A DNA stretch of 64,000 nt. Source: an uncultured Clostridia bacterium. Its GTDB lineage: Bacteria; Bacillota; Clostridia; Peptostreptococcales; Anaerovoracaceae. Shown in pieces: positions 1 to 64,000 of the stretch. The DNA lies in assembly GCA_945830395.1 (NCBI GenBank), contig CALZYE010000004.1, positions 54,342 through 118,341 of the forward strand, written 5' to 3'. Position 1 is the stretch's first letter; the number at the start of each line of letters is the position of its first letter. The translations under genes were made by a program, and so were the position numbers. A model generated the notes under the pieces. It saw only the letters and a program-made list of their open reading frames with translations. It did not search any database and was not told the origin of the DNA.

Positions 1-1685
1 CCGATGAAACCGATGGTAAGGGTTCCGTGTTTAATGACCTCTTCTATAGTATCCTCAGGCTTGAGTTTGCCGGAGTCGATCCATACGCCCTGCCCCATGA
101 GGAACGGGAAGTTTTTAGCCTTTTTCTGCCCCTGGATCTTAAATCTTTCGTTTAACTGACCTATACACAAATCGATCATATGGTCGAGACTTTCAAAGAA
201 TGCCTCTATGTCTCCCTTTGCCTTGATTCCGAGGCGAGGCAGGTTTATAGATGTGAAGGAAAGATTTCCCCTGCCGTAAACGACTTCTCTTGAAGGATCG
301 TATTGATTACCCATTACACGCGTTCGACAGCCCATGTAGGCACATTCTGTTTCAGGATGGCCCGGTTTGTAATACTGCTTGTTGAAAGGCGCATCCAGAA
401 AAGAGAAATTTGGGAAGAGTCTCTTTGCACTGGTCTTGCACGCAAGTTTGAACAAATCGTAGTTAGGATCCTCAGGATTGTAGCTTACACCTTCCTTTAC
501 CTTGAAAATTTGGATTGGAAATATCGGTGTCTCACCGTTTCCGAGACCTGCGTCGGTGGCTTCCATAACGCACTTCATCACAAGGCGCCCTTCAGGGGAG
601 GTATCGGTTCCGTAATTTATTGAGCTGAACGGAACCTGAGCACCGGCTCTTGAATGCATGGTGTTCAAATTGTGAATCAGAGCCTCCATCGCCTGATAGG
701 TTTTTCTTACGATTTCCCTGTCTGCAAATTTCGTAGCCTGCTCCTGAAGTCTCTTGACAGTTGCGGCATCTGCAAACTTTGAGAGGAAAGAAGCCTCAGC
801 CTTCTTATAGTCATCGTCATGGGACATACAAGGATATACATTATATTTTTCCTCGGTATCCTTAACGAAGGCTTTCATAACGGCAGGTCCGTCTTCAATT
901 CCGAACAGAAGCTCTATCATTTTCCCCATATTTGAGGAATACAGTCTCTTGTAGCTTTTGCGAACACCGGGAGCCATGCCGTAGTCGAAGTTTGGAACGG
1001 ACTGACCTCCGTGCTGATCGTTTTGGTTGGACTGAATTGCTATGCACGCCAGCGCCGAATAGCTTTCAATGTCGTTAGGTTCTCTCAAATGACCGTGTCC
1101 CGTGGAAAAACCGTTCTTTAGGAGACTTACCAAGTCGATCTGACAGCATGTCATGGTCAGAGTGTAAAAATCCATATCGTGAATATGAATATCGCCATTG
1201 TTGTGAGCTTTACCGTATTTCGGGTCGATTACATACATCTTGTAAAACTCTTTAGCTCCCTCGGAACCGTACTTAAGCATGGTTCCCATGGCGGTATTTC
1301 CGTCGATATTCGCATTCTCGCGTTTAACATCGTTATCCTTTGCCTCTTTGAAGGTCAAATCTTCATATATGTGCATCAGCTGAGTATCCATATCGCGTAT
1401 GCGAGTCCTTTCCGCACGATAAAGAATGTATTCCTTTGCCGTTCTGGCATGACCGTTTTCGATAAGGATCTTTTCCACGGCATCCTGGGTCTGCTCAACT
1501 GTAGGAATCGATGTGTGACAAACCTCAAGAAGATACAATTCGACCTGCTTCGCAAGATATTCCGCCATCTCTCTGTCTCTGCCACCCAAAACTTTGGCGG
1601 CATTAAAGATTGCGTCTGCGATTTTGTCCACACTAAACTCTACGACCCTGCCGTCACGCTTGATAATGCGTTGTATTTTGTCCAT
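1..1685 (-). CDS. nrdD: Anaerobic ribonucleoside-triphosphate reductase NrdD (partial, C-terminus outside window)
   Basis: This is the class III ribonucleotide reductase large subunit, a glycyl-radical enzyme that makes dNTPs without oxygen. I translated the minus strand by hand because the ORF track omits it: the frame stays open from ATG 1685 to the window edge, about 561 codons. The first ~90 residues form an ATP-cone (MDKIQRIIKRDGRVVEFSVD). The catalytic barrel follows, with typical NrdD stretches such as NGDIHIHDMDFYTLTMTCCQ, DQHGGQSVPNFDYGMAPG and NLNTMHSRAGAQVPFSSINYG. The glycyl-radical site near the C-terminus lies outside the window. GAAGGAG 9 nt upstream supports the start. Its activase NrdG is not in view. 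The family call is very secure. Confidence 0.95.
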   Translation of the reverse strand, partial: MDKIQRIIKRDGRVVEFSVDKIADAIFNAAKVLGGRDREMAEYLAKQVELYLLEVCHTSIPTVEQTQDAVEKILIENGHARTAKEYILYRAERTRIRDMDTQLMHIYEDLTFKEAKDNDVKRENANIDGNTAMGTMLKYGSEGAKEFYKMYVIDPKYGKAHNNGDIHIHDMDFYTLTMTCCQIDLVSLLKNGFSTGHGHLREPNDIESYSALACIAIQSNQNDQHGGQSVPNFDYGMAPGVRKSYKRLYSSNMGKMIELLFGIEDGPAVMKAFVKDTEEKYNVYPCMSHDDDYKKAEASFLSKFADAATVKRLQEQATKFADREIVRKTYQAMEALIHNLNTMHSRAGAQVPFSSINYGTDTSPEGRLVMKCVMEATDAGLGNGETPIFPIQIFKVKEGVSYNPEDPNYDLFKLACKTSAKRLFPNFSFLDAPFNKQYYKPGHPETECAYMGCRTRVMGNQYDPSREVVYGRGNLSFTSINLPRLGIKAKGDIEAFFESLDHMIDLCIGQLNERFKIQGQKKAKNFPFLMGQGVWIDSGKLKPEDTIEEVIKHGTLTIGFI

Positions 1686-1724
1686 TTTCCATAACTCCTT
1701 CTCTTATATCAAATATACTACATT

Positions 1725-1740
1725 ATACTATATGTTGTGC
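1725..1740 (-). promoter_or_regulatory. NrdR-like box overlapping the nrdD -10 region
   Basis: Read on the minus strand, GCACAACATATAGTAT resembles the NrdR box (acaCwAtATaTwGtgt). It overlaps a TATAAT hexamer (plus-strand 1722-1727) lying about 40 nt before the nrdD start. NrdR represses ribonucleotide reductase genes in most Firmicutes. I see only one clear box, whereas NrdR usually binds two in phase; the second may be degenerate. Confidence 0.5.
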
Positions 1741-1954
1741 TTATTTCGCACCTGTTGAATAAAAGTATACTACTTAAACTGTGGCAGGTCAATGGATATA
1801 ATATATATTTAACAAAAACTTCAAACTTGGTCAAAATTGATACAGTTATTGACGGCAAGCCTTTTTTGAATATTTGGTGAAGAGAACATGGTTTGTTTGA
1901 AAAAAAGTGAATAAAGTGGTAAAATTATGTGAATCAAAAGATAGGAAAAGAGAG

Positions 1955-4900
1955 ATGAATAATAAGAAGTACAGTAAAAAATTATATGAAGTAAGAGAAG
2001 CGTCGGATTTAAAGGACATTATTCTCAAGAGTACAAGCCTCTTTGCAGACAAGACGGCTTATTTGGTAAAAAACCGCAAGGCAGGGAAGTTTGTACCAAT
2101 AACTTACGGCAAAGTTAAGGAGGATTTGGACGGACTTGGAACCAAACTCATGGATCTGGGACTGTATGGGAAGAAGATTGCAGTTATAGGTGAAAGCAGC
2201 TATTACTGGATTTTGACATACTTCACCACCGTTGCAGGTGTGGGAGCCATAGTTCCTTTGGATAAGAACCTTCCGGGAGAAGAATTGATGGGTCTGATTG
2301 AAAGATCGGGCGCAAGCGCTATTGTGTATTCGGACAAGGTGAAGAAGAGCATACAGCCTGTTTTTGAAAATCCTCATAATATAGAATTTTTTATTTCCAT
2401 GGACTCTGAAGAGGACACGGAGGAAGCATTGTCCATGAGCGGCCTTATTGAAGAAGGAAGGGAGCTTTTGGCTTCGGGAAATAAAGATTATGTGAACGCA
2501 AATGTCGATCCGGATCAGATGGCTACTCTTTTGTTCACCTCGGGAACTACAGGCATGGCAAAGGGTGTTATGATGTCCCAGAGGAATATTGCGGCAAACT
2601 GTGTCAATATGTCCAAATATTTTCAGATTCCTGAGCCGGGCATAGTGCTTTCCATTCTGCCGATTCATCATGCCTACGAAATGACCTGCGACATCTGGAC
2701 TACTTTCTATCAGGGCAAGACCATTGCAATTTGTGAGGGCCTGCGCTATATCCAAAAAAATATGGCGGAGGTAAAGGCAAATGTACTTCTGGGAGTACCT
2801 CTCGTATTTGAAAAGATGTACAAAGGAATGTGGAAACAGGCAGAGAGCAGAGGTGAGGCGGAGAAACTGAGAACCGCTATAGACCTTTCCAGAAAGCTTA
2901 AATTATACAACAATAAATCCATCTGTAAGCGTATGTTTAAGGCAATCCATCAGTCCTTTGGCGGTGCCATGGAAAAATTTGTTGCCGGAGGAGCGGCGAT
3001 AGATCCCAAGGTTATTGAGGACTTTGAGGCCATGGGTTTCACCATGATTCAAGGCTACGGAATGACGGAAAACGGTCCTATCGTTTGTGTTAACCAGGAC
3101 AGGTACAGCAAGGCAGCCTCCGTAGGAAAGCCTATGCCGAAAACGGAGGTAAGAATAATCAATTCCGATGAAGATGGAATTGGAGAGATTATATGTAAAG
3201 GTCCGTCGGTGATGCTGGGCTATTATGAGAATCAGGAAGCTACCGATGAGGTTTTGAGAAACGGCTGGCTTCATACAGGGGATCTGGGCTACATGGATGA
3301 AGAAGGCTTTGTCTATATCACAGGGCGAAAGAAAACGGTAATCGTAACCAAGGGAGGAAAAAATATTTTCCCTGAAGAACTTGAAGCGGTTTTGATGGAA
3401 GATGAGCGCATACAGGAAGTTCTTGTTCATGGAGTGGATGACGAGAGAGTGGGAAATGTTGTAATTACAGCTGATATATATCCTAATTACAAGCTTTTGA
3501 CATCTACGGAAGGGAAGCTCAGTTCTTCCGAGGTATACCACTTCTATAAGGAGTTGGTTGAGGTAATAAATAAAAAATTCCCGCCTAACAAGAGGATTAA
3601 GAGAATCAATATCAGAACCGAGGAGTTTGTAAAAACCACAACGGGGAAGATTAAGCGCTTCGGAAATAATACGGAAACTGCATCGGTTGGCGAATCCCAT
3701 CCGGAATGCTCCGGGGAAATGAGGAAAAAACAGGATAAGAAGGCGAAATCAAAGATTAAGTCACTTGCCATGAATGAATATGAGGGTGTTTCATATCACA
3801 ATGTAAGACCGATTCCTGAGCTTAAGACCATGCTGGAAACCAGCGCGGATATTTATGGTGACAGACCCGCCGTTTATCAGAAATTTGACAGCAAGAAGCC
3901 TTATGTGGAAATCACATACAAACAGCTTTTGTCAGATGTGAATTCTTTGGGAACAGCGCTTTTAAACAGAAATTTCAAGGATAAGAAGATTGCAGTTATA
4001 GGAAATAACTGTTATCAGTGGGCGGTAAGCTATCTTGCGGCGGTATGCGGAACCGGGGTTTGTGTTCCTCTGGATAAGGAACTTCCTGCCCATGAACTGA
4101 AGCAGCTTGTAGTCGATGCAGATGTCAGCTGCGTACTTTCGGATAAAGATTATGAGAAAATCTTTTGTGATATGAAGGCGGAGGGTGACACGAATCTGGA
4201 ACTTCTGGTTAACTTTGACTATGGAGAGAATGAGAGCAGCAAGGAAGGCGTAATGACTCTTAAGGCGCTCATAGAAGAGGGACAGAAGCAGATTGCAACA
4301 GGAGACAGACAGTTTTTAGATGCTGAGATTGATGCGGAAAAAATGGCGGTAATACTTTACACTTCGGGAACCACGGGAGTTGCCAAAGGAGTAATGCTGT
4401 CGCACAGCAACATATGCGATAACCTTATGGGGGCACCTACTTTCATGAAGATTTGTGAAGAAGATATTTTCTTTTCCGTGCTTCCTCTCCATCATACATA
4501 TGAGTGTACCTGCGGTCTTTTGATTCCTCTTTACATGGGAGCTTCAATCGCCTACTGTCAGGGACTTCGCTATATAGAAAAGAATATGAAGGAAATCAAA
4601 CCTACAATTTTCTTAGGCGTTCCGCTGCTCCTTGAGGGGCTGTACAAGAAAATCCGGAAAGAAATTCAGAGACAGGGTAAAGAAAAGGCCTTTAAGCGAA
4701 TTCTTATGGCTAACAGATTGAGTAGGAAAGTTAAAATCAATCTGGTGAAGCCTTTTGTGAAAGATATTCATAAGGTGTTTGGAGGCAGAATGAGAATCTT
4801 AATCGCAGGAGGTTCAGCCATAGATCCTAAGGTTTTAGACTTTTTCAACGATATAGGATTAACTGCAGTTCAGGGGTATGGATTGACGGAATGCAGTCCC

Positions 4901-5518
4901 CTTGCGGCGCTTAACCCGGATAAACCGTGGCTGATGCGCAGCAACTCCGCAGGTCATGTGATGCCGGGCATGGAGGTTAAGGTTGTCAACAAAGGAAGCG
5001 ACGGTGTAGGTGAAATCGTTCTAAAGGGAGCCAGCGTAATGCTCGGATACTACAACAACCGGGCAGCCACAGATGAGGTTCTGAAAAACGGATGGTTCTA
5101 TACAGGAGATCTGGGCTATGTGGATAAGGACGGCTACATATATATAACCGGACGGCTGAAAAATGTCATAATCACTCAGAACGGCAAGAATGTGTACCCG
5201 GAAGAGCTTGAAAACTATCTGAAGAATATTTCCTGTATAGAGGAAGTGATGGTCTGGGGACAAAGCAGCGAACTGGACGAAAAGGATATTATAATTGCAG
5301 CTACCGTGACCGTAGATGAAGAACTTCTTGCACAGGCAATCGGAAGCGACTATACGGAGGAGGAAAAGAGAGATTTCATCTGGGAAGAGGTGGACAAGAT
5401 TAATGAGAGTTTGCCTCTATTCAAAAAGATAAAGAAGGTTGTAATAAAAGAAGACGAGTTTGAAAAAACCACAGCAAAAAAGATAAAAAGATTTGTCAGC
5501 AGTAATAAAGAAAGCTAA
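1955..5518 (+). CDS. Tandem (double-domain) long-chain acyl-CoA synthetase / AMP-binding protein
   Basis: Two complete adenylate-forming acyl-CoA synthetase units lie head to tail in one 1187-residue chain; ordinary enzymes of this class are about 500-650 residues. The first half carries LLFTSGTTGMAKGVM, QGYGMTENGP, LHTGDLGYMDEEGF, and the C-terminal lysine motif TTTGKIKRF. The second half repeats them as ILYTSGTTGVAKGVM, QGYGLTECSP, FYTGDLGYVDKDGY and TTAKKIKRF, where the lysine is kept but the preceding glycine is lost. A polar lysine-rich linker joins them near residue 600. The predicted reaction is ATP-dependent activation of fatty acids. The track starts at GTG 1907, but ATG 1955 with AGG-AAAAGAGAG upstream is the better start. 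No internal stop separates the halves. Confidence 0.88.
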   Translation: MNNKKYSKKLYEVREASDLKDIILKSTSLFADKTAYLVKNRKAGKFVPITYGKVKEDLDGLGTKLMDLGLYGKKIAVIGESSYYWILTYFTTVAGVGAIVPLDKNLPGEELMGLIERSGASAIVYSDKVKKSIQPVFENPHNIEFFISMDSEEDTEEALSMSGLIEEGRELLASGNKDYVNANVDPDQMATLLFTSGTTGMAKGVMMSQRNIAANCVNMSKYFQIPEPGIVLSILPIHHAYEMTCDIWTTFYQGKTIAICEGLRYIQKNMAEVKANVLLGVPLVFEKMYKGMWKQAESRGEAEKLRTAIDLSRKLKLYNNKSICKRMFKAIHQSFGGAMEKFVAGGAAIDPKVIEDFEAMGFTMIQGYGMTENGPIVCVNQDRYSKAASVGKPMPKTEVRIINSDEDGIGEIICKGPSVMLGYYENQEATDEVLRNGWLHTGDLGYMDEEGFVYITGRKKTVIVTKGGKNIFPEELEAVLMEDERIQEVLVHGVDDERVGNVVITADIYPNYKLLTSTEGKLSSSEVYHFYKELVEVINKKFPPNKRIKRINIRTEEFVKTTTGKIKRFGNNTETASVGESHPECSGEMRKKQDKKAKSKIKSLAMNEYEGVSYHNVRPIPELKTMLETSADIYGDRPAVYQKFDSKKPYVEITYKQLLSDVNSLGTALLNRNFKDKKIAVIGNNCYQWAVSYLAAVCGTGVCVPLDKELPAHELKQLVVDADVSCVLSDKDYEKIFCDMKAEGDTNLELLVNFDYGENESSKEGVMTLKALIEEGQKQIATGDRQFLDAEIDAEKMAVILYTSGTTGVAKGVMLSHSNICDNLMGAPTFMKICEEDIFFSVLPLHHTYECTCGLLIPLYMGASIAYCQGLRYIEKNMKEIKPTIFLGVPLLLEGLYKKIRKEIQRQGKEKAFKRILMANRLSRKVKINLVKPFVKDIHKVFGGRMRILIAGGSAIDPKVLDFFNDIGLTAVQGYGLTECSPLAALNPDKPWLMRSNSAGHVMPGMEVKVVNKGSDGVGEIVLKGASVMLGYYNNRAATDEVLKNGWFYTGDLGYVDKDGYIYITGRLKNVIITQNGKNVYPEELENYLKNISCIEEVMVWGQSSELDEKDIIIAATVTVDEELLAQAIGSDYTEEEKRDFIWEEVDKINESLPLFKKIKKVVIKEDEFEKTTAKKIKRFVSSNKES

Positions 5519-5531
5519 ATTGCCGCAAGCG

Positions 5532-5560
5532 TTGACATTAACTGCCTTGTAGGATATAAT
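5532..5560 (+). promoter_or_regulatory. Consensus sigma-A promoter for greA-lysS
   Basis: TTGACA, a 17-nt spacer and TATAAT form a perfect housekeeping promoter 37 nt before the greA start. It lies just after the acyl-CoA synthetase stop, so greA-lysS has its own strong promoter. Confidence 0.85.
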
Positions 5561-5596
5561 TTCTTGCAAGGTTTAATTAGAAAATGGAGGAATCAA

Positions 5597-6082
5597 ATGG
5601 TAGAAGAAGTGCTGTTAACCCAAGGGGATTACGAAGATATAGAGAATCAGAGAGATCATCTCGTTTCCGTAAAGAGAAAAGAGGTATCTCAAAGATTGAA
5701 AGAAGCTATTTCCTACGGAGATTTGTCCGAGAACGCAGAGTACACGGCGGCAAAGGACGAGCAGGCTGAACTTGAGGCGGAAATCACAAGGCTTGAGATG
5801 ATGATGCGAAACGCCAGAATCATCAATTCAGAAGAGATAGATGTCGATAAAGTAAATGTAGGGTTGTTGGTAACTGTGAAGTGCAAGGAAGATGGGGAAA
5901 CGGAAATCTTTGAAATAGTAGGCTCTACAGGAGCAGATCCTTTTGCGGAACCTGCAAAAATTTCAAATGAGTCTCCAATCGCATCAGCTCTCATCGGTCA
6001 CAGAAAGGGCGAGGAGGTAGAGGTCTCGCTGCCTGATGGAGCTATTCATTACAGCATTTTAGAAATTGCAAAGAAAAATTAG
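5597..6082 (+). CDS. greA: Transcription elongation factor GreA
   Basis: GreA rescues backtracked RNA polymerase by stimulating cleavage of the nascent RNA. The protein is 161 residues, the usual length. The N-terminal coiled coil shows the typical LKEAISYGDLSENAEYTAAK stretch with acidic tip residues, followed by an FKBP-like C-terminal domain ending in VSLPDGAIHYSILEI. The track opens at 5564, but ATG 5597 has GGAGG six nt upstream and gives the standard N-terminus. It lies 13 nt before lysS, a very common pairing in Firmicutes. Confidence 0.95.
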   Translation: MVEEVLLTQGDYEDIENQRDHLVSVKRKEVSQRLKEAISYGDLSENAEYTAAKDEQAELEAEITRLEMMMRNARIINSEEIDVDKVNVGLLVTVKCKEDGETEIFEIVGSTGADPFAEPAKISNESPIASALIGHRKGEEVEVSLPDGAIHYSILEIAKKN

Positions 6083-6095
6083 GAGTATGTAAAAG

Positions 6096-8039
6096 ATGAG
6101 TACGGACAATATTAACAATATCAACGCTGAGCCAGAAAGCGAAATGTATGAAGAAGATCTTAATGAGCAAAGACAGATTCGCCGTCAGAAATTAAAAGAT
6201 TTGCAGGAGGCAGGCCGTAATCCTTATATCCATGAAACATGGAATGTGACGGCTCACAGCAAGGACATTAAAGACAACTTCGATGCTCTTGAGGACGAGG
6301 AAGTATCCTGTGCCGGAAGAATTATGAGCAAGCGCGTAATGGGAAAAGCTGCTTTCTTTGATTTGCAGGACAAGCAGGGCAGAATCCAGTGCTATGTAAA
6401 AAGAGATGAAATCGGTGCAGAGGAATACAAATGGTTTAAGACCTATGATATTGGAGATATAGTTGGAATTGAGGGAAGGGTTTTTAAAACCAAGACTGAG
6501 GAAATTTCAATCCACATTACTAATCTTGTGTTACTGTCAAAATCTCTGCAGGTGCTTCCCGACAAGTGGAACGGTCTGAAGGATACAGATATTCGCTACC
6601 GCCGGCGCTATGTGGATCTAATCATGAATCAGGATGTAAGAGATACATTTATCAAGCGTTCCAAGATTATTCACGAGATGAAAAGGGTGCTTGAGGAAGA
6701 CTACGGTTATCTGGAAGTGGATACGCCTATTTTAACTGCAATTGCAGGCGGTGCAAATGCAAGACCTTTTGAGACTCACCACAATACTCTCGATATGGAT
6801 TTGAGAATGAGAATATCCAACGAGCTGTATCTTAAGAGGCTTATCGTTGGAGGCCTCGACCGTGTCTACGAAATGGGAAAGATGTTCAGAAACGAGGGAA
6901 TGGACAGAAACCATAACCCGGAATTTACTTCTATGGAATGTTACATGGCATACGGAAATATGGAAAACACCATGGAAGTTACCGAGCAGCTGGTATACAA
7001 GGCTCAGATGGAGGTTAACGGAACGCCGATTATATCCTATCAGGGCAAGGAGTTTGATGTTACTCCGCCTTGGCGCCGTCTGAACATGGCAGATGCCGTT
7101 AAGGAGATTACAGGTGTTGACTTCGCAAAGATAGACACCGATGAAGAAGCCAGGTCAGCGGCAATCGCTTACGGAATGGATGCAGATGAAATAAAGGGCT
7201 TCACAAGAGGAAAGCTGATTGCCGAGATGTTTGAGGAATATTGTGAAGATGTTCCGGGGTATTTGGACGGACCTGTATTTATTGTAGGTCATCCCGTTGA
7301 AGTCTCCCCACTTGCAAAGAGGGATCCGGAAGATCCGAGAATAACCCGCCGTTTTGAAGCATATATCAACGGATGGGAGATTGCCAATGCTTTTTCGGAG
7401 CTGAATGACCCTATCGATCAGTTTGAGAGATTTTCAGAGCAGCAGGCAGAACTTGATGCGGGCATAGATGATGAAGCTCATCCGATGGATATGGACTTCG
7501 TAAATGCTTTGGAAGTTGCAATGCCTCCTACAGGCGGACTTGGAGTTGGAATAGACCGCGTAATCATGTTGATTAGCGACTCTGCAAGTATCAGAGATGT
7601 ACTGCTGTTCCCTACGATGAAGCCTTTAGGTGCAGGCAAGGCGGAAAAAGAGTCAAGAAAAATTGACCTGTCAAAGGTGAAGATTGAACCTCTCTTTGAA
7701 GAGACAGTTGATTTCGATACATTCAGAAGGTCGGATTTCAGAGTGGTGAAGGTTAAGGACTGCGTGGAAGTACCTAAGAGTAAGAAACTTTTAAAATTTA
7801 CTTTGGATGACGGATCCGGTGTTGAAAGGACTATACTTTCAGGGATTAAGGACAATTATTCCGCAGAGGAATTGATAGGTAAATCCCTTGTGGCGATAAC
7901 AAACCTGCCGCCGAGAAAGATGATGGGAATCGAATCTTGCGGAATGCTTCTTTCGGCAGTTTGCGATTACGAAGATGGAGAACTTTTGAATCTCGTTATG
8001 GTTGATGAAAATATACCGGCAGGATCGAAGCTGTACTAA
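6096..8039 (+). CDS. lysS: Lysyl-tRNA synthetase (class II) with fused C-terminal tRNA-binding domain
   Basis: This enzyme charges tRNA-Lys. Residues ~60-170 form the anticodon-binding OB fold (VSCAGRIMSKRVMGKAAFFD). The class II catalytic domain shows motif 2 (FRNEGMDRNHNPEFTSMECY) and motif 3 (GLGVGIDRVIML). Standard bacterial LysRS ends near residue 500. Here about 115 residues are added (EETVDFDTFRRSDFRVVKVK through MMGIESCGMLLSA), matching the EMAPII/Trbp111-type tRNA-binding domain usually found on MetRS. An AGGAG site precedes the ATG, and the gene is probably co-transcribed with greA. Confidence 0.95.
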   Translation: MSTDNINNINAEPESEMYEEDLNEQRQIRRQKLKDLQEAGRNPYIHETWNVTAHSKDIKDNFDALEDEEVSCAGRIMSKRVMGKAAFFDLQDKQGRIQCYVKRDEIGAEEYKWFKTYDIGDIVGIEGRVFKTKTEEISIHITNLVLLSKSLQVLPDKWNGLKDTDIRYRRRYVDLIMNQDVRDTFIKRSKIIHEMKRVLEEDYGYLEVDTPILTAIAGGANARPFETHHNTLDMDLRMRISNELYLKRLIVGGLDRVYEMGKMFRNEGMDRNHNPEFTSMECYMAYGNMENTMEVTEQLVYKAQMEVNGTPIISYQGKEFDVTPPWRRLNMADAVKEITGVDFAKIDTDEEARSAAIAYGMDADEIKGFTRGKLIAEMFEEYCEDVPGYLDGPVFIVGHPVEVSPLAKRDPEDPRITRRFEAYINGWEIANAFSELNDPIDQFERFSEQQAELDAGIDDEAHPMDMDFVNALEVAMPPTGGLGVGIDRVIMLISDSASIRDVLLFPTMKPLGAGKAEKESRKIDLSKVKIEPLFEETVDFDTFRRSDFRVVKVKDCVEVPKSKKLLKFTLDDGSGVERTILSGIKDNYSAEELIGKSLVAITNLPPRKMMGIESCGMLLSAVCDYEDGELLNLVMVDENIPAGSKLY

Positions 8040-8093
8040 GCAGGAGAAGTTAAGGATTCTGAAAAGAGCAGGTATACAAGTTAATAAGTTAGA

Positions 8094-8125
8094 AAAAAGA
8101 GATTGAGGTTAATCAATCTCTTTTT
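8094..8125. terminator. Bidirectional intrinsic terminator between lysS and the AraC fragment
   Basis: AAAAAGAGATTG and CAATCTCTTTTT form a 12-bp stem around an 8-nt loop, with A and T runs on both sides. It can stop lysS transcription and the convergent AraC remnant. Its distal arm also encodes the last codons of that remnant. Confidence 0.75.
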
Positions 8126-8576
8126 CATTATTATGAAGAACCGGAGCATTCTTTGTATATTTTTTAATATCCTTAGGATAAAATCCTTTGTATTTTTTGA
8201 AACAGATACTAAATTTGCTGTGAGAAGAATAGCCTACAGTTTCCGCTATATCCTGAATTTTAAGGGAGGAGTTCAATAAAAGAATTTCCGCCATATTCAT
8301 TCGCCGTCTTTGAGTATATTCTGTAATTGTGCATTGATATTTTTGCTTAAATAATTTTTTTAGTTTTGTACCGCTCATAGTGGATATTTTCTCTAAAGTA
8401 TCTTGTGAGATGGATGTTGCATAATGGTCATCTATATAGTCAGCAACATTTTTTAAAGCTTCATCATCAGCAATAGATATAGGATTACCGTATTTATTCA
8501 AAAACGAGTCTATTGTAATGCTTAACCATTCTTTCGCTTTTGATTCAAAAAAGATTTCAGCGGCGGGAGCTGTCAT
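8109..8576 (-). pseudogene. N-terminally truncated AraC-family regulator
   Basis: The 155 residues contain a complete AraC/XylS double helix-turn-helix: DTLEKISTMSGTKLKKLFKQ in the first motif and IQDIAETVGYSSHSKFSICF in the second, ending FKKYKGFYPKDIKKY. Family members usually have another 130-200 residues upstream for ligand sensing; here the frame starts inside the tail of that domain (AAEIFFESKAKEWLS). I see no good ribosome binding site before the ATG. The missing half coincides with the start of a second broken gene on the other strand, so this looks like a deletion junction. A short DNA-binding protein could still be made, but I favour a remnant. Confidence 0.7.
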
Positions 8577-8591
8577 TTTACAATTAAGTAT

Positions 8592-8939
8592 ATGCTTGAT
8601 GCAGATTTAGCTGAAATATATGGTTATGAAACTAAAAACTTTAATAGACAAGTAAAAAATAATATTGAGAAGTTTGAAGGTGAAGATTTTATGTTTCAAC
8701 TTACCGATGAAGAAATATTAGAACTTTCAAGAGCTGCAAGAGATAATACCCAAGTTACAGTCTTTAGTGATAATGTGAGAAACAAGGATATGCTTACAAA
8801 AAATATCTTAAATGATTTTAGAAAAGATTATCCTAATATAGACATGAAACTGAAGATAGCAGGTAAAGCATATCACGATAGATACATTGTTTGGTGGAAT
8901 GTTAAACAATTAGAATTTGAAAATTTAATATACAGATAA
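8592..8939 (+). pseudogene. ORF6N-domain (phage/mobile-element type) gene remnant
   Basis: The first ~42 residues (MLDADLAEIYGYETKNFNRQ) match the ORF6N DNA-binding domain of phage antirepressor-like proteins. After about residue 55 the sequence jumps to what I recognise as the distal part of longer ORF6N proteins (NILNDFRKDYPNIDMKL, KAYHDRYIV). It then ends in an unrelated tail. Intact relatives are much longer, so both an internal deletion and a lost C-terminus are likely. There is no convincing ribosome binding site, and the 5' end abuts the truncated AraC gene 15 nt away. It is best read as debris of a mobile element. Confidence 0.6.
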
Positions 8940-9342
8940 CAGATTAAACAGCCATACTTAACAAAAAAGCCTTAATGGGCAGAAATTTTCAATGATGAGT
9001 TTGAGAAATACCGGGGTGTTAACAATTTGAACTGAACCCGAAATGTTAGACAAAATCTAACGAAAGGGATTCACTTCATTTCGTGACACCTCTTTTCTTT
9101 TGCAAAAAAAACATATCTGAAATTTTTGATATACAGATAATCACCGTCGATTGCAAAGATTGCTGAAACCATTGGCATTACTGAAGGTATGGCATGCAGA
9201 TACTTACATTTGCATGAGAACTCAATATTATATGTCTGTTACATTGAATAAATATAAAAAAATGTTACAATATAAAAGGTATTTGGGAAGATTTTATTTA
9301 TAGAAGATAGACATATTTAGGAAAGTGGAAGGACAGATTTAG
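8940..9342. other. Gene-poor scar region with possible IS3-family end
   Basis: About 400 bp without a supportable gene. At 9027-9061 the sequence AACTGAACCCGAAATGTTAG followed by ACAAAATCTAAC resembles terminal repeats of IS3-family (IS150-group) elements; no transposase frame accompanies it. A short hairpin (TTCACttcatttcGTGA) lies at about 9070. The stretch 9230-9325 is AT-rich and probably holds the pab promoter, but I could not choose between several weak -35/-10 pairs. Confidence 0.35.
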
Positions 9343-9933
9343 TTGATACTGGTTTTAGATAATTACGATTCATATGTGTATAATCTTGTAGCATATCTGA
9401 AAGAAGCAGGTGAAAATGTGGTTGTGAGAACTCCTGAAAATTTTCGGGAAGATGAGGTATGTGGCTTCGGTATTTCAGGAGTTTTATTATCTCCGGGGCC
9501 GGGACATCCGGAAGAATCACAGGTGATGAAGAAGATTATGGATGATTTTGCAGGGCGCACCCCTATTTTGGGAGTTTGTCTCGGACATCAGTTTATTGCC
9601 ACATATTACGGCGGTGAGGTAATAAGAGGAGAAAGACCTATGCACGGCAAACTTACCAAAGTGTGTATAGAAAACGGTGCTGATGAGGAGGAAATAGGAA
9701 TTTTTCAGGGGATTCCAAAGGAATTTACGGTTACGAGGTACCATTCTCTTGTGGCGACAGAGCCTTTGCCGAAGATGCTTAAGGTTACTGCAAGGGATGA
9801 AGACGGGGTTATCATGGGACTTTCTCACAGGGAGATTCCCGTATTCGGAGTTCAGTTTCATCCGGAGGCGCTGCAGACAGAATACGGGCATGAATTGATA
9901 AACAACTTTATAAGGATTTGCAATGAAAACTAA
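9343..9933 (+). CDS. pabA: Aminodeoxychorismate synthase glutaminase component (PabA/TrpG type)
   Basis: A class I glutamine amidotransferase of 196 residues, the standard length, supplies ammonia to PabB. The nucleophile motif is GVCLGHQFIA and the distal His-Glu appear in VQFHPEALQTEYG. The N-terminus MILVLDNYDSYVYNLVAYL is typical. The start is TTG, with GGAAGGA 9 nt upstream. It overlaps pabB by 11 nt, and because pabB and pabC follow it, I assign it to p-aminobenzoate (folate) synthesis rather than tryptophan. Such glutaminases can serve both pathways. Confidence 0.9.
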   Translation: MILVLDNYDSYVYNLVAYLKEAGENVVVRTPENFREDEVCGFGISGVLLSPGPGHPEESQVMKKIMDDFAGRTPILGVCLGHQFIATYYGGEVIRGERPMHGKLTKVCIENGADEEEIGIFQGIPKEFTVTRYHSLVATEPLPKMLKVTARDEDGVIMGLSHREIPVFGVQFHPEALQTEYGHELINNFIRICNEN

Positions 9934-11377
9934 GACAGAAAGATGCATCAGGGAAATCAGAGGAATAACAGCTTTTGAAATATTTGAAAGGCTAAGGGAA
10001 AAAGGGGATTTTTTATTGGAATCTTCGCTTAAAAATCAGCTGGGAAAGTTTACGATTGCAGGATTTAAGCCCTATTTATCCATTGAAGAGTGCGGCAGAG
10101 GGTTTACGGTCAACGGGAAAGCTTTTCAAGGTGATATTTTGTCGTATATAAAAAAATATTTGAAAGAGAATGGCATAACTGAAAAAGATCTTGAAATGAT
10201 GGGAATTTCCGGGGAAGATATTCCTTTTGTGGACGGCTGCATAGGATACTTTACCTACGGTTTCGGAATGGGGCAGATGGGCATTAAGTCGAAGCATCGC
10301 GAGAAAATTAAGATGCCGAAGGCTATGTTTAAGTTCTATGATTTTGTTGTAGTGGAAAACCATGAGGAAAATAGGATTTTCCTAATTTGTAACGGTAAGA
10401 CCAATGACAGCAGAGAGCTTATGGAGGAAGTTTCCCGAAAAATTGAAGCCCTTAAACACGATATAGACCGCGGGGAAGAGAGGAACCGGAAGGAAGTAAA
10501 TTACTTTCAGAAAGAAGGAAAGCACCTTAGAAATGGTGAAAAACTTTGCTTCGGGAATAAGAACAGCTGGAAATGTGATTTTAGTAAGGAAGAATATAAG
10601 AGGGCCGTTTCCCACATGATTGAACGCATATGTGCAGGCGACATATATGTGGTAAATATGACTCAGCAGTTGAATATTTCCGGCGAAAAAAAGCCGTTTC
10701 AGGTATACACCTCGTTGAGAGAAAGAAATCCTGCGCCCTTTTCTGCATTTCTTGAGGAGGATGAGTATTCAATCCTCTGTGCATCCCCTGAAAGATTCCT
10801 GAAGTGTGAGTCGGGAAGGGTGTGGACGAGACCTATTAAGGGGACAAGGCGCAGGGGCGTGACAGAACAAGAGGATCTTCAGTTTAGGGAGGAACTTGCA
10901 AACTCAGAAAAAGACAGGTGCGAGCTGCGGATGATTGTGGATCTTGAGCGCAACGATTTCAATAAGGTGTGTGCTCCGGGGAGTGTAAAGGTTCCGCGAA
11001 TGTTTGATATTGAAGAATATGCAACGGTTTTTCACCTGTCATCGACAGTTGAGGGAACCTTGGGAGACAGTGATGTCACAGACTTAATTTCTGCATCATT
11101 TCCGGGGGGCTCCATTACCGGAGCTCCGAAGAGAAGAGCCATGGAACTCATTGACGATATAGAAAAGTCTTCCAGAGGTCTTTATACAGGATGCATAGGA
11201 TATATAGGACTTGACGGAAACTGCGATTTTAATATAGTAATCAGGACGGCGGTATATCAGGACGGCATATATCAGATGGGCGCCGGCGGAGGCATAACAT
11301 GGGAGTCGGAGCTTGAGTTTGAGTATGAAGAAGTCTTTCAAAAGGCGCTTGCCCTTGAGAAAGCCATAGTGGAGTGA
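9923..11377 (+). CDS. pabB: Aminodeoxychorismate synthase component I
   Basis: This 484-residue chorismate-binding enzyme aminates chorismate to 4-amino-4-deoxychorismate. The C-terminal catalytic core shows ILCASPERFLK, RPIKGTRRRG, DLERNDFNKVCAPGSVKVP and FPGGSITGAPKRRAMELIDD. The PIKGT lysine is the residue that distinguishes PabB from anthranilate synthase (PIAGT), which supports the p-aminobenzoate assignment. The N-terminal ~200 residues are the more variable lobe. It starts inside the end of pabA, implying translational coupling, and pabC follows. Confidence 0.9.
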   Translation: MKTKTERCIREIRGITAFEIFERLREKGDFLLESSLKNQLGKFTIAGFKPYLSIEECGRGFTVNGKAFQGDILSYIKKYLKENGITEKDLEMMGISGEDIPFVDGCIGYFTYGFGMGQMGIKSKHREKIKMPKAMFKFYDFVVVENHEENRIFLICNGKTNDSRELMEEVSRKIEALKHDIDRGEERNRKEVNYFQKEGKHLRNGEKLCFGNKNSWKCDFSKEEYKRAVSHMIERICAGDIYVVNMTQQLNISGEKKPFQVYTSLRERNPAPFSAFLEEDEYSILCASPERFLKCESGRVWTRPIKGTRRRGVTEQEDLQFREELANSEKDRCELRMIVDLERNDFNKVCAPGSVKVPRMFDIEEYATVFHLSSTVEGTLGDSDVTDLISASFPGGSITGAPKRRAMELIDDIEKSSRGLYTGCIGYIGLDGNCDFNIVIRTAVYQDGIYQMGAGGGITWESELEFEYEEVFQKALALEKAIVE

Positions 11378-11456
11378 AAAAGAAATTTCGGAAAACTTAC
11401 GACGAACCGGAATTACTCTTGAGGGAGATATATTGGATTAAGAGGACATATAAAAA

Positions 11457-12251
11457 ATGAAGTTTGACAGCGGATATGCATTTGGAATAGGAGCTTTTGA
11501 AACCATATCTATTTACAAGGGGAAACCTGTGCTTTTCGATATGCACTTGGAGAGACTGAACGGAACCCTTAATTTTCTTGGCATCAATAAGTATATTGAG
11601 GCAAGGGATGTTCTTGAATTCTGCTTTGCAGGCGGGGAGAAAGAGGATTTTTCTCTAAGAGAATACTGCAGGAAACCTCACAGTTTTTTCAGGGACAAAG
11701 GCGTGCTTAAGTTGATGGTTTCTCAGGAAAATAATATTTTTTCGGTAAGAGAGAATCCTTACGATATTTCAGACATGAACAGCGCAGTTTCTCTGGGAGT
11801 GCCTGATGTTATCAGAAATGAAACCTCTCCGTTTGTAAATCATAAGACATTTAATTACGGTGAAAATCTCTTTCTGAAGAAAGATGCCGTAGAAAATGGA
11901 TTGCACGATTACCTTTTTTTAAATTCTAAGGGAAATGTTGCAGAAACCTCTACAGGAAATATTTTCTTTGTGAGAGAGGGAAAACTTTTTACACCCGGGG
12001 CAGAGGACGGAATTTTGCCGGGAGTTATGAGGCGCTTTGTTTTGGAAAGAAGTGAAGACATTGTTGAAACTGAGATTGCTTTTTCGGAGCTTGACAGCTT
12101 TGAAGAGTGTTTTGTCACCAACTCCCTTACAGGTATTTTGCCGGTGATAAGGGTGGAGGGTTTTTCCTTTGAAGTCGGGGAAAAAACTGCGGAGTTAAAG
12201 AAGCTCTATTTAAATTATCTGGAAGAATTTGACGGAAAAAATATTTTATAA
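11457..12251 (+). CDS. pabC: Aminodeoxychorismate lyase (class IV PLP enzyme)
   Basis: PabC removes pyruvate from aminodeoxychorismate to yield p-aminobenzoate. The 264-residue protein belongs to the branched-chain aminotransferase/PabC fold: FGIGAFETISIYKGKPVLFD near the start, the PLP lysine in HKTFNYGENLFLKK, and VAETSTGNIFFVREGKLFTP and GILPGVMRRFVLE later. It lies 79 nt after pabB on the same strand. D-amino-acid aminotransferase is the nearest alternative on sequence alone, but the context decides for PabC. Confidence 0.85.
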   Translation: MKFDSGYAFGIGAFETISIYKGKPVLFDMHLERLNGTLNFLGINKYIEARDVLEFCFAGGEKEDFSLREYCRKPHSFFRDKGVLKLMVSQENNIFSVRENPYDISDMNSAVSLGVPDVIRNETSPFVNHKTFNYGENLFLKKDAVENGLHDYLFLNSKGNVAETSTGNIFFVREGKLFTPGAEDGILPGVMRRFVLERSEDIVETEIAFSELDSFEECFVTNSLTGILPVIRVEGFSFEVGEKTAELKKLYLNYLEEFDGKNIL

Positions 12252-12260
12252 AAAATTTAC

Positions 12261-12312
12261 TTGACAACTAAACAGAAAAGAATTAAACTACAGTTGAACA
12301 ATAATTCAACTG
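12261..12312 (+). promoter_or_regulatory. Promoter and inverted-repeat operator of the metal-efflux unit
   Basis: TTGACA (12261-12266), a 17-nt spacer and TAAACT (12284-12289) form the promoter. Directly downstream, CAGTTGAA and TTCAACTG flank a 6-nt centre (12291-12312), an 8-bp perfect inverted repeat over the expected transcription start. This is the usual placement for an ArsR/SmtB-type operator, and the next gene encodes such a repressor. Confidence 0.8.
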
Positions 12313-12374
12313 TTTGTTTTTTGTGAGAGGATTTACAGATATTATGTGCAGGATGTTTTGTAATTGGAGGTAAT

Positions 12375-12743
12375 ATGGCGTCTAAGAAGAATGAGGATAT
12401 GTATCGCTGTGACTGCAATGTGATTCACGAAGAAGTTATTGAGAAGGTTGGAGAACACATGCCTGAGGATGATACTCTGATGGATCTGGCAGATGCCTTT
12501 AAGGTTTTCAGCGACTCCACGAGGCTGAAGATTTTATGTGCGCTTTTGCAGGAGGAGATGTGCGTATGTGACATTTCTTCGCTATTGGGAATGTCAAAAT
12601 CGGCAGTTTCACATCAGCTTCGCACTTTGAAGCAGACGAACTTGGTGAAAAACAGAAGAAGCGGGAAGGAAGTATACTATTCTATTGCTGACAAGCATGT
12701 GGAAACCATTATAAATAACGGTATGGAACATGTTTTGGAATGA
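12375..12743 (+). CDS. ArsR/SmtB-family metal-sensing repressor (CadC/CzrA-like)
   Basis: A 122-residue winged-helix repressor. The N-terminus has a CDCN pair (YRCDCNVIHEE), the arrangement seen in CadC-type sensors. The DNA-binding helix carries the ELCVCD-like stretch as EEMCVCDISSLLGMSKSAVS, followed by HQLRTLKQTNLVKNRRSGKE. The C-terminal helix ADKHVETIINNGMEH could supply an alpha-5 metal site. GGAGG precedes the ATG. It heads a unit with an HMA protein and a P1B-ATPase and probably represses them until zinc, cadmium or lead binds. Confidence 0.9.
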   Translation: MASKKNEDMYRCDCNVIHEEVIEKVGEHMPEDDTLMDLADAFKVFSDSTRLKILCALLQEEMCVCDISSLLGMSKSAVSHQLRTLKQTNLVKNRRSGKEVYYSIADKHVETIINNGMEHVLE

Positions 12744-12813
12744 TAAAATCGTATGTTTTCGTAAACCGTAGCGTCAGATTTGGCACTACGAAATTGTATC
12801 GGGGAGGTAAAAA

Positions 12814-13032
12814 ATGAAAAAGAAATTTAAGATGGATGAACTGCAGTGTGCAAACTGCGCAGCTAAGATGGAAGCTGCAATCAAAGAAATTCCGGGTGTT
12901 TTGAATGCAAATATGAATTTTATCATGCAAAAGCTGACACTGGAGGCCGATGATGACAAATTTGAGGAAATCATAGAGGAAGCTCAAAAAATATGCGATA
13001 AGTTTGAGCCGGGAATTAAAATCGTTAGATAA
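12814..13032 (+). CDS. Stand-alone heavy-metal-associated (HMA) domain protein
   Basis: The 72-residue protein has the HMA beta-alpha-beta fold pattern with the metal-binding pair in MDELQCANCAAKMEAAIKEI (CANC). A strong GGGGAGG site precedes the ATG. The downstream P-type ATPase lacks any N-terminal HMA domain, so this protein probably acts as a detached metal-binding domain or chaperone for it. CopZ-like copper chaperones share the fold, but the context suggests a Zn/Cd system. Confidence 0.85.
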   Translation: MKKKFKMDELQCANCAAKMEAAIKEIPGVLNANMNFIMQKLTLEADDDKFEEIIEEAQKICDKFEPGIKIVR

Positions 13033-13106
13033 GAAATTTGCCGAAGTAAACCGGTTATTTCGGCATTACCCTTACCAAAGAAGCAGTATAAAGAGGCAGT
13101 ATTGAG

Positions 13107-14975
13107 ATGGATAAGAACAAGAAGAAGCTAATCAGATTTATAATTTGCGCAGTCTTATTTGCAGGAATTGAAGTAATACGAAGAACGCTGTTAAAAAGTT
13201 ATTTTAACGAAGAAATTTGGATAGGATATTTTCTGTATGTTCCCACATATCTTTTGGCTGCATACGATATTCTCTTCAAAGCGTTTAAGAATATATCGAG
13301 AGGACAGATATTCGATGAAAACTTTTTGATGATGATAGCGACATTCGGGGCTTTCGGAATAAGGGAATTTTCTGAGGCGCTGGCGGTTATATTGTTTTAT
13401 CAGCTTGGAGAACTTTTTCAGGATTATGCGCTGGGTAAGAGCAGAAACTCAATTAAGGAACTGATGGAGATATGTCCTGAATATGCAAATTTGGAGACGG
13501 AGTCATCGGTAGAGACGGTAGATCCTGATGATGTTCCTGTGGGAAGCATAATTGTAGTTAAGCCGGGTGAGAGAATCGCCCTTGACGGACTGGTTATAGA
13601 GGGAGATTCCATGGTTGATACATCTTCTCTCACCGGAGAATCTGTACCTGCAAGAGTGACCAAGGGAGATGAGGTTATAAGCGGCTGCGTAAACGGAAGC
13701 GGTCTTCTGAGAGTGAAAACTACCAAAGAGTTTGAGGATTCAACAGTTTCAAGAATACTTGAACTTGTGGAAAATGCCACGGGGAAGAAGGCAAAAGTGG
13801 AGAACTTTATAACACGATTTGCAAGGGTATATACACCGATTGTAACTGTAGGTGCAGTGCTTCTTGCCACCGTTCCGCTGCTATTTTTCGGCGGTGCTTT
13901 CTCAGACTGGCTGCAAAGGGCATGTGTATTTCTGGTTATATCCTGTCCCTGCGCTTTGGTTATTTCCGTTCCGCTGGGATTCTTCGGCGGTATAGGAGCC
14001 GCATCTAAAGCAGGTATCCTTGTTAAAGGCGGAAATTATATTGAAGCAATATCGAAGATGAATACGATGGTGTTTGATAAAACGGGAACACTGACTGAAG
14101 GAAATTTTGTGGTCAGCGAAGTTGCGCCTGAAAACATGTCAAAGGAAGAGCTTATTTGCATCGCGGCACTTGCGGAAGGCTATTCCAATCACCCTATAGC
14201 ACTTTCTGTCAAAGAGGCTGCCAAAGCTGAGCCGGATTTATCCAAGGTAAAGAGTATTGAAGACATTTCCGGGAAGGGAATTGTTGCAGAGACCGAAAAT
14301 GGAAGTATAATTCTGGGTAATCCAAGGATTATGGAGGAAAATGGAATAAAGATCCGAGAAAACGATGCACCGGGGACTGTAATCTATGTTGCAGAGAACC
14401 AAACCTTTTTGGGAAGTATCGTGATTTCAGATACGGTAAAAAAGGGTGCAAAAGAGGCGATTCAAAATGCAAAGGAAATGGGAATAGAAAACTGCATAAT
14501 GCTTACCGGAGACAAGAAGCAGGTTGCAGAAAGCGTGTGCAGAGAACTTGGGATAGACGAGTGGTACAGTGAGCTTTTGCCTCAGGATAAAGTTGAAATA
14601 ATGGACCGAATTCTGAAAAAGACACATGCTAAAGGATTTTTAGGCTTTGCAGGAGACGGTATTAATGATGCTCCCGTACTTGCCCGTGCAGATGTAGGCT
14701 TTGCAATGGGCAGCATGGGCTCAGATGCAGCTATTGAGGCTGCAGATGTTGTGATAATGGACGATGATTTGGATAAGATAGGCAGAATAATTCGCATATC
14801 GAGAAAGACCATGTCCATAGTAAAAGCAAATATTGTATTTGCAATCGGAGTAAAATTTCTGGTCCTCGGACTGGGAGCTTTGGGCATTGCCAACATGTGG
14901 TCGGCGGTATTTGCAGATGTGGGAGTTGCAACCCTGTGCATTCTTAATTCCATGAGAATGCTCAGGTATGGATGA
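13107..14975 (+). CDS. Heavy-metal-transporting P1B-type ATPase (CadA/ZntA-like)
   Basis: This 622-residue membrane pump exports divalent metal ions using ATP. Visible landmarks are the actuator TGES (SSLTGESVPARV), the transmembrane metal site CPCALVISVP, the phosphorylation motif DKTGTLTEG, the P1B HP motif (YSNHPIALS) and the hinge GDGINDAPVLARADVGFAMG. The CPC site and an early membrane pair with charged residues fit the Zn2+/Cd2+/Pb2+ subgroup. The N-terminus runs straight into membrane helices without a metal-binding domain. It follows the ArsR repressor and HMA protein, probably as one operon. Confidence 0.92.
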   Translation: MDKNKKKLIRFIICAVLFAGIEVIRRTLLKSYFNEEIWIGYFLYVPTYLLAAYDILFKAFKNISRGQIFDENFLMMIATFGAFGIREFSEALAVILFYQLGELFQDYALGKSRNSIKELMEICPEYANLETESSVETVDPDDVPVGSIIVVKPGERIALDGLVIEGDSMVDTSSLTGESVPARVTKGDEVISGCVNGSGLLRVKTTKEFEDSTVSRILELVENATGKKAKVENFITRFARVYTPIVTVGAVLLATVPLLFFGGAFSDWLQRACVFLVISCPCALVISVPLGFFGGIGAASKAGILVKGGNYIEAISKMNTMVFDKTGTLTEGNFVVSEVAPENMSKEELICIAALAEGYSNHPIALSVKEAAKAEPDLSKVKSIEDISGKGIVAETENGSIILGNPRIMEENGIKIRENDAPGTVIYVAENQTFLGSIVISDTVKKGAKEAIQNAKEMGIENCIMLTGDKKQVAESVCRELGIDEWYSELLPQDKVEIMDRILKKTHAKGFLGFAGDGINDAPVLARADVGFAMGSMGSDAAIEAADVVIMDDDLDKIGRIIRISRKTMSIVKANIVFAIGVKFLVLGLGALGIANMWSAVFADVGVATLCILNSMRMLRYG

Positions 14976-15040
14976 ACATGAGATTGCAGGTAAGAAACAG
15001 GCTTTTAGCTGCAATTTTTCAGGTAAAACAGATAACAAAG

Positions 15041-15073
15041 AAAGGGACGGAGAGGTTAACTCAAAGTTCCTTT
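15041..15073 (+). terminator. Intrinsic terminator after the metal ATPase
   Basis: AAAGGGAC pairs with GTTCCTTT (one G-U pair) across a 17-nt loop and runs into TTTTTTTCTTTTT. It sits about 65 nt after the ATPase stop and overlaps the 3' end of the convergent Lgt-like gene. Confidence 0.55.
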
Positions 15074-15826
15074 TTTTCTTTTTCTAAGCAGAAAGCAGAA
15101 AGTAGAAATTAAAATTAGGACAAAACTTATATATTGCGAGGTGGATACACCCCAATATACACCTCTTACGGAATCAAAACGAAGAAATTCTATCAAAACT
15201 CTAATGAGACCATAGAGAAAAAGGTAAATTTCTATATTGTATGAGGATTTACTTTTTTTACTAAGAGTATAGAGAATTACTGAAAGAAGAAATAAAAGGA
15301 TTGATTCCAGCAATTGTACGGGAAACAGTGAAATGTTGTGAGGTGCAAAAGAATTGGAGGGAAACTGCACAGCACCTATTTTTGAATAGGGTATGCCATA
15401 GCAGCATCCTACGAAAAAACACCCTAATCTTCCAAAAGCATGGGCTAAAGGTATTGCAAAAATATATTTTTTTAAAAAATCAATGGTTTGTATCTTATGA
15501 ATTTTACCACATGAAAGTGATGTAAAAACTCCCAAAATCAGACCGCCATAGAATACAAAACCGCCATTTATTATCAGAGGAATATTTTTTGGTTGAAAAA
15601 GAGTATCCCAACCTATTTGGTTTAGAAGTACTGCGATGTACATGAGTTTTGCTCCTATAAATCCGCCGATAAGCCCGTATCCCTCGAGAATAATAATATC
15701 ATCAATAGAATCCCTATTTTTTTTCGCCATATGAAAAACGGATATATTTGCGATTATAATTCCGGATGCAATTAAAATTCCGTATGTTGAAATTTTGCTG
15801 TTTAGAATATTTATATATGGTAACAT
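15056..15826 (-). CDS. Lgt-like prolipoprotein diacylglyceryl transferase paralogue (variant active-site loop)
   Basis: The 256-residue polytopic membrane protein (about seven helices) follows the Lgt plan: an early SKISTYGILIASGI segment, NGGFVFYGGLILG in the centre, HAFGRLGCFFVGCCYG where Lgt has its signature, and LIRVLIEFLR at the end. Canonical Lgt reads GRxGNFxNxE at that loop; here the arginine is kept but Asn-Phe-Asn-Glu is replaced by Cys-rich GCFFVGCCYG. The gene is likely a paralogue with altered substrate preference rather than the housekeeping Lgt. A lipoprotein gene lies upstream on the same strand, but a hairpin separates them. The start lacks a strong ribosome binding site. 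Confidence 0.8.
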   Translation of the reverse strand: MLPYINILNSKISTYGILIASGIIIANISVFHMAKKNRDSIDDIIILEGYGLIGGFIGAKLMYIAVLLNQIGWDTLFQPKNIPLIINGGFVFYGGLILGVFTSLSCGKIHKIQTIDFLKKYIFAIPLAHAFGRLGCFFVGCCYGIPYSKIGAVQFPSNSFAPHNISLFPVQLLESILLFLLSVILYTLSKKSKSSYNIEIYLFLYGLIRVLIEFLRFDSVRGVYWGVSTSQYISFVLILISTFCFLLRKRKKGTLS

Positions 15827-15841
15827 GAGTCTTTTGATATT

Positions 15842-15880
15842 AAATAAAAAAGTACTGAAGTGTCAAATAGACACTCCAGT
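15842..15880 (-). terminator. Intrinsic terminator (minus strand) upstream of the Lgt-like gene
   Basis: On the minus strand ACTGGAGTGTC pairs with GACACTTCAGT (11 bp, one G-U) around TATTT and is followed by ACTTTTTTATTT. It should end transcription of the lipoprotein/small-membrane-protein pair, so the Lgt-like gene would depend on read-through or a weak local promoter. Confidence 0.65.
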
Positions 15881-15897
15881 CTTTAAATAAATTACAA

Positions 15898-16170
15898 CTA
15901 ATTTCCACTTAATACTGAGTTTAATGATGTAGCCGTACCGCTTGCACAAGCTACACAAGCAGCATATAAAACTACACCCAGTACCAGTCCTATGATTGAA
16001 CAGATAAGTCCGGCTGTTGCAATTGACTTTGTTTCAGCATTTTTTCTGCCTAAAGCACCTAAAATAGTTCCTATAGCGCCGATGATGGATCCCAGCCATC
16101 CAAATACCCCGGCAGAAAAAACTCCGCATAGAATAGATACAATTCCTAATACTAATGATGCGACTCCCAT
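15898..16170 (-). CDS. Small glycine-rich two-to-three-helix membrane protein (DUF4190-like)
   Basis: The 90-residue hydrophobic protein has two glycine-rich membrane segments (SLVLGIVSILCGVFSAGVFG and TAGLICSIIGLVLGVVLYAA) joined by a short polar turn (GRKNAETKS). This is the pattern of DUF4190-type small membrane proteins, but the assignment rests on general appearance only. The ATG is preceded by GAAAGGATAAGGAAACAGA. It lies 30 nt after the lipoprotein gene and is probably co-transcribed with it. No function is known. Confidence 0.7.
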   Translation of the reverse strand: MGVASLVLGIVSILCGVFSAGVFGWLGSIIGAIGTILGALGRKNAETKSIATAGLICSIIGLVLGVVLYAACVACASGTATSLNSVLSGN

Positions 16171-16200
16171 TCTGTTTCCTTATCCTTTCTCTCTTCTGAA

Positions 16201-16599
16201 TTACTCCTCTGTACTGGTTACTTTAGCCAACTTCTTATTTATGCGTGTCATTACTTTGGTGTAGTATTTGGCATCTTCCTCTGAAAGCTTAGATTGATCA
16301 ATTTTTTCAAGTTTTTCCATCATTTTGGTATACTTGGTCAGATAGTTTGTGTAGTCTGTAATCATACCTAATGCATCGTCAGAATTTTGATACTTGTTCA
16401 TAAAGCTAACATACTCATCAAAGAAATCTTCGTAAGAATCCATTAATTTTTTAAACTTCTTACTAACCGTAGGCTTTTTTTGTTCTGTCTGCGCCGTTTT
16501 CTTTTTCTCTTTGGATTCTGATGAATTTTTTCCCGCGCATCCCACCAGCAGACCGGTGCAGAGAAGTGATGACAGCAAAATTACCATTGCCTTCTTCAT
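16201..16599 (-). CDS. Lysine-rich lipoprotein (DUF6591-like)
   Basis: The signal peptide MKKAMVILLSSLLCTGLLVG ends in the lipobox LLVGC, so the mature protein should be lipid-anchored outside the cell. A short lysine/serine linker is followed by a helical domain (KLMDSYEDFFDEYVSFMNKY, MEKLEKIDQSKLSEEDAKYY, VMTRINKKLA), which I match tentatively to DUF6591-type proteins. The track starts four residues earlier, but that ATG lies within the GGAGG site; ATG 16599 with GGAGGTATCA before it is the real start. A small membrane-protein gene and an Lgt paralogue follow. Confidence 0.82.
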   Translation of the reverse strand: MKKAMVILLSSLLCTGLLVGCAGKNSSESKEKKKTAQTEQKKPTVSKKFKKLMDSYEDFFDEYVSFMNKYQNSDDALGMITDYTNYLTKYTKMMEKLEKIDQSKLSEEDAKYYTKVMTRINKKLAKVTSTEE

Positions 16600-16730
16600 T
16601 GATACCTCCATAAAAATTTAGATAGATAAAACCGCTCAGCACATCCAGTATATATATATATAGTCAAGACTTTTCGGAAAAATTTTATAAGAAAATTGGA
16701 TAAACTTACCACAAGAAAAAGGCAGCTTAT

Positions 16731-16773
16731 AAAAAAGTGAGATTCGTATGCCTTGGAAGCACACAAATCTCAC
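16731..16773 (-). terminator. Strong intrinsic terminator of the metallophosphoesterase gene
   Basis: On the minus strand GTGAGATT-TGTGTGC pairs with GCATACG-AATCTCAC (15 bp including two G-U pairs) around a 7-nt loop and is followed directly by TTTTTT. It lies 70 nt past the stop of the upstream minus-strand gene. Confidence 0.8.
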
Positions 16774-16842
16774 CATGTCTTTGACCTATCAAATTGATAA
16801 TTTCACCTTCCTTTGAAAAATCGCAAGTTGCCACAGGTGTTT

Positions 16843-18012
16843 TCAATATTGGAAGTCAATTACTGCGATTTCACTCTTAGTCCCTATCCTTATAGGCGCC
16901 CCGGAGGTTCCTATTCCCGATGTTACGACGCTGTATACATTGTGAATAGTCTTTAACCCATAGGGATTTTCATATAGAAAACGGTCTATTATATTGCCGG
17001 GAAAATACTGCCCGTCTCTGGTATGCCCGCTTAGAGCAACATCGACACCGCTTTCCTGAAAACGCTTGAAGTCATCGGGCCTGTTCTGAAGCACAAAAAT
17101 CGGCATGCGGCTATCCAGAGAACCGGTAAGCGCCGAAACGGATGCACGCTTCTGAGTACTGTAGGAATCATCGGTTCTTGCCACAATCTGCACCCCGTTA
17201 ATATAGATGGTAATATCCTCAAGAATCTGAAAACCGCTGTCGGTCATATATTTGCTCATCTGTTCTCTGCTTGGATTCGGAGTATTGGGCATCAGGGTGA
17301 AGCCTGCGAAAAGAGGCTGTTCAATGTCGGTGTTGCCATATACGGCATAGACTCCCTGTTTAGCTTTTATTCCTTTCAAAATTTCTGAATACAGGTCGGG
17401 ATTCTTAAGAGAACTTAAGTAACTGCTGAATGTATTTCCGGCAACGAATACCGCATCCGCATCCTGCTTATTTATCTCTCTGACCATTGCTTTCAGCTGT
17501 TCCACATGGGTATTTGCACCTAACTGAAGGTCAGATATGAGCACTACCTTCAGCTTGCCGGAGGATGTGGTCTTTTTTGACGAGGTTATGTTATATTTGG
17601 TTGTTCTGACCTTATGAGAATTTACATGTCCGAAAACATTCAGTGACATGGAGACCAAAACGCATATACTCAGAACCGTAACGCCTATCCAAGGTGCAAC
17701 AACTGCTTTGTCGGGATTCTTATGGTTGATTATCCAAGCGATTCCTCTGAATACATGAAAGATAATCAGACAGCCCGTAAAATAAATAAGGAAGCCGAAC
17801 CACAGGTTTCCGTTGGTTTCCAAAATATTTCTCAGAGAGCCTTCCCCTAAAAAAGCAGCTCCCACAGGCATAAGACCTAAAGCGATAAAGATTAAATCGG
17901 TTAAAATTCTGGGAATTACGCTTTTTGATATGAGTTTAAGCCAGTGATTCAGCTGTAAAATCGTATATATGTATAATATTGAATATAGTGCAATTATTAT
18001 AAGTACTTTCAT
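16843..18012 (-). CDS. Membrane-anchored metallophosphoesterase-fold protein, probably inactive
   Basis: The N-terminal ~130 residues hold about four membrane helices. The rest follows the calcineurin-like phosphoesterase plan (YkuE/YaeI type) closely enough to align by eye. Every metal-ligand motif is altered, though: DLH becomes DLQ (VVLISDLQLG), GD becomes GN (VAGNTF), GNHD becomes GNTD (VYGNTDIE), the LDHQP histidine becomes LQNRP, and GHTH becomes GHTR (LSGHTRDGQYFPG). The flanking scaffold is intact and the frame is open, so this looks like a maintained pseudoenzyme rather than a decaying gene. It is divergent from purC and ends at a strong terminator. The substrate or ligand is unknown. 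Confidence 0.85.
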   Translation of the reverse strand: MKVLIIIALYSILYIYTILQLNHWLKLISKSVIPRILTDLIFIALGLMPVGAAFLGEGSLRNILETNGNLWFGFLIYFTGCLIIFHVFRGIAWIINHKNPDKAVVAPWIGVTVLSICVLVSMSLNVFGHVNSHKVRTTKYNITSSKKTTSSGKLKVVLISDLQLGANTHVEQLKAMVREINKQDADAVFVAGNTFSSYLSSLKNPDLYSEILKGIKAKQGVYAVYGNTDIEQPLFAGFTLMPNTPNPSREQMSKYMTDSGFQILEDITIYINGVQIVARTDDSYSTQKRASVSALTGSLDSRMPIFVLQNRPDDFKRFQESGVDVALSGHTRDGQYFPGNIIDRFLYENPYGLKTIHNVYSVVTSGIGTSGAPIRIGTKSEIAVIDFQY

Positions 18013-18157
18013 AGTTTCTCCTTTCGACTGTTATAGTATTTTACAAAAATTTTATATAAAATACAATGTTATTTATATGAAATATGATATAATGATTAAA
18101 AAAATTGGCGATTAAAATATTGATTGAAATCGGAAATAAGCAATGTGGGAGGATAGA

Positions 18158-19027
18158 ATGGAAGTTTTTAAGCCTGTTAAGGAAGGAAAAGTAAGAGAGA
18201 TATACGACAACAACGAAAGTCTGATCATGGTGGCCACCGATAGAATTTCAGCATTTGACCATATTCTGAAGAATAAGATTACAGATAAAGGTGCAATTTT
18301 AACCCAGATGTCAAAGTTTTGGTTTGACCTGACAAAGGATATAGTTCCAAACCATATGATTTCTGTGGACAATAACGATATGCCGGAGTTTTTCAGGCAG
18401 GAGGGGTATGTGGGAAACAGCACCATGTGTAAGAAACTCACCATGCTTCCGGTTGAATGTATCGTCAGAGGATATATAACAGGCAGCGGCTGGGCAAGCT
18501 ACAAGAAGGACGGAACCGTTTGCGGAATCAAGCTCCCTGAAGGCTTAAAGGAGTCGGACAAGCTTCCCGAGCCCATTTATACCCCAAGCACAAAGGCGGA
18601 AATAGGAGATCACGATGAAAACATTTCCTTTGAGAAAAGCATCGAGGTGATAGAAAGAGAATTTCCGGGAAAGGGAAAGGAGTATGCGGCAAAGCTGAGA
18701 GACTATACCGTGGCGTTGTACAAGAAGTGTGCCGAATATGCCCTTGAAAGAGGAATTATTATAGCAGATACCAAGTTTGAATTTGGACTTGATGAAGAGG
18801 GGAATGTGGTTCTGGGAGATGAGATGTTGACTCCGGACAGCTCCAGATTTTGGCCTTTGGAGGGCTACGAACCCGGAAAATCACAGCCTTCTTATGACAA
18901 GCAGTTCGTCAGAGACTGGCTTAAGGCTAATCCGGACAGCGACTATCTTCTTCCGGATGATGTAATTGAAAAAACCGTTGCAAAGTATAAAGAGGCTTAT
19001 GAGCTGCTAACGGGAAAGGCTTTTTAA
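18158..19027 (+). CDS. purC: Phosphoribosylaminoimidazole-succinocarboxamide synthase
   Basis: PurC joins aspartate to CAIR in purine synthesis. The 289-residue chain carries GKVREIYDNNESLIMVATDR at the N-terminus, the signature VECIVRGYITGSGWASY, and IADTKFEFGLDEEGNVVLGD with LTPDSSRFWP. ATG 18158 has GGGAGGA upstream; the track start at 18143 is not needed. A TATAAT at 18088-18093 is the probable -10 element. The gene stands apart from other pur genes here and overlaps the next gene by TAATG. Confidence 0.95.
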   Translation: MEVFKPVKEGKVREIYDNNESLIMVATDRISAFDHILKNKITDKGAILTQMSKFWFDLTKDIVPNHMISVDNNDMPEFFRQEGYVGNSTMCKKLTMLPVECIVRGYITGSGWASYKKDGTVCGIKLPEGLKESDKLPEPIYTPSTKAEIGDHDENISFEKSIEVIEREFPGKGKEYAAKLRDYTVALYKKCAEYALERGIIIADTKFEFGLDEEGNVVLGDEMLTPDSSRFWPLEGYEPGKSQPSYDKQFVRDWLKANPDSDYLLPDDVIEKTVAKYKEAYELLTGKAF

Positions 19028-19542
19028 TGGATAATCAGCAGTACAGTAATACCGTGGAAAAGATTGACGAAAGGGAAGAAAGGAAGAAAGAACTTGTTGA
19101 CAGCGGCAGGTTTCATGAGATGGTATCCCTTTTGGAAAAACACGGGCTTGAATTTTATGATGATGAGGTTCAGGACTATGTTCAGATGTTTGATGTTATC
19201 GGGGAGCTGTGTGAGAAAGCTGTGACATGGCAGGATTCGGTGCCGGCTTTTGCAAAGCTTGTTGCAATTTTAAATGACGAAAGCCTCGCTTGCGGAAGGG
19301 CGAAGATGAAGGCAATGTACGAGGAGCTTGATTCTTTGGGAGAAACAAAGGGTAAGCTGGACAGAAAGGGTAAGCTGTTTTTTTCCTTCAGCGTTTATGC
19401 CGCTTGCTCCGTAATTTCAGAGAAAGATGATAAAAAGCATTTTTTCATAGGTATGCCGGAGTTTGAATCTCCTGAGTATATCAAGTATAAGATGGAAGAA
19501 TATTGGGCAATCGACCCTTATATGTTTAATTTTGCTTTTTAG
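19027..19542 (+). CDS. Hypothetical protein, coupled to purC
   Basis: I do not recognise this 171-residue protein. It is soluble, acidic and mostly helical, with no signal peptide or membrane segment. The first half is charged (EKIDEREERKKELVDSGRFH) and a glycine/lysine hinge (ETKGKLDRKGKLFFSFSVYA) precedes a tail rich in aromatics that ends IDPYMFNFAF. It starts on the stop codon of purC, so translation is coupled and the two products are probably made together. The SDR gene follows 15 nt later. Confidence 0.75.
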   Translation: MDNQQYSNTVEKIDEREERKKELVDSGRFHEMVSLLEKHGLEFYDDEVQDYVQMFDVIGELCEKAVTWQDSVPAFAKLVAILNDESLACGRAKMKAMYEELDSLGETKGKLDRKGKLFFSFSVYAACSVISEKDDKKHFFIGMPEFESPEYIKYKMEEYWAIDPYMFNFAF

Positions 19543-19557
19543 AAAAGTTTTGTTGAG

Positions 19558-20307
19558 ATGGGCAAGTTAAGTAGAGAAAATTCAGTGAAAAAGAAGATTT
19601 TGATTACAGGAGGCTCCAGAGGAATCGGGGCTGCCGCAGTAAGGCTTTTTGCGAAGCTTGGTTTTGGTGTTGTATTTTTTTATAAAGACAGCAAAGCGGA
19701 CGCGGAAGCCATTGCGCAGGAGTTCGGATGCAAAGCTGTTAAGTGCGATGTTTCGGATTCGGAGGCAGTAACGGAAGCTGCAAAAGAGCTGGAAAAAGCA
19801 GGCTATGCCGGATTTGACGCCATAATATGCAACGCGGGAGTAAGTGAAACCGGACTGTTCACATGCTTGGGAGAAGATGAGTGGAACAGGCTTAAGTCTG
19901 TAAACTTAGACGGGGCAGTGAATGTTCTGCAGAGATTTTTACCCGATATGATAAGCAAAAAAAACGGAAGTATTGTTCTGGTCAGCTCCATGTGGGGCAG
20001 GGCGGGAGCTTCCTGTGAAGCCGGATACTCTGCCACAAAAGCTGCCCTAATCGGACTGGGAAAGAGTCTTGCCAAGGAGCTGGGTCCATCGGGAATCAGA
20101 GTTAACTGTGTGGCGCCGGGAGTAATCGATACGGAAATGAACAAAGACCTTACGGAAGAAGACTTAAAATCTCTGCGTGAGGAGACGCCGCTGGGGAGAA
20201 TCGGACAGCCCCGGGAGGTTGCAGACCTGATAGCGTTTTTGGTATCGGAAAGGGCCTCTTTTATTACCGGTCAGGTGATTGGGATAGACGGAGGATTTGT
20301 AGTATAG
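19558..20307 (+). CDS. Short-chain dehydrogenase/reductase (FabG/YmfI-like)
   Basis: A 249-residue classical SDR. It has the NAD(P)-binding GGSRGIG near residue 19, NAG at CNAGVSETG, the catalytic Ser-Tyr-Lys in VLVSSMWGRAG and YSATKAALIG, and a typical C-terminus ITGQVIGIDGGFVV. The family includes 3-oxoacyl-ACP reductase and the elongation factor P 5-aminopentanone reductase YmfI. No fatty acid synthesis genes adjoin it, so the substrate stays open. The ATG at 19558 lacks a strong ribosome binding site and may be translated by coupling. Confidence 0.85.
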   Translation: MGKLSRENSVKKKILITGGSRGIGAAAVRLFAKLGFGVVFFYKDSKADAEAIAQEFGCKAVKCDVSDSEAVTEAAKELEKAGYAGFDAIICNAGVSETGLFTCLGEDEWNRLKSVNLDGAVNVLQRFLPDMISKKNGSIVLVSSMWGRAGASCEAGYSATKAALIGLGKSLAKELGPSGIRVNCVAPGVIDTEMNKDLTEEDLKSLREETPLGRIGQPREVADLIAFLVSERASFITGQVIGIDGGFVV

Positions 20308-20320
20308 CGAGGGAATCTAT

Positions 20321-22117
20321 ATGGAAATAATAAAGGGGATTTTTACAGGAATAGGAGAGTTTCTGATTTCTATACCATCATCAATAGGGGATACTTTCAG
20401 CTCTGCAAATTCAGCAGGTGATATTTACACTACATTTGCAAGATGGATATTTATTTTCTTGGCGTTTTACATACTTTTAAAGTCGATAAAATCGCTTTTG
20501 AAGAGTAATAATGCGGCGGAAGTTTGGGCATATCTCAATACCGGTCCTTTTATAAATATTCCGCTTAAGCATTGGGAAAATGTAATAGGCAGAGCCGGAA
20601 GCTGCGATGTGCAGATAGACGATATGAGTGTTTCAAGAGCCCACGGCACGCTGACCAGAGATAATGACGGAATATGGAAATACATGGATTTAGGTTCAAA
20701 AAACGGTGCAGTTCTCAACGGTACAAGAATTGAGCCTAATACAGAGGTTGAAATCAGAACGGGAGACAGCCTTGTCTTAGGAAAAGCGAAGTGCATGCTT
20801 TTTCCCATAAGCATAGAAGAGCGAAGAAATAATATTTGGCACAGAACCAGAGACACCGTGCTCGTGTCTCCATGGGCATCTTTGATTGCAATAACCGTTT
20901 TTCAGGTGATGACGGTTATACAGCTGATGATTGGCCTCGACAAGAGATATGATCAGCAGATTACAATATCATATATGGGACTGTGCGGACTTATGTGGGG
21001 GTATGTAATCGTCCTCAGAAGTATGAAGCGCAAGGGTTTTGAGATGGAGCTTATAGCTTTCTTTCTGTGCACTTTGTCCCTTGCGGCGGTTGCGACGAGA
21101 TTTCCCAATCAGGTGTTTAAGCAGTTTATTGCAATCTGCCTGGGTGTAGGACTCTTCTTTTTCATGTGTACATGGCTTAGAGAACTTCCGAGGACAATTA
21201 AGATTAAGAAGATAGTATATGCTCTTGCAGTGGTGCTGTTTCTTATAAATGTAATATTTGGAGAATCCAGAAACGGTAATAACAACTGGATCAGCATAGG
21301 AAGCCTTACCATTCAGCCGTCGGAACTTGTAAAACTGGCATTTATCTGGGTCGGAGCGGCGTCTTTAGACGAACTCTTTGATAAGAAAAACACATTGATA
21401 TTTACAGGCTTTTCTCTGTTTTGCTTCGCCTGTCTTGCAGCTATGGGAGACCTTGGGACAGCGACGATATTCTTTGTAACATTTTTGATTATATCATTTC
21501 TCAGAAGCGGAGACCTTACGAAGATTATAGTGATTGCCGGTGTTGCCGGTGTTGCCGGAATGGTTGCCTTAAGGTTTAAGGGCTATGCTCTGGCAAGAAT
21601 ACTTGCTTGGGGTCATATGTGGGAACCTCAGTATATAAATGCGCGAGAAGGCTATCAGATAACCAGAAACATGACGGCTTCAGCCAGCGGCGGTTTTGTG
21701 GGGCTTGGCGCCGGAAAGGGGTGGCTTCACGAGCTTTATGCCTCTGAGACAGATTTGGTATTCGGACTGATTACAGAGGAGTGGGGACTTATAATTGCAG
21801 TTCTGACAGTTTTGGCGATATTGACTCTGTCGATATTTGCCTACAGATCTATTCTGAACGGTCGCTCCACCTACTATACGATTGCGGCATGTTCCGCCAT
21901 GTCCATATTCATTTTTCAGACGATGCTGAATGTCTTAGGCTCTTTGGATTTACTTCCGTTTATGGGAGTTGCTTTTCCTTTCGTTTCTTATGGAGGAACT
22001 TCCATGATGGCATCCTGGGGACTTTTGGCATTCCTTAAATCGGCAGATACGAGGCAGAACGCCAGCTTTGCCGTAAGCCTTAAGGATAGAGGAATGGGAG
22101 AGGAGGACAGACTGTGA
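20321..22117 (+). CDS. FHA domain-RodA/FtsW fusion (peptidoglycan polymerase, SEDS family)
   Basis: One membrane helix (residues ~28-50) is followed by a complete forkhead-associated domain at ~75-165: VIGRAGSCDVQIDDMSVSRA, then HG, and LGSKNGAVLNGTRIEPNT, with the Gly-Arg, Ser-x-x-His and Asn-Gly residues all present. The remaining ~420 residues are a ten-helix SEDS protein: NWISIGSLTIQPSELVKLAF, GDLGTATIFFVTFLIISFL and FPFVSYGGTSMMASWGLLAF. SEDS proteins polymerise glycan strands with a partner PBP, and the next gene, overlapping by 4 nt, is such a PBP. The FHA domain should bind a phosphothreonine protein, suggesting control by a Ser/Thr kinase. Confidence 0.93.
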   Translation: MEIIKGIFTGIGEFLISIPSSIGDTFSSANSAGDIYTTFARWIFIFLAFYILLKSIKSLLKSNNAAEVWAYLNTGPFINIPLKHWENVIGRAGSCDVQIDDMSVSRAHGTLTRDNDGIWKYMDLGSKNGAVLNGTRIEPNTEVEIRTGDSLVLGKAKCMLFPISIEERRNNIWHRTRDTVLVSPWASLIAITVFQVMTVIQLMIGLDKRYDQQITISYMGLCGLMWGYVIVLRSMKRKGFEMELIAFFLCTLSLAAVATRFPNQVFKQFIAICLGVGLFFFMCTWLRELPRTIKIKKIVYALAVVLFLINVIFGESRNGNNNWISIGSLTIQPSELVKLAFIWVGAASLDELFDKKNTLIFTGFSLFCFACLAAMGDLGTATIFFVTFLIISFLRSGDLTKIIVIAGVAGVAGMVALRFKGYALARILAWGHMWEPQYINAREGYQITRNMTASASGGFVGLGAGKGWLHELYASETDLVFGLITEEWGLIIAVLTVLAILTLSIFAYRSILNGRSTYYTIAACSAMSIFIFQTMLNVLGSLDLLPFMGVAFPFVSYGGTSMMASWGLLAFLKSADTRQNASFAVSLKDRGMGEEDRL

Positions 22118-23457
22118 AGAATCTTGAGCGCAGAGGAATAATTTGTCTCCTGTTGGCGGCATGCCTTTTCATCGGAATATGCATTTATCTGTATAGATTC
22201 GTTACAAGAGCGGGAGACTGGGTTACATATCCGTATAATTCCCATATCTACAACAACGGTCAGGTGGCATCAGGGAATATATTTGATGCCGGCGGCAATC
22301 TTTTAGTGGGAGCCAAAGGCGGGAAGATAAAGTGGAACGGCAGTGAAAATGTGAGGAAGGCTACGGCACATGCAGTAGGGGATTTACAGGGTAATGTCGT
22401 GACCGGAGCAGAGACGGCTTTCAGAGATAAGCTGCTTGGGTACAACCTTATAACCGGTACATACAGCATGAACGGAAAGGGCAAAAATATAACTTTGTCT
22501 GTAAATAAAGATATTTCAGAGACGGCATATACGGCGCTGGCGGGCAGAAAGGGTCTTGTAGGGGTATATAACTACAAGACCGGTGAAATTATATGTATGG
22601 TAAGTACGCCTACTTTTGATCCTAAGAACATGCCTAAGGGAAAAGACATTCCCGATGGAACTTTTGTTAATAAATTTTTAAGCGGAACTATGACTCCGGG
22701 TTCGATTTTCAAGCTTGTTACCTCGGCAGCCGCCATTGAGAATTACAAGGGTATTGACAGCTGGTCATATAACTGCAGCGGCACGCGGACTATAAACGGT
22801 CAGGAGATAAAATGCACAAGACCTCACGGCAAGGTGGATTTTGCAGGAGCTTTGGCGTCATCCTGCAACTGCGGATTTTCTGAACTGACAGAGAAGGTTG
22901 GTGCGGGGAAAATGAAGGAGTACACCGAAAAGCTGGGATTGACAAAGCAGTACGATATTGACGGGATTAAAAATGCAAGGGGAAGCTTCAAATTTCCGGG
23001 GTATGCTCCTCTCAGCCTTGCATGGGCAGGAATAGGGCAGTGGAAGGATCAGATAAATCCATGCTCCATGCTGGTATATCTAAGTGCTGTTGCAACTGAC
23101 GGAAGAGGAACGGTTCCGAAGGTTTTGCACAGTGCCGCAGGAGGTGGAGAAAAGACAGAGCAGATGATAGAAGAAACCACCGCCAAAAGGCTCAGAGACA
23201 TGATGAAGAATAACATTACCTCTGAGTACGGACAAGGGAATTTCCCGGGTCTTGATATATATGCAAAATCAGGTACTGCAGAGGTGGGGACGGCGAATTC
23301 AAACGCGTGGTTTGCAGGATTTATAAAGAATGCAGATTATCCTTATGCATTTATAGTTTGCGTAGAAAACGGCGGATTTGGAAGCACGGTGGCAGGACCT
23401 GTTGCAAATACGGTTATGCAAAAAGTTATTTCTACCGAAGCTGCTGCTACAAATTAA
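22114..23457 (+). CDS. Penicillin-binding protein transpeptidase (PbpA-like, class B)
   Basis: The 447-residue enzyme has one N-terminal membrane anchor and a transpeptidase domain that cross-links peptidoglycan. The active-site motifs are all visible: SxxK in TPGSIFKLVTSA, SxN in ALASSCNCGF, and KSG in YAKSGTAEVG. It lacks the larger N-terminal pedestal of many class B PBPs, as in actinobacterial PbpA. It overlaps the FHA-RodA gene (ATGA), so the two are expected to act as a SEDS-PBP pair. The downstream gene encodes a membrane protein of unknown role. Confidence 0.92.
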   Translation: MKNLERRGIICLLLAACLFIGICIYLYRFVTRAGDWVTYPYNSHIYNNGQVASGNIFDAGGNLLVGAKGGKIKWNGSENVRKATAHAVGDLQGNVVTGAETAFRDKLLGYNLITGTYSMNGKGKNITLSVNKDISETAYTALAGRKGLVGVYNYKTGEIICMVSTPTFDPKNMPKGKDIPDGTFVNKFLSGTMTPGSIFKLVTSAAAIENYKGIDSWSYNCSGTRTINGQEIKCTRPHGKVDFAGALASSCNCGFSELTEKVGAGKMKEYTEKLGLTKQYDIDGIKNARGSFKFPGYAPLSLAWAGIGQWKDQINPCSMLVYLSAVATDGRGTVPKVLHSAAGGGEKTEQMIEETTAKRLRDMMKNNITSEYGQGNFPGLDIYAKSGTAEVGTANSNAWFAGFIKNADYPYAFIVCVENGGFGSTVAGPVANTVMQKVISTEAAATN

Positions 23458-23477
23458 GTGATATTGGAGGAAAAAAT

Positions 23478-24695
23478 ATGAAAAACGGTGAAAAACAGTA
23501 TAGCTTGAGAGGGCTTAATTCGGTATTCTTCGGGCTTCTTTTGGCGATGATAGCGGGAATAATAGGCTCGGCAGTCAAGAGCATCGTATCTCTCGGCTTT
23601 GAAAATAAGACATACGACATGTATATAGACATAGGAATTATCGCAATCGGAGGGGTTATAAGCTGGATTCTTATAATCGCAGGACTTTCGGCGGTGAAAC
23701 AGGTTTCGGGCAAATTCGGGAAAGCTGAAAAATATTATATCATAGAGATCCTCGGTGTAATTGTAGAACTGGGACTGGCAGCTCTGGCAGCTTATCTCGT
23801 TGGAGAAAAAATGTATACCGATAACGGATTTAATTTGGGAACCAAAGTTCTTGCCATAGTCGGAGTTTTAGTCGTTATTTCACTTATAGTATGGATAATG
23901 AACCTCCTTGCCGTAAAAAATCTGCTGGGAGGCTGTGCCGATGTGGCGATGGAGCACGATGACAGGCGGTATTCCCGCAAATGTACAAGGCTGTGGGTTG
24001 AATATATCCTTTTGAACATAGTCATGGCAGCAGGTGGAATTTCTGTCGGAATGTTTGTATTCAAGGTTATATCGAAAATAGGAGGAATGGAAAATTCAAT
24101 ACAGCGGATAGGCGGACTCAAGGGATTTCAGGAAATTTCAGGGCTGGGCGTATCTCAGATTTATGGAGTTATCGCTCTTATTGCAGTTCTTTCAATTTTA
24201 GCTTTTGTTATTCAGATTTTGGTGATGGTCAGGGTTCGTGGAACATATAAGAGGTTTCATAATGTGCCTGTAAAGGTGGAAGAAAAATCCCCAAAGACCG
24301 AGACAAATTCGGATACGGGAAAACTTTCGGAATTACACCCTTTTGCAAAGAAAGCAGAGGATGGTACTCCTTCTCCTCTCGATACAATTCAAAGCGGAAA
24401 GCCAATGCCGGAGGCGGCTGAAACGAAGGTAGTTGACAAGGCACAGATGGACGAAGCTTTGAAAGGCGGCAGAGATGCTGTGACAGAAAATCTGCCTAAT
24501 GAGGAAGCTTCAGCCAAGGCCATAGATAAGCTGTTTGCCGATGCTCTGAAGAAGGAAGAAGAGCTTAACGGTGATGTCAAGTCAGATAGAGTAAAGGCTG
24601 CCGATAAATCAGCAGATGAAGCAGAAGAGGCGACTGAAGAAGCAGAAAATACTTCGGGTCCGGAAGCAGAAAAGCCAGATTCAAAGCTTGACTGA
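23478..24695 (+). CDS. Polytopic membrane protein with long acidic cytoplasmic tail
   Basis: I do not recognise a family. The 405-residue protein has about six hydrophobic segments in the first 260 residues (VFFGLLLAMIAGIIGSAV, ILIIAGLSAV, VLAIVGVLVVISLIVWIM). These are followed by a ~145-residue hydrophilic tail rich in Glu, Lys and Ala (KAADKSADEAEEATEEAENT). The track opens at 23307 inside the PBP gene, but ATG 23478 with GGAGG seven nt upstream is clearly the start. Position after the SEDS-PBP pair, 20 nt on, suggests a role linked to wall synthesis; that is inference from context. Confidence 0.8.
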   Translation: MKNGEKQYSLRGLNSVFFGLLLAMIAGIIGSAVKSIVSLGFENKTYDMYIDIGIIAIGGVISWILIIAGLSAVKQVSGKFGKAEKYYIIEILGVIVELGLAALAAYLVGEKMYTDNGFNLGTKVLAIVGVLVVISLIVWIMNLLAVKNLLGGCADVAMEHDDRRYSRKCTRLWVEYILLNIVMAAGGISVGMFVFKVISKIGGMENSIQRIGGLKGFQEISGLGVSQIYGVIALIAVLSILAFVIQILVMVRVRGTYKRFHNVPVKVEEKSPKTETNSDTGKLSELHPFAKKAEDGTPSPLDTIQSGKPMPEAAETKVVDKAQMDEALKGGRDAVTENLPNEEASAKAIDKLFADALKKEEELNGDVKSDRVKAADKSADEAEEATEEAENTSGPEAEKPDSKLD

Positions 24696-24837
24696 AGCAG
24701 AGCAAATCCGCATAAAAAATTATAAAATGAATGATATATTTTGGTTTAAATATTTTAAGTTGGGTATTATATCATTAGTTAATTTGATTTAACTTAGATG
24801 GGTATCATATTAAAATAATTTAGAAAAGGAGTATATT

Positions 24838-25401
24838 ATGTCATTAATAGGAAAAGAAATAGGCGATTTCAGCGTACAGGCTTATCAGAATAATAATTTT
24901 AAAACAGTAACCAAAGACGATGTGTTAGGAAAGTGGAGTGTTTTTTTCTTCTATCCTGCAGATTTTACATTTATCTGCCCAACGGAGCTTGCAGACCTTG
25001 CGGATCAGTATAACGAATTTGAAAAAATCGGGTGCGAGGTGTATTCGGTTTCGTGTGATTCACACTTTGTGCACAAGCAGTGGCACGAACAGTCTGAGCT
25101 TATAAAGGGCATCAAATACCCTATGCTGGGAGATCCGGCTCATGTGCTTGCAAAGGACTTTGAGGTTCTGATTGAGAAAGACGGAATGTCTGAAAGAGGA
25201 AGCTTCATAGTTAATCCGGAAGGCAAGATCGTAGCTTACGAGGTGGTTGCGGGAAATATCGGAAGAAACGCTGAAGAACTGCTCAGAAGAGTTCAGGCAA
25301 GCCAGTTTGTTGCAGAACACGGTGATAATGTTTGCCCTGCAAGATGGAAGCCCGGACAGGAGACTCTAAAACCGAGCCTTGATTTGGTGGGAAAACTGTA
25401 A
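24838..25401 (+). CDS. ahpC: Peroxiredoxin AhpC
   Basis: A typical 2-Cys peroxiredoxin of 187 residues reducing hydrogen peroxide and organic peroxides. The peroxidatic cysteine is in FYPADFTFICPTELADLADQ and the resolving cysteine in the C-terminal VCPARWKPG. AAAAGGAG precedes the ATG. No ahpF or thioredoxin-reductase gene follows, so the electron donor is encoded elsewhere. The 142-nt upstream region is AT-rich, with a TTGATT at about 24785 that could be a -35 element; I did not find a convincing PerR box. Confidence 0.95.
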   Translation: MSLIGKEIGDFSVQAYQNNNFKTVTKDDVLGKWSVFFFYPADFTFICPTELADLADQYNEFEKIGCEVYSVSCDSHFVHKQWHEQSELIKGIKYPMLGDPAHVLAKDFEVLIEKDGMSERGSFIVNPEGKIVAYEVVAGNIGRNAEELLRRVQASQFVAEHGDNVCPARWKPGQETLKPSLDLVGKL

Positions 25402-25501
25402 AGTCAATTTTAAAAAATATATAATTAGAGATATTAAAAAGGCAGGTCAGCCTGCTTAACGGGAAAAAGAGAATAATAGTTTATGATTTTTGAATCTGCA
25501 G

Positions 25502-25540
25502 CCGCCGGGAAGTGCTTCCCGGCGGTTTGCGGATTTTTTA
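25502..25540 (+). terminator. GC-rich intrinsic terminator after ahpC
   Basis: CCGCCGGGAAG and CTTCCCGGCGG form an 11-bp perfect stem, followed by TTTGCGGATTTTTT. It lies 100 nt beyond the ahpC stop and isolates ahpC from the citrate operon. Confidence 0.8.
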
Positions 25541-25567
25541 GTTGGGATTAACATTTTTCCCGCATAC

Positions 25568-25604
25568 TTGACTTTTCCCTCAAGAACGATATACTTGTAT
25601 ACAG
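25568..25604 (+). promoter_or_regulatory. Promoter with FadR/GntR-type operator for the citrate operon
   Basis: TTGACT (25568-25573), a 16-nt spacer and TATACT (25590-25595) form the promoter. Immediately downstream, TTGTATACAG (25595-25604) contains the 8-bp palindrome TGTATACA, which fits the tNGTNNACNa pattern of FadR-subfamily GntR regulators. The second gene of the operon encodes such a regulator, so autoregulation is likely. Confidence 0.7.
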
Positions 25605-25668
25605 GGATAGCAGTATAGTTTTTCTATCTATCATAGTAAAGTAAACGAACTGTGTTGGAGGTATATAG

Positions 25669-27036
25669 ATGATTGAGATATCAAAGAAGACAAATTTACT
25701 GGAGCAATCCAGCTATAGATACTCGCTGCAGGATGTCAAGGAGCCGAACTTGATGAGGGAACACTACGGGTATGAGGACGCCCCGAAAATTTCTTTTAAT
25801 CATAGATTGGTCCCTATGGCTATGCCGGAGGATATTTGGATTACGGATACATCTTTTCGCGACGGACAACAGGCCATGGCGCCATACTCCGTTGAAAATA
25901 TAGCAGAACTCTATAAGCTTATGGCAAGACTTGGAGGACCCTACGGCATCATAAGGCAGTCGGAGTTTTTTATTTATACGGAGAAGGATAGAAAAGCTGT
26001 AGAAAAGTGCATGGAGCTTGATTATAAGTTCCCCGAGATAACTACTTGGATTAGGGCTAATCAAGACGATTTTAAGCTGGTTAAGGAAATGGGTATAAAG
26101 GAAACCGGGATTTTAGTTTCATGCAGTGACTATCACATTTTCAAAAAGATGGGAATGACGAGATTGGAAGCGGTGAATTACTATCTCGATACCATTAAAG
26201 CCGCCTTTGAGGCAGGTGTTGTTCCGAGATGTCACTTGGAGGATTTGACAAGAGCTGACTTTTACGGCTTTGTCGTTCCATTTGTAAACGAAATTATGAA
26301 GCTGTCTGAGGAAGCGAAAATTCCTGTTAAAATAAGAGCCTGCGACACCATGGGTTACGGCGTTCCTTACAGCGGTGCGGCACTTCCAAGAAGTGTTCCG
26401 GGAATAATTTACGGACTTCAGCATTACTCGGGGGTACCAAGTGAAATGATTGAGTGGCACGGACATAACGATTTCTATCATGCCGTTTCCAATGCTTCGG
26501 CGGCTTGGCTTTACGGATGCAGTGCGGTTAACTGCTCACTTCTTGGGATTGGAGAGCGAACGGGGAATATTCCTCTGGAAGCCATGGTATTTGAGTATGC
26601 AGGACTCAGAGGCTCCTTTGACGGCATGGATCCTACTGCAATTACCGACATTGCAAGGTATTTTGAAGATGAGATCGGGTATGAAATCCCTCCGAGAACA
26701 CCTTTTGTGGGGGAGGATTTTAATATGACAAAGGCGGGAATACACGCAGACGGTCTTCTGAAAGATCAGGAGATATATACGATTTTTAACACAGAGAAAC
26801 TTCTGAACAAGAAGCCGGGAGTTACCATAGGAAAGACAAGCGGGCTTGCGGGAATCGCCTACTGGATTAATGAGCACTTTGATCTTCCGGAGGAAAAACA
26901 GTTTGATAAAAAGGATCCTCTGGTTATAGCTTTGAAAGAGTGGATTGACGATTTGTATGAGCAGGGTAGAAACACCAATATTTCCAACAGAGAAATGAGA
27001 AGGAAGATTAAGGAGTTAAGAGATGATAGAGTATAA
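25669..27036 (+). CDS. (Re)-citrate synthase (isopropylmalate/homocitrate synthase-like)
   Basis: The 455-residue protein belongs to the DRE-TIM aldolase family: TSFRDGQQAMAPYSVENIAE near residue 65, the catalytic-barrel stretch EWHGHNDFYHAVSNASAAWL, NCSLLGIGERTGNIPLE, and GIHADGLLKDQEIY. Length and sequence style match the stereo-(Re) citrate synthase described in Clostridium kluyveri, which condenses acetyl-CoA with oxaloacetate in anaerobes lacking the (Si) enzyme. The following aconitase and isocitrate dehydrogenase genes strongly support citrate over homocitrate or isopropylmalate. GGAGG precedes the ATG. It overlaps the GntR gene by 14 nt. Confidence 0.88.
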   Translation: MIEISKKTNLLEQSSYRYSLQDVKEPNLMREHYGYEDAPKISFNHRLVPMAMPEDIWITDTSFRDGQQAMAPYSVENIAELYKLMARLGGPYGIIRQSEFFIYTEKDRKAVEKCMELDYKFPEITTWIRANQDDFKLVKEMGIKETGILVSCSDYHIFKKMGMTRLEAVNYYLDTIKAAFEAGVVPRCHLEDLTRADFYGFVVPFVNEIMKLSEEAKIPVKIRACDTMGYGVPYSGAALPRSVPGIIYGLQHYSGVPSEMIEWHGHNDFYHAVSNASAAWLYGCSAVNCSLLGIGERTGNIPLEAMVFEYAGLRGSFDGMDPTAITDIARYFEDEIGYEIPPRTPFVGEDFNMTKAGIHADGLLKDQEIYTIFNTEKLLNKKPGVTIGKTSGLAGIAYWINEHFDLPEEKQFDKKDPLVIALKEWIDDLYEQGRNTNISNREMRRKIKELRDDRV

Positions 27037-27685
27037 GAGCATGTCCCTTTCAAATCAGGTTTTTGAAAAGATTGAATACAATATTTTAAGCGGAGAGTAT
27101 AGAATAGGTGAAATCATAAGTGAAAAAAGACTTTCATCAGAGCTTGGCGTCAGCAGAACTCCCATAAGAGAGGCACTTGGAAGATTGAGTGAGGAAGGTC
27201 TTGTGGGAGATTCTCCTTCGGGGACTGTGGTTTTAGGTATAACAGCTAAAGATGTGGACGATTTTTATGAAGTGAAAAGAAGACTTGAGACCTTGGCGGC
27301 ATGCAGGGCATGCAGGCTGATGGATGAAGCGGGGCTTAGGGAACTTGAAGACATAGTTGAGCATCAGGAGTTTTATGCTGCGAAAGACGATGCCGAAAAA
27401 ATCAGAGACCTTGATACTAATTTTCACGCAGCTATTTACAAATACTGCGGCAGCAGGGTCCTTGAGAAAATTTTGTCGCCGCTTCACAGAAAGATAATAA
27501 AGTACAGAAGTGCATCTCTTAAAAACAGCAGGGACAGAAGGCTGGAGTCCATAAAGGAGCACAGAGAAATATATGAGGCTATTAAGGAAAGAGATGAAGC
27601 GAAGCTGGAAAGGTTAATGGAATTTCATATAGAAAATGCTTACAAGAGCATTTGCGAATTTGGAGATGAACAGGAGATTGGTTAA
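27023..27685 (+). CDS. GntR/FadR-family regulator (FCD domain)
   Basis: The 220-residue regulator has an N-terminal winged helix (SGEYRIGEIISEKRLSSELG, VSRTPIREALGRLSEEGLV). An all-helical FCD ligand-binding domain follows, with histidines placed to hold a metal (DTNFHAAIYKYCG, IKEHREIYEAI, MEFHIENAY). It sits between the citrate synthase and aconitase genes and overlaps both. It is therefore the likely local regulator of the pathway, probably responding to a carboxylate such as citrate. The ligand is inferred from context. Confidence 0.9.
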   Translation: MIEYKSMSLSNQVFEKIEYNILSGEYRIGEIISEKRLSSELGVSRTPIREALGRLSEEGLVGDSPSGTVVLGITAKDVDDFYEVKRRLETLAACRACRLMDEAGLRELEDIVEHQEFYAAKDDAEKIRDLDTNFHAAIYKYCGSRVLEKILSPLHRKIIKYRSASLKNSRDRRLESIKEHREIYEAIKERDEAKLERLMEFHIENAYKSICEFGDEQEIG

Positions 27686-29616
27686 TGGAATATACGATAG
27701 CGGAGAAAATAATAAAAAAACATTTGGTGTTCGGGAAGATGAAAGCGGGAGAAGAGGTGGCTCTTAAAATTGACCAGACCCTCACTCAGGACGCCACAGG
27801 TACCATGGCATATCTGGAGTTTGAAACTATGGGAATACCCAGGGTAAAAACGGAGCTTTCGGTGGCATATATAGATCACAATACATTGCAGTCAGGTTTT
27901 GAAAATGCAGATGACCACAGATTTATACAGTCCATGGCAAAGAAATACGGCTTGAGATTTTCAAGACCCGGAAACGGAATTTGCCATCAGGTGCATTTGG
28001 AAAGGTTCGGCATACCGGGAAAAACATTGATCGGCTCCGACAGTCATACTCAGACATGCGGAGGTCTCGGGATGCTTGCAATGGGTGCGGGAGGTCTTGA
28101 TGTGGCAGTTGCCATGGCGGGAGGAGCGTACCATATAACTATGCCCAAGATGTATAAGGTGAATTTGACGGGAGTGCTGAATCCCTTTGTCACTGCAAAG
28201 GATATAAGCCTTGAGATTCTGAGAATACTGTCGGTAAAAGGCGGCGTTGGTGCAATAATTGAATGGGGAGGACCCGGGATAAAGAATCTTTCGGTTCCCG
28301 AGAGGGCGACCATAACGAATATGGGAGCTGAACTTGGCGCCACCGCATCAATATTTCCTTCCGATGAGATTACACTGGAATTTATGAAGGCTCAAGGACG
28401 TGAAAAGGATTTTGTCCCTTTGGAAAGTGATGTTGATGCGAGATACGATAGGGTGATAGATATAGAACTTTCCGAGCTGAAGCCTAAGATAGCATGTCCG
28501 CACAGCCCCGACAATATTGTTGATGTTGAAAGCATAGAGGGAACAAAAGTCGACCAGGTGTGCATAGGTTCATGCACAAATTCTTCCCTTTACGATATGC
28601 TGAAGGTGGCTGCTATTATCAAAGGAAAAACCGTAAATCCCGATGTGAGCCTTTCCATTTCACCGGGCTCAAAGCAGGTACTTTCCATGATGGCAGAATG
28701 CGGCGCGCTTACGGATATATTGGCAAGCGGTGCAAGGGTGCTTGAATGCGCATGCGGACCATGCATAGGTATGGGTTTTTCCCCTAACTCACAGGGTGTT
28801 TCTTTGAGAACATTTAACAGAAACTTTGAAGGCCGTTCAGGAACAAAGGACGGCAGGGTATATCTGGTATCCCCTGAAACTGCAGTTGCGGCGGCGATTA
28901 CAGGTGTGATAACGGATCCGAGAAAGCTTGGAGAGCCGCCTGAGGTGAAAATCCCTGAGAAATTCAAGGTGGATGACAGTTCCGTACTTCTTCCCGCATC
29001 TGAGGATGAGGCTTCTGAAGTTGAAATTCTAAGAGGCCCTAATATAAAGGCATTTCCAAAGGGAGAGCCTTTGAAGGAAACTTTTAAAGCGAAAATTTCT
29101 CTAAAAGTTTCCGACAATATAACCACGGACCATATAATGCCGGCAGGAGCGAAGATTCTTCCGTACAGATCAAATATTCCTTACCTTTCAAAATACTGTT
29201 TTGAGGTCTGCGATAAGGATTTTGCAGAAAGAGCAAAGGCGGAGGGCAGGAGCATCATAATCGGAGGAGAAAACTACGGACAGGGTTCGTCGAGGGAGCA
29301 TGCGGCTCTCGTGCCTCTCTATCTGGGAGTTAGAGTAGTGCTTGCAAAGAGCTTTGCAAGAATACATGAGGCAAACCTTATAAATGCAGGTATTATGCCT
29401 CTTACTTTTAAAAATATGGAAGATTATGACGAGCTTTCACAGGGAGATGAGCTTTTCATAGATAATATATTTGAAGGCATGGAGTCCGGAGAAATTACTG
29501 TTAAAAACTTGGAAAATTCAAAAAAAATTAAAGCGGCTTGTAATTTTTCGGGCAGACAAAGGGATATTTTAAAGGCGGGCGGTCTGCTTTCCTATGTAGC
29601 GACGGAGGCTGAATAA
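27685..29616 (+). CDS. acnA: Aconitate hydratase
   Basis: The monomeric [4Fe-4S] enzyme interconverts citrate and isocitrate. At 643 residues it matches the shorter mitochondrial/clostridial-type aconitase rather than the ~900-residue AcnA. Landmarks are GSDSHTQTCGGLGMLAMGAG, the cluster cysteines in CIGSCTNSSLYDM and ECACGPCIGMGFSPNS, SDNITTDHIMPAG, and GENYGQGSSREHAALVPLYL. Isopropylmalate isomerase is a relative, but that is normally two subunits. The start overlaps the GntR stop (TAATGG). The gene symbol is provisional. Confidence 0.9.
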   Translation: MEYTIAEKIIKKHLVFGKMKAGEEVALKIDQTLTQDATGTMAYLEFETMGIPRVKTELSVAYIDHNTLQSGFENADDHRFIQSMAKKYGLRFSRPGNGICHQVHLERFGIPGKTLIGSDSHTQTCGGLGMLAMGAGGLDVAVAMAGGAYHITMPKMYKVNLTGVLNPFVTAKDISLEILRILSVKGGVGAIIEWGGPGIKNLSVPERATITNMGAELGATASIFPSDEITLEFMKAQGREKDFVPLESDVDARYDRVIDIELSELKPKIACPHSPDNIVDVESIEGTKVDQVCIGSCTNSSLYDMLKVAAIIKGKTVNPDVSLSISPGSKQVLSMMAECGALTDILASGARVLECACGPCIGMGFSPNSQGVSLRTFNRNFEGRSGTKDGRVYLVSPETAVAAAITGVITDPRKLGEPPEVKIPEKFKVDDSSVLLPASEDEASEVEILRGPNIKAFPKGEPLKETFKAKISLKVSDNITTDHIMPAGAKILPYRSNIPYLSKYCFEVCDKDFAERAKAEGRSIIIGGENYGQGSSREHAALVPLYLGVRVVLAKSFARIHEANLINAGIMPLTFKNMEDYDELSQGDELFIDNIFEGMESGEITVKNLENSKKIKAACNFSGRQRDILKAGGLLSYVATEAE

Positions 29617-29617
29617 A

Positions 29618-30913
29618 ATGTTTGGTAGAAAGAGACTTAATTTGAAAAATGCCATCAAGAATAGAAAAAAAAATATCGACAGAACAAACAGGAAAGAAAA
29701 ATATCTGAATAAAAGACGAGAATCCTTTGTTGTGGATTTGGTGGAATCAGGCATAAAGGAAATGAACGAGATGGCGGAAGTTGCAGATGCTACAGGTCAG
29801 TTCAGAAATCTTTTGCTGGAGCAGCTTACGAGGATTAAAACCTTAAAGGAAGAATCAAGGGGAAGTAAGGATTTTTTCCAGCTTTCGCAGATAACTATAG
29901 GACTCTGTCCAGGTGACGGCATCGGTCCTGTAATAATGGAACAGGCGGACAGACTTCTCAGAGCCCTTCTTAAGGAAGAAATCGAAAGGGGAAAAATAGT
30001 TTTAAAGCCCATAGACGGACTTACTGTAGAAAACAGATTGGAGAAGATGGAAGCTGTTCCGGAAGATGTACTCAGGGAAATTAAAAGCTGTGATGTTTTG
30101 CTGAAGGGACCTACAACAACACCGAAAGGCGGGAATTTGGAAAGTGCCAATGTTAAGCTCAGAAGGGAGCTTGATTTATACGCAAATGTGCGTCCCATTG
30201 TCGTTCCAGAGGAGAATATAGACTGGATATTTTTCAGAGAAAATACAGAAGGTGAGTATGCCCTTGGAAGCTGCGGCATAGAATTTCCGGGTAATCTGTC
30301 CATAGACTTTAAAGTTACCTCAGAGTTCGGCACCAGAAGGATTGCAAAGAAAGCCTTTGAATACGCTTCGGCCAACGGAAAGAGCAGCGTTTCAGTGGTT
30401 ACAAAAGCAAATATAATGAAGAAAACCGACGGAAATTTCTCCAGAATTTGTCACGAAATCGGAAAACTTTATCCGGGAGTGGAAGTTGAGGACTGGTATG
30501 TGGATATAATGGCGGCGAACTTGGTTAACAAAGACATCAGGGATAAGTTTCAGGTGTTTCTTTTACCTAATTTGTACGGCGATATTATTACAGACGAGGC
30601 TGCGGAAATTCAAGGAGGCGTTGGAACTGCGGGAAGTGCCAATATAGGAGATCAATACGCCATGTTTGAGGCGGTTCATGGAAGCGCACCGAGGATGATA
30701 GAAGCGGGGCTTGGCGCCTATGCAAACCCTGCAAGTCTTTTTCAAGCGGTGGTCATGATGCTCAGACATATAGGATATACAGCAAAGGCTTCAGGACTTG
30801 AAAGTGTTCTCACGGAGTGCACCGTGTATGAAAAAAATGTGGTTGTAACGGGAAACTCTGACGGTGCGACCTGCAAAGAATTTTCCGATTATATCATATC
30901 GAAGCTCGTATAG
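29618..30913 (+). CDS. Isocitrate dehydrogenase (isocitrate/isopropylmalate family) with basic N-terminal extension
   Basis: This enzyme should convert isocitrate to 2-oxoglutarate, completing glutamate precursor synthesis. The core starts near residue 92 (ITIGLCPGDGIGPVIMEQAD) and includes the substrate loop FFRENTEGEYALGS, DWYVDIMAANLV, and YGDIITDEAAEIQGGVGTAG. Ahead of it are ~90 extra residues: a lysine/arginine-rich stretch (KNAIKNRKKNIDRTNRKEKY) and a helical segment. The first ATG has GGAGG nine nt upstream, one nt after the aconitase stop, so the extension is translated. Cofactor preference cannot be read reliably; NAD is likely for this clade. Confidence 0.88.
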   Translation: MFGRKRLNLKNAIKNRKKNIDRTNRKEKYLNKRRESFVVDLVESGIKEMNEMAEVADATGQFRNLLLEQLTRIKTLKEESRGSKDFFQLSQITIGLCPGDGIGPVIMEQADRLLRALLKEEIERGKIVLKPIDGLTVENRLEKMEAVPEDVLREIKSCDVLLKGPTTTPKGGNLESANVKLRRELDLYANVRPIVVPEENIDWIFFRENTEGEYALGSCGIEFPGNLSIDFKVTSEFGTRRIAKKAFEYASANGKSSVSVVTKANIMKKTDGNFSRICHEIGKLYPGVEVEDWYVDIMAANLVNKDIRDKFQVFLLPNLYGDIITDEAAEIQGGVGTAGSANIGDQYAMFEAVHGSAPRMIEAGLGAYANPASLFQAVVMMLRHIGYTAKASGLESVLTECTVYEKNVVVTGNSDGATCKEFSDYIISKLV

Positions 30914-30969
30914 GATTTGCATAAGATGAAGGCAGGTTTAATCCACTGTAAACTTAAGGAATCGTTTTG

Positions 30970-30998
30970 TTGATTATAGGTCTGAAAAATGATAAACT
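30970..30998 (+). promoter_or_regulatory. Promoter of the polysaccharide deacetylase gene
   Basis: TTGATT, a 17-nt spacer and TAAACT lie 44 nt before the TTG start of the deacetylase, in the 128-nt gap after isocitrate dehydrogenase. Confidence 0.55.
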
Positions 30999-31041
30999 TA
31001 ATCTGTGAAAGAGGAGATTCAAATCGGAATAGGGGATTAAA

Positions 31042-32001
31042 TTGAAAAGGTATACAAGTTCGATTATAAAATTAACAGTTTTTATTGTGGCAGCAGTCAT
31101 AGTATATGTTTGCACGCCTCATACTCGTGAGCCGGTTAAAATAACCGATGTTCCGGCAGGCAAAGGTTTTTCCGTGGTTGAAGACAAGATTCCCTTATAC
31201 GATGGCTTGGGAGATGATGCAAAGGTGGTCAGATACCTCGCCTTTGGAGAGAAAATTTTCCCTAAGATGCAAAGTGAGCTGTTCTACCAGCTAAAACTGG
31301 GCAAGGACGAGGAGGGTAAGCCCATATTCGGCTATGTTAAGAAAAGAGGAATCTTAATATATAATCCCAAGAAAAAGCATGTGGCGCTTACCTTTGATGA
31401 CGGACCCGGTCAGGCAACTACACCGATAGTATTAGAGGCGCTTAAGAAATACAATTGCAGAGCAACATTCTTTGTTGTAGGCAGAATGCTGGACAACAGA
31501 GGCATGAACCTTTTAAGACGGGAGGTGGCACAGGGATGTGAAATAGGAAACCACTCATACAGCCATCCTCTTTTTACGGATCTTAAGAAAAGGGATGTAA
31601 ATAAGCAGCTTGACAGGACAGATCGCCTCATTTACAACGCAATCGGAACAACCCCCAAAATATGCAGGGCTCCGTATGGAGGCTTTAATAAGATGGTTTT
31701 GAACGCGATGAAAAGGCCTAATATATATTGGTCCGTCGATACCCTTGACTGGAAAACAAAGAGTTCTAAAAAAACTTTTAAGGCAGTGAAGAAGAATGTT
31801 AAGGACGGAGCTATAGTTTTGATGCATGATATTCACATGCCGACAGCAAAAGCGGCAGGAAGTATATGCAGATTTTTAAAGAAAGACTTTGAAACCGTCA
31901 CTGTTACAGAACTTGCCAGCATACAGGGCAGGAAGCTTATAGGCGGAAGAAATTACGCATACATAGAAAAGGAAAATACGAAAAATGCCAAATACAAGTA
32001 G
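31042..32001 (+). CDS. Membrane-anchored polysaccharide deacetylase (PgdA/NodB family)
   Basis: The enzyme probably removes N-acetyl groups from peptidoglycan or another envelope glycan outside the cell. An N-terminal signal anchor (IKLTVFIVAAVIVYVCTPHT) precedes a ~70-residue SH3-like segment. The NodB homology domain from residue ~112 shows motif 1 VALTFDDGPGQATTP, motif 2 HSYSHP, motif 3 RAPYGGFN, and VDTLDWKTKS and VLMHDIH later. All catalytic His/Asp are present. The start is TTG with GGGGATT upstream. Peptidoglycan deacetylation gives lysozyme resistance, which fits the dlt operon downstream. Confidence 0.9.
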   Translation: MKRYTSSIIKLTVFIVAAVIVYVCTPHTREPVKITDVPAGKGFSVVEDKIPLYDGLGDDAKVVRYLAFGEKIFPKMQSELFYQLKLGKDEEGKPIFGYVKKRGILIYNPKKKHVALTFDDGPGQATTPIVLEALKKYNCRATFFVVGRMLDNRGMNLLRREVAQGCEIGNHSYSHPLFTDLKKRDVNKQLDRTDRLIYNAIGTTPKICRAPYGGFNKMVLNAMKRPNIYWSVDTLDWKTKSSKKTFKAVKKNVKDGAIVLMHDIHMPTAKAAGSICRFLKKDFETVTVTELASIQGRKLIGGRNYAYIEKENTKNAKYK

Positions 32002-32010
32002 GAGGAAGGA

Positions 32011-32275
32011 ATGGAGCTTCTTTATTTGGCAGATTTTCGTAAAGGAAAGAATGTCAGCGGATTTTCCATGACATGTGATTGACGCTATATTTTAAATCGT
32101 ATTACAGATATTGCAAAATATGTAAGAGCCTAAAGGTTTTTATCTCGGAGGATGTGTAGGACAAAACCGTTTCGGAAGTAGAAGCCGTTAGGCTTTTAGA
32201 TTGGTTTTTATCGGAAAATATCACTTGCCGGAAACAGGTTGGAAGTTATGCATAAGGCGGCGGTAAACAAGCGAT
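32011..32275 (+). pseudogene. Decayed gene between pgdA-like gene and dltA
   Basis: An excellent ribosome binding site (AGGAGGAAGGA) leads into ATG 32011, but the frame meets TGA after 23 codons (ADFRKGKNVSGFSMTCD). It remains protein-like beyond it (RYILNRITDIAKYVRA) up to a TAA. From 32133 a second frame continues plausibly (KVFISEDV, stop, DKTVSEVEAVRLLDWFLSEN) with one more stop. The pattern of single stops and one frameshift suggests a dead gene formerly co-transcribed with the deacetylase. A weak hairpin (CCCGTAAA/TTTGCGGG) lies at 32281-32306. I cannot name the family. Confidence 0.45.
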
Positions 32276-32313
32276 AGAATCCCGTAAATTTCAATAATTT
32301 TGCGGGATATAAT

Positions 32314-32375
32314 TCTTAAAAAAATCTTAAGATTACCGTATTTCATTGATAACCCGATAATCCCCGTGCTATAAT
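32314..32375 (+). promoter_or_regulatory. dlt promoter with OmpR-type direct repeats
   Basis: TTGATA (32346-32351), an 18-nt spacer and TATAAT (32370-32375) precede dltA by 26 nt. Just upstream, read on the minus strand, CTTAAG-ATTTT-TTTAAG is an 11-bp-period direct repeat, the form recognised by OmpR-family response regulators and similar to the CiaR site (NTTAAG-N5-TTTAAG) of streptococci. It also contains the palindrome AATCTTAAGATT. Confidence 0.65.
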
Positions 32376-32401
32376 GAGCAAGGTAAAAAAAGGGGTGTAT
32401 T

Positions 32402-33895
32402 ATGAACATTATTGAAAGAATTGAAAACATAGCGGCGCAGACACCGAACAAGACGGCGTTCAGTTCGCGCTTCGGAAAATTGACATATAAAGAACTTTGG
32501 GATGCTTCGGGAAAACTTGCAACATGGATTGACAAAACCCAAGGAGAGAGCAAAAAGCCTGTAATCGTGTACGGACATAAGAATCCTTGGATGCCGGTTT
32601 GCTTCTTTGCTTCGGTAAGGTCGGGAAGGGCTTATTGTCCTGTTGACATCTCAATGCCGGAAGAAAGAGTCTTTCAGATTATAGACAAGATTGGAGATCC
32701 TCTGGTGCTGTCCACGGAGCCTCTTGAGCTTAAGGGAGCTCATTCTTTGGAGGAGCTTAAAGAAATTGCGGAAGCTGAGGAAACCATCTCAAGAGATAAG
32801 TGGATTTCGGGAGATGATATTTTCTATATAATATTTACATCGGGCAGTACAGGTCTTCCAAAGGGAGTTAAGATAACGATGGACAACCTGGTGAGCTTTA
32901 CGGATTGGTCGCGCAGGCTGGGCGCAGAGTTTGACGGAGAGGAAAGAATTTTTCTAAACCAGGCTCCCCTGTCCTTTGACCTTTCGGTTATGGATATATA
33001 TACGGGTTTGACATCGGGTTCGACGATTTGCAGTATAGATAAAGATTTACAGCAGGATAACACAGATATGCTGAACTACATAAAAGAAAACAATGTCAGC
33101 TATTGGGTCTCCACGCCGTCCTTTGCAGACCTTGCCATGACGGCACCTGAATTTAACACAAGGGAGTTTCCTTGTCTGAGAAATTTCTTTTTCTGCGGAG
33201 AAAGATTATCTGTAAGCACCGCAAAGGAATTGAAGAAGAGATTCCCTGATTCGATTGTAATCAACACATATGGGCCGACGGAGTCAACAGTTGCGGTTAC
33301 TGACGTGACTATCACCGATGAGATGTTGGAACTTGGAGAACTTCCCATAGGGAAGACGAAACCCGGTACGCAGATTGTGATAATAGATGAAGATGGAAAA
33401 AGTCTTTCAAAAGGTGAAGCCGGTGAGATGGTAATCATAGGAGATACGGTAAGTCCCGGATACTTTGAGGATGAAGAAAGGACGAGGAAGGTTTTCGGAA
33501 TTACCGAAAGAGGGCAAAGGAGTTACAGAACCGGAGACAAAGGCTTTTACGGAGAAGACGACATGCTTTATATATCCGGGAGAATAGATTTGCAGATCAA
33601 GTTCCACGGCTACAGAATAGAACTGGGAGATATAGAACAGAACTTGCTTGCTATTGAAGCAGTTAAGGGAGCCTGCGTTGTTCCCAAAAAGAAGGAGGGC
33701 AAAATCCAGCAGATCGTTGCATTTCTTGTTTGTGAAGGCATTGAGGGCAGCTTTGCAGACAGAAAAATGATTAGAAATTCCTTGAAGGAAAGACTGCCTG
33801 AGTACATGGTTCCAAAGAAAATTATCTTTGTGGATTCCATACCGATGACGAATAACGGCAAGATTGATAGAAAAAAAATGGAGGCAAGTCTATAA
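32402..33895 (+). CDS. dltA: D-alanine--D-alanyl carrier protein ligase
   Basis: DltA activates D-alanine with ATP and loads it on DltC. The 497-residue adenylation enzyme shows FTSGSTGLPKGVKITMDNL, NTYGPTESTVAVTDV, RTGDKGFYGEDDMLYISGRI and the C-terminal lysine motif NNGKIDRKKM. An AAAGGGG-type site precedes the ATG. It heads dltABCDX, which decorates teichoic acids with D-alanine and lowers surface negative charge, protecting against cationic peptides. Confidence 0.95.
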   Translation: MNIIERIENIAAQTPNKTAFSSRFGKLTYKELWDASGKLATWIDKTQGESKKPVIVYGHKNPWMPVCFFASVRSGRAYCPVDISMPEERVFQIIDKIGDPLVLSTEPLELKGAHSLEELKEIAEAEETISRDKWISGDDIFYIIFTSGSTGLPKGVKITMDNLVSFTDWSRRLGAEFDGEERIFLNQAPLSFDLSVMDIYTGLTSGSTICSIDKDLQQDNTDMLNYIKENNVSYWVSTPSFADLAMTAPEFNTREFPCLRNFFFCGERLSVSTAKELKKRFPDSIVINTYGPTESTVAVTDVTITDEMLELGELPIGKTKPGTQIVIIDEDGKSLSKGEAGEMVIIGDTVSPGYFEDEERTRKVFGITERGQRSYRTGDKGFYGEDDMLYISGRIDLQIKFHGYRIELGDIEQNLLAIEAVKGACVVPKKKEGKIQQIVAFLVCEGIEGSFADRKMIRNSLKERLPEYMVPKKIIFVDSIPMTNNGKIDRKKMEASL

Positions 33896-35080
33896 ATGAG
33901 TTTATACGATGAATTTGACTTTTTTGTATGGTTTGCGGTTCTGGCCATTCCTGCCGTTATCTTGGGCTGTATGGAAAAGAAACTGAAAATATACGGTTTT
34001 TTTGTGACATTGGTATTTGTATACCTTGCACTTAAGAACTCACCTGCGGCACTTGGCTGGCTGGGCTTCTTCTGTGTTTATGATTATCTTCTGATAATTT
34101 CTTTTATCAAGCTTAGGGAAAAGCTGGGAAGAAACAAGATAATTTACAAACTATACCTGCTTGCTTCGCTTATGCCGCTTATCTGCAATAAGCTTTTGGG
34201 GCTTGAGGGAAATCCCGATAAAATATTTATGTTCTTAGGTATCTCGTATCTTACCTTCAAGGGCACGCAGATAATAATAGAGGTGTTTGACGGACTCATA
34301 AAGAAGCAAAATCCGTTGGATTATCTGTACTTCATGTTGTTTTTTCCTGCAATTACCTCAGGACCTATCGACAGAAGCCGCAGATTTGAAGAGGACTTGA
34401 ACAAGCAGCTTTCAAGAGAAGAATATTTGGAGCTTGCAGGAACGGGGATATTCAAGATAGTTCTGGGAGCCTTTTATAAGATTGTTATAGCGGCGCTATT
34501 TTACAGAGTTATGACGACCTTCGGAAAAGAGCCGAATATAGTGTCATGTATGATTTACATGTATACCTACGGTTTGTACCTGTTCTTCGACTTTGCAGGA
34601 TACAGCCTGATGGCAATAGGCTCAAGCTATATATTTGGAATAAAAACACCGGATAACTTTAACAAGCCTTTCTTAAGCAAGGACATTAAAGAATTTTGGG
34701 ATCGCTGGCATATAACCTTGTCCCATTGGTTCAGAGACTTCATTTTCTCGAGACTGATGATGACATTTATGAGAAATAAGACTTTTAAGAATAAGCTTAC
34801 GGGAGCCTCTGTAGGATTTATCGTAAATATGACGGTGATGGGTATATGGCACGGACTGACAGGCTATTACATACTGTACGGTCTGTACCATGGACTGCTT
34901 CTTGCGGGAACGGAAATTTTCCAGAAAAAATCAAAGTTCTACAAGAAATATAAGAAAGAACGCTGGTTCATAGGCTTATCATGGTTCTTGACATTCAACT
35001 TTGTTATGTTCGGCTTCTTCATCTTTTCGGGAAGGTTCACGGAGCTGTTCGATAAACTTATGACAATTATACTTAATTAA
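33896..35080 (+). CDS. dltB: D-alanyl transfer protein, MBOAT family
   Basis: The 394-residue polytopic O-acyltransferase moves D-alanine from DltC across the membrane. It shows MBOAT landmarks FWDRWHITLSHWFRDFIFSR and the invariant histidine in MGIWHGLTGYYILYG, plus YFMLFFPAITSGPIDRSRRF earlier. The ATG follows the dltA stop directly, and GGAGG lies within the dltA end. Confidence 0.95.
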   Translation: MSLYDEFDFFVWFAVLAIPAVILGCMEKKLKIYGFFVTLVFVYLALKNSPAALGWLGFFCVYDYLLIISFIKLREKLGRNKIIYKLYLLASLMPLICNKLLGLEGNPDKIFMFLGISYLTFKGTQIIIEVFDGLIKKQNPLDYLYFMLFFPAITSGPIDRSRRFEEDLNKQLSREEYLELAGTGIFKIVLGAFYKIVIAALFYRVMTTFGKEPNIVSCMIYMYTYGLYLFFDFAGYSLMAIGSSYIFGIKTPDNFNKPFLSKDIKEFWDRWHITLSHWFRDFIFSRLMMTFMRNKTFKNKLTGASVGFIVNMTVMGIWHGLTGYYILYGLYHGLLLAGTEIFQKKSKFYKKYKKERWFIGLSWFLTFNFVMFGFFIFSGRFTELFDKLMTIILN

Positions 35081-35106
35081 ATGGATTTTTTATAAAGGAG
35101 AAAAAA

Positions 35107-35337
35107 ATGGAAGAGAAGATATTAGATATTTTAGAAGAAATTTGCGGAGACGAAGTAGTAAAGGAAGACAGAGACATAAACCTGTTGGATGAAGACTTAA
35201 TGGATTCATTGGATTACACGGAATTGCTGATTGCGATAGAAGATAATTTTGATGTTGTAATTGCACCTTCAGAGGTTACAAGGGAGGAAATGGATACACC
35301 TAACAAGATTATCAATGTCGTTAAGTCAAGGATGTAA
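35107..35337 (+). CDS. dltC: D-alanyl carrier protein
   Basis: A 76-residue acyl-carrier-fold protein. The phosphopantetheine serine lies in DLMDSLDYTELLIAIEDN, with the acidic helix that DltA and DltB recognise. AAAGGAG precedes the ATG. It is 26 nt after dltB and 30 nt before dltD. Confidence 0.95.
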   Translation: MEEKILDILEEICGDEVVKEDRDINLLDEDLMDSLDYTELLIAIEDNFDVVIAPSEVTREEMDTPNKIINVVKSRM

Positions 35338-35367
35338 TTGATACATTTGAAGGGGTAGGGAGTTATA

Positions 35368-36540
35368 ATGAAAAAAGTTGCAGCGTTTATTACCTCGGCA
35401 GTTATATGCATCTTAGTCATAGGGCTGTTTCATTTCAGATTCAGCGGCGATTTAAAAATGAATAATAAGGAGTTCGGTACTTGGTACAATCCTTTTAAAG
35501 ATCTGGCGTCAGGCGTAGTTGCACAGAATTTGCATGATGATACCATGGTTGTGTTCGGCTCTTCGGAATTCAGACATGGAAGAAATACTGTATATCATCC
35601 GATGAATCTGTTCAGAAAACAGAACATTTCTCTGATGACCATAGGAGGACCGTACAACCAGACGCTGAATCATACGACTATGCTGGGGGCGATTTCTCAA
35701 AATATAAAAAAGAAAAAGGTTGTTTTAATCCTGTCGCCCGGCTGGTTTTACAAAGATGGTGTGACGGAGGACCACTTCGGTCTAAGGTTTTCGGAGAGTG
35801 CATATATAAGCTTTATGGAAAATCCCAATATTCCAAAGGCAACGAAGGAATATGTTGCCCAGCGCTCGGAGAAGTTGCTTTCAAAATCCGGCTCGATAAG
35901 AATGAGAGTGGCAAGGACCAATAGAATAAATATTGACGGAAGCAGGAATTTCCTGTCACAGGCGGCGTACAATGTCAGGAAACGATACTTGCGTGACAGA
36001 GATGTTTTGACAGTAAAGGGCGTTCTTAAAGCCGAGAAAATAAAAAAGTTGGAGAGATATAACGGTCATGTTAAAAATGCAAAACCCATAAACTGGGATA
36101 AGGTTCTGGAGGATGCCAGAATAAACGGAGACTTTAAGTCTAATAATCCGTTTCACATAAAGTCCAGTCACTGGAACCTCAAGTTCAAGCACAGGGTTAA
36201 AATTGCAAAGGGTATTCACGCTGATGAAACCTATTTGAAATCACCTGAATATGACGATTTGGAGGCGTTTTTGCAAGTATGCAATTCACAGGGCATCAAA
36301 CCGCTTCTCGTTATACAGGCAGTTAACGGCAGATGGTATGATTATACAGGCTTGACGGCGAAAACCCGTAAGGTGTTTACTAAAAAAATTAATGAAATTG
36401 CTGCAGAATACGGTGCAAAGGTAGAGGACTTTTCCAAGTACGATTATGAGGACAAGTTCTTAGTTGACGCATCACATCCGGCAGCAACAGGATGGGTGAA
36501 GATGGATGAAGCGATTTACAACTATTATAAAGAAAATTAA
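35368..36540 (+). CDS. dltD: D-alanine transfer protein DltD
   Basis: The 390-residue extracytoplasmic SGNH-like protein has an N-terminal anchor (FITSAVICILVIGLFHFRF). The nucleophile region is VVFGSSEFRHGRNTVYHPMN and the Asp-His pair is near the C-terminus in LVDASHPAATGWVKMDEAIY. DltD completes D-alanine transfer to lipoteichoic acid. AGGGGTAGGGAG precedes the ATG. Confidence 0.93.
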   Translation: MKKVAAFITSAVICILVIGLFHFRFSGDLKMNNKEFGTWYNPFKDLASGVVAQNLHDDTMVVFGSSEFRHGRNTVYHPMNLFRKQNISLMTIGGPYNQTLNHTTMLGAISQNIKKKKVVLILSPGWFYKDGVTEDHFGLRFSESAYISFMENPNIPKATKEYVAQRSEKLLSKSGSIRMRVARTNRINIDGSRNFLSQAAYNVRKRYLRDRDVLTVKGVLKAEKIKKLERYNGHVKNAKPINWDKVLEDARINGDFKSNNPFHIKSSHWNLKFKHRVKIAKGIHADETYLKSPEYDDLEAFLQVCNSQGIKPLLVIQAVNGRWYDYTGLTAKTRKVFTKKINEIAAEYGAKVEDFSKYDYEDKFLVDASHPAATGWVKMDEAIYNYYKEN

Positions 36541-36547
36541 GGATATT

Positions 36548-36670
36548 ATGGTATCCAGAGAGTACCTGATTTACACCGGAATTTTTACCGGTCTGCTCTT
36601 AATGTTGTATTTCTACAACCTGTACTCGGGAGCAAATGCGCAGCCGGAGTTCACTTATGCTGAATTCTAA
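36548..36670 (+). CDS. dltX: DltX-like small membrane protein (not in ORF track)
   Basis: The 40-residue reading frame has one membrane helix (LIYTGIFTGLLLMLYFYN) and a C-terminus AQPEFTYAEF that matches the conserved FxYxEF ending of DltX proteins. AAGGA just before the ATG overlaps the dltD stop, only 7 nt upstream. DltX is required with DltABCD for teichoic acid D-alanylation in Firmicutes and is normally encoded before dltA. Here it closes the operon. Size, topology, tail motif and context agree, so the call is firm despite the small size. Confidence 0.85.
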   Translation: MVSREYLIYTGIFTGLLLMLYFYNLYSGANAQPEFTYAEF

Positions 36671-36715
36671 AAGCATGTGAGAGCATATAAAGTATATCGA
36701 GAGAAAAGGTGAAAT

Positions 36716-38197
36716 ATGGAAAAAGGTCAATTTGTAGAGCTTAGAATTGACGATATGACTGTCGACGGTCAGGGTCTGGGCAGAATGCCCGAAGGCCCGG
36801 CCGTTTTTGTGCGTGGAGCGGTAATAGGCGATGTGGTATCGGCAAAGCTGACTAAAATAAAGAGAAGATATGCCTTGGGAAAGCTGGAGAAAGTTATAGA
36901 GGCATCGGAGCACAGGCGGGAAGGCTTTTGTGACTTGCAGGAAGAATGTGGAGGATGTCCGTACGGAAAACTTACATACGAGATGCAGGCGGCGCTAAAA
37001 GAAAAACATGTAAAGGATGCACTTATAAGAATTGCGGGAATCGAGTTTCCTAAAGTTAACGAAATCGTGAAAAACCCCGTTGAATTTGGCTATAGAAATA
37101 AGGCGGTAATGCCGATTTGGACAGGCGGTATCATTACTCGAAAAGGCGGCATTGTGGAAAACCTCGGAGAGCCTTCAATCGGTTTTTATAAAGCTAAGAG
37201 CCATGAAGTCGTTGATTGCCATGTATGTATGCTACAGCCGGAGCCGGTGCGGGCAGTGTCAGAGGCGGTGCGGACCTTTATGAAAGCAGACAACATAACG
37301 GCTTATGATCCTAAGTGGGAAAAAGGTCTTATGCGCAGTGTAACTGTCAGGACCACTCCGGGAACCGGGGAAGTAATGGTTATATTTGTCATCAACGGCA
37401 AAGGCATACCAAATGCGCAGAAGTTAATTGACATGTTGGATGAGGCGGTCTGCAAATCAGGCTACTTGCTTGAGAGCGTTATCCTTAACATAAACCGTAA
37501 TAAAAAAGAAACTTACGGCGAAAGGAATATAACTCTTGCCGGAAAACCTACTATCAAGGAAACTGCAGGAGGTATGGAATTTGAAATATCACCTCTGTCA
37601 TTTTTCCAAGTGAACACTGCGCAGATGGAGAAGCTTTACGATTTGATTGCAGATTATGCAAAGCTTTCAGGTGGAGAAACCATACTGGATCTTTATTGCG
37701 GAGCAGGAACCATAGGGCTGTGGCTTTTGAACTCCTTGAGGCATCGGATGAAAAACGGAGATGTTTCGGAAAAAGCTTTTAGTGACACAAGAGTAATAGG
37801 GATTGAATCTTCCAAGAGCTCTATACTTGATGCCAACCGCAATGCCGTCATAAACGGATTCGTAAATGCAAGATATGTGCGTGGAAAATCCGAAGAAGAG
37901 CTTCCAAAACTTATGGGAGAAGCGCTGCTGAAAGATGAAGCCTTGCGGATAAAGGCGGCAGACTTGGTGATTTTGGACCCACCGAGATCAGGCTGCCGTG
38001 AGGAACTGCTGAAAACCGTTTCGGATGCATGTCCTGAAAAAATTGTGTATGTGTCCTGCGACCCTGCCACCATGGCGAGAGATATTAAGCTTTTGGCAAA
38101 ACGAGGATACGCTTTTGTTGAGGCGACTCCGGTCGACATGTTCAGCTGGACCGGGCATGTGGAGTGCATAGCGTTGATACAAAGAGTGAAATCGTGA
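36716..38197 (+). CDS. 23S rRNA (uracil-5-)-methyltransferase, RlmD/TrmA family
   Basis: The 493-residue enzyme methylates a uridine at C5 using SAM. It has an N-terminal TRAM domain, a [4Fe-4S] cysteine set (FCDLQEECGGCPYGKL, with a later VVDCHVCML), the SAM-binding motif ILDLYCGAGTIGLWLL, LDPPRSGCREELL, and the catalytic cysteine in IVYVSCDPATMARD. AGGTG precedes the ATG. The last codons (HVECIALIQRVKS) coincide with a 17-bp repeat that recurs 1.94 kb downstream beside a second version of the same C-terminus, so the current 3' end was probably supplied by an inserted element. The rRNA position (1939/747-type) cannot be told. Confidence 0.9.
   Translation: MEKGQFVELRIDDMTVDGQGLGRMPEGPAVFVRGAVIGDVVSAKLTKIKRRYALGKLEKVIEASEHRREGFCDLQEECGGCPYGKLTYEMQAALKEKHVKDALIRIAGIEFPKVNEIVKNPVEFGYRNKAVMPIWTGGIITRKGGIVENLGEPSIGFYKAKSHEVVDCHVCMLQPEPVRAVSEAVRTFMKADNITAYDPKWEKGLMRSVTVRTTPGTGEVMVIFVINGKGIPNAQKLIDMLDEAVCKSGYLLESVILNINRNKKETYGERNITLAGKPTIKETAGGMEFEISPLSFFQVNTAQMEKLYDLIADYAKLSGGETILDLYCGAGTIGLWLLNSLRHRMKNGDVSEKAFSDTRVIGIESSKSSILDANRNAVINGFVNARYVRGKSEEELPKLMGEALLKDEALRIKAADLVILDPPRSGCREELLKTVSDACPEKIVYVSCDPATMARDIKLLAKRGYAFVEATPVDMFSWTGHVECIALIQRVKS
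38156..38172 (+). repeat. att-like 17-bp direct repeat, left copy
   Basis: CATGTGGAGTGCATAGC lies in the last codons of the RNA methyltransferase gene (encoding HVECIA). The identical 17 nt recurs at 40098-40114. The 3' end of this gene family is, as far as I recall, a known integration site for conjugative elements in Firmicutes. Confidence 0.75.
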
Positions 38198-38352
38198 AAA
38201 TCCTGTATTTTAAGCAGTTTTACAAGCATTATGTATTTGTAGAAGATGGCGAAGGTGGACGAAAAAAAGTCCTAAAAAATTATATAGATGTGAATGTTTG
38301 CATTGATATGGTGTGTGGAGATACAAAGGATGAATTGGGAAGTGAGAAATAA
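38194..38352 (+). CDS. Small protein coupled to the methyltransferase gene
   Basis: The GTG at 38194 overlaps the methyltransferase stop codon (GTGA) and opens a 52-residue frame (KILYFKQFYKHYVFVEDGEG ... GDTKDELGSEK) ending 3 nt before the kinase ATG. The track start at 38164 lies within the methyltransferase end. No family is recognised. It is hydrophilic apart from an aromatic N-terminus. It lies inside the repeat-flanked insert, so it arrived with the kinase gene. It may be real or the relic of a longer gene. Confidence 0.5.
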   Translation: MKILYFKQFYKHYVFVEDGEGGRKKVLKNYIDVNVCIDMVCGDTKDELGSEK

Positions 38353-38355
38353 GAA

Positions 38356-40071
38356 ATGACTAAATTAAAAGGGAAGAAGTTTGAGATAGACGGAAAGATA
38401 TGTACACTTCTTAAACATTTAAAGGATGGAGGGAATTCCAGTGTTTGGATTGCAGAAATTGATAGTAAAAAATTTGCTGTAAAAATTTTAAATGAAGAAA
38501 GTGATAATAAGAAAGAACGCTTTAAAAAAGAAGTAGAGTTTTGTAAAAATGCCAAACATGATAATCTGATTCCAATATATTCGCATGGAGAAATCAATAA
38601 CAAACTTTGTTATGTAATGGAACTTTATGATAAAAATTTAGCGGATTTGATAGAAATTGGAATTAGCTTTGAAAAAGGTTTTAATTATATATTTCAGATT
38701 TGTAGCGCACTTGAGTTCCTTCATAACCAAAATGTAATTCATAGGGATTTGAAACCTGAAAACATTTTGGTAGAGAAAGATAAATTGGTTTTAGCAGATT
38801 TGGGAATCGCTCATTTTGAAAACTCGTCAATAACCAGTAAAGATGATTTGCTAGCAAATAGAGGATATGCTGCTCCAGAACAAAAAATAAAAGGTTTGTC
38901 AAAGGATACAACTACAGCTGTGGATATATTTTCATTAGGATTGATAATGAATGAAATTTTTACTAGCAAAAAACCAGAAGGATCTAATTTTGCTTTAATA
39001 TCAGATATATATCCTTGGTTAATCGATGTTGATGGATTAGTAGAAAGATGCACGAGACAAAATCCTGCGGAACGACCAAACATTAAGGAAGTTTCACTTG
39101 AACTAAAGCTTAAGTTTAATGAATTGAAAGATGAGATAACTTTAATTAAAGAGAATTTAGAAGAACATTTCGAGGAATTAGATTCAAGCATGGATTGTGA
39201 TAGTGAAATAAAAGAAAAAATTATTAAACAAGCATCAAACGATATTTTGACTGCAAAGTATTTTTTTGAGAATAAAACTACACAAGAACTGGAAAAATAT
39301 AATCATAATTATCATTGCAATGTACATTACAAACTTGATACAGGTTTGAGAAGAGATTACATGAAATATTTATTAAAGAAGCGATGTAAAAGGACTTTTT
39401 TGTATGAGAGCAGTGTATATAAAAATGGTTATAAGTATGTACCATTAAATTTGGATGATAATCCTGAAGATAAAAAACTTTATGAAAAATTTTCTTCTTT
39501 TCTTAAAGACAATTCTATTGTTGATGGAGAACTGCTAAAACTATTTTCTTCTTGTTGTAATTATCATTGTGAAGAGATAATTCAAGATTTAGATGAGATT
39601 CAAAAAGAGGTAGAGAATTTAGATGATGCCCCAATATTATATATTGTCATGCATATTATAAATATTAAGGATAATAATGGTGATATATCTTGCGAGAATG
39701 AAATTTTAGTAAACTGGGAAGAGAGTATATCGAATTATGATAACAATAGTATTTATATGGGACTATTAAAAAAAGATAATCGTGAAAAAGAAATAGAAAA
39801 AGTTTTGAATGCATTTATTAAAAATTATAATGCAGTTGTTACTAAGAAAGATAACGGCTTTTTGGTTAGATTTGAAAACGGGAAATTATATAACGATTTT
39901 AAAAAATATGCATTAGAACTATCAGAGCAATATTATATATTTAATGGGGATGTACTTGATTTAGTTAGAGTAGAAAAAGAATATGATGGAATCATTGAAT
40001 TAAAATTATGGAATTCATTTGATATAAAGAATACTTTAGCCAAGATTGTGGGATTTCGGAAAGATTATTAA
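38356..40071 (+). CDS. Ser/Thr protein kinase with unrecognised C-terminal domain (insert cargo)
   Basis: Residues ~12-255 form a Hanks-type kinase with all key residues: glycine loop LKDGGNSSVWIA, lysine in FAVKIL, catalytic loop VIHRDLKPENIL, metal-binding DLG (ADLGIAHF) in place of DFG, and APE (GYAAPEQ). Unlike PrkC/PknB there is no membrane helix and no PASTA repeat. The remaining ~310 residues are acidic, helical and unknown to me (YNHNYHCNVHYKLDTGLRRD, LFSSCCNYHCEEIIQDLDEI). The gene is far more AT-rich than its neighbours and lies within the repeat-flanked segment. Stand-alone kinases with accessory domains occur in phage defence, so that role is a hypothesis here. Confidence 0.88.
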   Translation: MTKLKGKKFEIDGKICTLLKHLKDGGNSSVWIAEIDSKKFAVKILNEESDNKKERFKKEVEFCKNAKHDNLIPIYSHGEINNKLCYVMELYDKNLADLIEIGISFEKGFNYIFQICSALEFLHNQNVIHRDLKPENILVEKDKLVLADLGIAHFENSSITSKDDLLANRGYAAPEQKIKGLSKDTTTAVDIFSLGLIMNEIFTSKKPEGSNFALISDIYPWLIDVDGLVERCTRQNPAERPNIKEVSLELKLKFNELKDEITLIKENLEEHFEELDSSMDCDSEIKEKIIKQASNDILTAKYFFENKTTQELEKYNHNYHCNVHYKLDTGLRRDYMKYLLKKRCKRTFLYESSVYKNGYKYVPLNLDDNPEDKKLYEKFSSFLKDNSIVDGELLKLFSSCCNYHCEEIIQDLDEIQKEVENLDDAPILYIVMHIINIKDNNGDISCENEILVNWEESISNYDNNSIYMGLLKKDNREKEIEKVLNAFIKNYNAVVTKKDNGFLVRFENGKLYNDFKKYALELSEQYYIFNGDVLDLVRVEKEYDGIIELKLWNSFDIKNTLAKIVGFRKDY

Positions 40072-40079
40072 TTATAGAT

Positions 40080-40139
40080 ATGTTTCCACAGGCGCATCAT
40101 GTGGAGTGCATAGCACTTCTGTCTAAAGTAAAGGTCTAA
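40080..40139 (+). pseudogene. Displaced 3' end of an RlmD/TrmA-family gene
   Basis: The 60 nt encode MFPQAHHVECIALLSKVKV and a stop, which is the normal C-terminal end of this methyltransferase family (DMFPxTHHVECVALL type). There is no upstream gene body, since the kinase stop is only 8 nt away. It contains the second 17-bp repeat. It is best explained as the original gene end displaced by integration, joined to the element's own left arm. Confidence 0.75.
40098..40114 (+). repeat. att-like 17-bp direct repeat, right copy
   Basis: Identical to 38156-38172 (CATGTGGAGTGCATAGC) in the same orientation. The two copies delimit a 1942-bp segment. Sequences on either side of the copies differ, as expected for attL/attR junctions. 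Confidence 0.75.
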
Positions 40140-40189
40140 AACTATATAAAAGGCTTGAAATAAAGGGATTCTATGTATAGGTGGAATAA

Positions 40190-40220
40190 AAAATAACCAC
40201 TCGTAAAGAATGGTTATTTT
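40190..40220. terminator. Bidirectional terminator after the kinase insert
   Basis: AAAATAACCA and TGGTTATTTT pair across an 11-nt loop with A and T runs on both sides. It serves the kinase side and the convergent small frame at 40214. The rest of 40140-40213 holds nothing else I can identify. Confidence 0.7.
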
Positions 40221-40480
40221 AACTTATCAAAAACATCAGATTTAGTAAGATGAATGGAAGAGTTGGAAGCAATTGTGTCTGCTTCATCAAGAGCATACTC
40301 AATGTCAAAGTATTCAAGTAGCCGCTTTATGGTATCCTGACCATCATAACAAGTATCGATCAGATAACCGGGTTCATTTAAAAATTCCTTTAATCCACGA
40401 TAATAAAAGTATTTCTTCTTATCTTCAATGATAGATGTAAGTAAATTTTGTATATCAGTATAAACAACATCAACAAGCAA
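40214..40480 (-). pseudogene. Small unidentified frame, probably a 3' gene fragment
   Basis: The 88-residue frame (YRGLKEFLNEPGYLIDTCYD, FDIEYALDEADTIASNS) is AT-rich and hydrophilic and I recognise no family. It begins at a TTG with no ribosome binding site, and the same frame remains open further upstream without an ATG, into the promoter region of the divergent pilin-like gene. That suggests the tail of a larger gene whose beginning was replaced. A functional small protein cannot be excluded. Confidence 0.4.
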
Positions 40481-40485
40481 AAAAG

Positions 40486-40515
40486 TAGACAGTGAATGGC
40501 GTAATATGGTAAAAT
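40486..40515 (+). promoter_or_regulatory. Putative promoter of the CnaB surface protein gene
   Basis: TAGACA, an 18-nt spacer and TAAAAT give a plausible promoter about 90 nt before the start codon. The 5' leader to 40608 is AT-rich; I see no riboswitch fold in it. Confidence 0.45.
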
Positions 40516-40608
40516 AAAATGTCTTTGCCTAAAAGGAGTGTAATATCTTTTGTCGATAAAAAAACATATATGAGGCAATGAAATTATGTTAAGAGGAGTG
40601 ATGTGTTG

Positions 40609-42654
40609 ATGAATAATCAAGTGAAAAGAAAATTTAAAAAACTAAATATTGCTTTTTTTGCTCTTATGTTTTTAATAGGTAATTTAATAGGGAGTTTTAC
40701 AACAAATACAGCCTATGCAGCCGGTAGTGCCGATAGTAATGTAACCTCTTTTACTGTTTCTCCAAAAGAGGTTGCTGATGCCGGTCAGGTAGAGGTAAAA
40801 ATAGAATTTTCAGAAGTTAATAACAGGAAACTCCAAAAAGGTGATACCATAGAACTTAATTGGACAAACGAAAGCAATCTATATTTACAAGGTTACAAGG
40901 GAAAAGTAGATATTAATGATGAGAAGTCAGGTAAAAAAATAGGAGAATTAGTAGTTGAACATGGTAAAGCAACTATTACTTTTGATGATGTGGTAGAGAA
41001 ACTTGAGGATGTTAAAGGATGGGCAAAATTTAATCTTTTGGCCAGAAATTTAGCTGATACAACGGAAGAAAGTGTTAGAACTGCGTATGTTTATGCAGGT
41101 GGCCGTAGTGAATCCGTTAATATTAAAAAATCAGCTTCAGGCAATGAATCTGTTTTCTATTATAAAACAGGTCGTAATGATGTTAACGAAACAAACCGTT
41201 TGTATTGGTGGTTGACAGTTAATTTAGGTAAAAAACATGCTGAAGAAGATGTCAAAATAGAGGATGAAATACAAGAAGGTCACGCTTTAGTGCCGGATAG
41301 TTTTGAGATTACTATCGATTATCATGACAATTACACTAAAAGAATTAAAGGAAAAAATGCTTTAAATGAATTTATAAGTCAATATCCGGGTTCAAATATT
41401 AGTGTAAACGGAAATAAAATTAAAGTATTTATTCCTAAGGAACATGTAAGTAACAATAATATTGATATTTTTTACAAAACTGAGATTACAAATTCTTCGC
41501 AAGAATGGTTTCAAAATAATTCCAAGGCATGGTATAAGGAGTGGGGTGAACCTAAAGTAGAAGGGGGAATATTTAATCATAGTGTACAAAAAGCCAATAT
41601 TTCTGCCGGTGCTATAGGTACGGTTAGAGGTGATTTAAAAGTTACAAAAACCGTTGATGGAACAGATATAGGAATCCCCGGGGTCGTCTTTGAATTAGTA
41701 AGGGCAGATGGAGGAGATATTCGAACAGGAGAAACGAAACTCATTTTAATAACTGATTCTAAGGGAATAGCATCTATTAGAGGTCTTGCAATAGGGGCTT
41801 ATAAATTGAAGGAAATTGATGCTCCTGAATGGATTGATTTTGAACCGTTAAAGGCTCCTGTAAAGGACTTTAATATAAAAGCCGATGATACAAAAGGAAT
41901 TAACTTAGGGGTGACAAATAAGAAAAAAGTTATTTCTATTAATGGTTCTAAAACATGGAATGATAATAAGAACCAGGATGGGAAAAGACCAAATGAGATA
42001 AAGATAAATCTCTTTAAGAAGGTGGGAGATGGCGAGTTAGCCAAGGTAGAAACCAAGACTATAAAAGAGGACACTGACGGAAACTGGAAGTGGAAATTTA
42101 GCAATTTAGAAGAATATGACAATAATGGTAATAAAATTACCTACAGTATCACGGAAGATGAAGTGAAAGGCTATACTTCCAAAGTGGAAGGATACAATGT
42201 AATTAATACTCATACACCGAAAAAGACGAGTGTGCAGGTAACAAAGGCTTGGAAAGATAAGAATAACCAAGACGGAAAGAGACCTGCAAGTGTAACAATC
42301 AAGTTATTGGCAGATGGAGAAGAAGTAAATGGAAAGACTTTAACTCTAACCGCTGAAAATAACTGGACAGGAAGATTTACAGACCTTGACGAATACAAGG
42401 TAGGAAAGAAGATTGAATACACTATCAAGGAAGAGCCTGTAGGAAATGGATATGTAGGCGTCATTACAGGTTCAGCAGAAGACGGCTATGTTGTTACTAA
42501 TGTAAGAAAACCGAACACACCACCGGAAAAACCAAATAAAGAATTACCAAAAACGGGAGATGGAAGCAATATATTCCTATATGCTTTATTAATGTTAACA
42601 TCAGGAGCATTACTGTCGCTTATTGGATATAGACGCAGAAAACATGCTAAGTAG
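40609..42654 (+). CDS. LPXTG-anchored CnaB-repeat surface adhesin/pilin-like protein
   Basis: A cell-wall-anchored protein of 681 residues. A long signal peptide (LNIAFFALMFLIGNLIGSF ... AYA) is followed by a ~300-residue adhesin-like domain. Next comes an SpaA-type prealbumin-like domain (GDLKVTKTVDGTDIGIPGVV, LKEIDAPEW) and two Cna-B domains (GSKTWNDNKNQDGKRP; VTKAWKDKNNQDGKRP) with the Lys, Glu and Asn positions for internal isopeptide bonds. The C-terminus has a full sorting signal: LPKTGDGSN, a hydrophobic stretch and RRRKHAK. GTG, TTG and ATG starts are adjacent; I chose ATG 40609 (AGAGGAG upstream). No sortase gene is in the window. Confidence 0.88.
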   Translation: MNNQVKRKFKKLNIAFFALMFLIGNLIGSFTTNTAYAAGSADSNVTSFTVSPKEVADAGQVEVKIEFSEVNNRKLQKGDTIELNWTNESNLYLQGYKGKVDINDEKSGKKIGELVVEHGKATITFDDVVEKLEDVKGWAKFNLLARNLADTTEESVRTAYVYAGGRSESVNIKKSASGNESVFYYKTGRNDVNETNRLYWWLTVNLGKKHAEEDVKIEDEIQEGHALVPDSFEITIDYHDNYTKRIKGKNALNEFISQYPGSNISVNGNKIKVFIPKEHVSNNNIDIFYKTEITNSSQEWFQNNSKAWYKEWGEPKVEGGIFNHSVQKANISAGAIGTVRGDLKVTKTVDGTDIGIPGVVFELVRADGGDIRTGETKLILITDSKGIASIRGLAIGAYKLKEIDAPEWIDFEPLKAPVKDFNIKADDTKGINLGVTNKKKVISINGSKTWNDNKNQDGKRPNEIKINLFKKVGDGELAKVETKTIKEDTDGNWKWKFSNLEEYDNNGNKITYSITEDEVKGYTSKVEGYNVINTHTPKKTSVQVTKAWKDKNNQDGKRPASVTIKLLADGEEVNGKTLTLTAENNWTGRFTDLDEYKVGKKIEYTIKEEPVGNGYVGVITGSAEDGYVVTNVRKPNTPPEKPNKELPKTGDGSNIFLYALLMLTSGALLSLIGYRRRKHAK

Positions 42655-42700
42655 AATTGGTAGAAGCCAAACAAAGAAATAGAATAAATGGAGATTCAAA

Positions 42701-42747
42701 AACAGGAGGACATCTTATGCCTAAGCACAGAAGTCCTCCTGTTTTAT
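42701..42747 (+). terminator. Intrinsic terminator after the CnaB adhesin gene
   Basis: AACAGGAGGAC and GTCCTCCTGTT form an 11-bp perfect stem around a 21-nt loop, then TTTATT. It lies 46 nt past the stop codon. Confidence 0.75.
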
Positions 42748-43183
42748 TCTCAGAAACAAAGATAGAGAGTATAAAAAAGAACACACATTTAACCTAAATT
42801 ATTATTTCGGTATATTAGGTTACTATTGTTACTATAAAATGGTACAATGAATAAAAGAAATTGTAGGGATACTTATGTGCATTACAGCGAAGTAAATTGT
42901 CGCAAAACTGACTGATGAAAGAATATAAAAAAATAAGGAAGACATTGTTACTAAGCTTGGTCTTTTTTCGGAAACTTGACTTATATTTATCTATTTTGGA
43001 TAGGTAAATTAGAAGCTTAAGAAGAAATCTGTCACAATATTCTTTGTCACTTCTATGGCAGTCATTTCGGGGTTTGTTATGATACCATATAGGGCTCAAA
43101 GAAAAATTCTTACATCATCCGTAAGTGTTATTTTAATTCGTTTCATACTAAAATTAGAATAACAAATCATGGAGGTGTCATAC
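42748..43183. other. Gene-free region upstream of bceAB with possible BceR operator
   Basis: No intact gene is visible in this 436-bp stretch. Short open pieces such as KKSVTIFFVTSMAVISGFVM (around 43018) look like a membrane-protein relic but are interrupted. Near the downstream end CTTAC-ATCATCC-GTAAG (43109-43125) is an inverted repeat about 60 nt before the bceA start, a plausible binding site for the response regulator encoded three genes on. The -10/-35 pair is unclear. Confidence 0.4.
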
Positions 43184-43957
43184 ATGGAAACAATTTTAAG
43201 AGTAGAATCGTTAAAAAAGTATTACGGAAAAGAGCCCGGTGTAACAAAAGCTTTGGACGGCATATCTTTTCAGGTCATAAAAGGCGAGTTCTTGGGCATC
43301 ATGGGAAGCAGCGGATCAGGCAAAACCACACTTCTCAACTGTCTTGCCACAATAATTAAGCCGACTGACGGTTTGATTCAGATGCAAAATCAGGACTTGA
43401 GCAGGCTGAAAGGCGGTCAATTAGCCGATTACAGAGGGAAGGAAATCGGATATCTGTTTCAGAATTTTGAACTTTTGGATAACCTGACAGCAAAAGAGAA
43501 TATTTTGCTTCCGTTGGCTTTGCACAATGTAGATGAGAGAGAAAGCAAAAGAAGGTTGGAGCTTCTTGCAGGATATTTGGATATTTCTCAGCTTCTTAAC
43601 AAATTTCCTTCTCAGATGTCAGGCGGTCAAAGGCAGAGAGTGGCTGCTGCGCGAGCCTTGATTTTAGACCCTGAAATTGTATTTGCCGATGAACCTACCG
43701 GAGCATTGGATTCAAAAAATGCAAATACTTTGATGCAGAAGCTGTCTGCAATGAATGAAATGGAAAACACAACAATTCTTATGGTTACTCACGATTCGGT
43801 GGCGGCAAGCTTTTGCAATCGGATATTATTCATCAAGGACGGAAAATTGTTCCACGAAATAAGACGGGATTATCCGAGAGAAACCCAAGAGGATTTTTAC
43901 CGGAGAATATTGAAAGTCATGTCAACACTTGCCGGAGGTGATCTCAATGTTTTCTAA
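43184..43957 (+). CDS. BceA-type ABC transporter ATP-binding protein (antimicrobial peptide resistance)
   Basis: A 257-residue ATPase of the MacB/BceA type. It has Walker A GSSGSGKTTL, Q-loop LFQNFELLDNLTAKENILLP, signature MSGGQRQRVAAARAL and Walker B VFADEPTGALDS. ATG 43184 follows GGAGGTGTCATAC; the track start at 43169 lies before that site. With BceB it removes or detoxifies lipid II-binding peptides such as bacitracin and lantibiotics. Which peptide is involved cannot be read from the sequence. Confidence 0.92.
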   Translation: METILRVESLKKYYGKEPGVTKALDGISFQVIKGEFLGIMGSSGSGKTTLLNCLATIIKPTDGLIQMQNQDLSRLKGGQLADYRGKEIGYLFQNFELLDNLTAKENILLPLALHNVDERESKRRLELLAGYLDISQLLNKFPSQMSGGQRQRVAAARALILDPEIVFADEPTGALDSKNANTLMQKLSAMNEMENTTILMVTHDSVAASFCNRILFIKDGKLFHEIRRDYPRETQEDFYRRILKVMSTLAGGDLNVF

Positions 43958-46001
43958 GTTAGTTGAAAGAAACAGCAAGAGGGACAGAAAAAACAACGGT
44001 TTATATTTCGGTTCCATGATTATATCCATTATTGCCTTTTACATTATTCTTTCGCTATCTCACCAAGATGTTATGCTCTTCTTAAAAAAGATGGAGAGCG
44101 ATGCGGTAAACAGACTGTTTGCCATAGTTCCGATTTTTTACGGAGCAACCTTGGTAATGCTGTTCTTTTTAGTATATTTTGCAAGCAGTATGCAGATGGA
44201 AAGAAGAAAACACGAGTTCGGTATTTATCTTACGCTGGGAATGCGTAGAGGGAAGCTGTTTTCAATGCTCCTGCTGGAAGACTTCAGAAACAATATAATT
44301 GCTCTTGGGATCGGACTTCCGGTTGCTGTGGCGATTTCAGAATTAATCAGTCTGATAACAACAAAAATAGTGGGACTTGGTATTATAAGCCACAGATTCT
44401 CGCTGTCGTTTATGGCTGTATTATTTACGGTTATAGGTTTTTTAGCTGTAAAATTCGTGGCATTTATATTTTTGAGTGGAAAGACAGCGAGCAAAGAAAT
44501 CGGAGAACTTATCACATATTCTCCTGCCGGAATTAAAAAAATGCTGCCTAAGGGGATTTATGTACTTGCTTCCGTCCTTGGAATTTTGCTTCTTGCAAAG
44601 ACATATCATTATGGAATAAGCGGCGAAGCCTGGGACAGCCCGAGAAATATGGGAATTACAGTTATATTAGGAGGCATAGGAACGGTTTTGCTGTTCTTCG
44701 GAATGCGTCTTATCATAGGCGTTTTGATGAATTTCGGCAGTAAAAGAAAGCTGCATACATATAATTTCAGACAAATTCAGGAATTGGTTATCAATCGCTC
44801 CGCTGTGCTTGCCCTTTGCTCCCTTTTGATTTTCTCTGCTTTGTGTTTGTTTGGAGCAGGCGTTGCAATCTCAGTTAATAGTGCAAGTAATCGGGAGCAT
44901 GTCTTAGACTATACATTCAAGGATGAAAACCTTGAAGGAGGCAAAGGCATTGATGCGGGCAAAGTGAGAAAACAGATTGCAGAAGCAGGACTTAAGCCGT
45001 ATTTTTCGAGAATAATCGAAATTAAAATAGGAGATCCAAAGGATGAAGGTAAAGTATCCTTTGAGAATATAGCAAACGAATTGAAAGACTCAAAGGACAG
45101 CAAAAATAGAGAAATCCTGATTAACAATTTCGAGCAGTTAAGTGATTGTCAGTTGATTTCTCTTTCAGGGTATAACGAATTGAGAAAGGCTGCAAATTTA
45201 AAACCTGTAGATTTAAGGGAAGACGAAGCCTTTTTATACATGGGCAGGGATTTTTTAATCGACGAGACTTTGATGAATAATGTTGTTAAAACAAATCCTC
45301 AAATCAAAGTTATGGGAAAAATTTTGAAAATCACGGGAGATGTTCAATCATTGCCCGTTGTAACTGACCGTGAAATAACGCTTGCGGAGGCTTTGGTGGT
45401 TTCTGACAATATTTTCATGGAATATACGGGAGGCAGATATTCAAGTTATGTCAGCGGAATCTTAGCACCTGACTTTGTTAAAGAAAAAGGGTTGATGCGA
45501 GCCATCTCCGATATTAATGAGAAGCTTAATGAGACTTTACTCAAATACGAAAGTTATTTGCAGAATATGGGAAGACAGCTGTTTTTCATTATTTCCGCAA
45601 GCTATATCACAATTTATCTTGCAATTGTTTTTCTTGTAATCGCAAATACAATAATCGGCGTGCAGTTTTTAATGGGACAAAGAAAATCGTACAGACGGTA
45701 TCAAACCTTGATACATCTTGGCGCCGGTTATGAGACTCTTTGCAAATCATCGGAAAAGCAAATCAACTGGTATTTCGGCTTACCGATAGCTATCGCTCTT
45801 GTAAACAGTTTTTTCGGGGTGCAGTCGCTGTTTACGGGGATTTTGCCCTCCGGTATAAAGGTGAACATGGCGCAGGAACTTATAATTGCAGTTCTTATGA
45901 TACTGTTATTAGGGGTGTTTGAAGTCATCTACATGAGAATTGTAAAGAGAAACAGCAATAAATATTTGCTGTCATTAATGGAACCGAAAAGAGAAGAATA
46001 G
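43947..46001 (+). CDS. BceB-type ABC transporter permease (FtsX family)
   Basis: The 684-residue permease fits the BceB layout of about ten helices with one large extracellular domain (~residues 300-540, between FSALCLFGAGVAISVNSA and NMGRQLFFIISASYITIYLA). It contains FtsX-like stretches (RRKHEFGIYLTLGMRRGKLF). GGAGGTGATCTCA precedes ATG 43947, which lies inside the end of bceA. BceB is both the pump and the sensor partner of the linked histidine kinase. Overlap and order match bceAB operons of Bacilli and Clostridia. Confidence 0.92.
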   Translation: MFSKLVERNSKRDRKNNGLYFGSMIISIIAFYIILSLSHQDVMLFLKKMESDAVNRLFAIVPIFYGATLVMLFFLVYFASSMQMERRKHEFGIYLTLGMRRGKLFSMLLLEDFRNNIIALGIGLPVAVAISELISLITTKIVGLGIISHRFSLSFMAVLFTVIGFLAVKFVAFIFLSGKTASKEIGELITYSPAGIKKMLPKGIYVLASVLGILLLAKTYHYGISGEAWDSPRNMGITVILGGIGTVLLFFGMRLIIGVLMNFGSKRKLHTYNFRQIQELVINRSAVLALCSLLIFSALCLFGAGVAISVNSASNREHVLDYTFKDENLEGGKGIDAGKVRKQIAEAGLKPYFSRIIEIKIGDPKDEGKVSFENIANELKDSKDSKNREILINNFEQLSDCQLISLSGYNELRKAANLKPVDLREDEAFLYMGRDFLIDETLMNNVVKTNPQIKVMGKILKITGDVQSLPVVTDREITLAEALVVSDNIFMEYTGGRYSSYVSGILAPDFVKEKGLMRAISDINEKLNETLLKYESYLQNMGRQLFFIISASYITIYLAIVFLVIANTIIGVQFLMGQRKSYRRYQTLIHLGAGYETLCKSSEKQINWYFGLPIAIALVNSFFGVQSLFTGILPSGIKVNMAQELIIAVLMILLLGVFEVIYMRIVKRNSNKYLLSLMEPKREE

Positions 46002-46068
46002 AAGAATGCGGGAAGAATGGAGAAGGCAAAAATCGGAATTTTAAAAACCATGGGAAGAAGGAACTGAT

Positions 46069-46791
46069 ATGAAGCGTATTTTGGTAATCGAAGATGAGGT
46101 TTTAGTTAGAGATGAGATTGCAATATTGCTGGAGAAAGCCGGATATCAAGTTGATAAAATAACTGATTTTAAAGAAACATCCCGGCAGATAATAAAATAT
46201 AAGACGGATTTGGTTATACTGGATTTGAACTTGCCGGGAGAAACAGGCTTTCAAATCTGCAAAAATCTGAAATCCGCATCTTCTGTGCCCATACTGATTC
46301 TTACTTCCCGTGAACAGCTAAAAGATGAAGTCTATGCCTTGAAGTTAGGGGCGGATGAGTATTTGACAAAGCCTTTCAGAAGTGAAAGGCTTTTGGCGCG
46401 TATAGAAAATCTGTTGAAACGCTATGAGGGAAGAAATAATCTGCTTGAAAAGGATAACTTCCTGCTGGACAGAAACACATACACACTCTATATCGACGGA
46501 AATTCAATTTTGCTTCCTAAGAATCAGGGAAAGCTGTTAGAAACTCTGCTGATGTCGGGCGGCAGTGTGGTGACAAAGGAAGAACTAAGCATGAAGCTAT
46601 GGAATACCTTTGAATTTATTGATGAAAATGCTCTTCAGGTGAATATCACAAGACTTAAAAAGGTGATTAGGGAAGCGGGAATTGCTCTTGAAGTTAAATC
46701 TGTAAGAGGCATAGGCTACAGGCTGAAAGGTTCGGATCTGAAAGATAAGGATGAGAATAAGGTGAATGAGGTGAGTAGGGATGAAGAATAA
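46069..46791 (+). CDS. BceR-like OmpR-family response regulator
   Basis: The 240-residue regulator has a receiver domain with acidic pocket (RILVIEDE), the phosphoacceptor in LVILDLNLPGETGFQI, the conserved Thr/Lys (LTSRE, YLTKPF), and a winged-helix output domain ending VKSVRGIGYRLKG. A GAAGGA site precedes the ATG. It lies 67 nt after the permease and overlaps the kinase gene by 11 nt. It probably activates bceAB and perhaps other envelope genes. Confidence 0.93.
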   Translation: MKRILVIEDEVLVRDEIAILLEKAGYQVDKITDFKETSRQIIKYKTDLVILDLNLPGETGFQICKNLKSASSVPILILTSREQLKDEVYALKLGADEYLTKPFRSERLLARIENLLKRYEGRNNLLEKDNFLLDRNTYTLYIDGNSILLPKNQGKLLETLLMSGGSVVTKEELSMKLWNTFEFIDENALQVNITRLKKVIREAGIALEVKSVRGIGYRLKGSDLKDKDENKVNEVSRDEE

Positions 46792-47782
46792 TATAAGATA
46801 TTTAGAGGCGTACATACCCTGGCTGCTCCTTCTTCTGGCATTCGATATATTTACAGCCATATTGCTTTGGCTCTCGGATGTCAGGATATTTCAGTCCCTT
46901 TTCGTTCTTTTGATTTTAACCACAGTGATACTGTTTTCATTTATATCATTTGTGCTTGCAGGAAAAGAAAGGAAAAAAGAGGATGCATACCAAGCGTTTG
47001 TATTGAATCCAGAGAAAAATACTGAGCTGGAACTGCTGCGGTTATGCAGTAGGGCAGAAAGAGAAAGAGTCAAAGAGATAGCGGAGGCATTTTACAAAAG
47101 GCAGGCAGAGACGGAAAAGGTGAAATCCCTGTTGTCAGAATATGAGGAGTATGTTGAAATGTGGGCTCATGAGATAAAATCACCTCTTTCACTTCTTTCT
47201 CTGGTTTTGAAAAATCAAAATGAAAACCTGTCGAAAATCACCGCATTTAAATTGGACTATGCAAAAAGTCAGATTCAGGAAAATGTATCGCAGATTTTAT
47301 TCTATTACAGGGTGAAAAGCGATAAAAAGGACTTTCTATTTGAAGATATTGATTTGCGGGAGAGCATATATGAGGTTTTGGAGAATTTTAGGCCTTTGCT
47401 GGAAGAAAAGAATTTCAAAGTAAAGAAAGATGATATATGTGGAACAATCTATACAGATTACCGCAGCTTAGAATTTATAATTTCTCAAATAATTGCAAAT
47501 GCAGTTAAATACAGCACAGAAAATCCTATGCTCAGCATTTCAACGGGAAAGGACGGCAATCGGAGAGTACTTGCAATCAGGGATAACGGCTGCGGGGTCA
47601 AGGCTTGCGATCTTCCCCATGTGTTTGAAAAGGGATTTACCGGAGACTCCGGAGATACGAGAAAAAAGTCGACGGGCATGGGGCTGTACCTCGTAAAGCA
47701 GTTGGCAGATCCTCTTAAAATAGATATTGAGGTGAAGTCTGAATTTATGAACGGATTTGAGATTTTGTTGAAATTTGTCTAA
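46781..47782 (+). CDS. BceS-like intramembrane-sensing histidine kinase
   Basis: The 333-residue kinase has two closely spaced membrane helices (WLLLLLAFDIFTAILLWLSD; FVLLILTTVILFSFISFVLA) with almost no extracellular loop, typical of kinases that read the activity of a BceAB transporter. The phospho-His is in EMWAHEIKSPLSLLS. ATP-binding boxes appear as IIANAVKYSTENP, IRDNGCGVKACDLPHVFEKG and STGMGLYLVKQLAD. It completes the bceAB-RS set. Confidence 0.93.
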   Translation: MKNNIRYLEAYIPWLLLLLAFDIFTAILLWLSDVRIFQSLFVLLILTTVILFSFISFVLAGKERKKEDAYQAFVLNPEKNTELELLRLCSRAERERVKEIAEAFYKRQAETEKVKSLLSEYEEYVEMWAHEIKSPLSLLSLVLKNQNENLSKITAFKLDYAKSQIQENVSQILFYYRVKSDKKDFLFEDIDLRESIYEVLENFRPLLEEKNFKVKKDDICGTIYTDYRSLEFIISQIIANAVKYSTENPMLSISTGKDGNRRVLAIRDNGCGVKACDLPHVFEKGFTGDSGDTRKKSTGMGLYLVKQLADPLKIDIEVKSEFMNGFEILLKFV

Positions 47783-47785
47783 ACG

Positions 47786-47819
47786 AAGATTCCGTGCCAC
47801 ACTGTGGAAAATCTTTTTA
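47786..47819 (+). terminator. Intrinsic terminator after bceS-like gene
   Basis: AAGATT and AATCTT enclose an inner CCAC/GTGG hairpin and are followed by a T run. The remainder of the 322-bp gap up to 48104 is AT-rich non-coding DNA. TAGACT-16-TTATAT at 47965-47992 is a possible promoter for the next gene, leaving a leader of roughly 105 nt. Confidence 0.6.
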
Positions 47820-48104
47820 ATATGCAATTCTTAAGGTTATGAGAGATACTCATTTTTGATACCTATTTTTTCACGATTTATTGTATCAGAGTATTTCTTT
47901 TTTTGTTTATTTCTGCAATATATGTCTTATAAGCTTATAAAAATCACAATTCTGTAAATAAATGTAGACTTTTATAAACATCTGTGTTATATTGAACTTG
48001 ACTGTATTTGAGGAGAATCTTTTTCTGTAAATCAAGGTCTGCTTTGTTTTACAGGTAGAAAAACGAAACCGTTATTAAAAAGAGTGAGGAGGAGAAGGAA
48101 TTCT

Positions 48105-51100
48105 ATGGATAACGAAGCAAGCAAGAAGCGAATACTTGGTATGATGTTGCCATTCCTACTAGTATTCAGCACAATGCTCCAAACGACAATGTGGGCTTTT
48201 GCCGAAAATGCAACTGAACGCACAGACATCAAAATCACGGAATTTAAAATTACGAATACTGAGAATCAGGAAAAGAATAGCTATGCTTACAACGAAAACG
48301 TAAAGTTGAGTATGACATGGGATGCGAGTGCCTATGGTAATACCCTAAAAGCAGGAGACTATTTTAATATTAAGTTGCCTGACAATTTTAAATTTCCAAC
48401 AAATCATGCAGCTACGAATTTTAACATCTATGATCCTTCCGGAGCAAATATTGTAGCAACTGCGGTTGTTTCTCCTGCTCAAGAGGGAGGCGGTACGGTT
48501 AAGGTGACTTTTACTAATTATGTCGAGAATCGATATAACATTAAGGGTACCGTTAATATGCAGGCAACCTTCTCAAAAGTGAAACATAACGAAAATAATA
48601 CGTTTGTTATTACTGTTGGGAAGCACACGTCCAGCAAGACAATTAAAGTGGATGGTCCTGTAGGTCTCAAAGACGAAGTGATTGATAAGTGGGGAGTTCC
48701 CATTGATGGCAAGGATAATGAAGTTCAGTGGATTATGCGTATCAATCATATGAAAGCGGACTTGAAGAATGTTGTCATCAAAGATGAGCTTTCTACAGAG
48801 GATGGAAACCTCGGTGGCATGCAGTATATTCCGGATTCCTTTGTTCTTACAAGGGTGGAATATCACGAATTTGGAGGACTTATAAAGCGCTTTGAGACAA
48901 TTCCGCTGAATGGAAAAATTATGTTTTCAGATAACAATACTAAATTCAAAATCAATTTAGATAATCTGGGGACGAATCAATACCGACTGGAATACAGGAC
49001 AACATACAATTCCGGTACGAGGCTAAAAAATACAGCGGAGTTACAGGCTACTAACGTAAACAAGACAATACATAGAGCATTTAAAGATGCATCTTCATCA
49101 GGGACAGGCTCCGGTGATTTGAACAGCAAAATCAAGATTATTAAGGTGGATGCTGATAACAATGAGACAAAACTTGCGGGTGCTGTCTTTAAAATCACAA
49201 GAATAGCCGATGGTAAAGAATACGAATTAAAAACGAATGCCCAAGGAGAAGCTATAACCGAAAAGCTGGTTGCAGGTGATTATAAAATCAAGGAAGTAAT
49301 TCCACCGGTTGGATATGAATTGAATAACGAAGAACTTACAGTAACTGTTTCTACCGGAAGTGCAACTATCAGAACCATATCTAACAAGCCGATCAAAATT
49401 GACATCGAAGGCACCAAAACCTGGAATGACGGAAACGATCAGGACAGAAAGCGTCCGGATAAGATTAAGGTAAACCTGCTGAAGAACGGTGCACCTTTTA
49501 AAACCGCAGAAGTAAAAGCGGATCCGGCAGGGAACTGGAAGTACAGCTTCAAGGATCTTCGTAAATACGAAAACGGACAGGAAATCAAATATACGGTAAC
49601 AGAAGATGCAGTGCCGGAATATACTCCGGAAATCAACGGATACAACATCAAGAACAGCTACACCCCGAAAGAAACATCTGTTACGGTAACCAAGAAATGG
49701 GACGATGCCAACGATCAGGACGGAAAGCGTCCAAACAGCATCAAGGTGCAGCTCTATGGTGACGATGTCAAGGTAGGGAATGAAGTGGAACTGAACAAGG
49801 GAAACAACTGGAACCATACATGGACCAAACTTCCTGAGAAAAAGGCAGGTCAGACCATCAAGTATACGGTGAAGGAAGTAGGAACTGTACAGGGATACAC
49901 TACCACTCAGAATAATCAGAACCCGGGAAATATTACCATCTGTAATAAACACGTTCCTGAAACCACTAAGGTAGAAGGAAAGAAAATCTGGGACGATAAG
50001 GAAGACCAGGACGGAAAGCGTCCGGATAAGGTTACCATTAACCTTTTGGCAGACGGACAGGAAGTAAAGGAAACTGTCGCTACCAAAGACGACAACTGGG
50101 CATACAGTTTCAAGAACCTGCCTAAATACAAGAACGGCAAAGAAATCGTCTATACGGTAACAGAAGATGCAGTACCGGGCTATACTCCTGAAATCAACGG
50201 ATACGACATCAAAAACAGCTACACCCCGGAAGAAACCGCAGTAACCGTAACCAAAGAGTGGGACGATGCCAACGATCAGGACGGAAAGCGTCCGGACAGC
50301 ATCAAGGTTCAGCTCTACGGCAATGATGCCAAGGTAGGGGACGAAGTGGAACTGAACAAGGGGAACAACTGGACCCACACCTGGACCAAGCTCCCAAAGA
50401 AGTCCCACGGCCAGGATATCAAGTACACCGTGAAGGAGACCGCTCAGGTAGCGGACTACACAACTACGGTGGACGACAGTAACATCGGAAACATCAAAAT
50501 CAAAAACAGCCACACACCGGAAGTGACCGAGGTGAAAGGAACCAAGACCTGGAACGATGCCAACAATCAAGATGGAAAGCGTCCTAAGAACATCACCGTA
50601 AACCTTTTGGCAGACGGACAGGAAGTAAAAGAGATGACGGTATCCGAGGCGGACAACTGGTACTATCACTTCAAGGATCTTCCTAAGTACAAGGATGGAA
50701 AAGAAATCGTTTATACGGTAACGGAGGATTCGGTAGCAGAGTACAGTACGGAAGTACAGGGAACGGACATCAAGAACAGCTACACCCCGAAAGAGACTTC
50801 GGTAACAGTGACAAAGAGCTGGAACGACAGCAACGATAAGGACGGAATCAGACCGGGAAGCATCCGAGTACAGCTTTATGCAAACGGAAAGAAGATGGGT
50901 GATGAAGTTAAGCTGAATGAAGGCAATAAGTGGAGATACACATGGAAGGACCTTGCGGAAAAGGAAAAGGGGAAAGATATAGAATATACAGTTAAGGAAA
51001 CAGGAAAGACAGCAGGATATACTGTAACTGTAGATGACAAGGACCATGGAAACATAATAATCACCAACACACATACGCCAAAGGCTGTGGAGGGAGCAGA

Positions 51101-51203
51101 GACAGGAGACAGAAGCAACCTGATGCTCCACATATGCATAATGCTTCTGGCTGCGGCAGTCATTTTTGGAACGATTGTGGCAAGAAGACGCGCGATGCGA
51201 TAA
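48105..51203 (+). CDS. Large CnaB-repeat surface protein with atypical sorting signal
   Basis: A 1032-residue secreted protein. A signal peptide (MMLPFLLVFSTMLQTTMWAF) leads to a ~300-residue adhesin-like region. An SpaA-type domain (IKIIKVDADNNETKLAGAVF) and six Cna-B domains follow in three A-B pairs (e.g. GTKTWNDGNDQDRKRPDKI; VTKKWDDANDQDGKRPNSI). Each keeps the Lys (VTKxW), Glu (YTVxE) and Asn (NSYTP) of isopeptide-forming domains. The C-terminus has a hydrophobic helix and RRRAMR, but the expected LPxTG reads GAETGDRSN: the TG is kept and the Leu-Pro is missing. ATG 48105 follows GAGGAGGAGAAGGA. It may be anchored by a non-housekeeping sortase or remain membrane-bound. Confidence 0.88.
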   Translation: MDNEASKKRILGMMLPFLLVFSTMLQTTMWAFAENATERTDIKITEFKITNTENQEKNSYAYNENVKLSMTWDASAYGNTLKAGDYFNIKLPDNFKFPTNHAATNFNIYDPSGANIVATAVVSPAQEGGGTVKVTFTNYVENRYNIKGTVNMQATFSKVKHNENNTFVITVGKHTSSKTIKVDGPVGLKDEVIDKWGVPIDGKDNEVQWIMRINHMKADLKNVVIKDELSTEDGNLGGMQYIPDSFVLTRVEYHEFGGLIKRFETIPLNGKIMFSDNNTKFKINLDNLGTNQYRLEYRTTYNSGTRLKNTAELQATNVNKTIHRAFKDASSSGTGSGDLNSKIKIIKVDADNNETKLAGAVFKITRIADGKEYELKTNAQGEAITEKLVAGDYKIKEVIPPVGYELNNEELTVTVSTGSATIRTISNKPIKIDIEGTKTWNDGNDQDRKRPDKIKVNLLKNGAPFKTAEVKADPAGNWKYSFKDLRKYENGQEIKYTVTEDAVPEYTPEINGYNIKNSYTPKETSVTVTKKWDDANDQDGKRPNSIKVQLYGDDVKVGNEVELNKGNNWNHTWTKLPEKKAGQTIKYTVKEVGTVQGYTTTQNNQNPGNITICNKHVPETTKVEGKKIWDDKEDQDGKRPDKVTINLLADGQEVKETVATKDDNWAYSFKNLPKYKNGKEIVYTVTEDAVPGYTPEINGYDIKNSYTPEETAVTVTKEWDDANDQDGKRPDSIKVQLYGNDAKVGDEVELNKGNNWTHTWTKLPKKSHGQDIKYTVKETAQVADYTTTVDDSNIGNIKIKNSHTPEVTEVKGTKTWNDANNQDGKRPKNITVNLLADGQEVKEMTVSEADNWYYHFKDLPKYKDGKEIVYTVTEDSVAEYSTEVQGTDIKNSYTPKETSVTVTKSWNDSNDKDGIRPGSIRVQLYANGKKMGDEVKLNEGNKWRYTWKDLAEKEKGKDIEYTVKETGKTAGYTVTVDDKDHGNIIITNTHTPKAVEGAETGDRSNLMLHICIMLLAAAVIFGTIVARRRAMR
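49399..51066 (+). repeat. Three tandem ~560-bp units encoding CnaB pairs
   Basis: The A-type domains begin near 49410, 49980 and 50540 and the B-type near 49681, 50241 and 50800, giving a period of about 560 bp (186 residues). Near-identical DNA such as GATGCCAACGATCAGGACGG recurs in the B units. This indicates recent duplication and a capacity to change copy number by recombination. Confidence 0.8.
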
Positions 51204-51282
51204 TTCTGAGAAGCAGATAAAACAGAATTAGGTGTCCGAAAGTTAAACAATGTGGTGGCAAAGTTAAATAACACGACAGGGG

Positions 51283-51313
51283 AAAAGACGACCTTTATTT
51301 TGGTCGTCTTTTT
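51283..51313 (+). terminator. Intrinsic terminator after the large surface protein gene
   Basis: AAAGACGACC and GGTCGTCTTT pair over an 8-nt loop, followed by TTT. The rest of the 310-bp gap (51204-51513) holds no gene. It contains a short near-repeat (GAAAGTTAAACAA / CAAAGTTAAATAA, 51239-51270) of unknown meaning, then the tetR promoter. Confidence 0.75.
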
Positions 51314-51440
51314 GCATGGGGAAAATCTGAAAATGAAGAAACCGGTTTGTGTGCAGCAAGCCTCAAAAAACTGTATAGGCATCAGGTCATTTTTTGTCCT
51401 ATAAGCCCATTTTTTCCCTTGGAAAAATTTCCAAAAACAC

Positions 51441-51496
51441 TTGTTAGATAAGACTAACTAATGTATAATGTCCTTACAGACGATATCGTCGGTAAG
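51441..51496 (+). promoter_or_regulatory. Promoter with 24-bp palindromic operator for the TetR/ABC/ECF operon
   Basis: TTGTTA (51441-51446), a 17-nt spacer and TATAAT (51464-51469) form the promoter. From 51473 to 51496 a 24-bp palindrome with a perfect GACGATATCGTC core and CTTAC/GTAAG arms (one mismatched pair) covers the expected start site. This is the classic position for a TetR-family repressor, and the first gene encodes one. A second small inverted repeat, GTTAG/CTAAC, lies in the spacer. Confidence 0.85.
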
Positions 51497-51513
51497 AAAG
51501 AGAGGGTGTAAAT

Positions 51514-52122
51514 ATGTGTTCTGCCAAGAGGCTTAGTGAAAAGGAAAGAAAAAAAGAAATTATGAACTCTGCCGTGAAAGTGATTCTAAAGAAGGGATTT
51601 GACAACACGACTATGGAAGATATTATTGCCGGAACTACCTTATCAAAGGGCGGTGTATATCATTATTACGGCAATGTAGTTGAAATTTTCAGAGACATTA
51701 TGCTCTTTGGTATTGAGTATAGAAATGAAATTATCAGAGATCATTTGAGAGAGTGCAGAGAAGGATGTGAAAATCAGTTTATGGCGAAACAGCTGGTCGA
51801 CAAAATTTTAGATGACAATCCTTACATACCCCTCTATGTTGAGTTTCTGATAGCGAAAAAACGAAATCCGAAATTAAATAATCTTATGCCGGAGCTGCAG
51901 GAGCAGACGAAAAACAGATTCGAGGACATAATGGGAAATTCTCCGGGCTGGCTTTCCGATCAGAATATTTTTCAATTTCTTACCGATTTCATCAATGCAA
52001 TGATATTAGCATCGAACATTTTGGATGCGCGAGAATGTTTTGCTGAGAATAGGGAAAACATGGAGCAAATGCTTATTTTCATATTCGATAAAGTAAAGGA
52101 GAACCGTAATGAAAGTTTATAA
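51514..52122 (+). CDS. TetR-family transcriptional repressor
   Basis: The 202-residue regulator has the N-terminal TetR helix-turn-helix (NTTMEDIIAGTTLSKGGVYH, YYGNVVEIFRDIM) and a variable helical ligand domain. GAGAGGG lies upstream of the ATG. It overlaps the first ABC gene by 14 nt and probably binds the palindrome over its own promoter. The inducing ligand is unknown; by context it may be a metal complex, haem or the imported compound. Confidence 0.9.
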   Translation: MCSAKRLSEKERKKEIMNSAVKVILKKGFDNTTMEDIIAGTTLSKGGVYHYYGNVVEIFRDIMLFGIEYRNEIIRDHLRECREGCENQFMAKQLVDKILDDNPYIPLYVEFLIAKKRNPKLNNLMPELQEQTKNRFEDIMGNSPGWLSDQNIFQFLTDFINAMILASNILDARECFAENRENMEQMLIFIFDKVKENRNESL

Positions 52123-53863
52123 AAAGTTATTTAAGTATGTACCCCAGTGCATGATAAACGGGTATTTGTCCATTATAATATCCGGTGTTTCCGCCTTTTT
52201 TATGGTATTTGGATATTATTTCATTTATCTGTTTTTAAGAGAAGCGGTTGTAAGGGGTGATTATGAAAATGCCGGTTATTTTTCAATCAGGATTGTGATG
52301 TATCTGACATTAAGCGCTTTGCTGTATCTCATTTCAGGGATATTATCCCACATATTAGCCTTTCGCTTGGAGACGAATTTAAGAAAAAAAGGGATAGACG
52401 GGCTTACGGATTCAAGCTTTCGTTTTTTTGATTTGCACTCGTCAGGCTATATCAGAAAGACCATAGATGACAATGCCGCAAAGACGCACACGGCTGTAGC
52501 CCACATGCTTCCTGATAACTCGCAGGCGTTTCTTGTTCCGATTTTCGTCCTCGTATTATCTTTTGCCATCGGACCTCGCGTAGGGGCAACCATTGTAATT
52601 TTAACGGTTTTGAGCGGATTGATTCTAAAGGGAATGATGGGCAGTGGTGAGTTTATGAAATTATACCAGGCATCTCTTGACAGATTGAGTTCAGAAACAG
52701 TTGAATATGTGCGCGGCATGCAGGTGGTGAAGATTTTCGGAACGAGATTAAAGTCATTTAAGGCATTACACAAAGCTATAACGGACTATTCAAAATATGC
52801 CTATAACTATTCTCTAAGCTGTAAAAAGCCTTATGTGATTTATCAATTGATTTTTCTGGGACTGATTGCGATTATAACCATTCCTCTGAGCTTCTTTTTG
52901 ACAAATATCGGAAATCCCAAAGAGGCTTCTGTGGAGCTCATTATGATTTTTTTCTTAAGTGGTGTAATGATGGTCTCGTTTATGAAAATCATGTGGGCAA
53001 GCATGAACATGTTCAACGCAAATTATGCCGTAGATAATTTAGAAAAATTGTATGACAGAATGCAGGAGGATAAGCTGTCCTACGGCGAAAGGAATCATTT
53101 TGACAACTTTGATATTGAATTTGATAATGTCAGCTTTTCATACGGCGACAATAAGGTGTTGGAAAATCTGTCTTTTTCATTAGAGGAGAAGAAGACTTAT
53201 GCTTTGGTAGGACACTCCGGCTCGGGAAAATCCACCGTCGCCAAACTTCTGTCGGGGTTTTATAAAGTGGACAGCGGAGCCATTAAAATAGGAGGGCATC
53301 CTCTTGAAGAGTATACGAAAGAAGCTGTTGTCAGCAATATTTCATTCGTATTTCAAGACAGCAAACTGTTTAAGAAATCCATCTATGAAAATGTTGCCAT
53401 GGCAGATGAGAAGGCGAAGAGAGAAGAAGTTATGCATGCAATGAAGCTTGCAGGCTGCGATGAAATTATCGCCAAATTCAAAGAAAAGGAAAATACGATT
53501 ATAGGTTCAAAAGGCGTGTACCTTTCAGGCGGCGAAAAACAGAGAATTGCCATTGCAAGAGCGATTTTGAAAAAATCTCCGATCGTGATCATGGATGAAG
53601 CAAGCGCCTCAATTGATGCTGATAACGAGTATGAACTGCAAAAAGCCTTTAAAAATTTAATGAAGGATAAGACGGTCATCATGATTGCTCATAGAATGAC
53701 CAGTATACAAAATGTTGATGAAATACTGGTTTTAGAAAATGGAAAGGTAGTGGAAAGAGGCAATGACGAATCATTGGTAAGAAAACAAGGCTTATACAGC
53801 AAGCTTCTGAGCCTGTACGAAACTGCAAATGATTGGAGGATTTCAAATGAAGAATTATTATAA
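52109..53863 (+). CDS. Half-size ABC transporter, permease-ATPase fusion (YbtP/IrtA-like)
   Basis: Residues ~15-310 form a six-helix type IV ABC membrane domain. The ATPase domain has Walker A GHSGSGKSTVAKL, signature YLSGGEKQRIAIARAIL and Walker B IVIMDEASASIDADN. It is paired with the next gene, and the two should form a heterodimer. Exporter-fold pairs of this type beside siderophore genes (YbtPQ, IrtAB, and the streptococcal equibactin locus) act as importers of metal chelates. The gene overlaps tetR and the following gene. Confidence 0.88.
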   Translation: MKVYKKLFKYVPQCMINGYLSIIISGVSAFFMVFGYYFIYLFLREAVVRGDYENAGYFSIRIVMYLTLSALLYLISGILSHILAFRLETNLRKKGIDGLTDSSFRFFDLHSSGYIRKTIDDNAAKTHTAVAHMLPDNSQAFLVPIFVLVLSFAIGPRVGATIVILTVLSGLILKGMMGSGEFMKLYQASLDRLSSETVEYVRGMQVVKIFGTRLKSFKALHKAITDYSKYAYNYSLSCKKPYVIYQLIFLGLIAIITIPLSFFLTNIGNPKEASVELIMIFFLSGVMMVSFMKIMWASMNMFNANYAVDNLEKLYDRMQEDKLSYGERNHFDNFDIEFDNVSFSYGDNKVLENLSFSLEEKKTYALVGHSGSGKSTVAKLLSGFYKVDSGAIKIGGHPLEEYTKEAVVSNISFVFQDSKLFKKSIYENVAMADEKAKREEVMHAMKLAGCDEIIAKFKEKENTIIGSKGVYLSGGEKQRIAIARAILKKSPIVIMDEASASIDADNEYELQKAFKNLMKDKTVIMIAHRMTSIQNVDEILVLENGKVVERGNDESLVRKQGLYSKLLSLYETANDWRISNEELL

Positions 53864-55568
53864 GAAGCGTTACTCTTTGACTGAGCAGGGCGCAAAAAAT
53901 CTTACAAAAGCAACATGGTTCAGCTTTTTGACCTACTGCATCAATTTGGCGCCGATGCTACTTTTGATGGCGCTGTCCAACCAGCTTATACTGAATAATG
54001 AAAGCGGGACATGGCAATATGTAAGTACAGCCGTAATAACTCTAATATTAATGTATGCTCTTTTATCTAAGGAGTATGTGAGCTTGTATAATGCGACTTA
54101 TAAAGAGTCGGCGGATTTAAGAATAGGGATTGCAGAGAACCTGGCAGAACTCCCTATCGCATATTTCTCAAAACATGATTTGTCGGATTTGTCACAGACT
54201 ATTATGGCGGATGTGGAGGCCATTGAGCATGCAATGAGCCATTCTATTCCAAAGGTGGTCGCTATGTGGATGTTCTTTCCTCTTATGGGACTTGCGATGC
54301 TCATCGGTAACTGGAAACTGGGGCTTGCAGCCATTATTCCAACGCTGCTCAGTTTTGTGGTTTTACCTCTGGCAAAGAAAAAAGAAGTTTCATCCTACAG
54401 CAAATACTTTAATCTGCTGAGAGATAACTCGGAAATGTTTCAGGAAACCATTGAATTGCAGCAGGAAATCAGCAGCTTCAATCAATCTGACAAGGTGAAG
54501 AAAAGCCTGTATAAAAAGATGGAGGAGAGCGAAAGGATTCACCTCAAGGTGGAATTTGTCTCAATGATGGTCATGGGTCTGTCTTCGCTTTTTTCTTATA
54601 TCAGTGTAGCGGTGGTTATAGCGGTAGGTATCAGGCTTTTAATCAATAATGAAATAACCCTTTTGTATCTCATCGGCTACATTATCGGGGCAATTAAAAT
54701 TAAGGAACTGTTTGACATATCAAAAGAAGGTATCATGGAAACATTCTACATTGAACCTGCAGTCAGAAGAATCAAGGAAATTAAAAACACCGTGCTTCAG
54801 GAGGGGGAAGAAACAGAACTTTCCAATTATGATATAGAGTTCAAAAATGTATCTTTTGCCTACGATCGCGATAATGAAGTTCTAAAGGATGTAAGCTTCG
54901 TAGCCAAGCAGGGACAGGTAACGGCTCTTGTGGGGGCGTCAGGTTCGGGAAAAACCTCAATATTAAGACTTGTTTCAAGGCTTTATGATTACGACAAGGG
55001 AAGCATATCGGTAGGCGGAAAGGATATAAAAACCATATCCACAGACTCGCTGTTTAAAGATGTATCCATTGTTTTTCAGGATGTTATGCTGTTCAATACC
55101 AGCATTTTGGAGAACATTCGTATGGGAAGGGCTTCGGCAGGAGATGATGAGGTGAAAAGAGCCGCAAGACTTGCAAATTGTATGGACTTTATCGGGAAAC
55201 TTCCGGAGGGGTTTGACACTGTAATCGGTGAAAACGGAGCGGAACTTTCGGGAGGAGAGAGGCAGAGATTATCCATAGCAAGAGCTTTTTTGAAGGATGC
55301 ACCTATTCTTATACTGGATGAGATTTCTGCAAGTCTTGATGTGGATAATGAGAAGAAAATTCAGGACAGTTTGAATAAATTAATCAAGAATAAGACGGTA
55401 ATCGTCATTTCCCACAGACTGAAATCCGTGGAAAATGTTGATAAGATTGTGGTAATTGATGACGGTTTCATAGAAAGTATGGGAAATCATAAGGAACTCA
55501 TAGAGACTTCAAAAGTATATAAAAATCTTGTTGAAAAAACAAAATTGGCAGAAGCATTTAACTATTAG
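53847..55568 (+). CDS. Half-size ABC transporter, permease-ATPase fusion (YbtQ/IrtB-like)
   Basis: This is the second half-transporter, 573 residues. A six-helix domain is followed by an ATPase with Walker A GASGSGKTSILRL, signature LSGGERQRLSIARAFL and Walker B ILILDEISASLDVDN. ATG 53847 follows GGAGGATTTCAA and lies inside the previous gene, so the two proteins are translated in step. Both partners have intact catalytic motifs. Confidence 0.88.
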   Translation: MKNYYKKRYSLTEQGAKNLTKATWFSFLTYCINLAPMLLLMALSNQLILNNESGTWQYVSTAVITLILMYALLSKEYVSLYNATYKESADLRIGIAENLAELPIAYFSKHDLSDLSQTIMADVEAIEHAMSHSIPKVVAMWMFFPLMGLAMLIGNWKLGLAAIIPTLLSFVVLPLAKKKEVSSYSKYFNLLRDNSEMFQETIELQQEISSFNQSDKVKKSLYKKMEESERIHLKVEFVSMMVMGLSSLFSYISVAVVIAVGIRLLINNEITLLYLIGYIIGAIKIKELFDISKEGIMETFYIEPAVRRIKEIKNTVLQEGEETELSNYDIEFKNVSFAYDRDNEVLKDVSFVAKQGQVTALVGASGSGKTSILRLVSRLYDYDKGSISVGGKDIKTISTDSLFKDVSIVFQDVMLFNTSILENIRMGRASAGDDEVKRAARLANCMDFIGKLPEGFDTVIGENGAELSGGERQRLSIARAFLKDAPILILDEISASLDVDNEKKIQDSLNKLIKNKTVIVISHRLKSVENVDKIVVIDDGFIESMGNHKELIETSKVYKNLVEKTKLAEAFNY

Positions 55569-55578
55569 GAGGGGTGAA

Positions 55579-56160
55579 ATGTCAGAGAATAAGTTGAAAA
55601 TTAGAGATCTTGTTACAATAGGTGTATTTGCGGTTATCTATTTTGTGGTGATGTTCGGCGTGGGGATGATCGGAGTGATTCCGATTTTATTCTTGGTATA
55701 TCCTACCATACTGGGTATTGTAACGGGAACGATTATTATGTTATTTATGGCAAAGGTACAAAAGCCTTGGGCTTTATTCATACTTGGAATGCTTTCTCCG
55801 CTTCTCATGTTCGCCATGGGTCATACATATGTGCTTGCATTACACGCAGTCGTAGTAATGCTCATCGCGGAAATGCTGAGAAGAGTCGGGAACTATAAGT
55901 CATTTAAATATAACGCTTTTTCCTTTGCAATTTTCAATACATGGATTTGCGGATCGTTGATGCAGATGCTTTGGGCAAGGGAAAAGTATATTGAAATGTC
56001 CATGATGATGGGGAAGAGCTATGTCGATGTATTAGAAAAGTTAATTACATATCCGAATATGGCTTTGGTTTATGCAGGTGCTCTTGCAGGAGGTGCAGTC
56101 GGAGCATGCATAGGAAAGATGCTTCTGAAAAAACATTTTGAAAAAGCAGGTATTATTTAA
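55579..56160 (+). CDS. ECF transporter substrate-binding (S) component, MptD/Trep_Strep family
   Basis: The 193-residue protein has about six membrane helices (DLVTIGVFAVIYFVVMFGVG, TILGIVTGTIIMLFMAKVQK, ALAGGAVGACIGKMLLKKHF) and matches the Trep_Strep (TIGR02185) family of ECF S components. AGGAGGGGTGAA directly before ATG 55579 fixes the start; the track start at 55528 lies in the ABC gene. S components capture the substrate, and T and A subunits follow. The ligand of this family is not established to my knowledge. Confidence 0.85.
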   Translation: MSENKLKIRDLVTIGVFAVIYFVVMFGVGMIGVIPILFLVYPTILGIVTGTIIMLFMAKVQKPWALFILGMLSPLLMFAMGHTYVLALHAVVVMLIAEMLRRVGNYKSFKYNAFSFAIFNTWICGSLMQMLWAREKYIEMSMMMGKSYVDVLEKLITYPNMALVYAGALAGGAVGACIGKMLLKKHFEKAGII

Positions 56161-56852
56161 TGTGGACGATGTCAGATAATAGAGCAAACCCGAATCCCAT
56201 AACGAAGTTTTTAGTTGTGGGATTATTGGGATTTACGGTATTACATTCAATAAATCATTATCTGGAGTGGTGGGTTATATCAATAATTTCAGTGATGTAT
56301 TTTTTAAACGGATTAGGTAAAGAAGGCATTAAAAATTTAGCGGTGTTCGGACTTTTATTTTTTGCCCCGGGATTCACCCAGGCGTCTCAATTTCCAATTA
56401 TAATAAAAATGTTCTTTGCCCTGCTTTTTGTGCTTCGCATGTTCTACATTCCCTTTGCCGCAGGTAAATTTTTAATTAAGACATCGGATGTGGGAAGCAT
56501 TATATCCTCCATGGATTACCTGCGAATACCGAGCTCCGTATCCATCCCCGTAGCCGTAATGTTTCGCTTCTTTCCCTCATTTATGGAAGAGAGAAACCAC
56601 ATTAAGATGGCTATGAAAATCAGAGGGATAGAGACGAAGAACCCGATAAAATATTTGGAATATGTCGCAGTTCCTCTCCTCATCATATCCTCAAATATAG
56701 CAGAGGATATTTCAAAAGCGGCAGAGACGAAATGTATCGGAAATCCCGTAAAAAAAACAAGATATGTAAGGGTATGTGTAAAGCCTATAGATTTTATTTA
56801 CGCTTTTGCGGTGTCTGCCGCAGTGGTGGGAGGTTGGTTATGCTTGCTTTAA
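56160..56852 (+). CDS. ECF transporter transmembrane (T) component, EcfT/CbiQ family
   Basis: The 230-residue membrane protein couples the S component to the ATPases. It has early hydrophobic helices and two cytoplasmic coupling segments near the C-terminus: HIKMAMKIRGIETKNP resembles the first Ala-Arg-Gly motif, while the second reads AAETKCIGNPVKKTRY and is degenerate. It starts on the stop of the S gene (TAATG) and overlaps the ATPase gene by 13 nt. Confidence 0.85.
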   Translation: MWTMSDNRANPNPITKFLVVGLLGFTVLHSINHYLEWWVISIISVMYFLNGLGKEGIKNLAVFGLLFFAPGFTQASQFPIIIKMFFALLFVLRMFYIPFAAGKFLIKTSDVGSIISSMDYLRIPSSVSIPVAVMFRFFPSFMEERNHIKMAMKIRGIETKNPIKYLEYVAVPLLIISSNIAEDISKAAETKCIGNPVKKTRYVRVCVKPIDFIYAFAVSAAVVGGWLCLL

Positions 56853-58237
56853 AAAAACTGTCTTTATCCTATGGAAAAGATAAAGAAATATTGAAGGATA
56901 TTACGCTGAATGTAGCGGAAGGAGAATGCATTTTATTTACGGGGAAGAGCGGAAGCGGGAAGTCCTCTATCATAAATTCCATAAACGGTTTAGCTTTTGA
57001 ATACGAAAATGCCCTTATTTCAGGAAGCATCAAGGCAGGCGGAAAAGAGATTGGCAATATGAAGTTATATGAGATTTCACTTTTGATTTCAAGTGTTTTT
57101 CAAAACCCCAAAACACATTTTTTCAATGTGGACACTACATTGGAGCTGCTGTTCTATCTGGAAAATATAGGGCTTGACAGAGAGGAAATGGATAATCGCA
57201 TGGAGGACATGCTGAGAGTTTTCCCAATAGAACATCTTTTAGGCCGCAATATTTTTGAACTTTCCGGAGGGGAAAAACAGATTTTATGTGTAGCATCCTG
57301 CTATATTTCAGGCTGTAAAGCCGTTGTACTCGACGAGCCGTCCTCCAACTTAGATGAAAAATATATTGGTATATTGAGCGATATGCTGAAAATTTTGAAA
57401 GACAAGGGAATTACTCTAATTCTTGCCGAGCATCGAATTTACTATTTAATGGACATGGTGGACAGGGTTTTTCTGGTTCAAAGGGGCAGGATATGCGGTG
57501 AATTTACCGGGGAGGAGTTTATGAGGCTGCCGGATAAGCAGTTGACAGAACTGGGAATTCGCCCGGTTCGTAAAACAAAGTTAGAAAAAATAGAGAAAAA
57601 TTCCGGAAAAGATTTGATAGTAAAAAAACTTTCTTGCAGCTTCGGAAGTAAAGGAATGCTGAACATAGAAAATATTTCGTTCGGCTTGGGAAATATTTAC
57701 GGCATCATAGGTAAAAACGGATGCGGAAAGTCAACATTTTTGCGGGCTATGACGGGATTGGAAAAAAAAGGAAAAAGTGAGATACTGTTTAACGGCGCCG
57801 CTTTGAGCAGAAGAGTCAGAAGGAAAAAGTCATCTCTTGTAATGCAGGATGTAAACCACCAACTCTTTACCGATTCTGTAGAAGAGGAAATGAAGCTTGG
57901 AGCCAAAGGTCTCAGACAGGAGAGAATAGAGGAAGTTTTATCCGGACTTGGCTTAACAAAGCTGAGAGACAGACATCCCATGAGTTTATCGGGAGGGCAA
58001 AAGCAGAGAGTAGCCATTGCATCTGTCTTGTGCAGAGATTCCGAATTTATATTTTTTGATGAACCGACAAGTGGGATGGATTACAACAATATGCTGAAAA
58101 TTTCAAGACTGATAAAAGCCATGGCAACCGGGGAAAATATAATATTCATCGTCTCCCATGACACTGAATTTTTAAACGAAACTGCAGATATGGTTCTCAA
58201 TTTAGAAAAATTCAGAAAAAATTCAGATATGATTTGA
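56840..58237 (+). CDS. ECF transporter double ATPase (EcfA-EcfA' fusion)
   Basis: Two ABC ATPase domains lie in one 465-residue chain. The first has GKSGSGKSSIINS, LSGGEKQILCVAS and VVLDEPSSNLDE; the second has GKNGCGKSTFLRA, LSGGQKQRVAIASVL and FFDEPTSGMDY. Fused A subunits are typical of dedicated ECF systems, in contrast to the shared EcfAA'T module. ATG 56840 follows GGGAGG; the track start at 56732 lies inside the T gene. It ends the operon before a terminator. Confidence 0.9.
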   Translation: MLALKKLSLSYGKDKEILKDITLNVAEGECILFTGKSGSGKSSIINSINGLAFEYENALISGSIKAGGKEIGNMKLYEISLLISSVFQNPKTHFFNVDTTLELLFYLENIGLDREEMDNRMEDMLRVFPIEHLLGRNIFELSGGEKQILCVASCYISGCKAVVLDEPSSNLDEKYIGILSDMLKILKDKGITLILAEHRIYYLMDMVDRVFLVQRGRICGEFTGEEFMRLPDKQLTELGIRPVRKTKLEKIEKNSGKDLIVKKLSCSFGSKGMLNIENISFGLGNIYGIIGKNGCGKSTFLRAMTGLEKKGKSEILFNGAALSRRVRRKKSSLVMQDVNHQLFTDSVEEEMKLGAKGLRQERIEEVLSGLGLTKLRDRHPMSLSGGQKQRVAIASVLCRDSEFIFFDEPTSGMDYNNMLKISRLIKAMATGENIIFIVSHDTEFLNETADMVLNLEKFRKNSDMI

Positions 58238-58267
58238 AGTAGTTTAAATATGTTTATAGAAGAAATG

Positions 58268-58301
58268 AGCCGTGGTGCCGCCTGTACTATGGCTATTTTT
58301 T
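58268..58301 (+). terminator. Intrinsic terminator of the ECF operon
   Basis: AGCCGTGGT pairs with ACTATGGCT (9 bp with two G-U pairs) around a 9-nt loop and is followed by ATTTTTTG, 30 nt past the stop. Confidence 0.65.
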
Positions 58302-58309
58302 GTACAAAA

Positions 58310-58318
58310 TGGTATAAT
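58310..58318 (+). promoter_or_regulatory. Extended -10 promoter for the ABC-2 gene pair
   Basis: TGGTATAAT is an extended -10 element about 130 nt before the next start codon. The -35 region is weak, as is common with extended -10 promoters. The leader 58325-58450 contains nothing I can identify. Confidence 0.5.
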
Positions 58319-58450
58319 CTGCAGTGGAATGTTATTTGCAGTGGGAACGAGAGCCGGCGGCAGAACCGGAAAATTGCAAAGGGTATGAAAAATAGCTGCA
58401 AACAATATCAGGCATAATTAAAGGGCTTAAATTAAATGGGGGAACAGGTA

Positions 58451-59182
58451 ATGATAGAGTTTAAGAATGTATCTAAGAGTTATGGCAGCATCAAGGCTTT
58501 AAAGAACTTGAATATCACAATAAACAACGGAGAGATATTAGGATTAATCGGTCATAACGGAGCGGGAAAATCCACAGCGATTAAATCTCTTGTCAGTGTC
58601 ATAAAACCGACGGAGGGGGAAATAAGGGTTGACGGCTTGAGCCTGAAGGAGAACAGGGTGGCAATTAAAAAGAAAATCGGGTATGTGTCAGACTCTCCCG
58701 ACCTGTTTCTCAGATTGTCAGCCATGGACTACTGGGATTTTATAGCAGGTGCTTACGGGCTTTCAGATGCTGATAAGGAAAAGAGAGTAAAAGAACTTCT
58801 TAAAATATTTGACTTGGAAGATGCCGTTTTTCAGCCAATTGAATCTTTTTCCCATGGAATGAGACAAAAAGTGTTCTTAATAGGGGCGCTTCTTGCAAAT
58901 CCTGATATATGGGTCTTGGATGAACCTATGACAGGACTTGATCCCCAAGCGGCATTTGACCTTAAGGAACTTATGAGAAAGCATGCAGGTGAGGGTCATA
59001 CGGTGATTTTCTCAACCCATGTGCTTGAAGTTGCAGAACAGATTTGTGACAGAATCGCTATTTTGAAAAAGGGGGAGCTTATATATCTGGGAACTATTCA
59101 GGCATTGAAGGAGATGCATCCTGAGCAAAGTCTTGAGCGGATTTATCTGGATATGGCAGGCAGAAAAGAGGAAAACCGATGA
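58451..59182 (+). CDS. ABC-2 type transporter ATP-binding protein
   Basis: The 243-residue ATPase has Walker A GHNGAGKSTAIKS, signature SFSHGMRQKVFLIGALL, Walker B IWVLDEPMTGLDPQ and the H-loop FSTHVLEVAEQICD. The ATG at 58451 follows GGGGGAACAGGTA; an in-frame ATG at 58436 is the alternative. It overlaps the permease gene (ATGA). The substrate is unknown. Confidence 0.88.
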   Translation: MIEFKNVSKSYGSIKALKNLNITINNGEILGLIGHNGAGKSTAIKSLVSVIKPTEGEIRVDGLSLKENRVAIKKKIGYVSDSPDLFLRLSAMDYWDFIAGAYGLSDADKEKRVKELLKIFDLEDAVFQPIESFSHGMRQKVFLIGALLANPDIWVLDEPMTGLDPQAAFDLKELMRKHAGEGHTVIFSTHVLEVAEQICDRIAILKKGELIYLGTIQALKEMHPEQSLERIYLDMAGRKEENR

Positions 59183-60843
59183 GATGGTCTATGATAAAGA
59201 GCCTGATAAGGCTGAACCTGGTGTATTCTACAGATACCGCAACAGTGGACAGAATTAGAAAGAAGCAAAGAGAAAATCCCAATTTAAATATGTCCATGAG
59301 ATTGATCAGGACGCAGCTTATAGTAGGAACTCTGTTTGCAGCTGTTTTCGGGATTATGCTCATGTTTATCGACATGAAAAAGAATCCGGAGCAGTTTGGG
59401 ATATATGGCTTTTTCTTCGTTATGGTAACTTTTTTGCAAAGCTTTCTGGTTATTTTCAATGTTTTCTATGAGAGCAGGGACATGGAAGGATATAGACATA
59501 TTCCGGTGACTACGGCAGAGGTTATACTGGGAAAGAGTGTGACGGTCATAATGGGTACTTTTTTCTATCTTTTCCCGTTGATTGTAATATTTTTTGTAAT
59601 GCCGTTCAAGGCGGCTCCAAATATTCCCCTTGCAGTTTGTTTTGCCCTGACGAACACGGTTTTAATTCCTACGGGAGTTTTAATATCAGCTTTTGTGCTG
59701 ATAAATATTATCGGCGCCACATCGGTTTTTCAGCGGCACAAGAAAGGGGTATCTGCAGTACTTACAGGAATTGTGTCCATGATTTTGGGAATAAGTTTCC
59801 TTGCCCTAAATCCCCAGCTTTTTATATACGATTTGCTCAAGAACCATACAGGGTTATTTGAGCCGTACATTAAGCTCTTAGAATTTGAGGCGAGTCCCAC
59901 CATAAAAGGAGCTGCCGTTACATTGGGACCATGGCTTTTAATCAGCATTTTTGGGATTTTGTACACAAGAAAGGTGATATTGACAAACCTGTATGAGCAG
60001 GTTTCAGGTAGCCAGTCCCAAAATGCCGGCGGAAAAAAGCATAAGCTGAAAGTTGCAAATGAAGATACCTTAAAGCAGGAAAAAAATCTAAAGAACATGA
60101 AGCAGGGCTTTTGGAAGGGAAGAAGCCTCAAAAGACTGCTTTTTAAGTATAATTTGGGACTTTTGCTTGACACTACGGTGCTGTTTCAATTTTTGATTAC
60201 GCCCCAGATTATAATGCCCCTTGTCATGTCAAGCTCAATATATCAAACATCAAAGTACATGAATGGAATTGCAATTGACTGGCAGTATTCAATTGTAGCT
60301 GTTGTAACAGGTATATTTTATGCATTTATGACATCGGGAATGCTGCACTTTATCATTATATCTTTGGACAGAGAGAATTTTAATTTTATAAAATCCTTGC
60401 CTATGGATTTTTCAGAGTATATAATGTACAAGTTCCGGTTTGCTTTTGTTGTACAAGACATAATCCCGATGGCGTTTATCATTGGAATCTGTGTGTGGCT
60501 GAGAATACCGTATTATATAATGCTGATGGTCAGCCTGTCATTTTTGTTCACCGCATTACTGATTTGCCACCGGGACTTCAAAAGCGACTACAAACATTTA
60601 GACCTGGATTGGCAGAGCGTTACACAGCTTGCAAACAGAGGCGGAAGTAATATAAAGAAGGTGCTTATATTTTTTCTGGTAATATTTTTAGGTACACTCT
60701 TTACCGTTATATCCTATTTTATATCGAAAGAGATGTCTCTTGAGCTTGTAAGAACGATTTCGGTTTTGATGCTGATTTTGCTCGCCCTTATCAGCCTGTC
60801 TTATCACAGGATGGAGGTCAGGTTTTGGAAATCCCAATCATAG
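59179..60843 (+). CDS. ABC-2 type transporter permease
   Basis: The 554-residue protein has about twelve hydrophobic segments in two blocks (VIMGTFFYLFPLIVIFFVMP; GIFYAFMTSGMLHFIIISLD) separated by a basic loop (QSQNAGGKKHKLKVANEDTL). The overall form is a fused-type exporter permease seen in Clostridia. It depends on the ATPase gene it overlaps. No regulator or cargo gene adjoins that would define the substrate. Confidence 0.82.
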   Translation: MRWSMIKSLIRLNLVYSTDTATVDRIRKKQRENPNLNMSMRLIRTQLIVGTLFAAVFGIMLMFIDMKKNPEQFGIYGFFFVMVTFLQSFLVIFNVFYESRDMEGYRHIPVTTAEVILGKSVTVIMGTFFYLFPLIVIFFVMPFKAAPNIPLAVCFALTNTVLIPTGVLISAFVLINIIGATSVFQRHKKGVSAVLTGIVSMILGISFLALNPQLFIYDLLKNHTGLFEPYIKLLEFEASPTIKGAAVTLGPWLLISIFGILYTRKVILTNLYEQVSGSQSQNAGGKKHKLKVANEDTLKQEKNLKNMKQGFWKGRSLKRLLFKYNLGLLLDTTVLFQFLITPQIIMPLVMSSSIYQTSKYMNGIAIDWQYSIVAVVTGIFYAFMTSGMLHFIIISLDRENFNFIKSLPMDFSEYIMYKFRFAFVVQDIIPMAFIIGICVWLRIPYYIMLMVSLSFLFTALLICHRDFKSDYKHLDLDWQSVTQLANRGGSNIKKVLIFFLVIFLGTLFTVISYFISKEMSLELVRTISVLMLILLALISLSYHRMEVRFWKSQS

Positions 60844-60906
60844 AGTATGGTCGTTTTCAGGAAATATGATTGGAGAAGGAGTGGATTTGACGGAGGAAGT
60901 GGAAAA

Positions 60907-62283
60907 ATGAAGAAGTATGATATTATCATTGCCGGCGCAGGCGCCGGAGGGGTTTTTATGGCTTACGAGCTTACCAAATCAGGTGTTGATGCAAATATTT
61001 TGATGATAGACAAGGGAGCACCTTTGGAAAAGAGGGTCTGTCCCATTAAGGCGGGGAAAACGGAAACCTGCGTAAAATGTTCACCTTGCCACATTATGAA
61101 CGGATACGGCGGTGCAGGAACACTTTCGGATGGAAAGTACAATATAACCACACAGTTCGGCGGCGACCTGCACAAGTTTGTGGGAGAAGAACAGGCTATG
61201 ACCCTCATGGAGTATGTTGATGAGGCTTTATGTTCCATGGGCGGAGCCGATGCAAAACTTTATTCAACGGCAAGTTCGGATTTAAAGACGAAGTGCCTTC
61301 AACATGATTTGCATCTTCTTGAAGCAAAGGTGAGGCATCTTGGAACGGATAGAAATGTGAGAATCCTCGGCAAGATTTTTGAGTATATTTCATCTAAGAT
61401 TGAAATGAAATACTATACGAGCATTGAAGATGTCGAAAGGCTTAAGGATGGAACCTTTAAGGTGGTTACAAAAGGTGAGGAATTTCAATGCAGGGATTTG
61501 GTTCTTGCAACGGGTCGCTCAGGCTCCAAATGGATTTCCAAGATATGTGATAAATTCGGCATAGAACAGATGAAAAATCGTGTTGACATAGGCGTTAGAG
61601 TGGAGCTTCCCGCAGAAGTGTTTAAACACATCACAGACGATGTGTACGAAAGCAAAATCGTATATAAGACTAAACAGTACAACGACCTTGTGAGAACTTT
61701 CTGCATGAATCCCTATGGCGAGGTGGTTTCAGAGAATACAAACGGAATAGTCACAGTTAACGGGCACAGCTATGCAGACCCCTCCCTCCATACGGGAAAT
61801 ACCAACTTTGCTCTGCTCGTTTCAAATCAGTTCACAGAGCCTTTCAAGGACAGCAACGAATACGGTGAATCCATAGCAAGGCTTTCCAATATGCTGGGTG
61901 GAGGAGTTCTTCTTCAAAGGTTCGGGGACTTGGTGAAAGGCAGAAGAAGCAGCGAAAGAAGAATGGAAAAATGCTTCACAAAGCAGACTCTTAATGCGAC
62001 GGCAGGAGATTTGAGCCTTGTGATTCCGAAGCGTCAGCTGGACAGCATAATTGAAATGGTTTATGCTTTAGATAAGATTGCTCCGGGAACGGCAAACGAG
62101 GATACTCTGCTTTACGGTGTGGAGGTTAAATTCTATAATTCAAAGGTTAAAGTGGATGAGAATCTTGAAACTTCGATGAAAGGTCTCTATGTCATAGGGG
62201 ACGGTTCGGGAGTTACACACTCCCTTTCTCAAGCTTCGGCAAGCGGAGTTTATGTTGCAAGGTGTCTTGCGGGGAAATATTAA
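60907..62283 (+). CDS. FAD-dependent dehydrogenase of the COG2509 type
   Basis: A 458-residue flavoprotein. The FAD-binding start is YDIIIAGAGAGGVFMAYELT. A cysteine-rich loop CPIKAGKTETCVKCSPCHIM follows, then GYGGAGTLSDGKYNITTQFG, LATGRSGSKWISKICDKFGI, and the C-terminal flavin-binding GDGSGVTHSLSQASASGVYV. These features match the uncharacterised COG2509 family. ATG 60907 has GGAGGAAGTGGAAAA upstream; the track start at 60847 is less likely. The substrate is unknown. Confidence 0.85.
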   Translation: MKKYDIIIAGAGAGGVFMAYELTKSGVDANILMIDKGAPLEKRVCPIKAGKTETCVKCSPCHIMNGYGGAGTLSDGKYNITTQFGGDLHKFVGEEQAMTLMEYVDEALCSMGGADAKLYSTASSDLKTKCLQHDLHLLEAKVRHLGTDRNVRILGKIFEYISSKIEMKYYTSIEDVERLKDGTFKVVTKGEEFQCRDLVLATGRSGSKWISKICDKFGIEQMKNRVDIGVRVELPAEVFKHITDDVYESKIVYKTKQYNDLVRTFCMNPYGEVVSENTNGIVTVNGHSYADPSLHTGNTNFALLVSNQFTEPFKDSNEYGESIARLSNMLGGGVLLQRFGDLVKGRRSSERRMEKCFTKQTLNATAGDLSLVIPKRQLDSIIEMVYALDKIAPGTANEDTLLYGVEVKFYNSKVKVDENLETSMKGLYVIGDGSGVTHSLSQASASGVYVARCLAGKY

Positions 62284-62305
62284 ATAAGCTTTATATGAGT
62301 TCACA

Positions 62306-62363
62306 AAAAGACTGACACTTAGGGAAATGCAGCTGTTCTGTAAATCCTAAATGTCAGTCTTTT
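62306..62363. terminator. Bidirectional terminator between convergent genes
   Basis: AAAAGACTGACACTTAGG and CCTAAATGTCAGTCTTTT form an 18-bp stem with one mismatch around a 22-nt loop. It separates the flavoprotein gene from the convergent hemerythrin gene. Confidence 0.8.
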
Positions 62364-62445
62364 GAGTATCCTGTCACTTTTTATGATGTATGCTTTGCTT
62401 TAGACTGTCAATCTCGTAATTTATATGATTTTCATGTTTGGTTTT

Positions 62446-63006
62446 CTATACCGTATACTTTGCTTCAAGCCGGGAAAGCATGTCAAGATAGTGCTTTTGA
62501 GTGCCCGCTTCTTCGGCGGCCTTCTCAAAATCTTTGCAGCGTTTGTCTATCTCTGAGAAAACATCTTCTCCTAATTGACGCTCTGCAAAGGTGAAAACTA
62601 CGCTGTTCTCCTTTTCGATATGAATCTGAAGAAGGTGAGCATAGGCCATAGCCTCGGTCAAAATATCGAGTTTATGCTCTGTGGTTTTATTCTCCTTATA
62701 TTCATTCAGCGCCGTTTCAAGTCCTAAAATATGGCTTCTGCCAAGATCATGCTCCACAAGCATACCGTGTGTAATCAAGGTTTCTGCTACGGGACCCAGC
62801 TTTGAAACCATTTCGGGAAAGAGAATTTTCTCTTCTTTTCCGTGATGATGCTTATCTGCGTAGTTTCTGACAAAATCTATCATGTTTCTGAAATCTGCAT
62901 CATTTATTTCTGCACCTTCGAGAATTCCGCAGCATGCGTGCCTGATAACATTAAGCATTCTGACTATGTTATCGTGTTCAAATATTAGACATTCAGTACT
63001 GTACAT
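62446..63006 (-). CDS. Hemerythrin-domain protein
   Basis: The 186-residue four-helix protein carries the di-iron ligand pattern of hemerythrin HHE domains: LIFEHDNIVRML, HHHGKEEKILFPEM, GMLVEHDLGR and LLQIHIEKENSVVF. Such proteins bind oxygen or nitric oxide or donate iron for Fe-S cluster repair (ScdA/YtfE). It is the last gene of a three-gene minus-strand unit whose first gene encodes a DUF1858 domain, the other half of ScdA-type proteins. AGCGAGGAAAATAAATGT gives a moderate ribosome binding site. Confidence 0.9.
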   Translation of the reverse strand: MYSTECLIFEHDNIVRMLNVIRHACCGILEGAEINDADFRNMIDFVRNYADKHHHGKEEKILFPEMVSKLGPVAETLITHGMLVEHDLGRSHILGLETALNEYKENKTTEHKLDILTEAMAYAHLLQIHIEKENSVVFTFAERQLGEDVFSEIDKRCKDFEKAAEEAGTQKHYLDMLSRLEAKYTV

Positions 63007-63022
63007 TTATTTTCCTCGCTTT

Positions 63023-63625
63023 TTATTTGATTGACAGCTTATAATGGTTAAAGTCTGATGCAGTAACCTTCATTTTGCTGTTCTTTAACATTCCTTCCAT
63101 AACCTTGAGCCTCAGCCTGTAGTAGTTTGCAGGATCTCCGCCGGCATCAACCCAGTATGAGCCGTGAATGTCTTGGCATTGCTGCCAAGTATAGCATGTA
63201 CTGTCTTGAGAGGTAACGCTGTTTACCCGGTCGCAGGGCATGCCGTTCAGAAGGGTGTCGTCAAACTTTCTGTATATATCAGAGGCGGTATCGGATTCAG
63301 CTGCCGGATTTTTGCTGCCGAAGTCAAAGGCTGTTTTTTCGATTTCGCTTATTCTGGAAGAATCGGCGGAAAGGATGTCCGTAACAAGCCGCGCATATCT
63401 TTCTTCCGCCGCCTTAATTCTTTTCTGAAGCCATCCATGAATGTTTGCAAGGTCGATTAATTCCTCAAGGGGCTTCATGTCAGAAGAAGCATATTTTTTT
63501 ATAAGCGTTCTGTCCATATCCCAATCATTTTTTTCGGCACAGTCCAGTATACTTTTGGATAAATCCTCCTGAAAGCGAATTTTATTGTACAGCCAGTAGT
63601 GAATAGGTCCCAAAAAAGCACTCAT
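63023..63625 (-). CDS. Helical protein of unknown function in a hemerythrin operon
   Basis: I recall no named family for this 200-residue soluble protein. It is largely helical, opens with GPIHYWLYNKIRFQEDLSKS and has a motif-like middle (DLANIHGWLQKRIKAAEERY). A Cys/His-containing stretch (DSTCYTWQQCQDIHGSYWVD) could bind metal or redox partners. The start codon lies 1 nt after the DUF1858 stop and the hemerythrin gene follows 16 nt after its own stop, so all three are co-expressed. A role in iron, NO or oxygen stress is inferred from the neighbours. Confidence 0.75.
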   Translation of the reverse strand: MSAFLGPIHYWLYNKIRFQEDLSKSILDCAEKNDWDMDRTLIKKYASSDMKPLEELIDLANIHGWLQKRIKAAEERYARLVTDILSADSSRISEIEKTAFDFGSKNPAAESDTASDIYRKFDDTLLNGMPCDRVNSVTSQDSTCYTWQQCQDIHGSYWVDAGGDPANYYRLRLKVMEGMLKNSKMKVTASDFNHYKLSIK

Positions 63626-63626
63626 T

Positions 63627-63851
63627 CTATGCCTCCCGAGCCTTTTCCGCTATCGCCTTATTCACAGCCTCAAGAACCTTATCCGGTTCCAAACCGTGAA
63701 CAAAGCAGGCATCCTTAAGTGATTCAGCCTGAGAAGAAGGGCAGCCGAGGCAATGCATTCCGTGTGAAATGAGAGTCTCAATAGTTTCAGGATGTTCTGC
63801 TACAAGCTGGCCTACCAAAATATCTGCGTTTACTGTTTTTATATCTTTCAT
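63627..63851 (-). CDS. DUF1858 (ScdA_N-like, redox disulfide) protein
   Basis: A 74-residue protein with the CxxC-containing signature ISHGMHCLGCPSSQAESLKD, typical of DUF1858 / hybrid-cluster-protein-associated domains and of the N-terminal domain of ScdA. The track starts at 63857, but that ATG is only 2 nt from AGGAGG; ATG 63851, 8 nt from it, is better placed. It leads the unit with the helical protein and hemerythrin. The upstream 149 nt to the window end are AT-rich with a TATAAT-like element but no clear operator. Confidence 0.88.
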   Translation of the reverse strand: MKDIKTVNADILVGQLVAEHPETIETLISHGMHCLGCPSSQAESLKDACFVHGLEPDKVLEAVNKAIAEKAREA

Positions 63852-64000
63852 TTTCATATCCTCCTAAAGTTTTGATATTTCTATAGTCTAACTATACCCC
63901 GTTTTTTAAAAATTATCCGTATCAAGTATTATAATTTTAAAAAATAAAAATTAAGACCGATAAAATTAAGAATGTAAAATATTTTTGACAGGGGTTAAAT

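Follow-up and report, generated by a model that had tools for sequence, protein, structure and literature searches.

Organization of the locus

The window is the whole 64,000-nucleotide stretch of DNA analyzed here, which comes from a draft assembly of 46 contigs (genome G000). On its minus strand it carries a gene for a membrane-anchored protein of 389 amino acids with a calcineurin-like phosphoesterase domain. The open frame is uninterrupted and occupies exactly positions 16843–18012 in the ORF listing. It has a Shine-Dalgarno-like AGGAG 7–8 nt upstream of its ATG, and just after the gene lies a strong terminator-like hairpin (18-pair stem and T-run, 16774–16736, minus strand), in agreement with a preliminary description of an open frame with its own terminator. 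The protein belongs to the Metallophos fold family (PF00149), with 25.6 bits against a Pfam cut-off of 21.5. The features of the locus are as follows.

16843–18012, minus: pseudo-metallophosphoesterase ORF, membrane-anchored, 389 amino acids (ORF call, PF00149 match, 66% identical ortholog in G003)
17563–18012, minus: residues 1–150, four predicted transmembrane helices and linker (hydropathy, loop charge, 64 homologs)
16846–17562, minus: residues 151–389, calcineurin-like phosphoesterase domain (PF00149 over residues 154–331)
17524–17532, minus: motif I, D161-L-Q163 (canonical DLH), His lost and Asp retained (homolog alignment)
17434–17439, minus: motif II, G192-N193 (canonical GD), bridging Asp lost (homolog alignment)
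17326–17337, minus: motif III, G226-N227-T228-D229 (canonical GNHD), catalytic His lost and ligand Asn retained (homolog alignment)
17083–17085, minus: motif IV, N310 (canonical His) (homolog alignment)
17017–17028, minus: motif V, G329-H330-T331-R332 (canonical GHTH), second His replaced by Arg and first His retained (homolog alignment)
16736–16774, minus: terminator-like hairpin 3' of the pseudo-phosphoesterase gene (18-pair stem and T-run)
18143–19027, plus: purC, divergent neighbor and marker of the orthologous locus in relatives (purC 81%–86% identical, located near the orthologs)

A small lipoprotein-like gene with DUF6591 (16201–16611, minus) adjoins the phosphoesterase gene. Further away, an ArsR-type regulator is followed by a heavy-metal P-type ATPase (12375–14975, plus); in the sister species G003 and in G001 and G004, the ATPase is found about 6 kb or less from the phosphoesterase. 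No RNA elements or tRNAs were found in the window.

Residues 1–130 form four hydrophobic helices by hydropathy. Across 64 homologs, positive charge is found in loops 1 and 3, with means of 3.9 and 5.5 Lys+Arg, respectively. This pattern predicts an N-out/C-out topology, so the phosphoesterase domain is probably extracytoplasmic, as judged from charge distribution only. A structure model built from the window protein and one relative placed helices at residues 2–28, 35–53, 57–98, and 105–130, but it was of low confidence (pLDDT 41) and for this reason was not used for fold search or pocket mapping. Neither a single-sequence search nor one with a 9-member profile found a solved structure close enough by sequence.

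Active-site substitutions

All five phosphoesterase motifs are altered in the window protein, through H163Q, D193N, H228T, H310N, and H332R. These five columns are H, D, H, H, and H in 59 of 59 canonical homologs, to which the window protein aligns without gaps. More broadly, the columns of D161, H163, D193, N227, H228, D229, H310, H330, and H332 are canonical in 58–59 of the 59. The standard scheme counts seven ligands (D, H, D, N, H, H, H) and, in addition, a catalytic His; by this scheme the window protein lacks four of the ligands as well as the catalytic residue. Motif I departs from D-x-H through H163Q but keeps D161; motif II has lost its bridging Asp (D193N); motif III keeps N227 and D229 but not the catalytic His (H228T); the motif IV His is now Asn (H310N); and motif V keeps the first His (H330) but not the second (H332R). 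The changes are concentrated in the active site, where five of nine columns are affected, compared with three of 30 near-invariant columns outside it (Fisher p = 0.009), and this is not chance drift.

These observations narrow the preliminary description. It had reported substitutions in all five ligand motifs, and each motif is indeed altered, but its reading of motif IV as LDH to LQN was overstated. Because the residues preceding the motif IV His vary within the subfamily, where LQH, LEH, and IEH are all frequent, the change of His to Asn is the only loss in this motif. Its statement that every metal ligand is lost does not hold, since D161, N227, and H330 remain. By contrast, the preserved spacing and scaffold around the motifs that it described can be seen in the ungapped alignment and in the retention of 27 of 30 invariant columns outside the ligands.

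Alanine changes at equivalent residues reduce or abolish the function of Bacillus subtilis ShfP (PMC11488536), and the phosphoesterase LpxG is inactivated by D59A (PMC4807358). From the substitutions, we infer that the window protein lacks both catalysis and a dimetal site, while a weakened mononuclear site may persist through D161, N227, and H330. A change of His to Gln in motif I is not by itself diagnostic of inactivity, because another subfamily of the genus has DLQ rather than DLH in nearly all members. This is a YkuE/YaeI-like second phosphoesterase (L163, on contig C9 of G000 at 16808–17686, plus strand, and L164–L176), whose other motifs are mostly canonical; its G001 and G004 members also have GNPD in motif III.

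Orthologs at the purC locus

At a threshold of E ≤ 1e-40, 61 of 351 genomes from the window's taxonomic family contained members of the subfamily, and an order-wide search at the threshold used found it only within that family. Sampling comprised one draft genome per species, with the active-site state of the window protein represented by two species only. In the genus, the phosphoesterase gene usually lies between purC, which is transcribed divergently from it, and a convergent gene encoding a B3/4 domain (G001, G004, G006, G012, and G016); in G003 the B3/4 gene is adjacent and purC lies four kilobases away. A purC gene 81%–86% identical to that of the window was present near the phosphoesterase ortholog in G001, G002, G003, G004, G006, G012, and G016. 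By its position at this locus, the window protein is orthologous to an active calcineurin-like phosphoesterase anchored in the membrane by four helices.

The closest ortholog, from the sister species G003 (66% identical), is also degenerate, with Q163, N193, R228, S310, R330, and R332. It has lost one ligand more than the window protein, keeping two of D161, N227, and H330, and has changes at six of nine active-site columns compared with three of 30 near-invariant columns elsewhere (Fisher p = 0.0017). The next relatives, G001 and G004 (51% identical), are fully canonical, as is G012. The window and G003 proteins have in common H163Q, D193N, E232Q, H332R, and P372A, at columns that are otherwise invariant in 58–59 of 59 homologs, and the codons are identical in both species at four of these five sites (163, 193, 332, and 372). 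Because the same new residues occur at five near-invariant sites, four of them with identical codons, the shared losses most likely predate the split of the two species. The preliminary description had asked whether the substitutions are conserved as a clade, and for H163Q, D193N, and H332R this is the case in both species, down to the codon.

We considered a redundant paralog as the cause of relaxed constraint and rejected it: the window genome has no other member of the subfamily, though G003 and G016 each carry a canonical paralog (L016 and L015, respectively).

Recurrent ligand loss and a neighboring membrane protein

Ligand loss was found in five of 64 homologs, namely, the window and G003 proteins (one event) and those of G006, G016, and G231. 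The residues involved differ: N>D, H>Y, and H>G in G006 (L005); H>C and H>L in G016 (L008); and N>T, H>F, and H>Q in G231 (L038). The hypothesis that all degenerate members share one origin was rejected (AU p = 0.004), so ligands were lost independently about four times. Four of the five degenerate proteins are encoded at the purC/B3-4 locus, which corresponds to four of seven proteins at this locus compared with one of 57 elsewhere (Fisher p = 0.0003, ignoring shared ancestry).

In 35 of 64 homologs, the phosphoesterase gene adjoins a same-strand gene for a membrane protein that fuses DUF975 to ABC_trans_CmpB (for example, L080:10934-12826, L082:10491-12404, and L085:7791-9575), making the two a candidate functional pair. 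None of the five degenerate members has this neighbor (Fisher p = 0.016, ignoring shared ancestry), although several canonical copies are also unlinked. PF06541 is absent from genomes G000, G001, and G004. The distribution suggests, weakly, that the phosphoesterase was separated from its DUF975-CmpB partner before catalysis was lost.

Selection on the degenerate clade

The two degenerate proteins of the window clade have retained their scaffold. In both, 27 of 30 invariant columns outside the ligands are unchanged, and their lengths differ by one residue (389 and 390) with no internal stops. Identity between them is 75% at positions next to the motifs and 63% elsewhere in the domain, and active pairs show this ranking too. 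Pairwise maximum-likelihood omega between the two genes was approximately 0.09 (0.08 in the phosphoesterase domain), a rough value given a dS of 2.45, which is near saturation; omega = 1 was rejected (2dlnL = 229). Synonymous sites were also saturated in the control genes ftsW, pbp, purC, and arsR, several with unbounded dS, so we relied instead on branch-length ratios, which are independent of dS and express the phosphoesterase branch relative to ftsW, pbp, and purC combined. These ratios were 1.92 for the window species, 1.62 for G003, and 2.75 for their stem, compared with 1.89 for the G001/G004 stem, 2.70 for G012, and 3.26 for G002 among canonical orthologs. The partly degenerate copy of G016 (L008) was the only fast one (6.24), with a rate, measured against the reference proteins, roughly double that of the others or higher, and may be truly decaying.

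The window clade is clearly under purifying selection, with no extra branch length compared with active orthologs; the kept scaffold, the rejection of omega = 1, and the lack of branch acceleration together argue against decay. Catalytic losses are thus common to the clade, and fold and frame have been under purifying selection afterwards, the pattern expected of a pseudoenzyme. The preliminary description had proposed a dN/dS comparison, which came out in favor of constraint, and had named as refutation a canonical sister with a relaxed copy in the window; the sister is instead degenerate too, and neither branch is accelerated. Its suggestion of a non-catalytic protein kept by selection agrees with the clade-shared losses, the purifying selection, and the lack of acceleration, although its premise of total ligand loss was mistaken.

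Proposed function and alternative explanations

We consider it likely that the window protein is a selectively maintained pseudo-phosphoesterase at an orthologous locus, with its dimetal site dismantled and a role in binding or scaffolding rather than hydrolysis. The dinuclear metal site would have been dismantled in the ancestor common to the window species and its sister, with the fold under purifying selection throughout. The protein would then work without hydrolysis, as an extracytoplasmic domain held at the membrane, and the former active-site face would bind a phospho-ligand, a lipid headgroup, or a wall polymer, or hold a partner protein. The nature of this ligand or partner is conjecture. 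One specific form of this explanation, which we regard as rather unlikely, is a metal-free anion pocket in which Arg replaces the metal charge and the old phospho-ligand is bound uncut. The shared H332R, D193N, and E232Q would each make the pocket less negative, and G003 adds R228 and R330, but the net charge of the window domain is unremarkable (−2, like that of canonical G004), and degenerate proteins outside the window clade gained no Arg there. A broader proposal, speculative and in our view unlikely, is that purC-locus phosphoesterases have been converted repeatedly and independently from enzymes into metal-free surface receptors, with Arg taking the place of the metal charge in the window clade and a lipid headgroup or wall polymer as the phospho-ligand, bound and not cut.

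Simple decay, in which the enzyme became dispensable, for instance once its DUF975-CmpB partner was gone, and its gene is now drifting out of the genome, would account for ligand losses in about four lineages at different residues each time, for the lack of an adjacent DUF975-CmpB gene in all five degenerate proteins, for the fast G016 copy, and for the further degradation in G003. However, the intact frames of the window clade, the 27 of 30 scaffold invariants, an omega far below 1, and unaccelerated branches speak against it, the DUF975-CmpB association is phylogenetically non-independent (p = 0.016 before correction), and several canonical copies likewise lack the linkage. We therefore find decay distinctly unlikely for the window protein. 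It is quite improbable that the enzyme is still active with an altered metal center, in which D161, N227, and H330 together with Q163, N193, and N310 hold one or two other metals. Three ligands are indeed retained, Asn and Gln can ligate metals, and the DLQ of the other subfamily in the genus indicates that H>Q alone is tolerated, but the bridging Asp and catalytic His are gone, the second motif V His is now Arg, and R228, R330, and R332 with a Ser at another active-site His position in the 66% identical sister leave no conserved metal site possible. An assembly or sequencing artifact, conceivable in a 46-contig draft, is highly improbable, as the changes lie in five separate codons and an independent assembly of another species (2 contigs) shows several of them as well.

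The proposed pseudo-phosphoesterase is one of a set of close orthologs with zero, two, three, five, and six active-site positions lost. The locus thus offers a natural series for studying the conversion of an extracytoplasmic enzyme to a binding protein and whether this is preceded by loss of an operon partner. A limited search of open-access literature found no pairing of metallophosphoesterases with pseudoenzymes and a single pairing with pseudophosphatase.

Comparison with known phosphoesterases

The window protein resembles LpxG/YaeI-type enzymes (NF033458, PF00149) in domain fold, motif order, and N-terminal membrane anchor. It scores below threshold with both models (37.3 bits for YaeI, cut-off 188; 46.6 bits for LpxG, cut-off 350) and so falls outside the LpxG UDP-2,3-diacylglucosamine diphosphatases (NF033458). 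LpxG has a single predicted membrane helix, whereas the window protein has four and has lost four of its seven ligands together with the catalytic His. Extracytoplasmic calcineurin-like domains are found in the Gram-positive envelope in B. subtilis ShfP (YvnB) and PhoD (PMC11488536), a location predicted for the window protein as well, but those proteins have all five motifs, are active, and differ in how they are anchored and in domain architecture. A precedent for loss of catalysis comes from the B subunits of eukaryotic replicative DNA polymerases, which are inactivated relatives of archaeal PolD DP1 kept as structural subunits (PMC4996933, PMC2669801). Like the window protein, for which we infer inactivity, they have a calcineurin-like phosphoesterase fold in which catalysis was lost. 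In contrast to it, they are soluble, act in replication in another domain of life, and have a known partner; apart from the fold, the two are not directly related.
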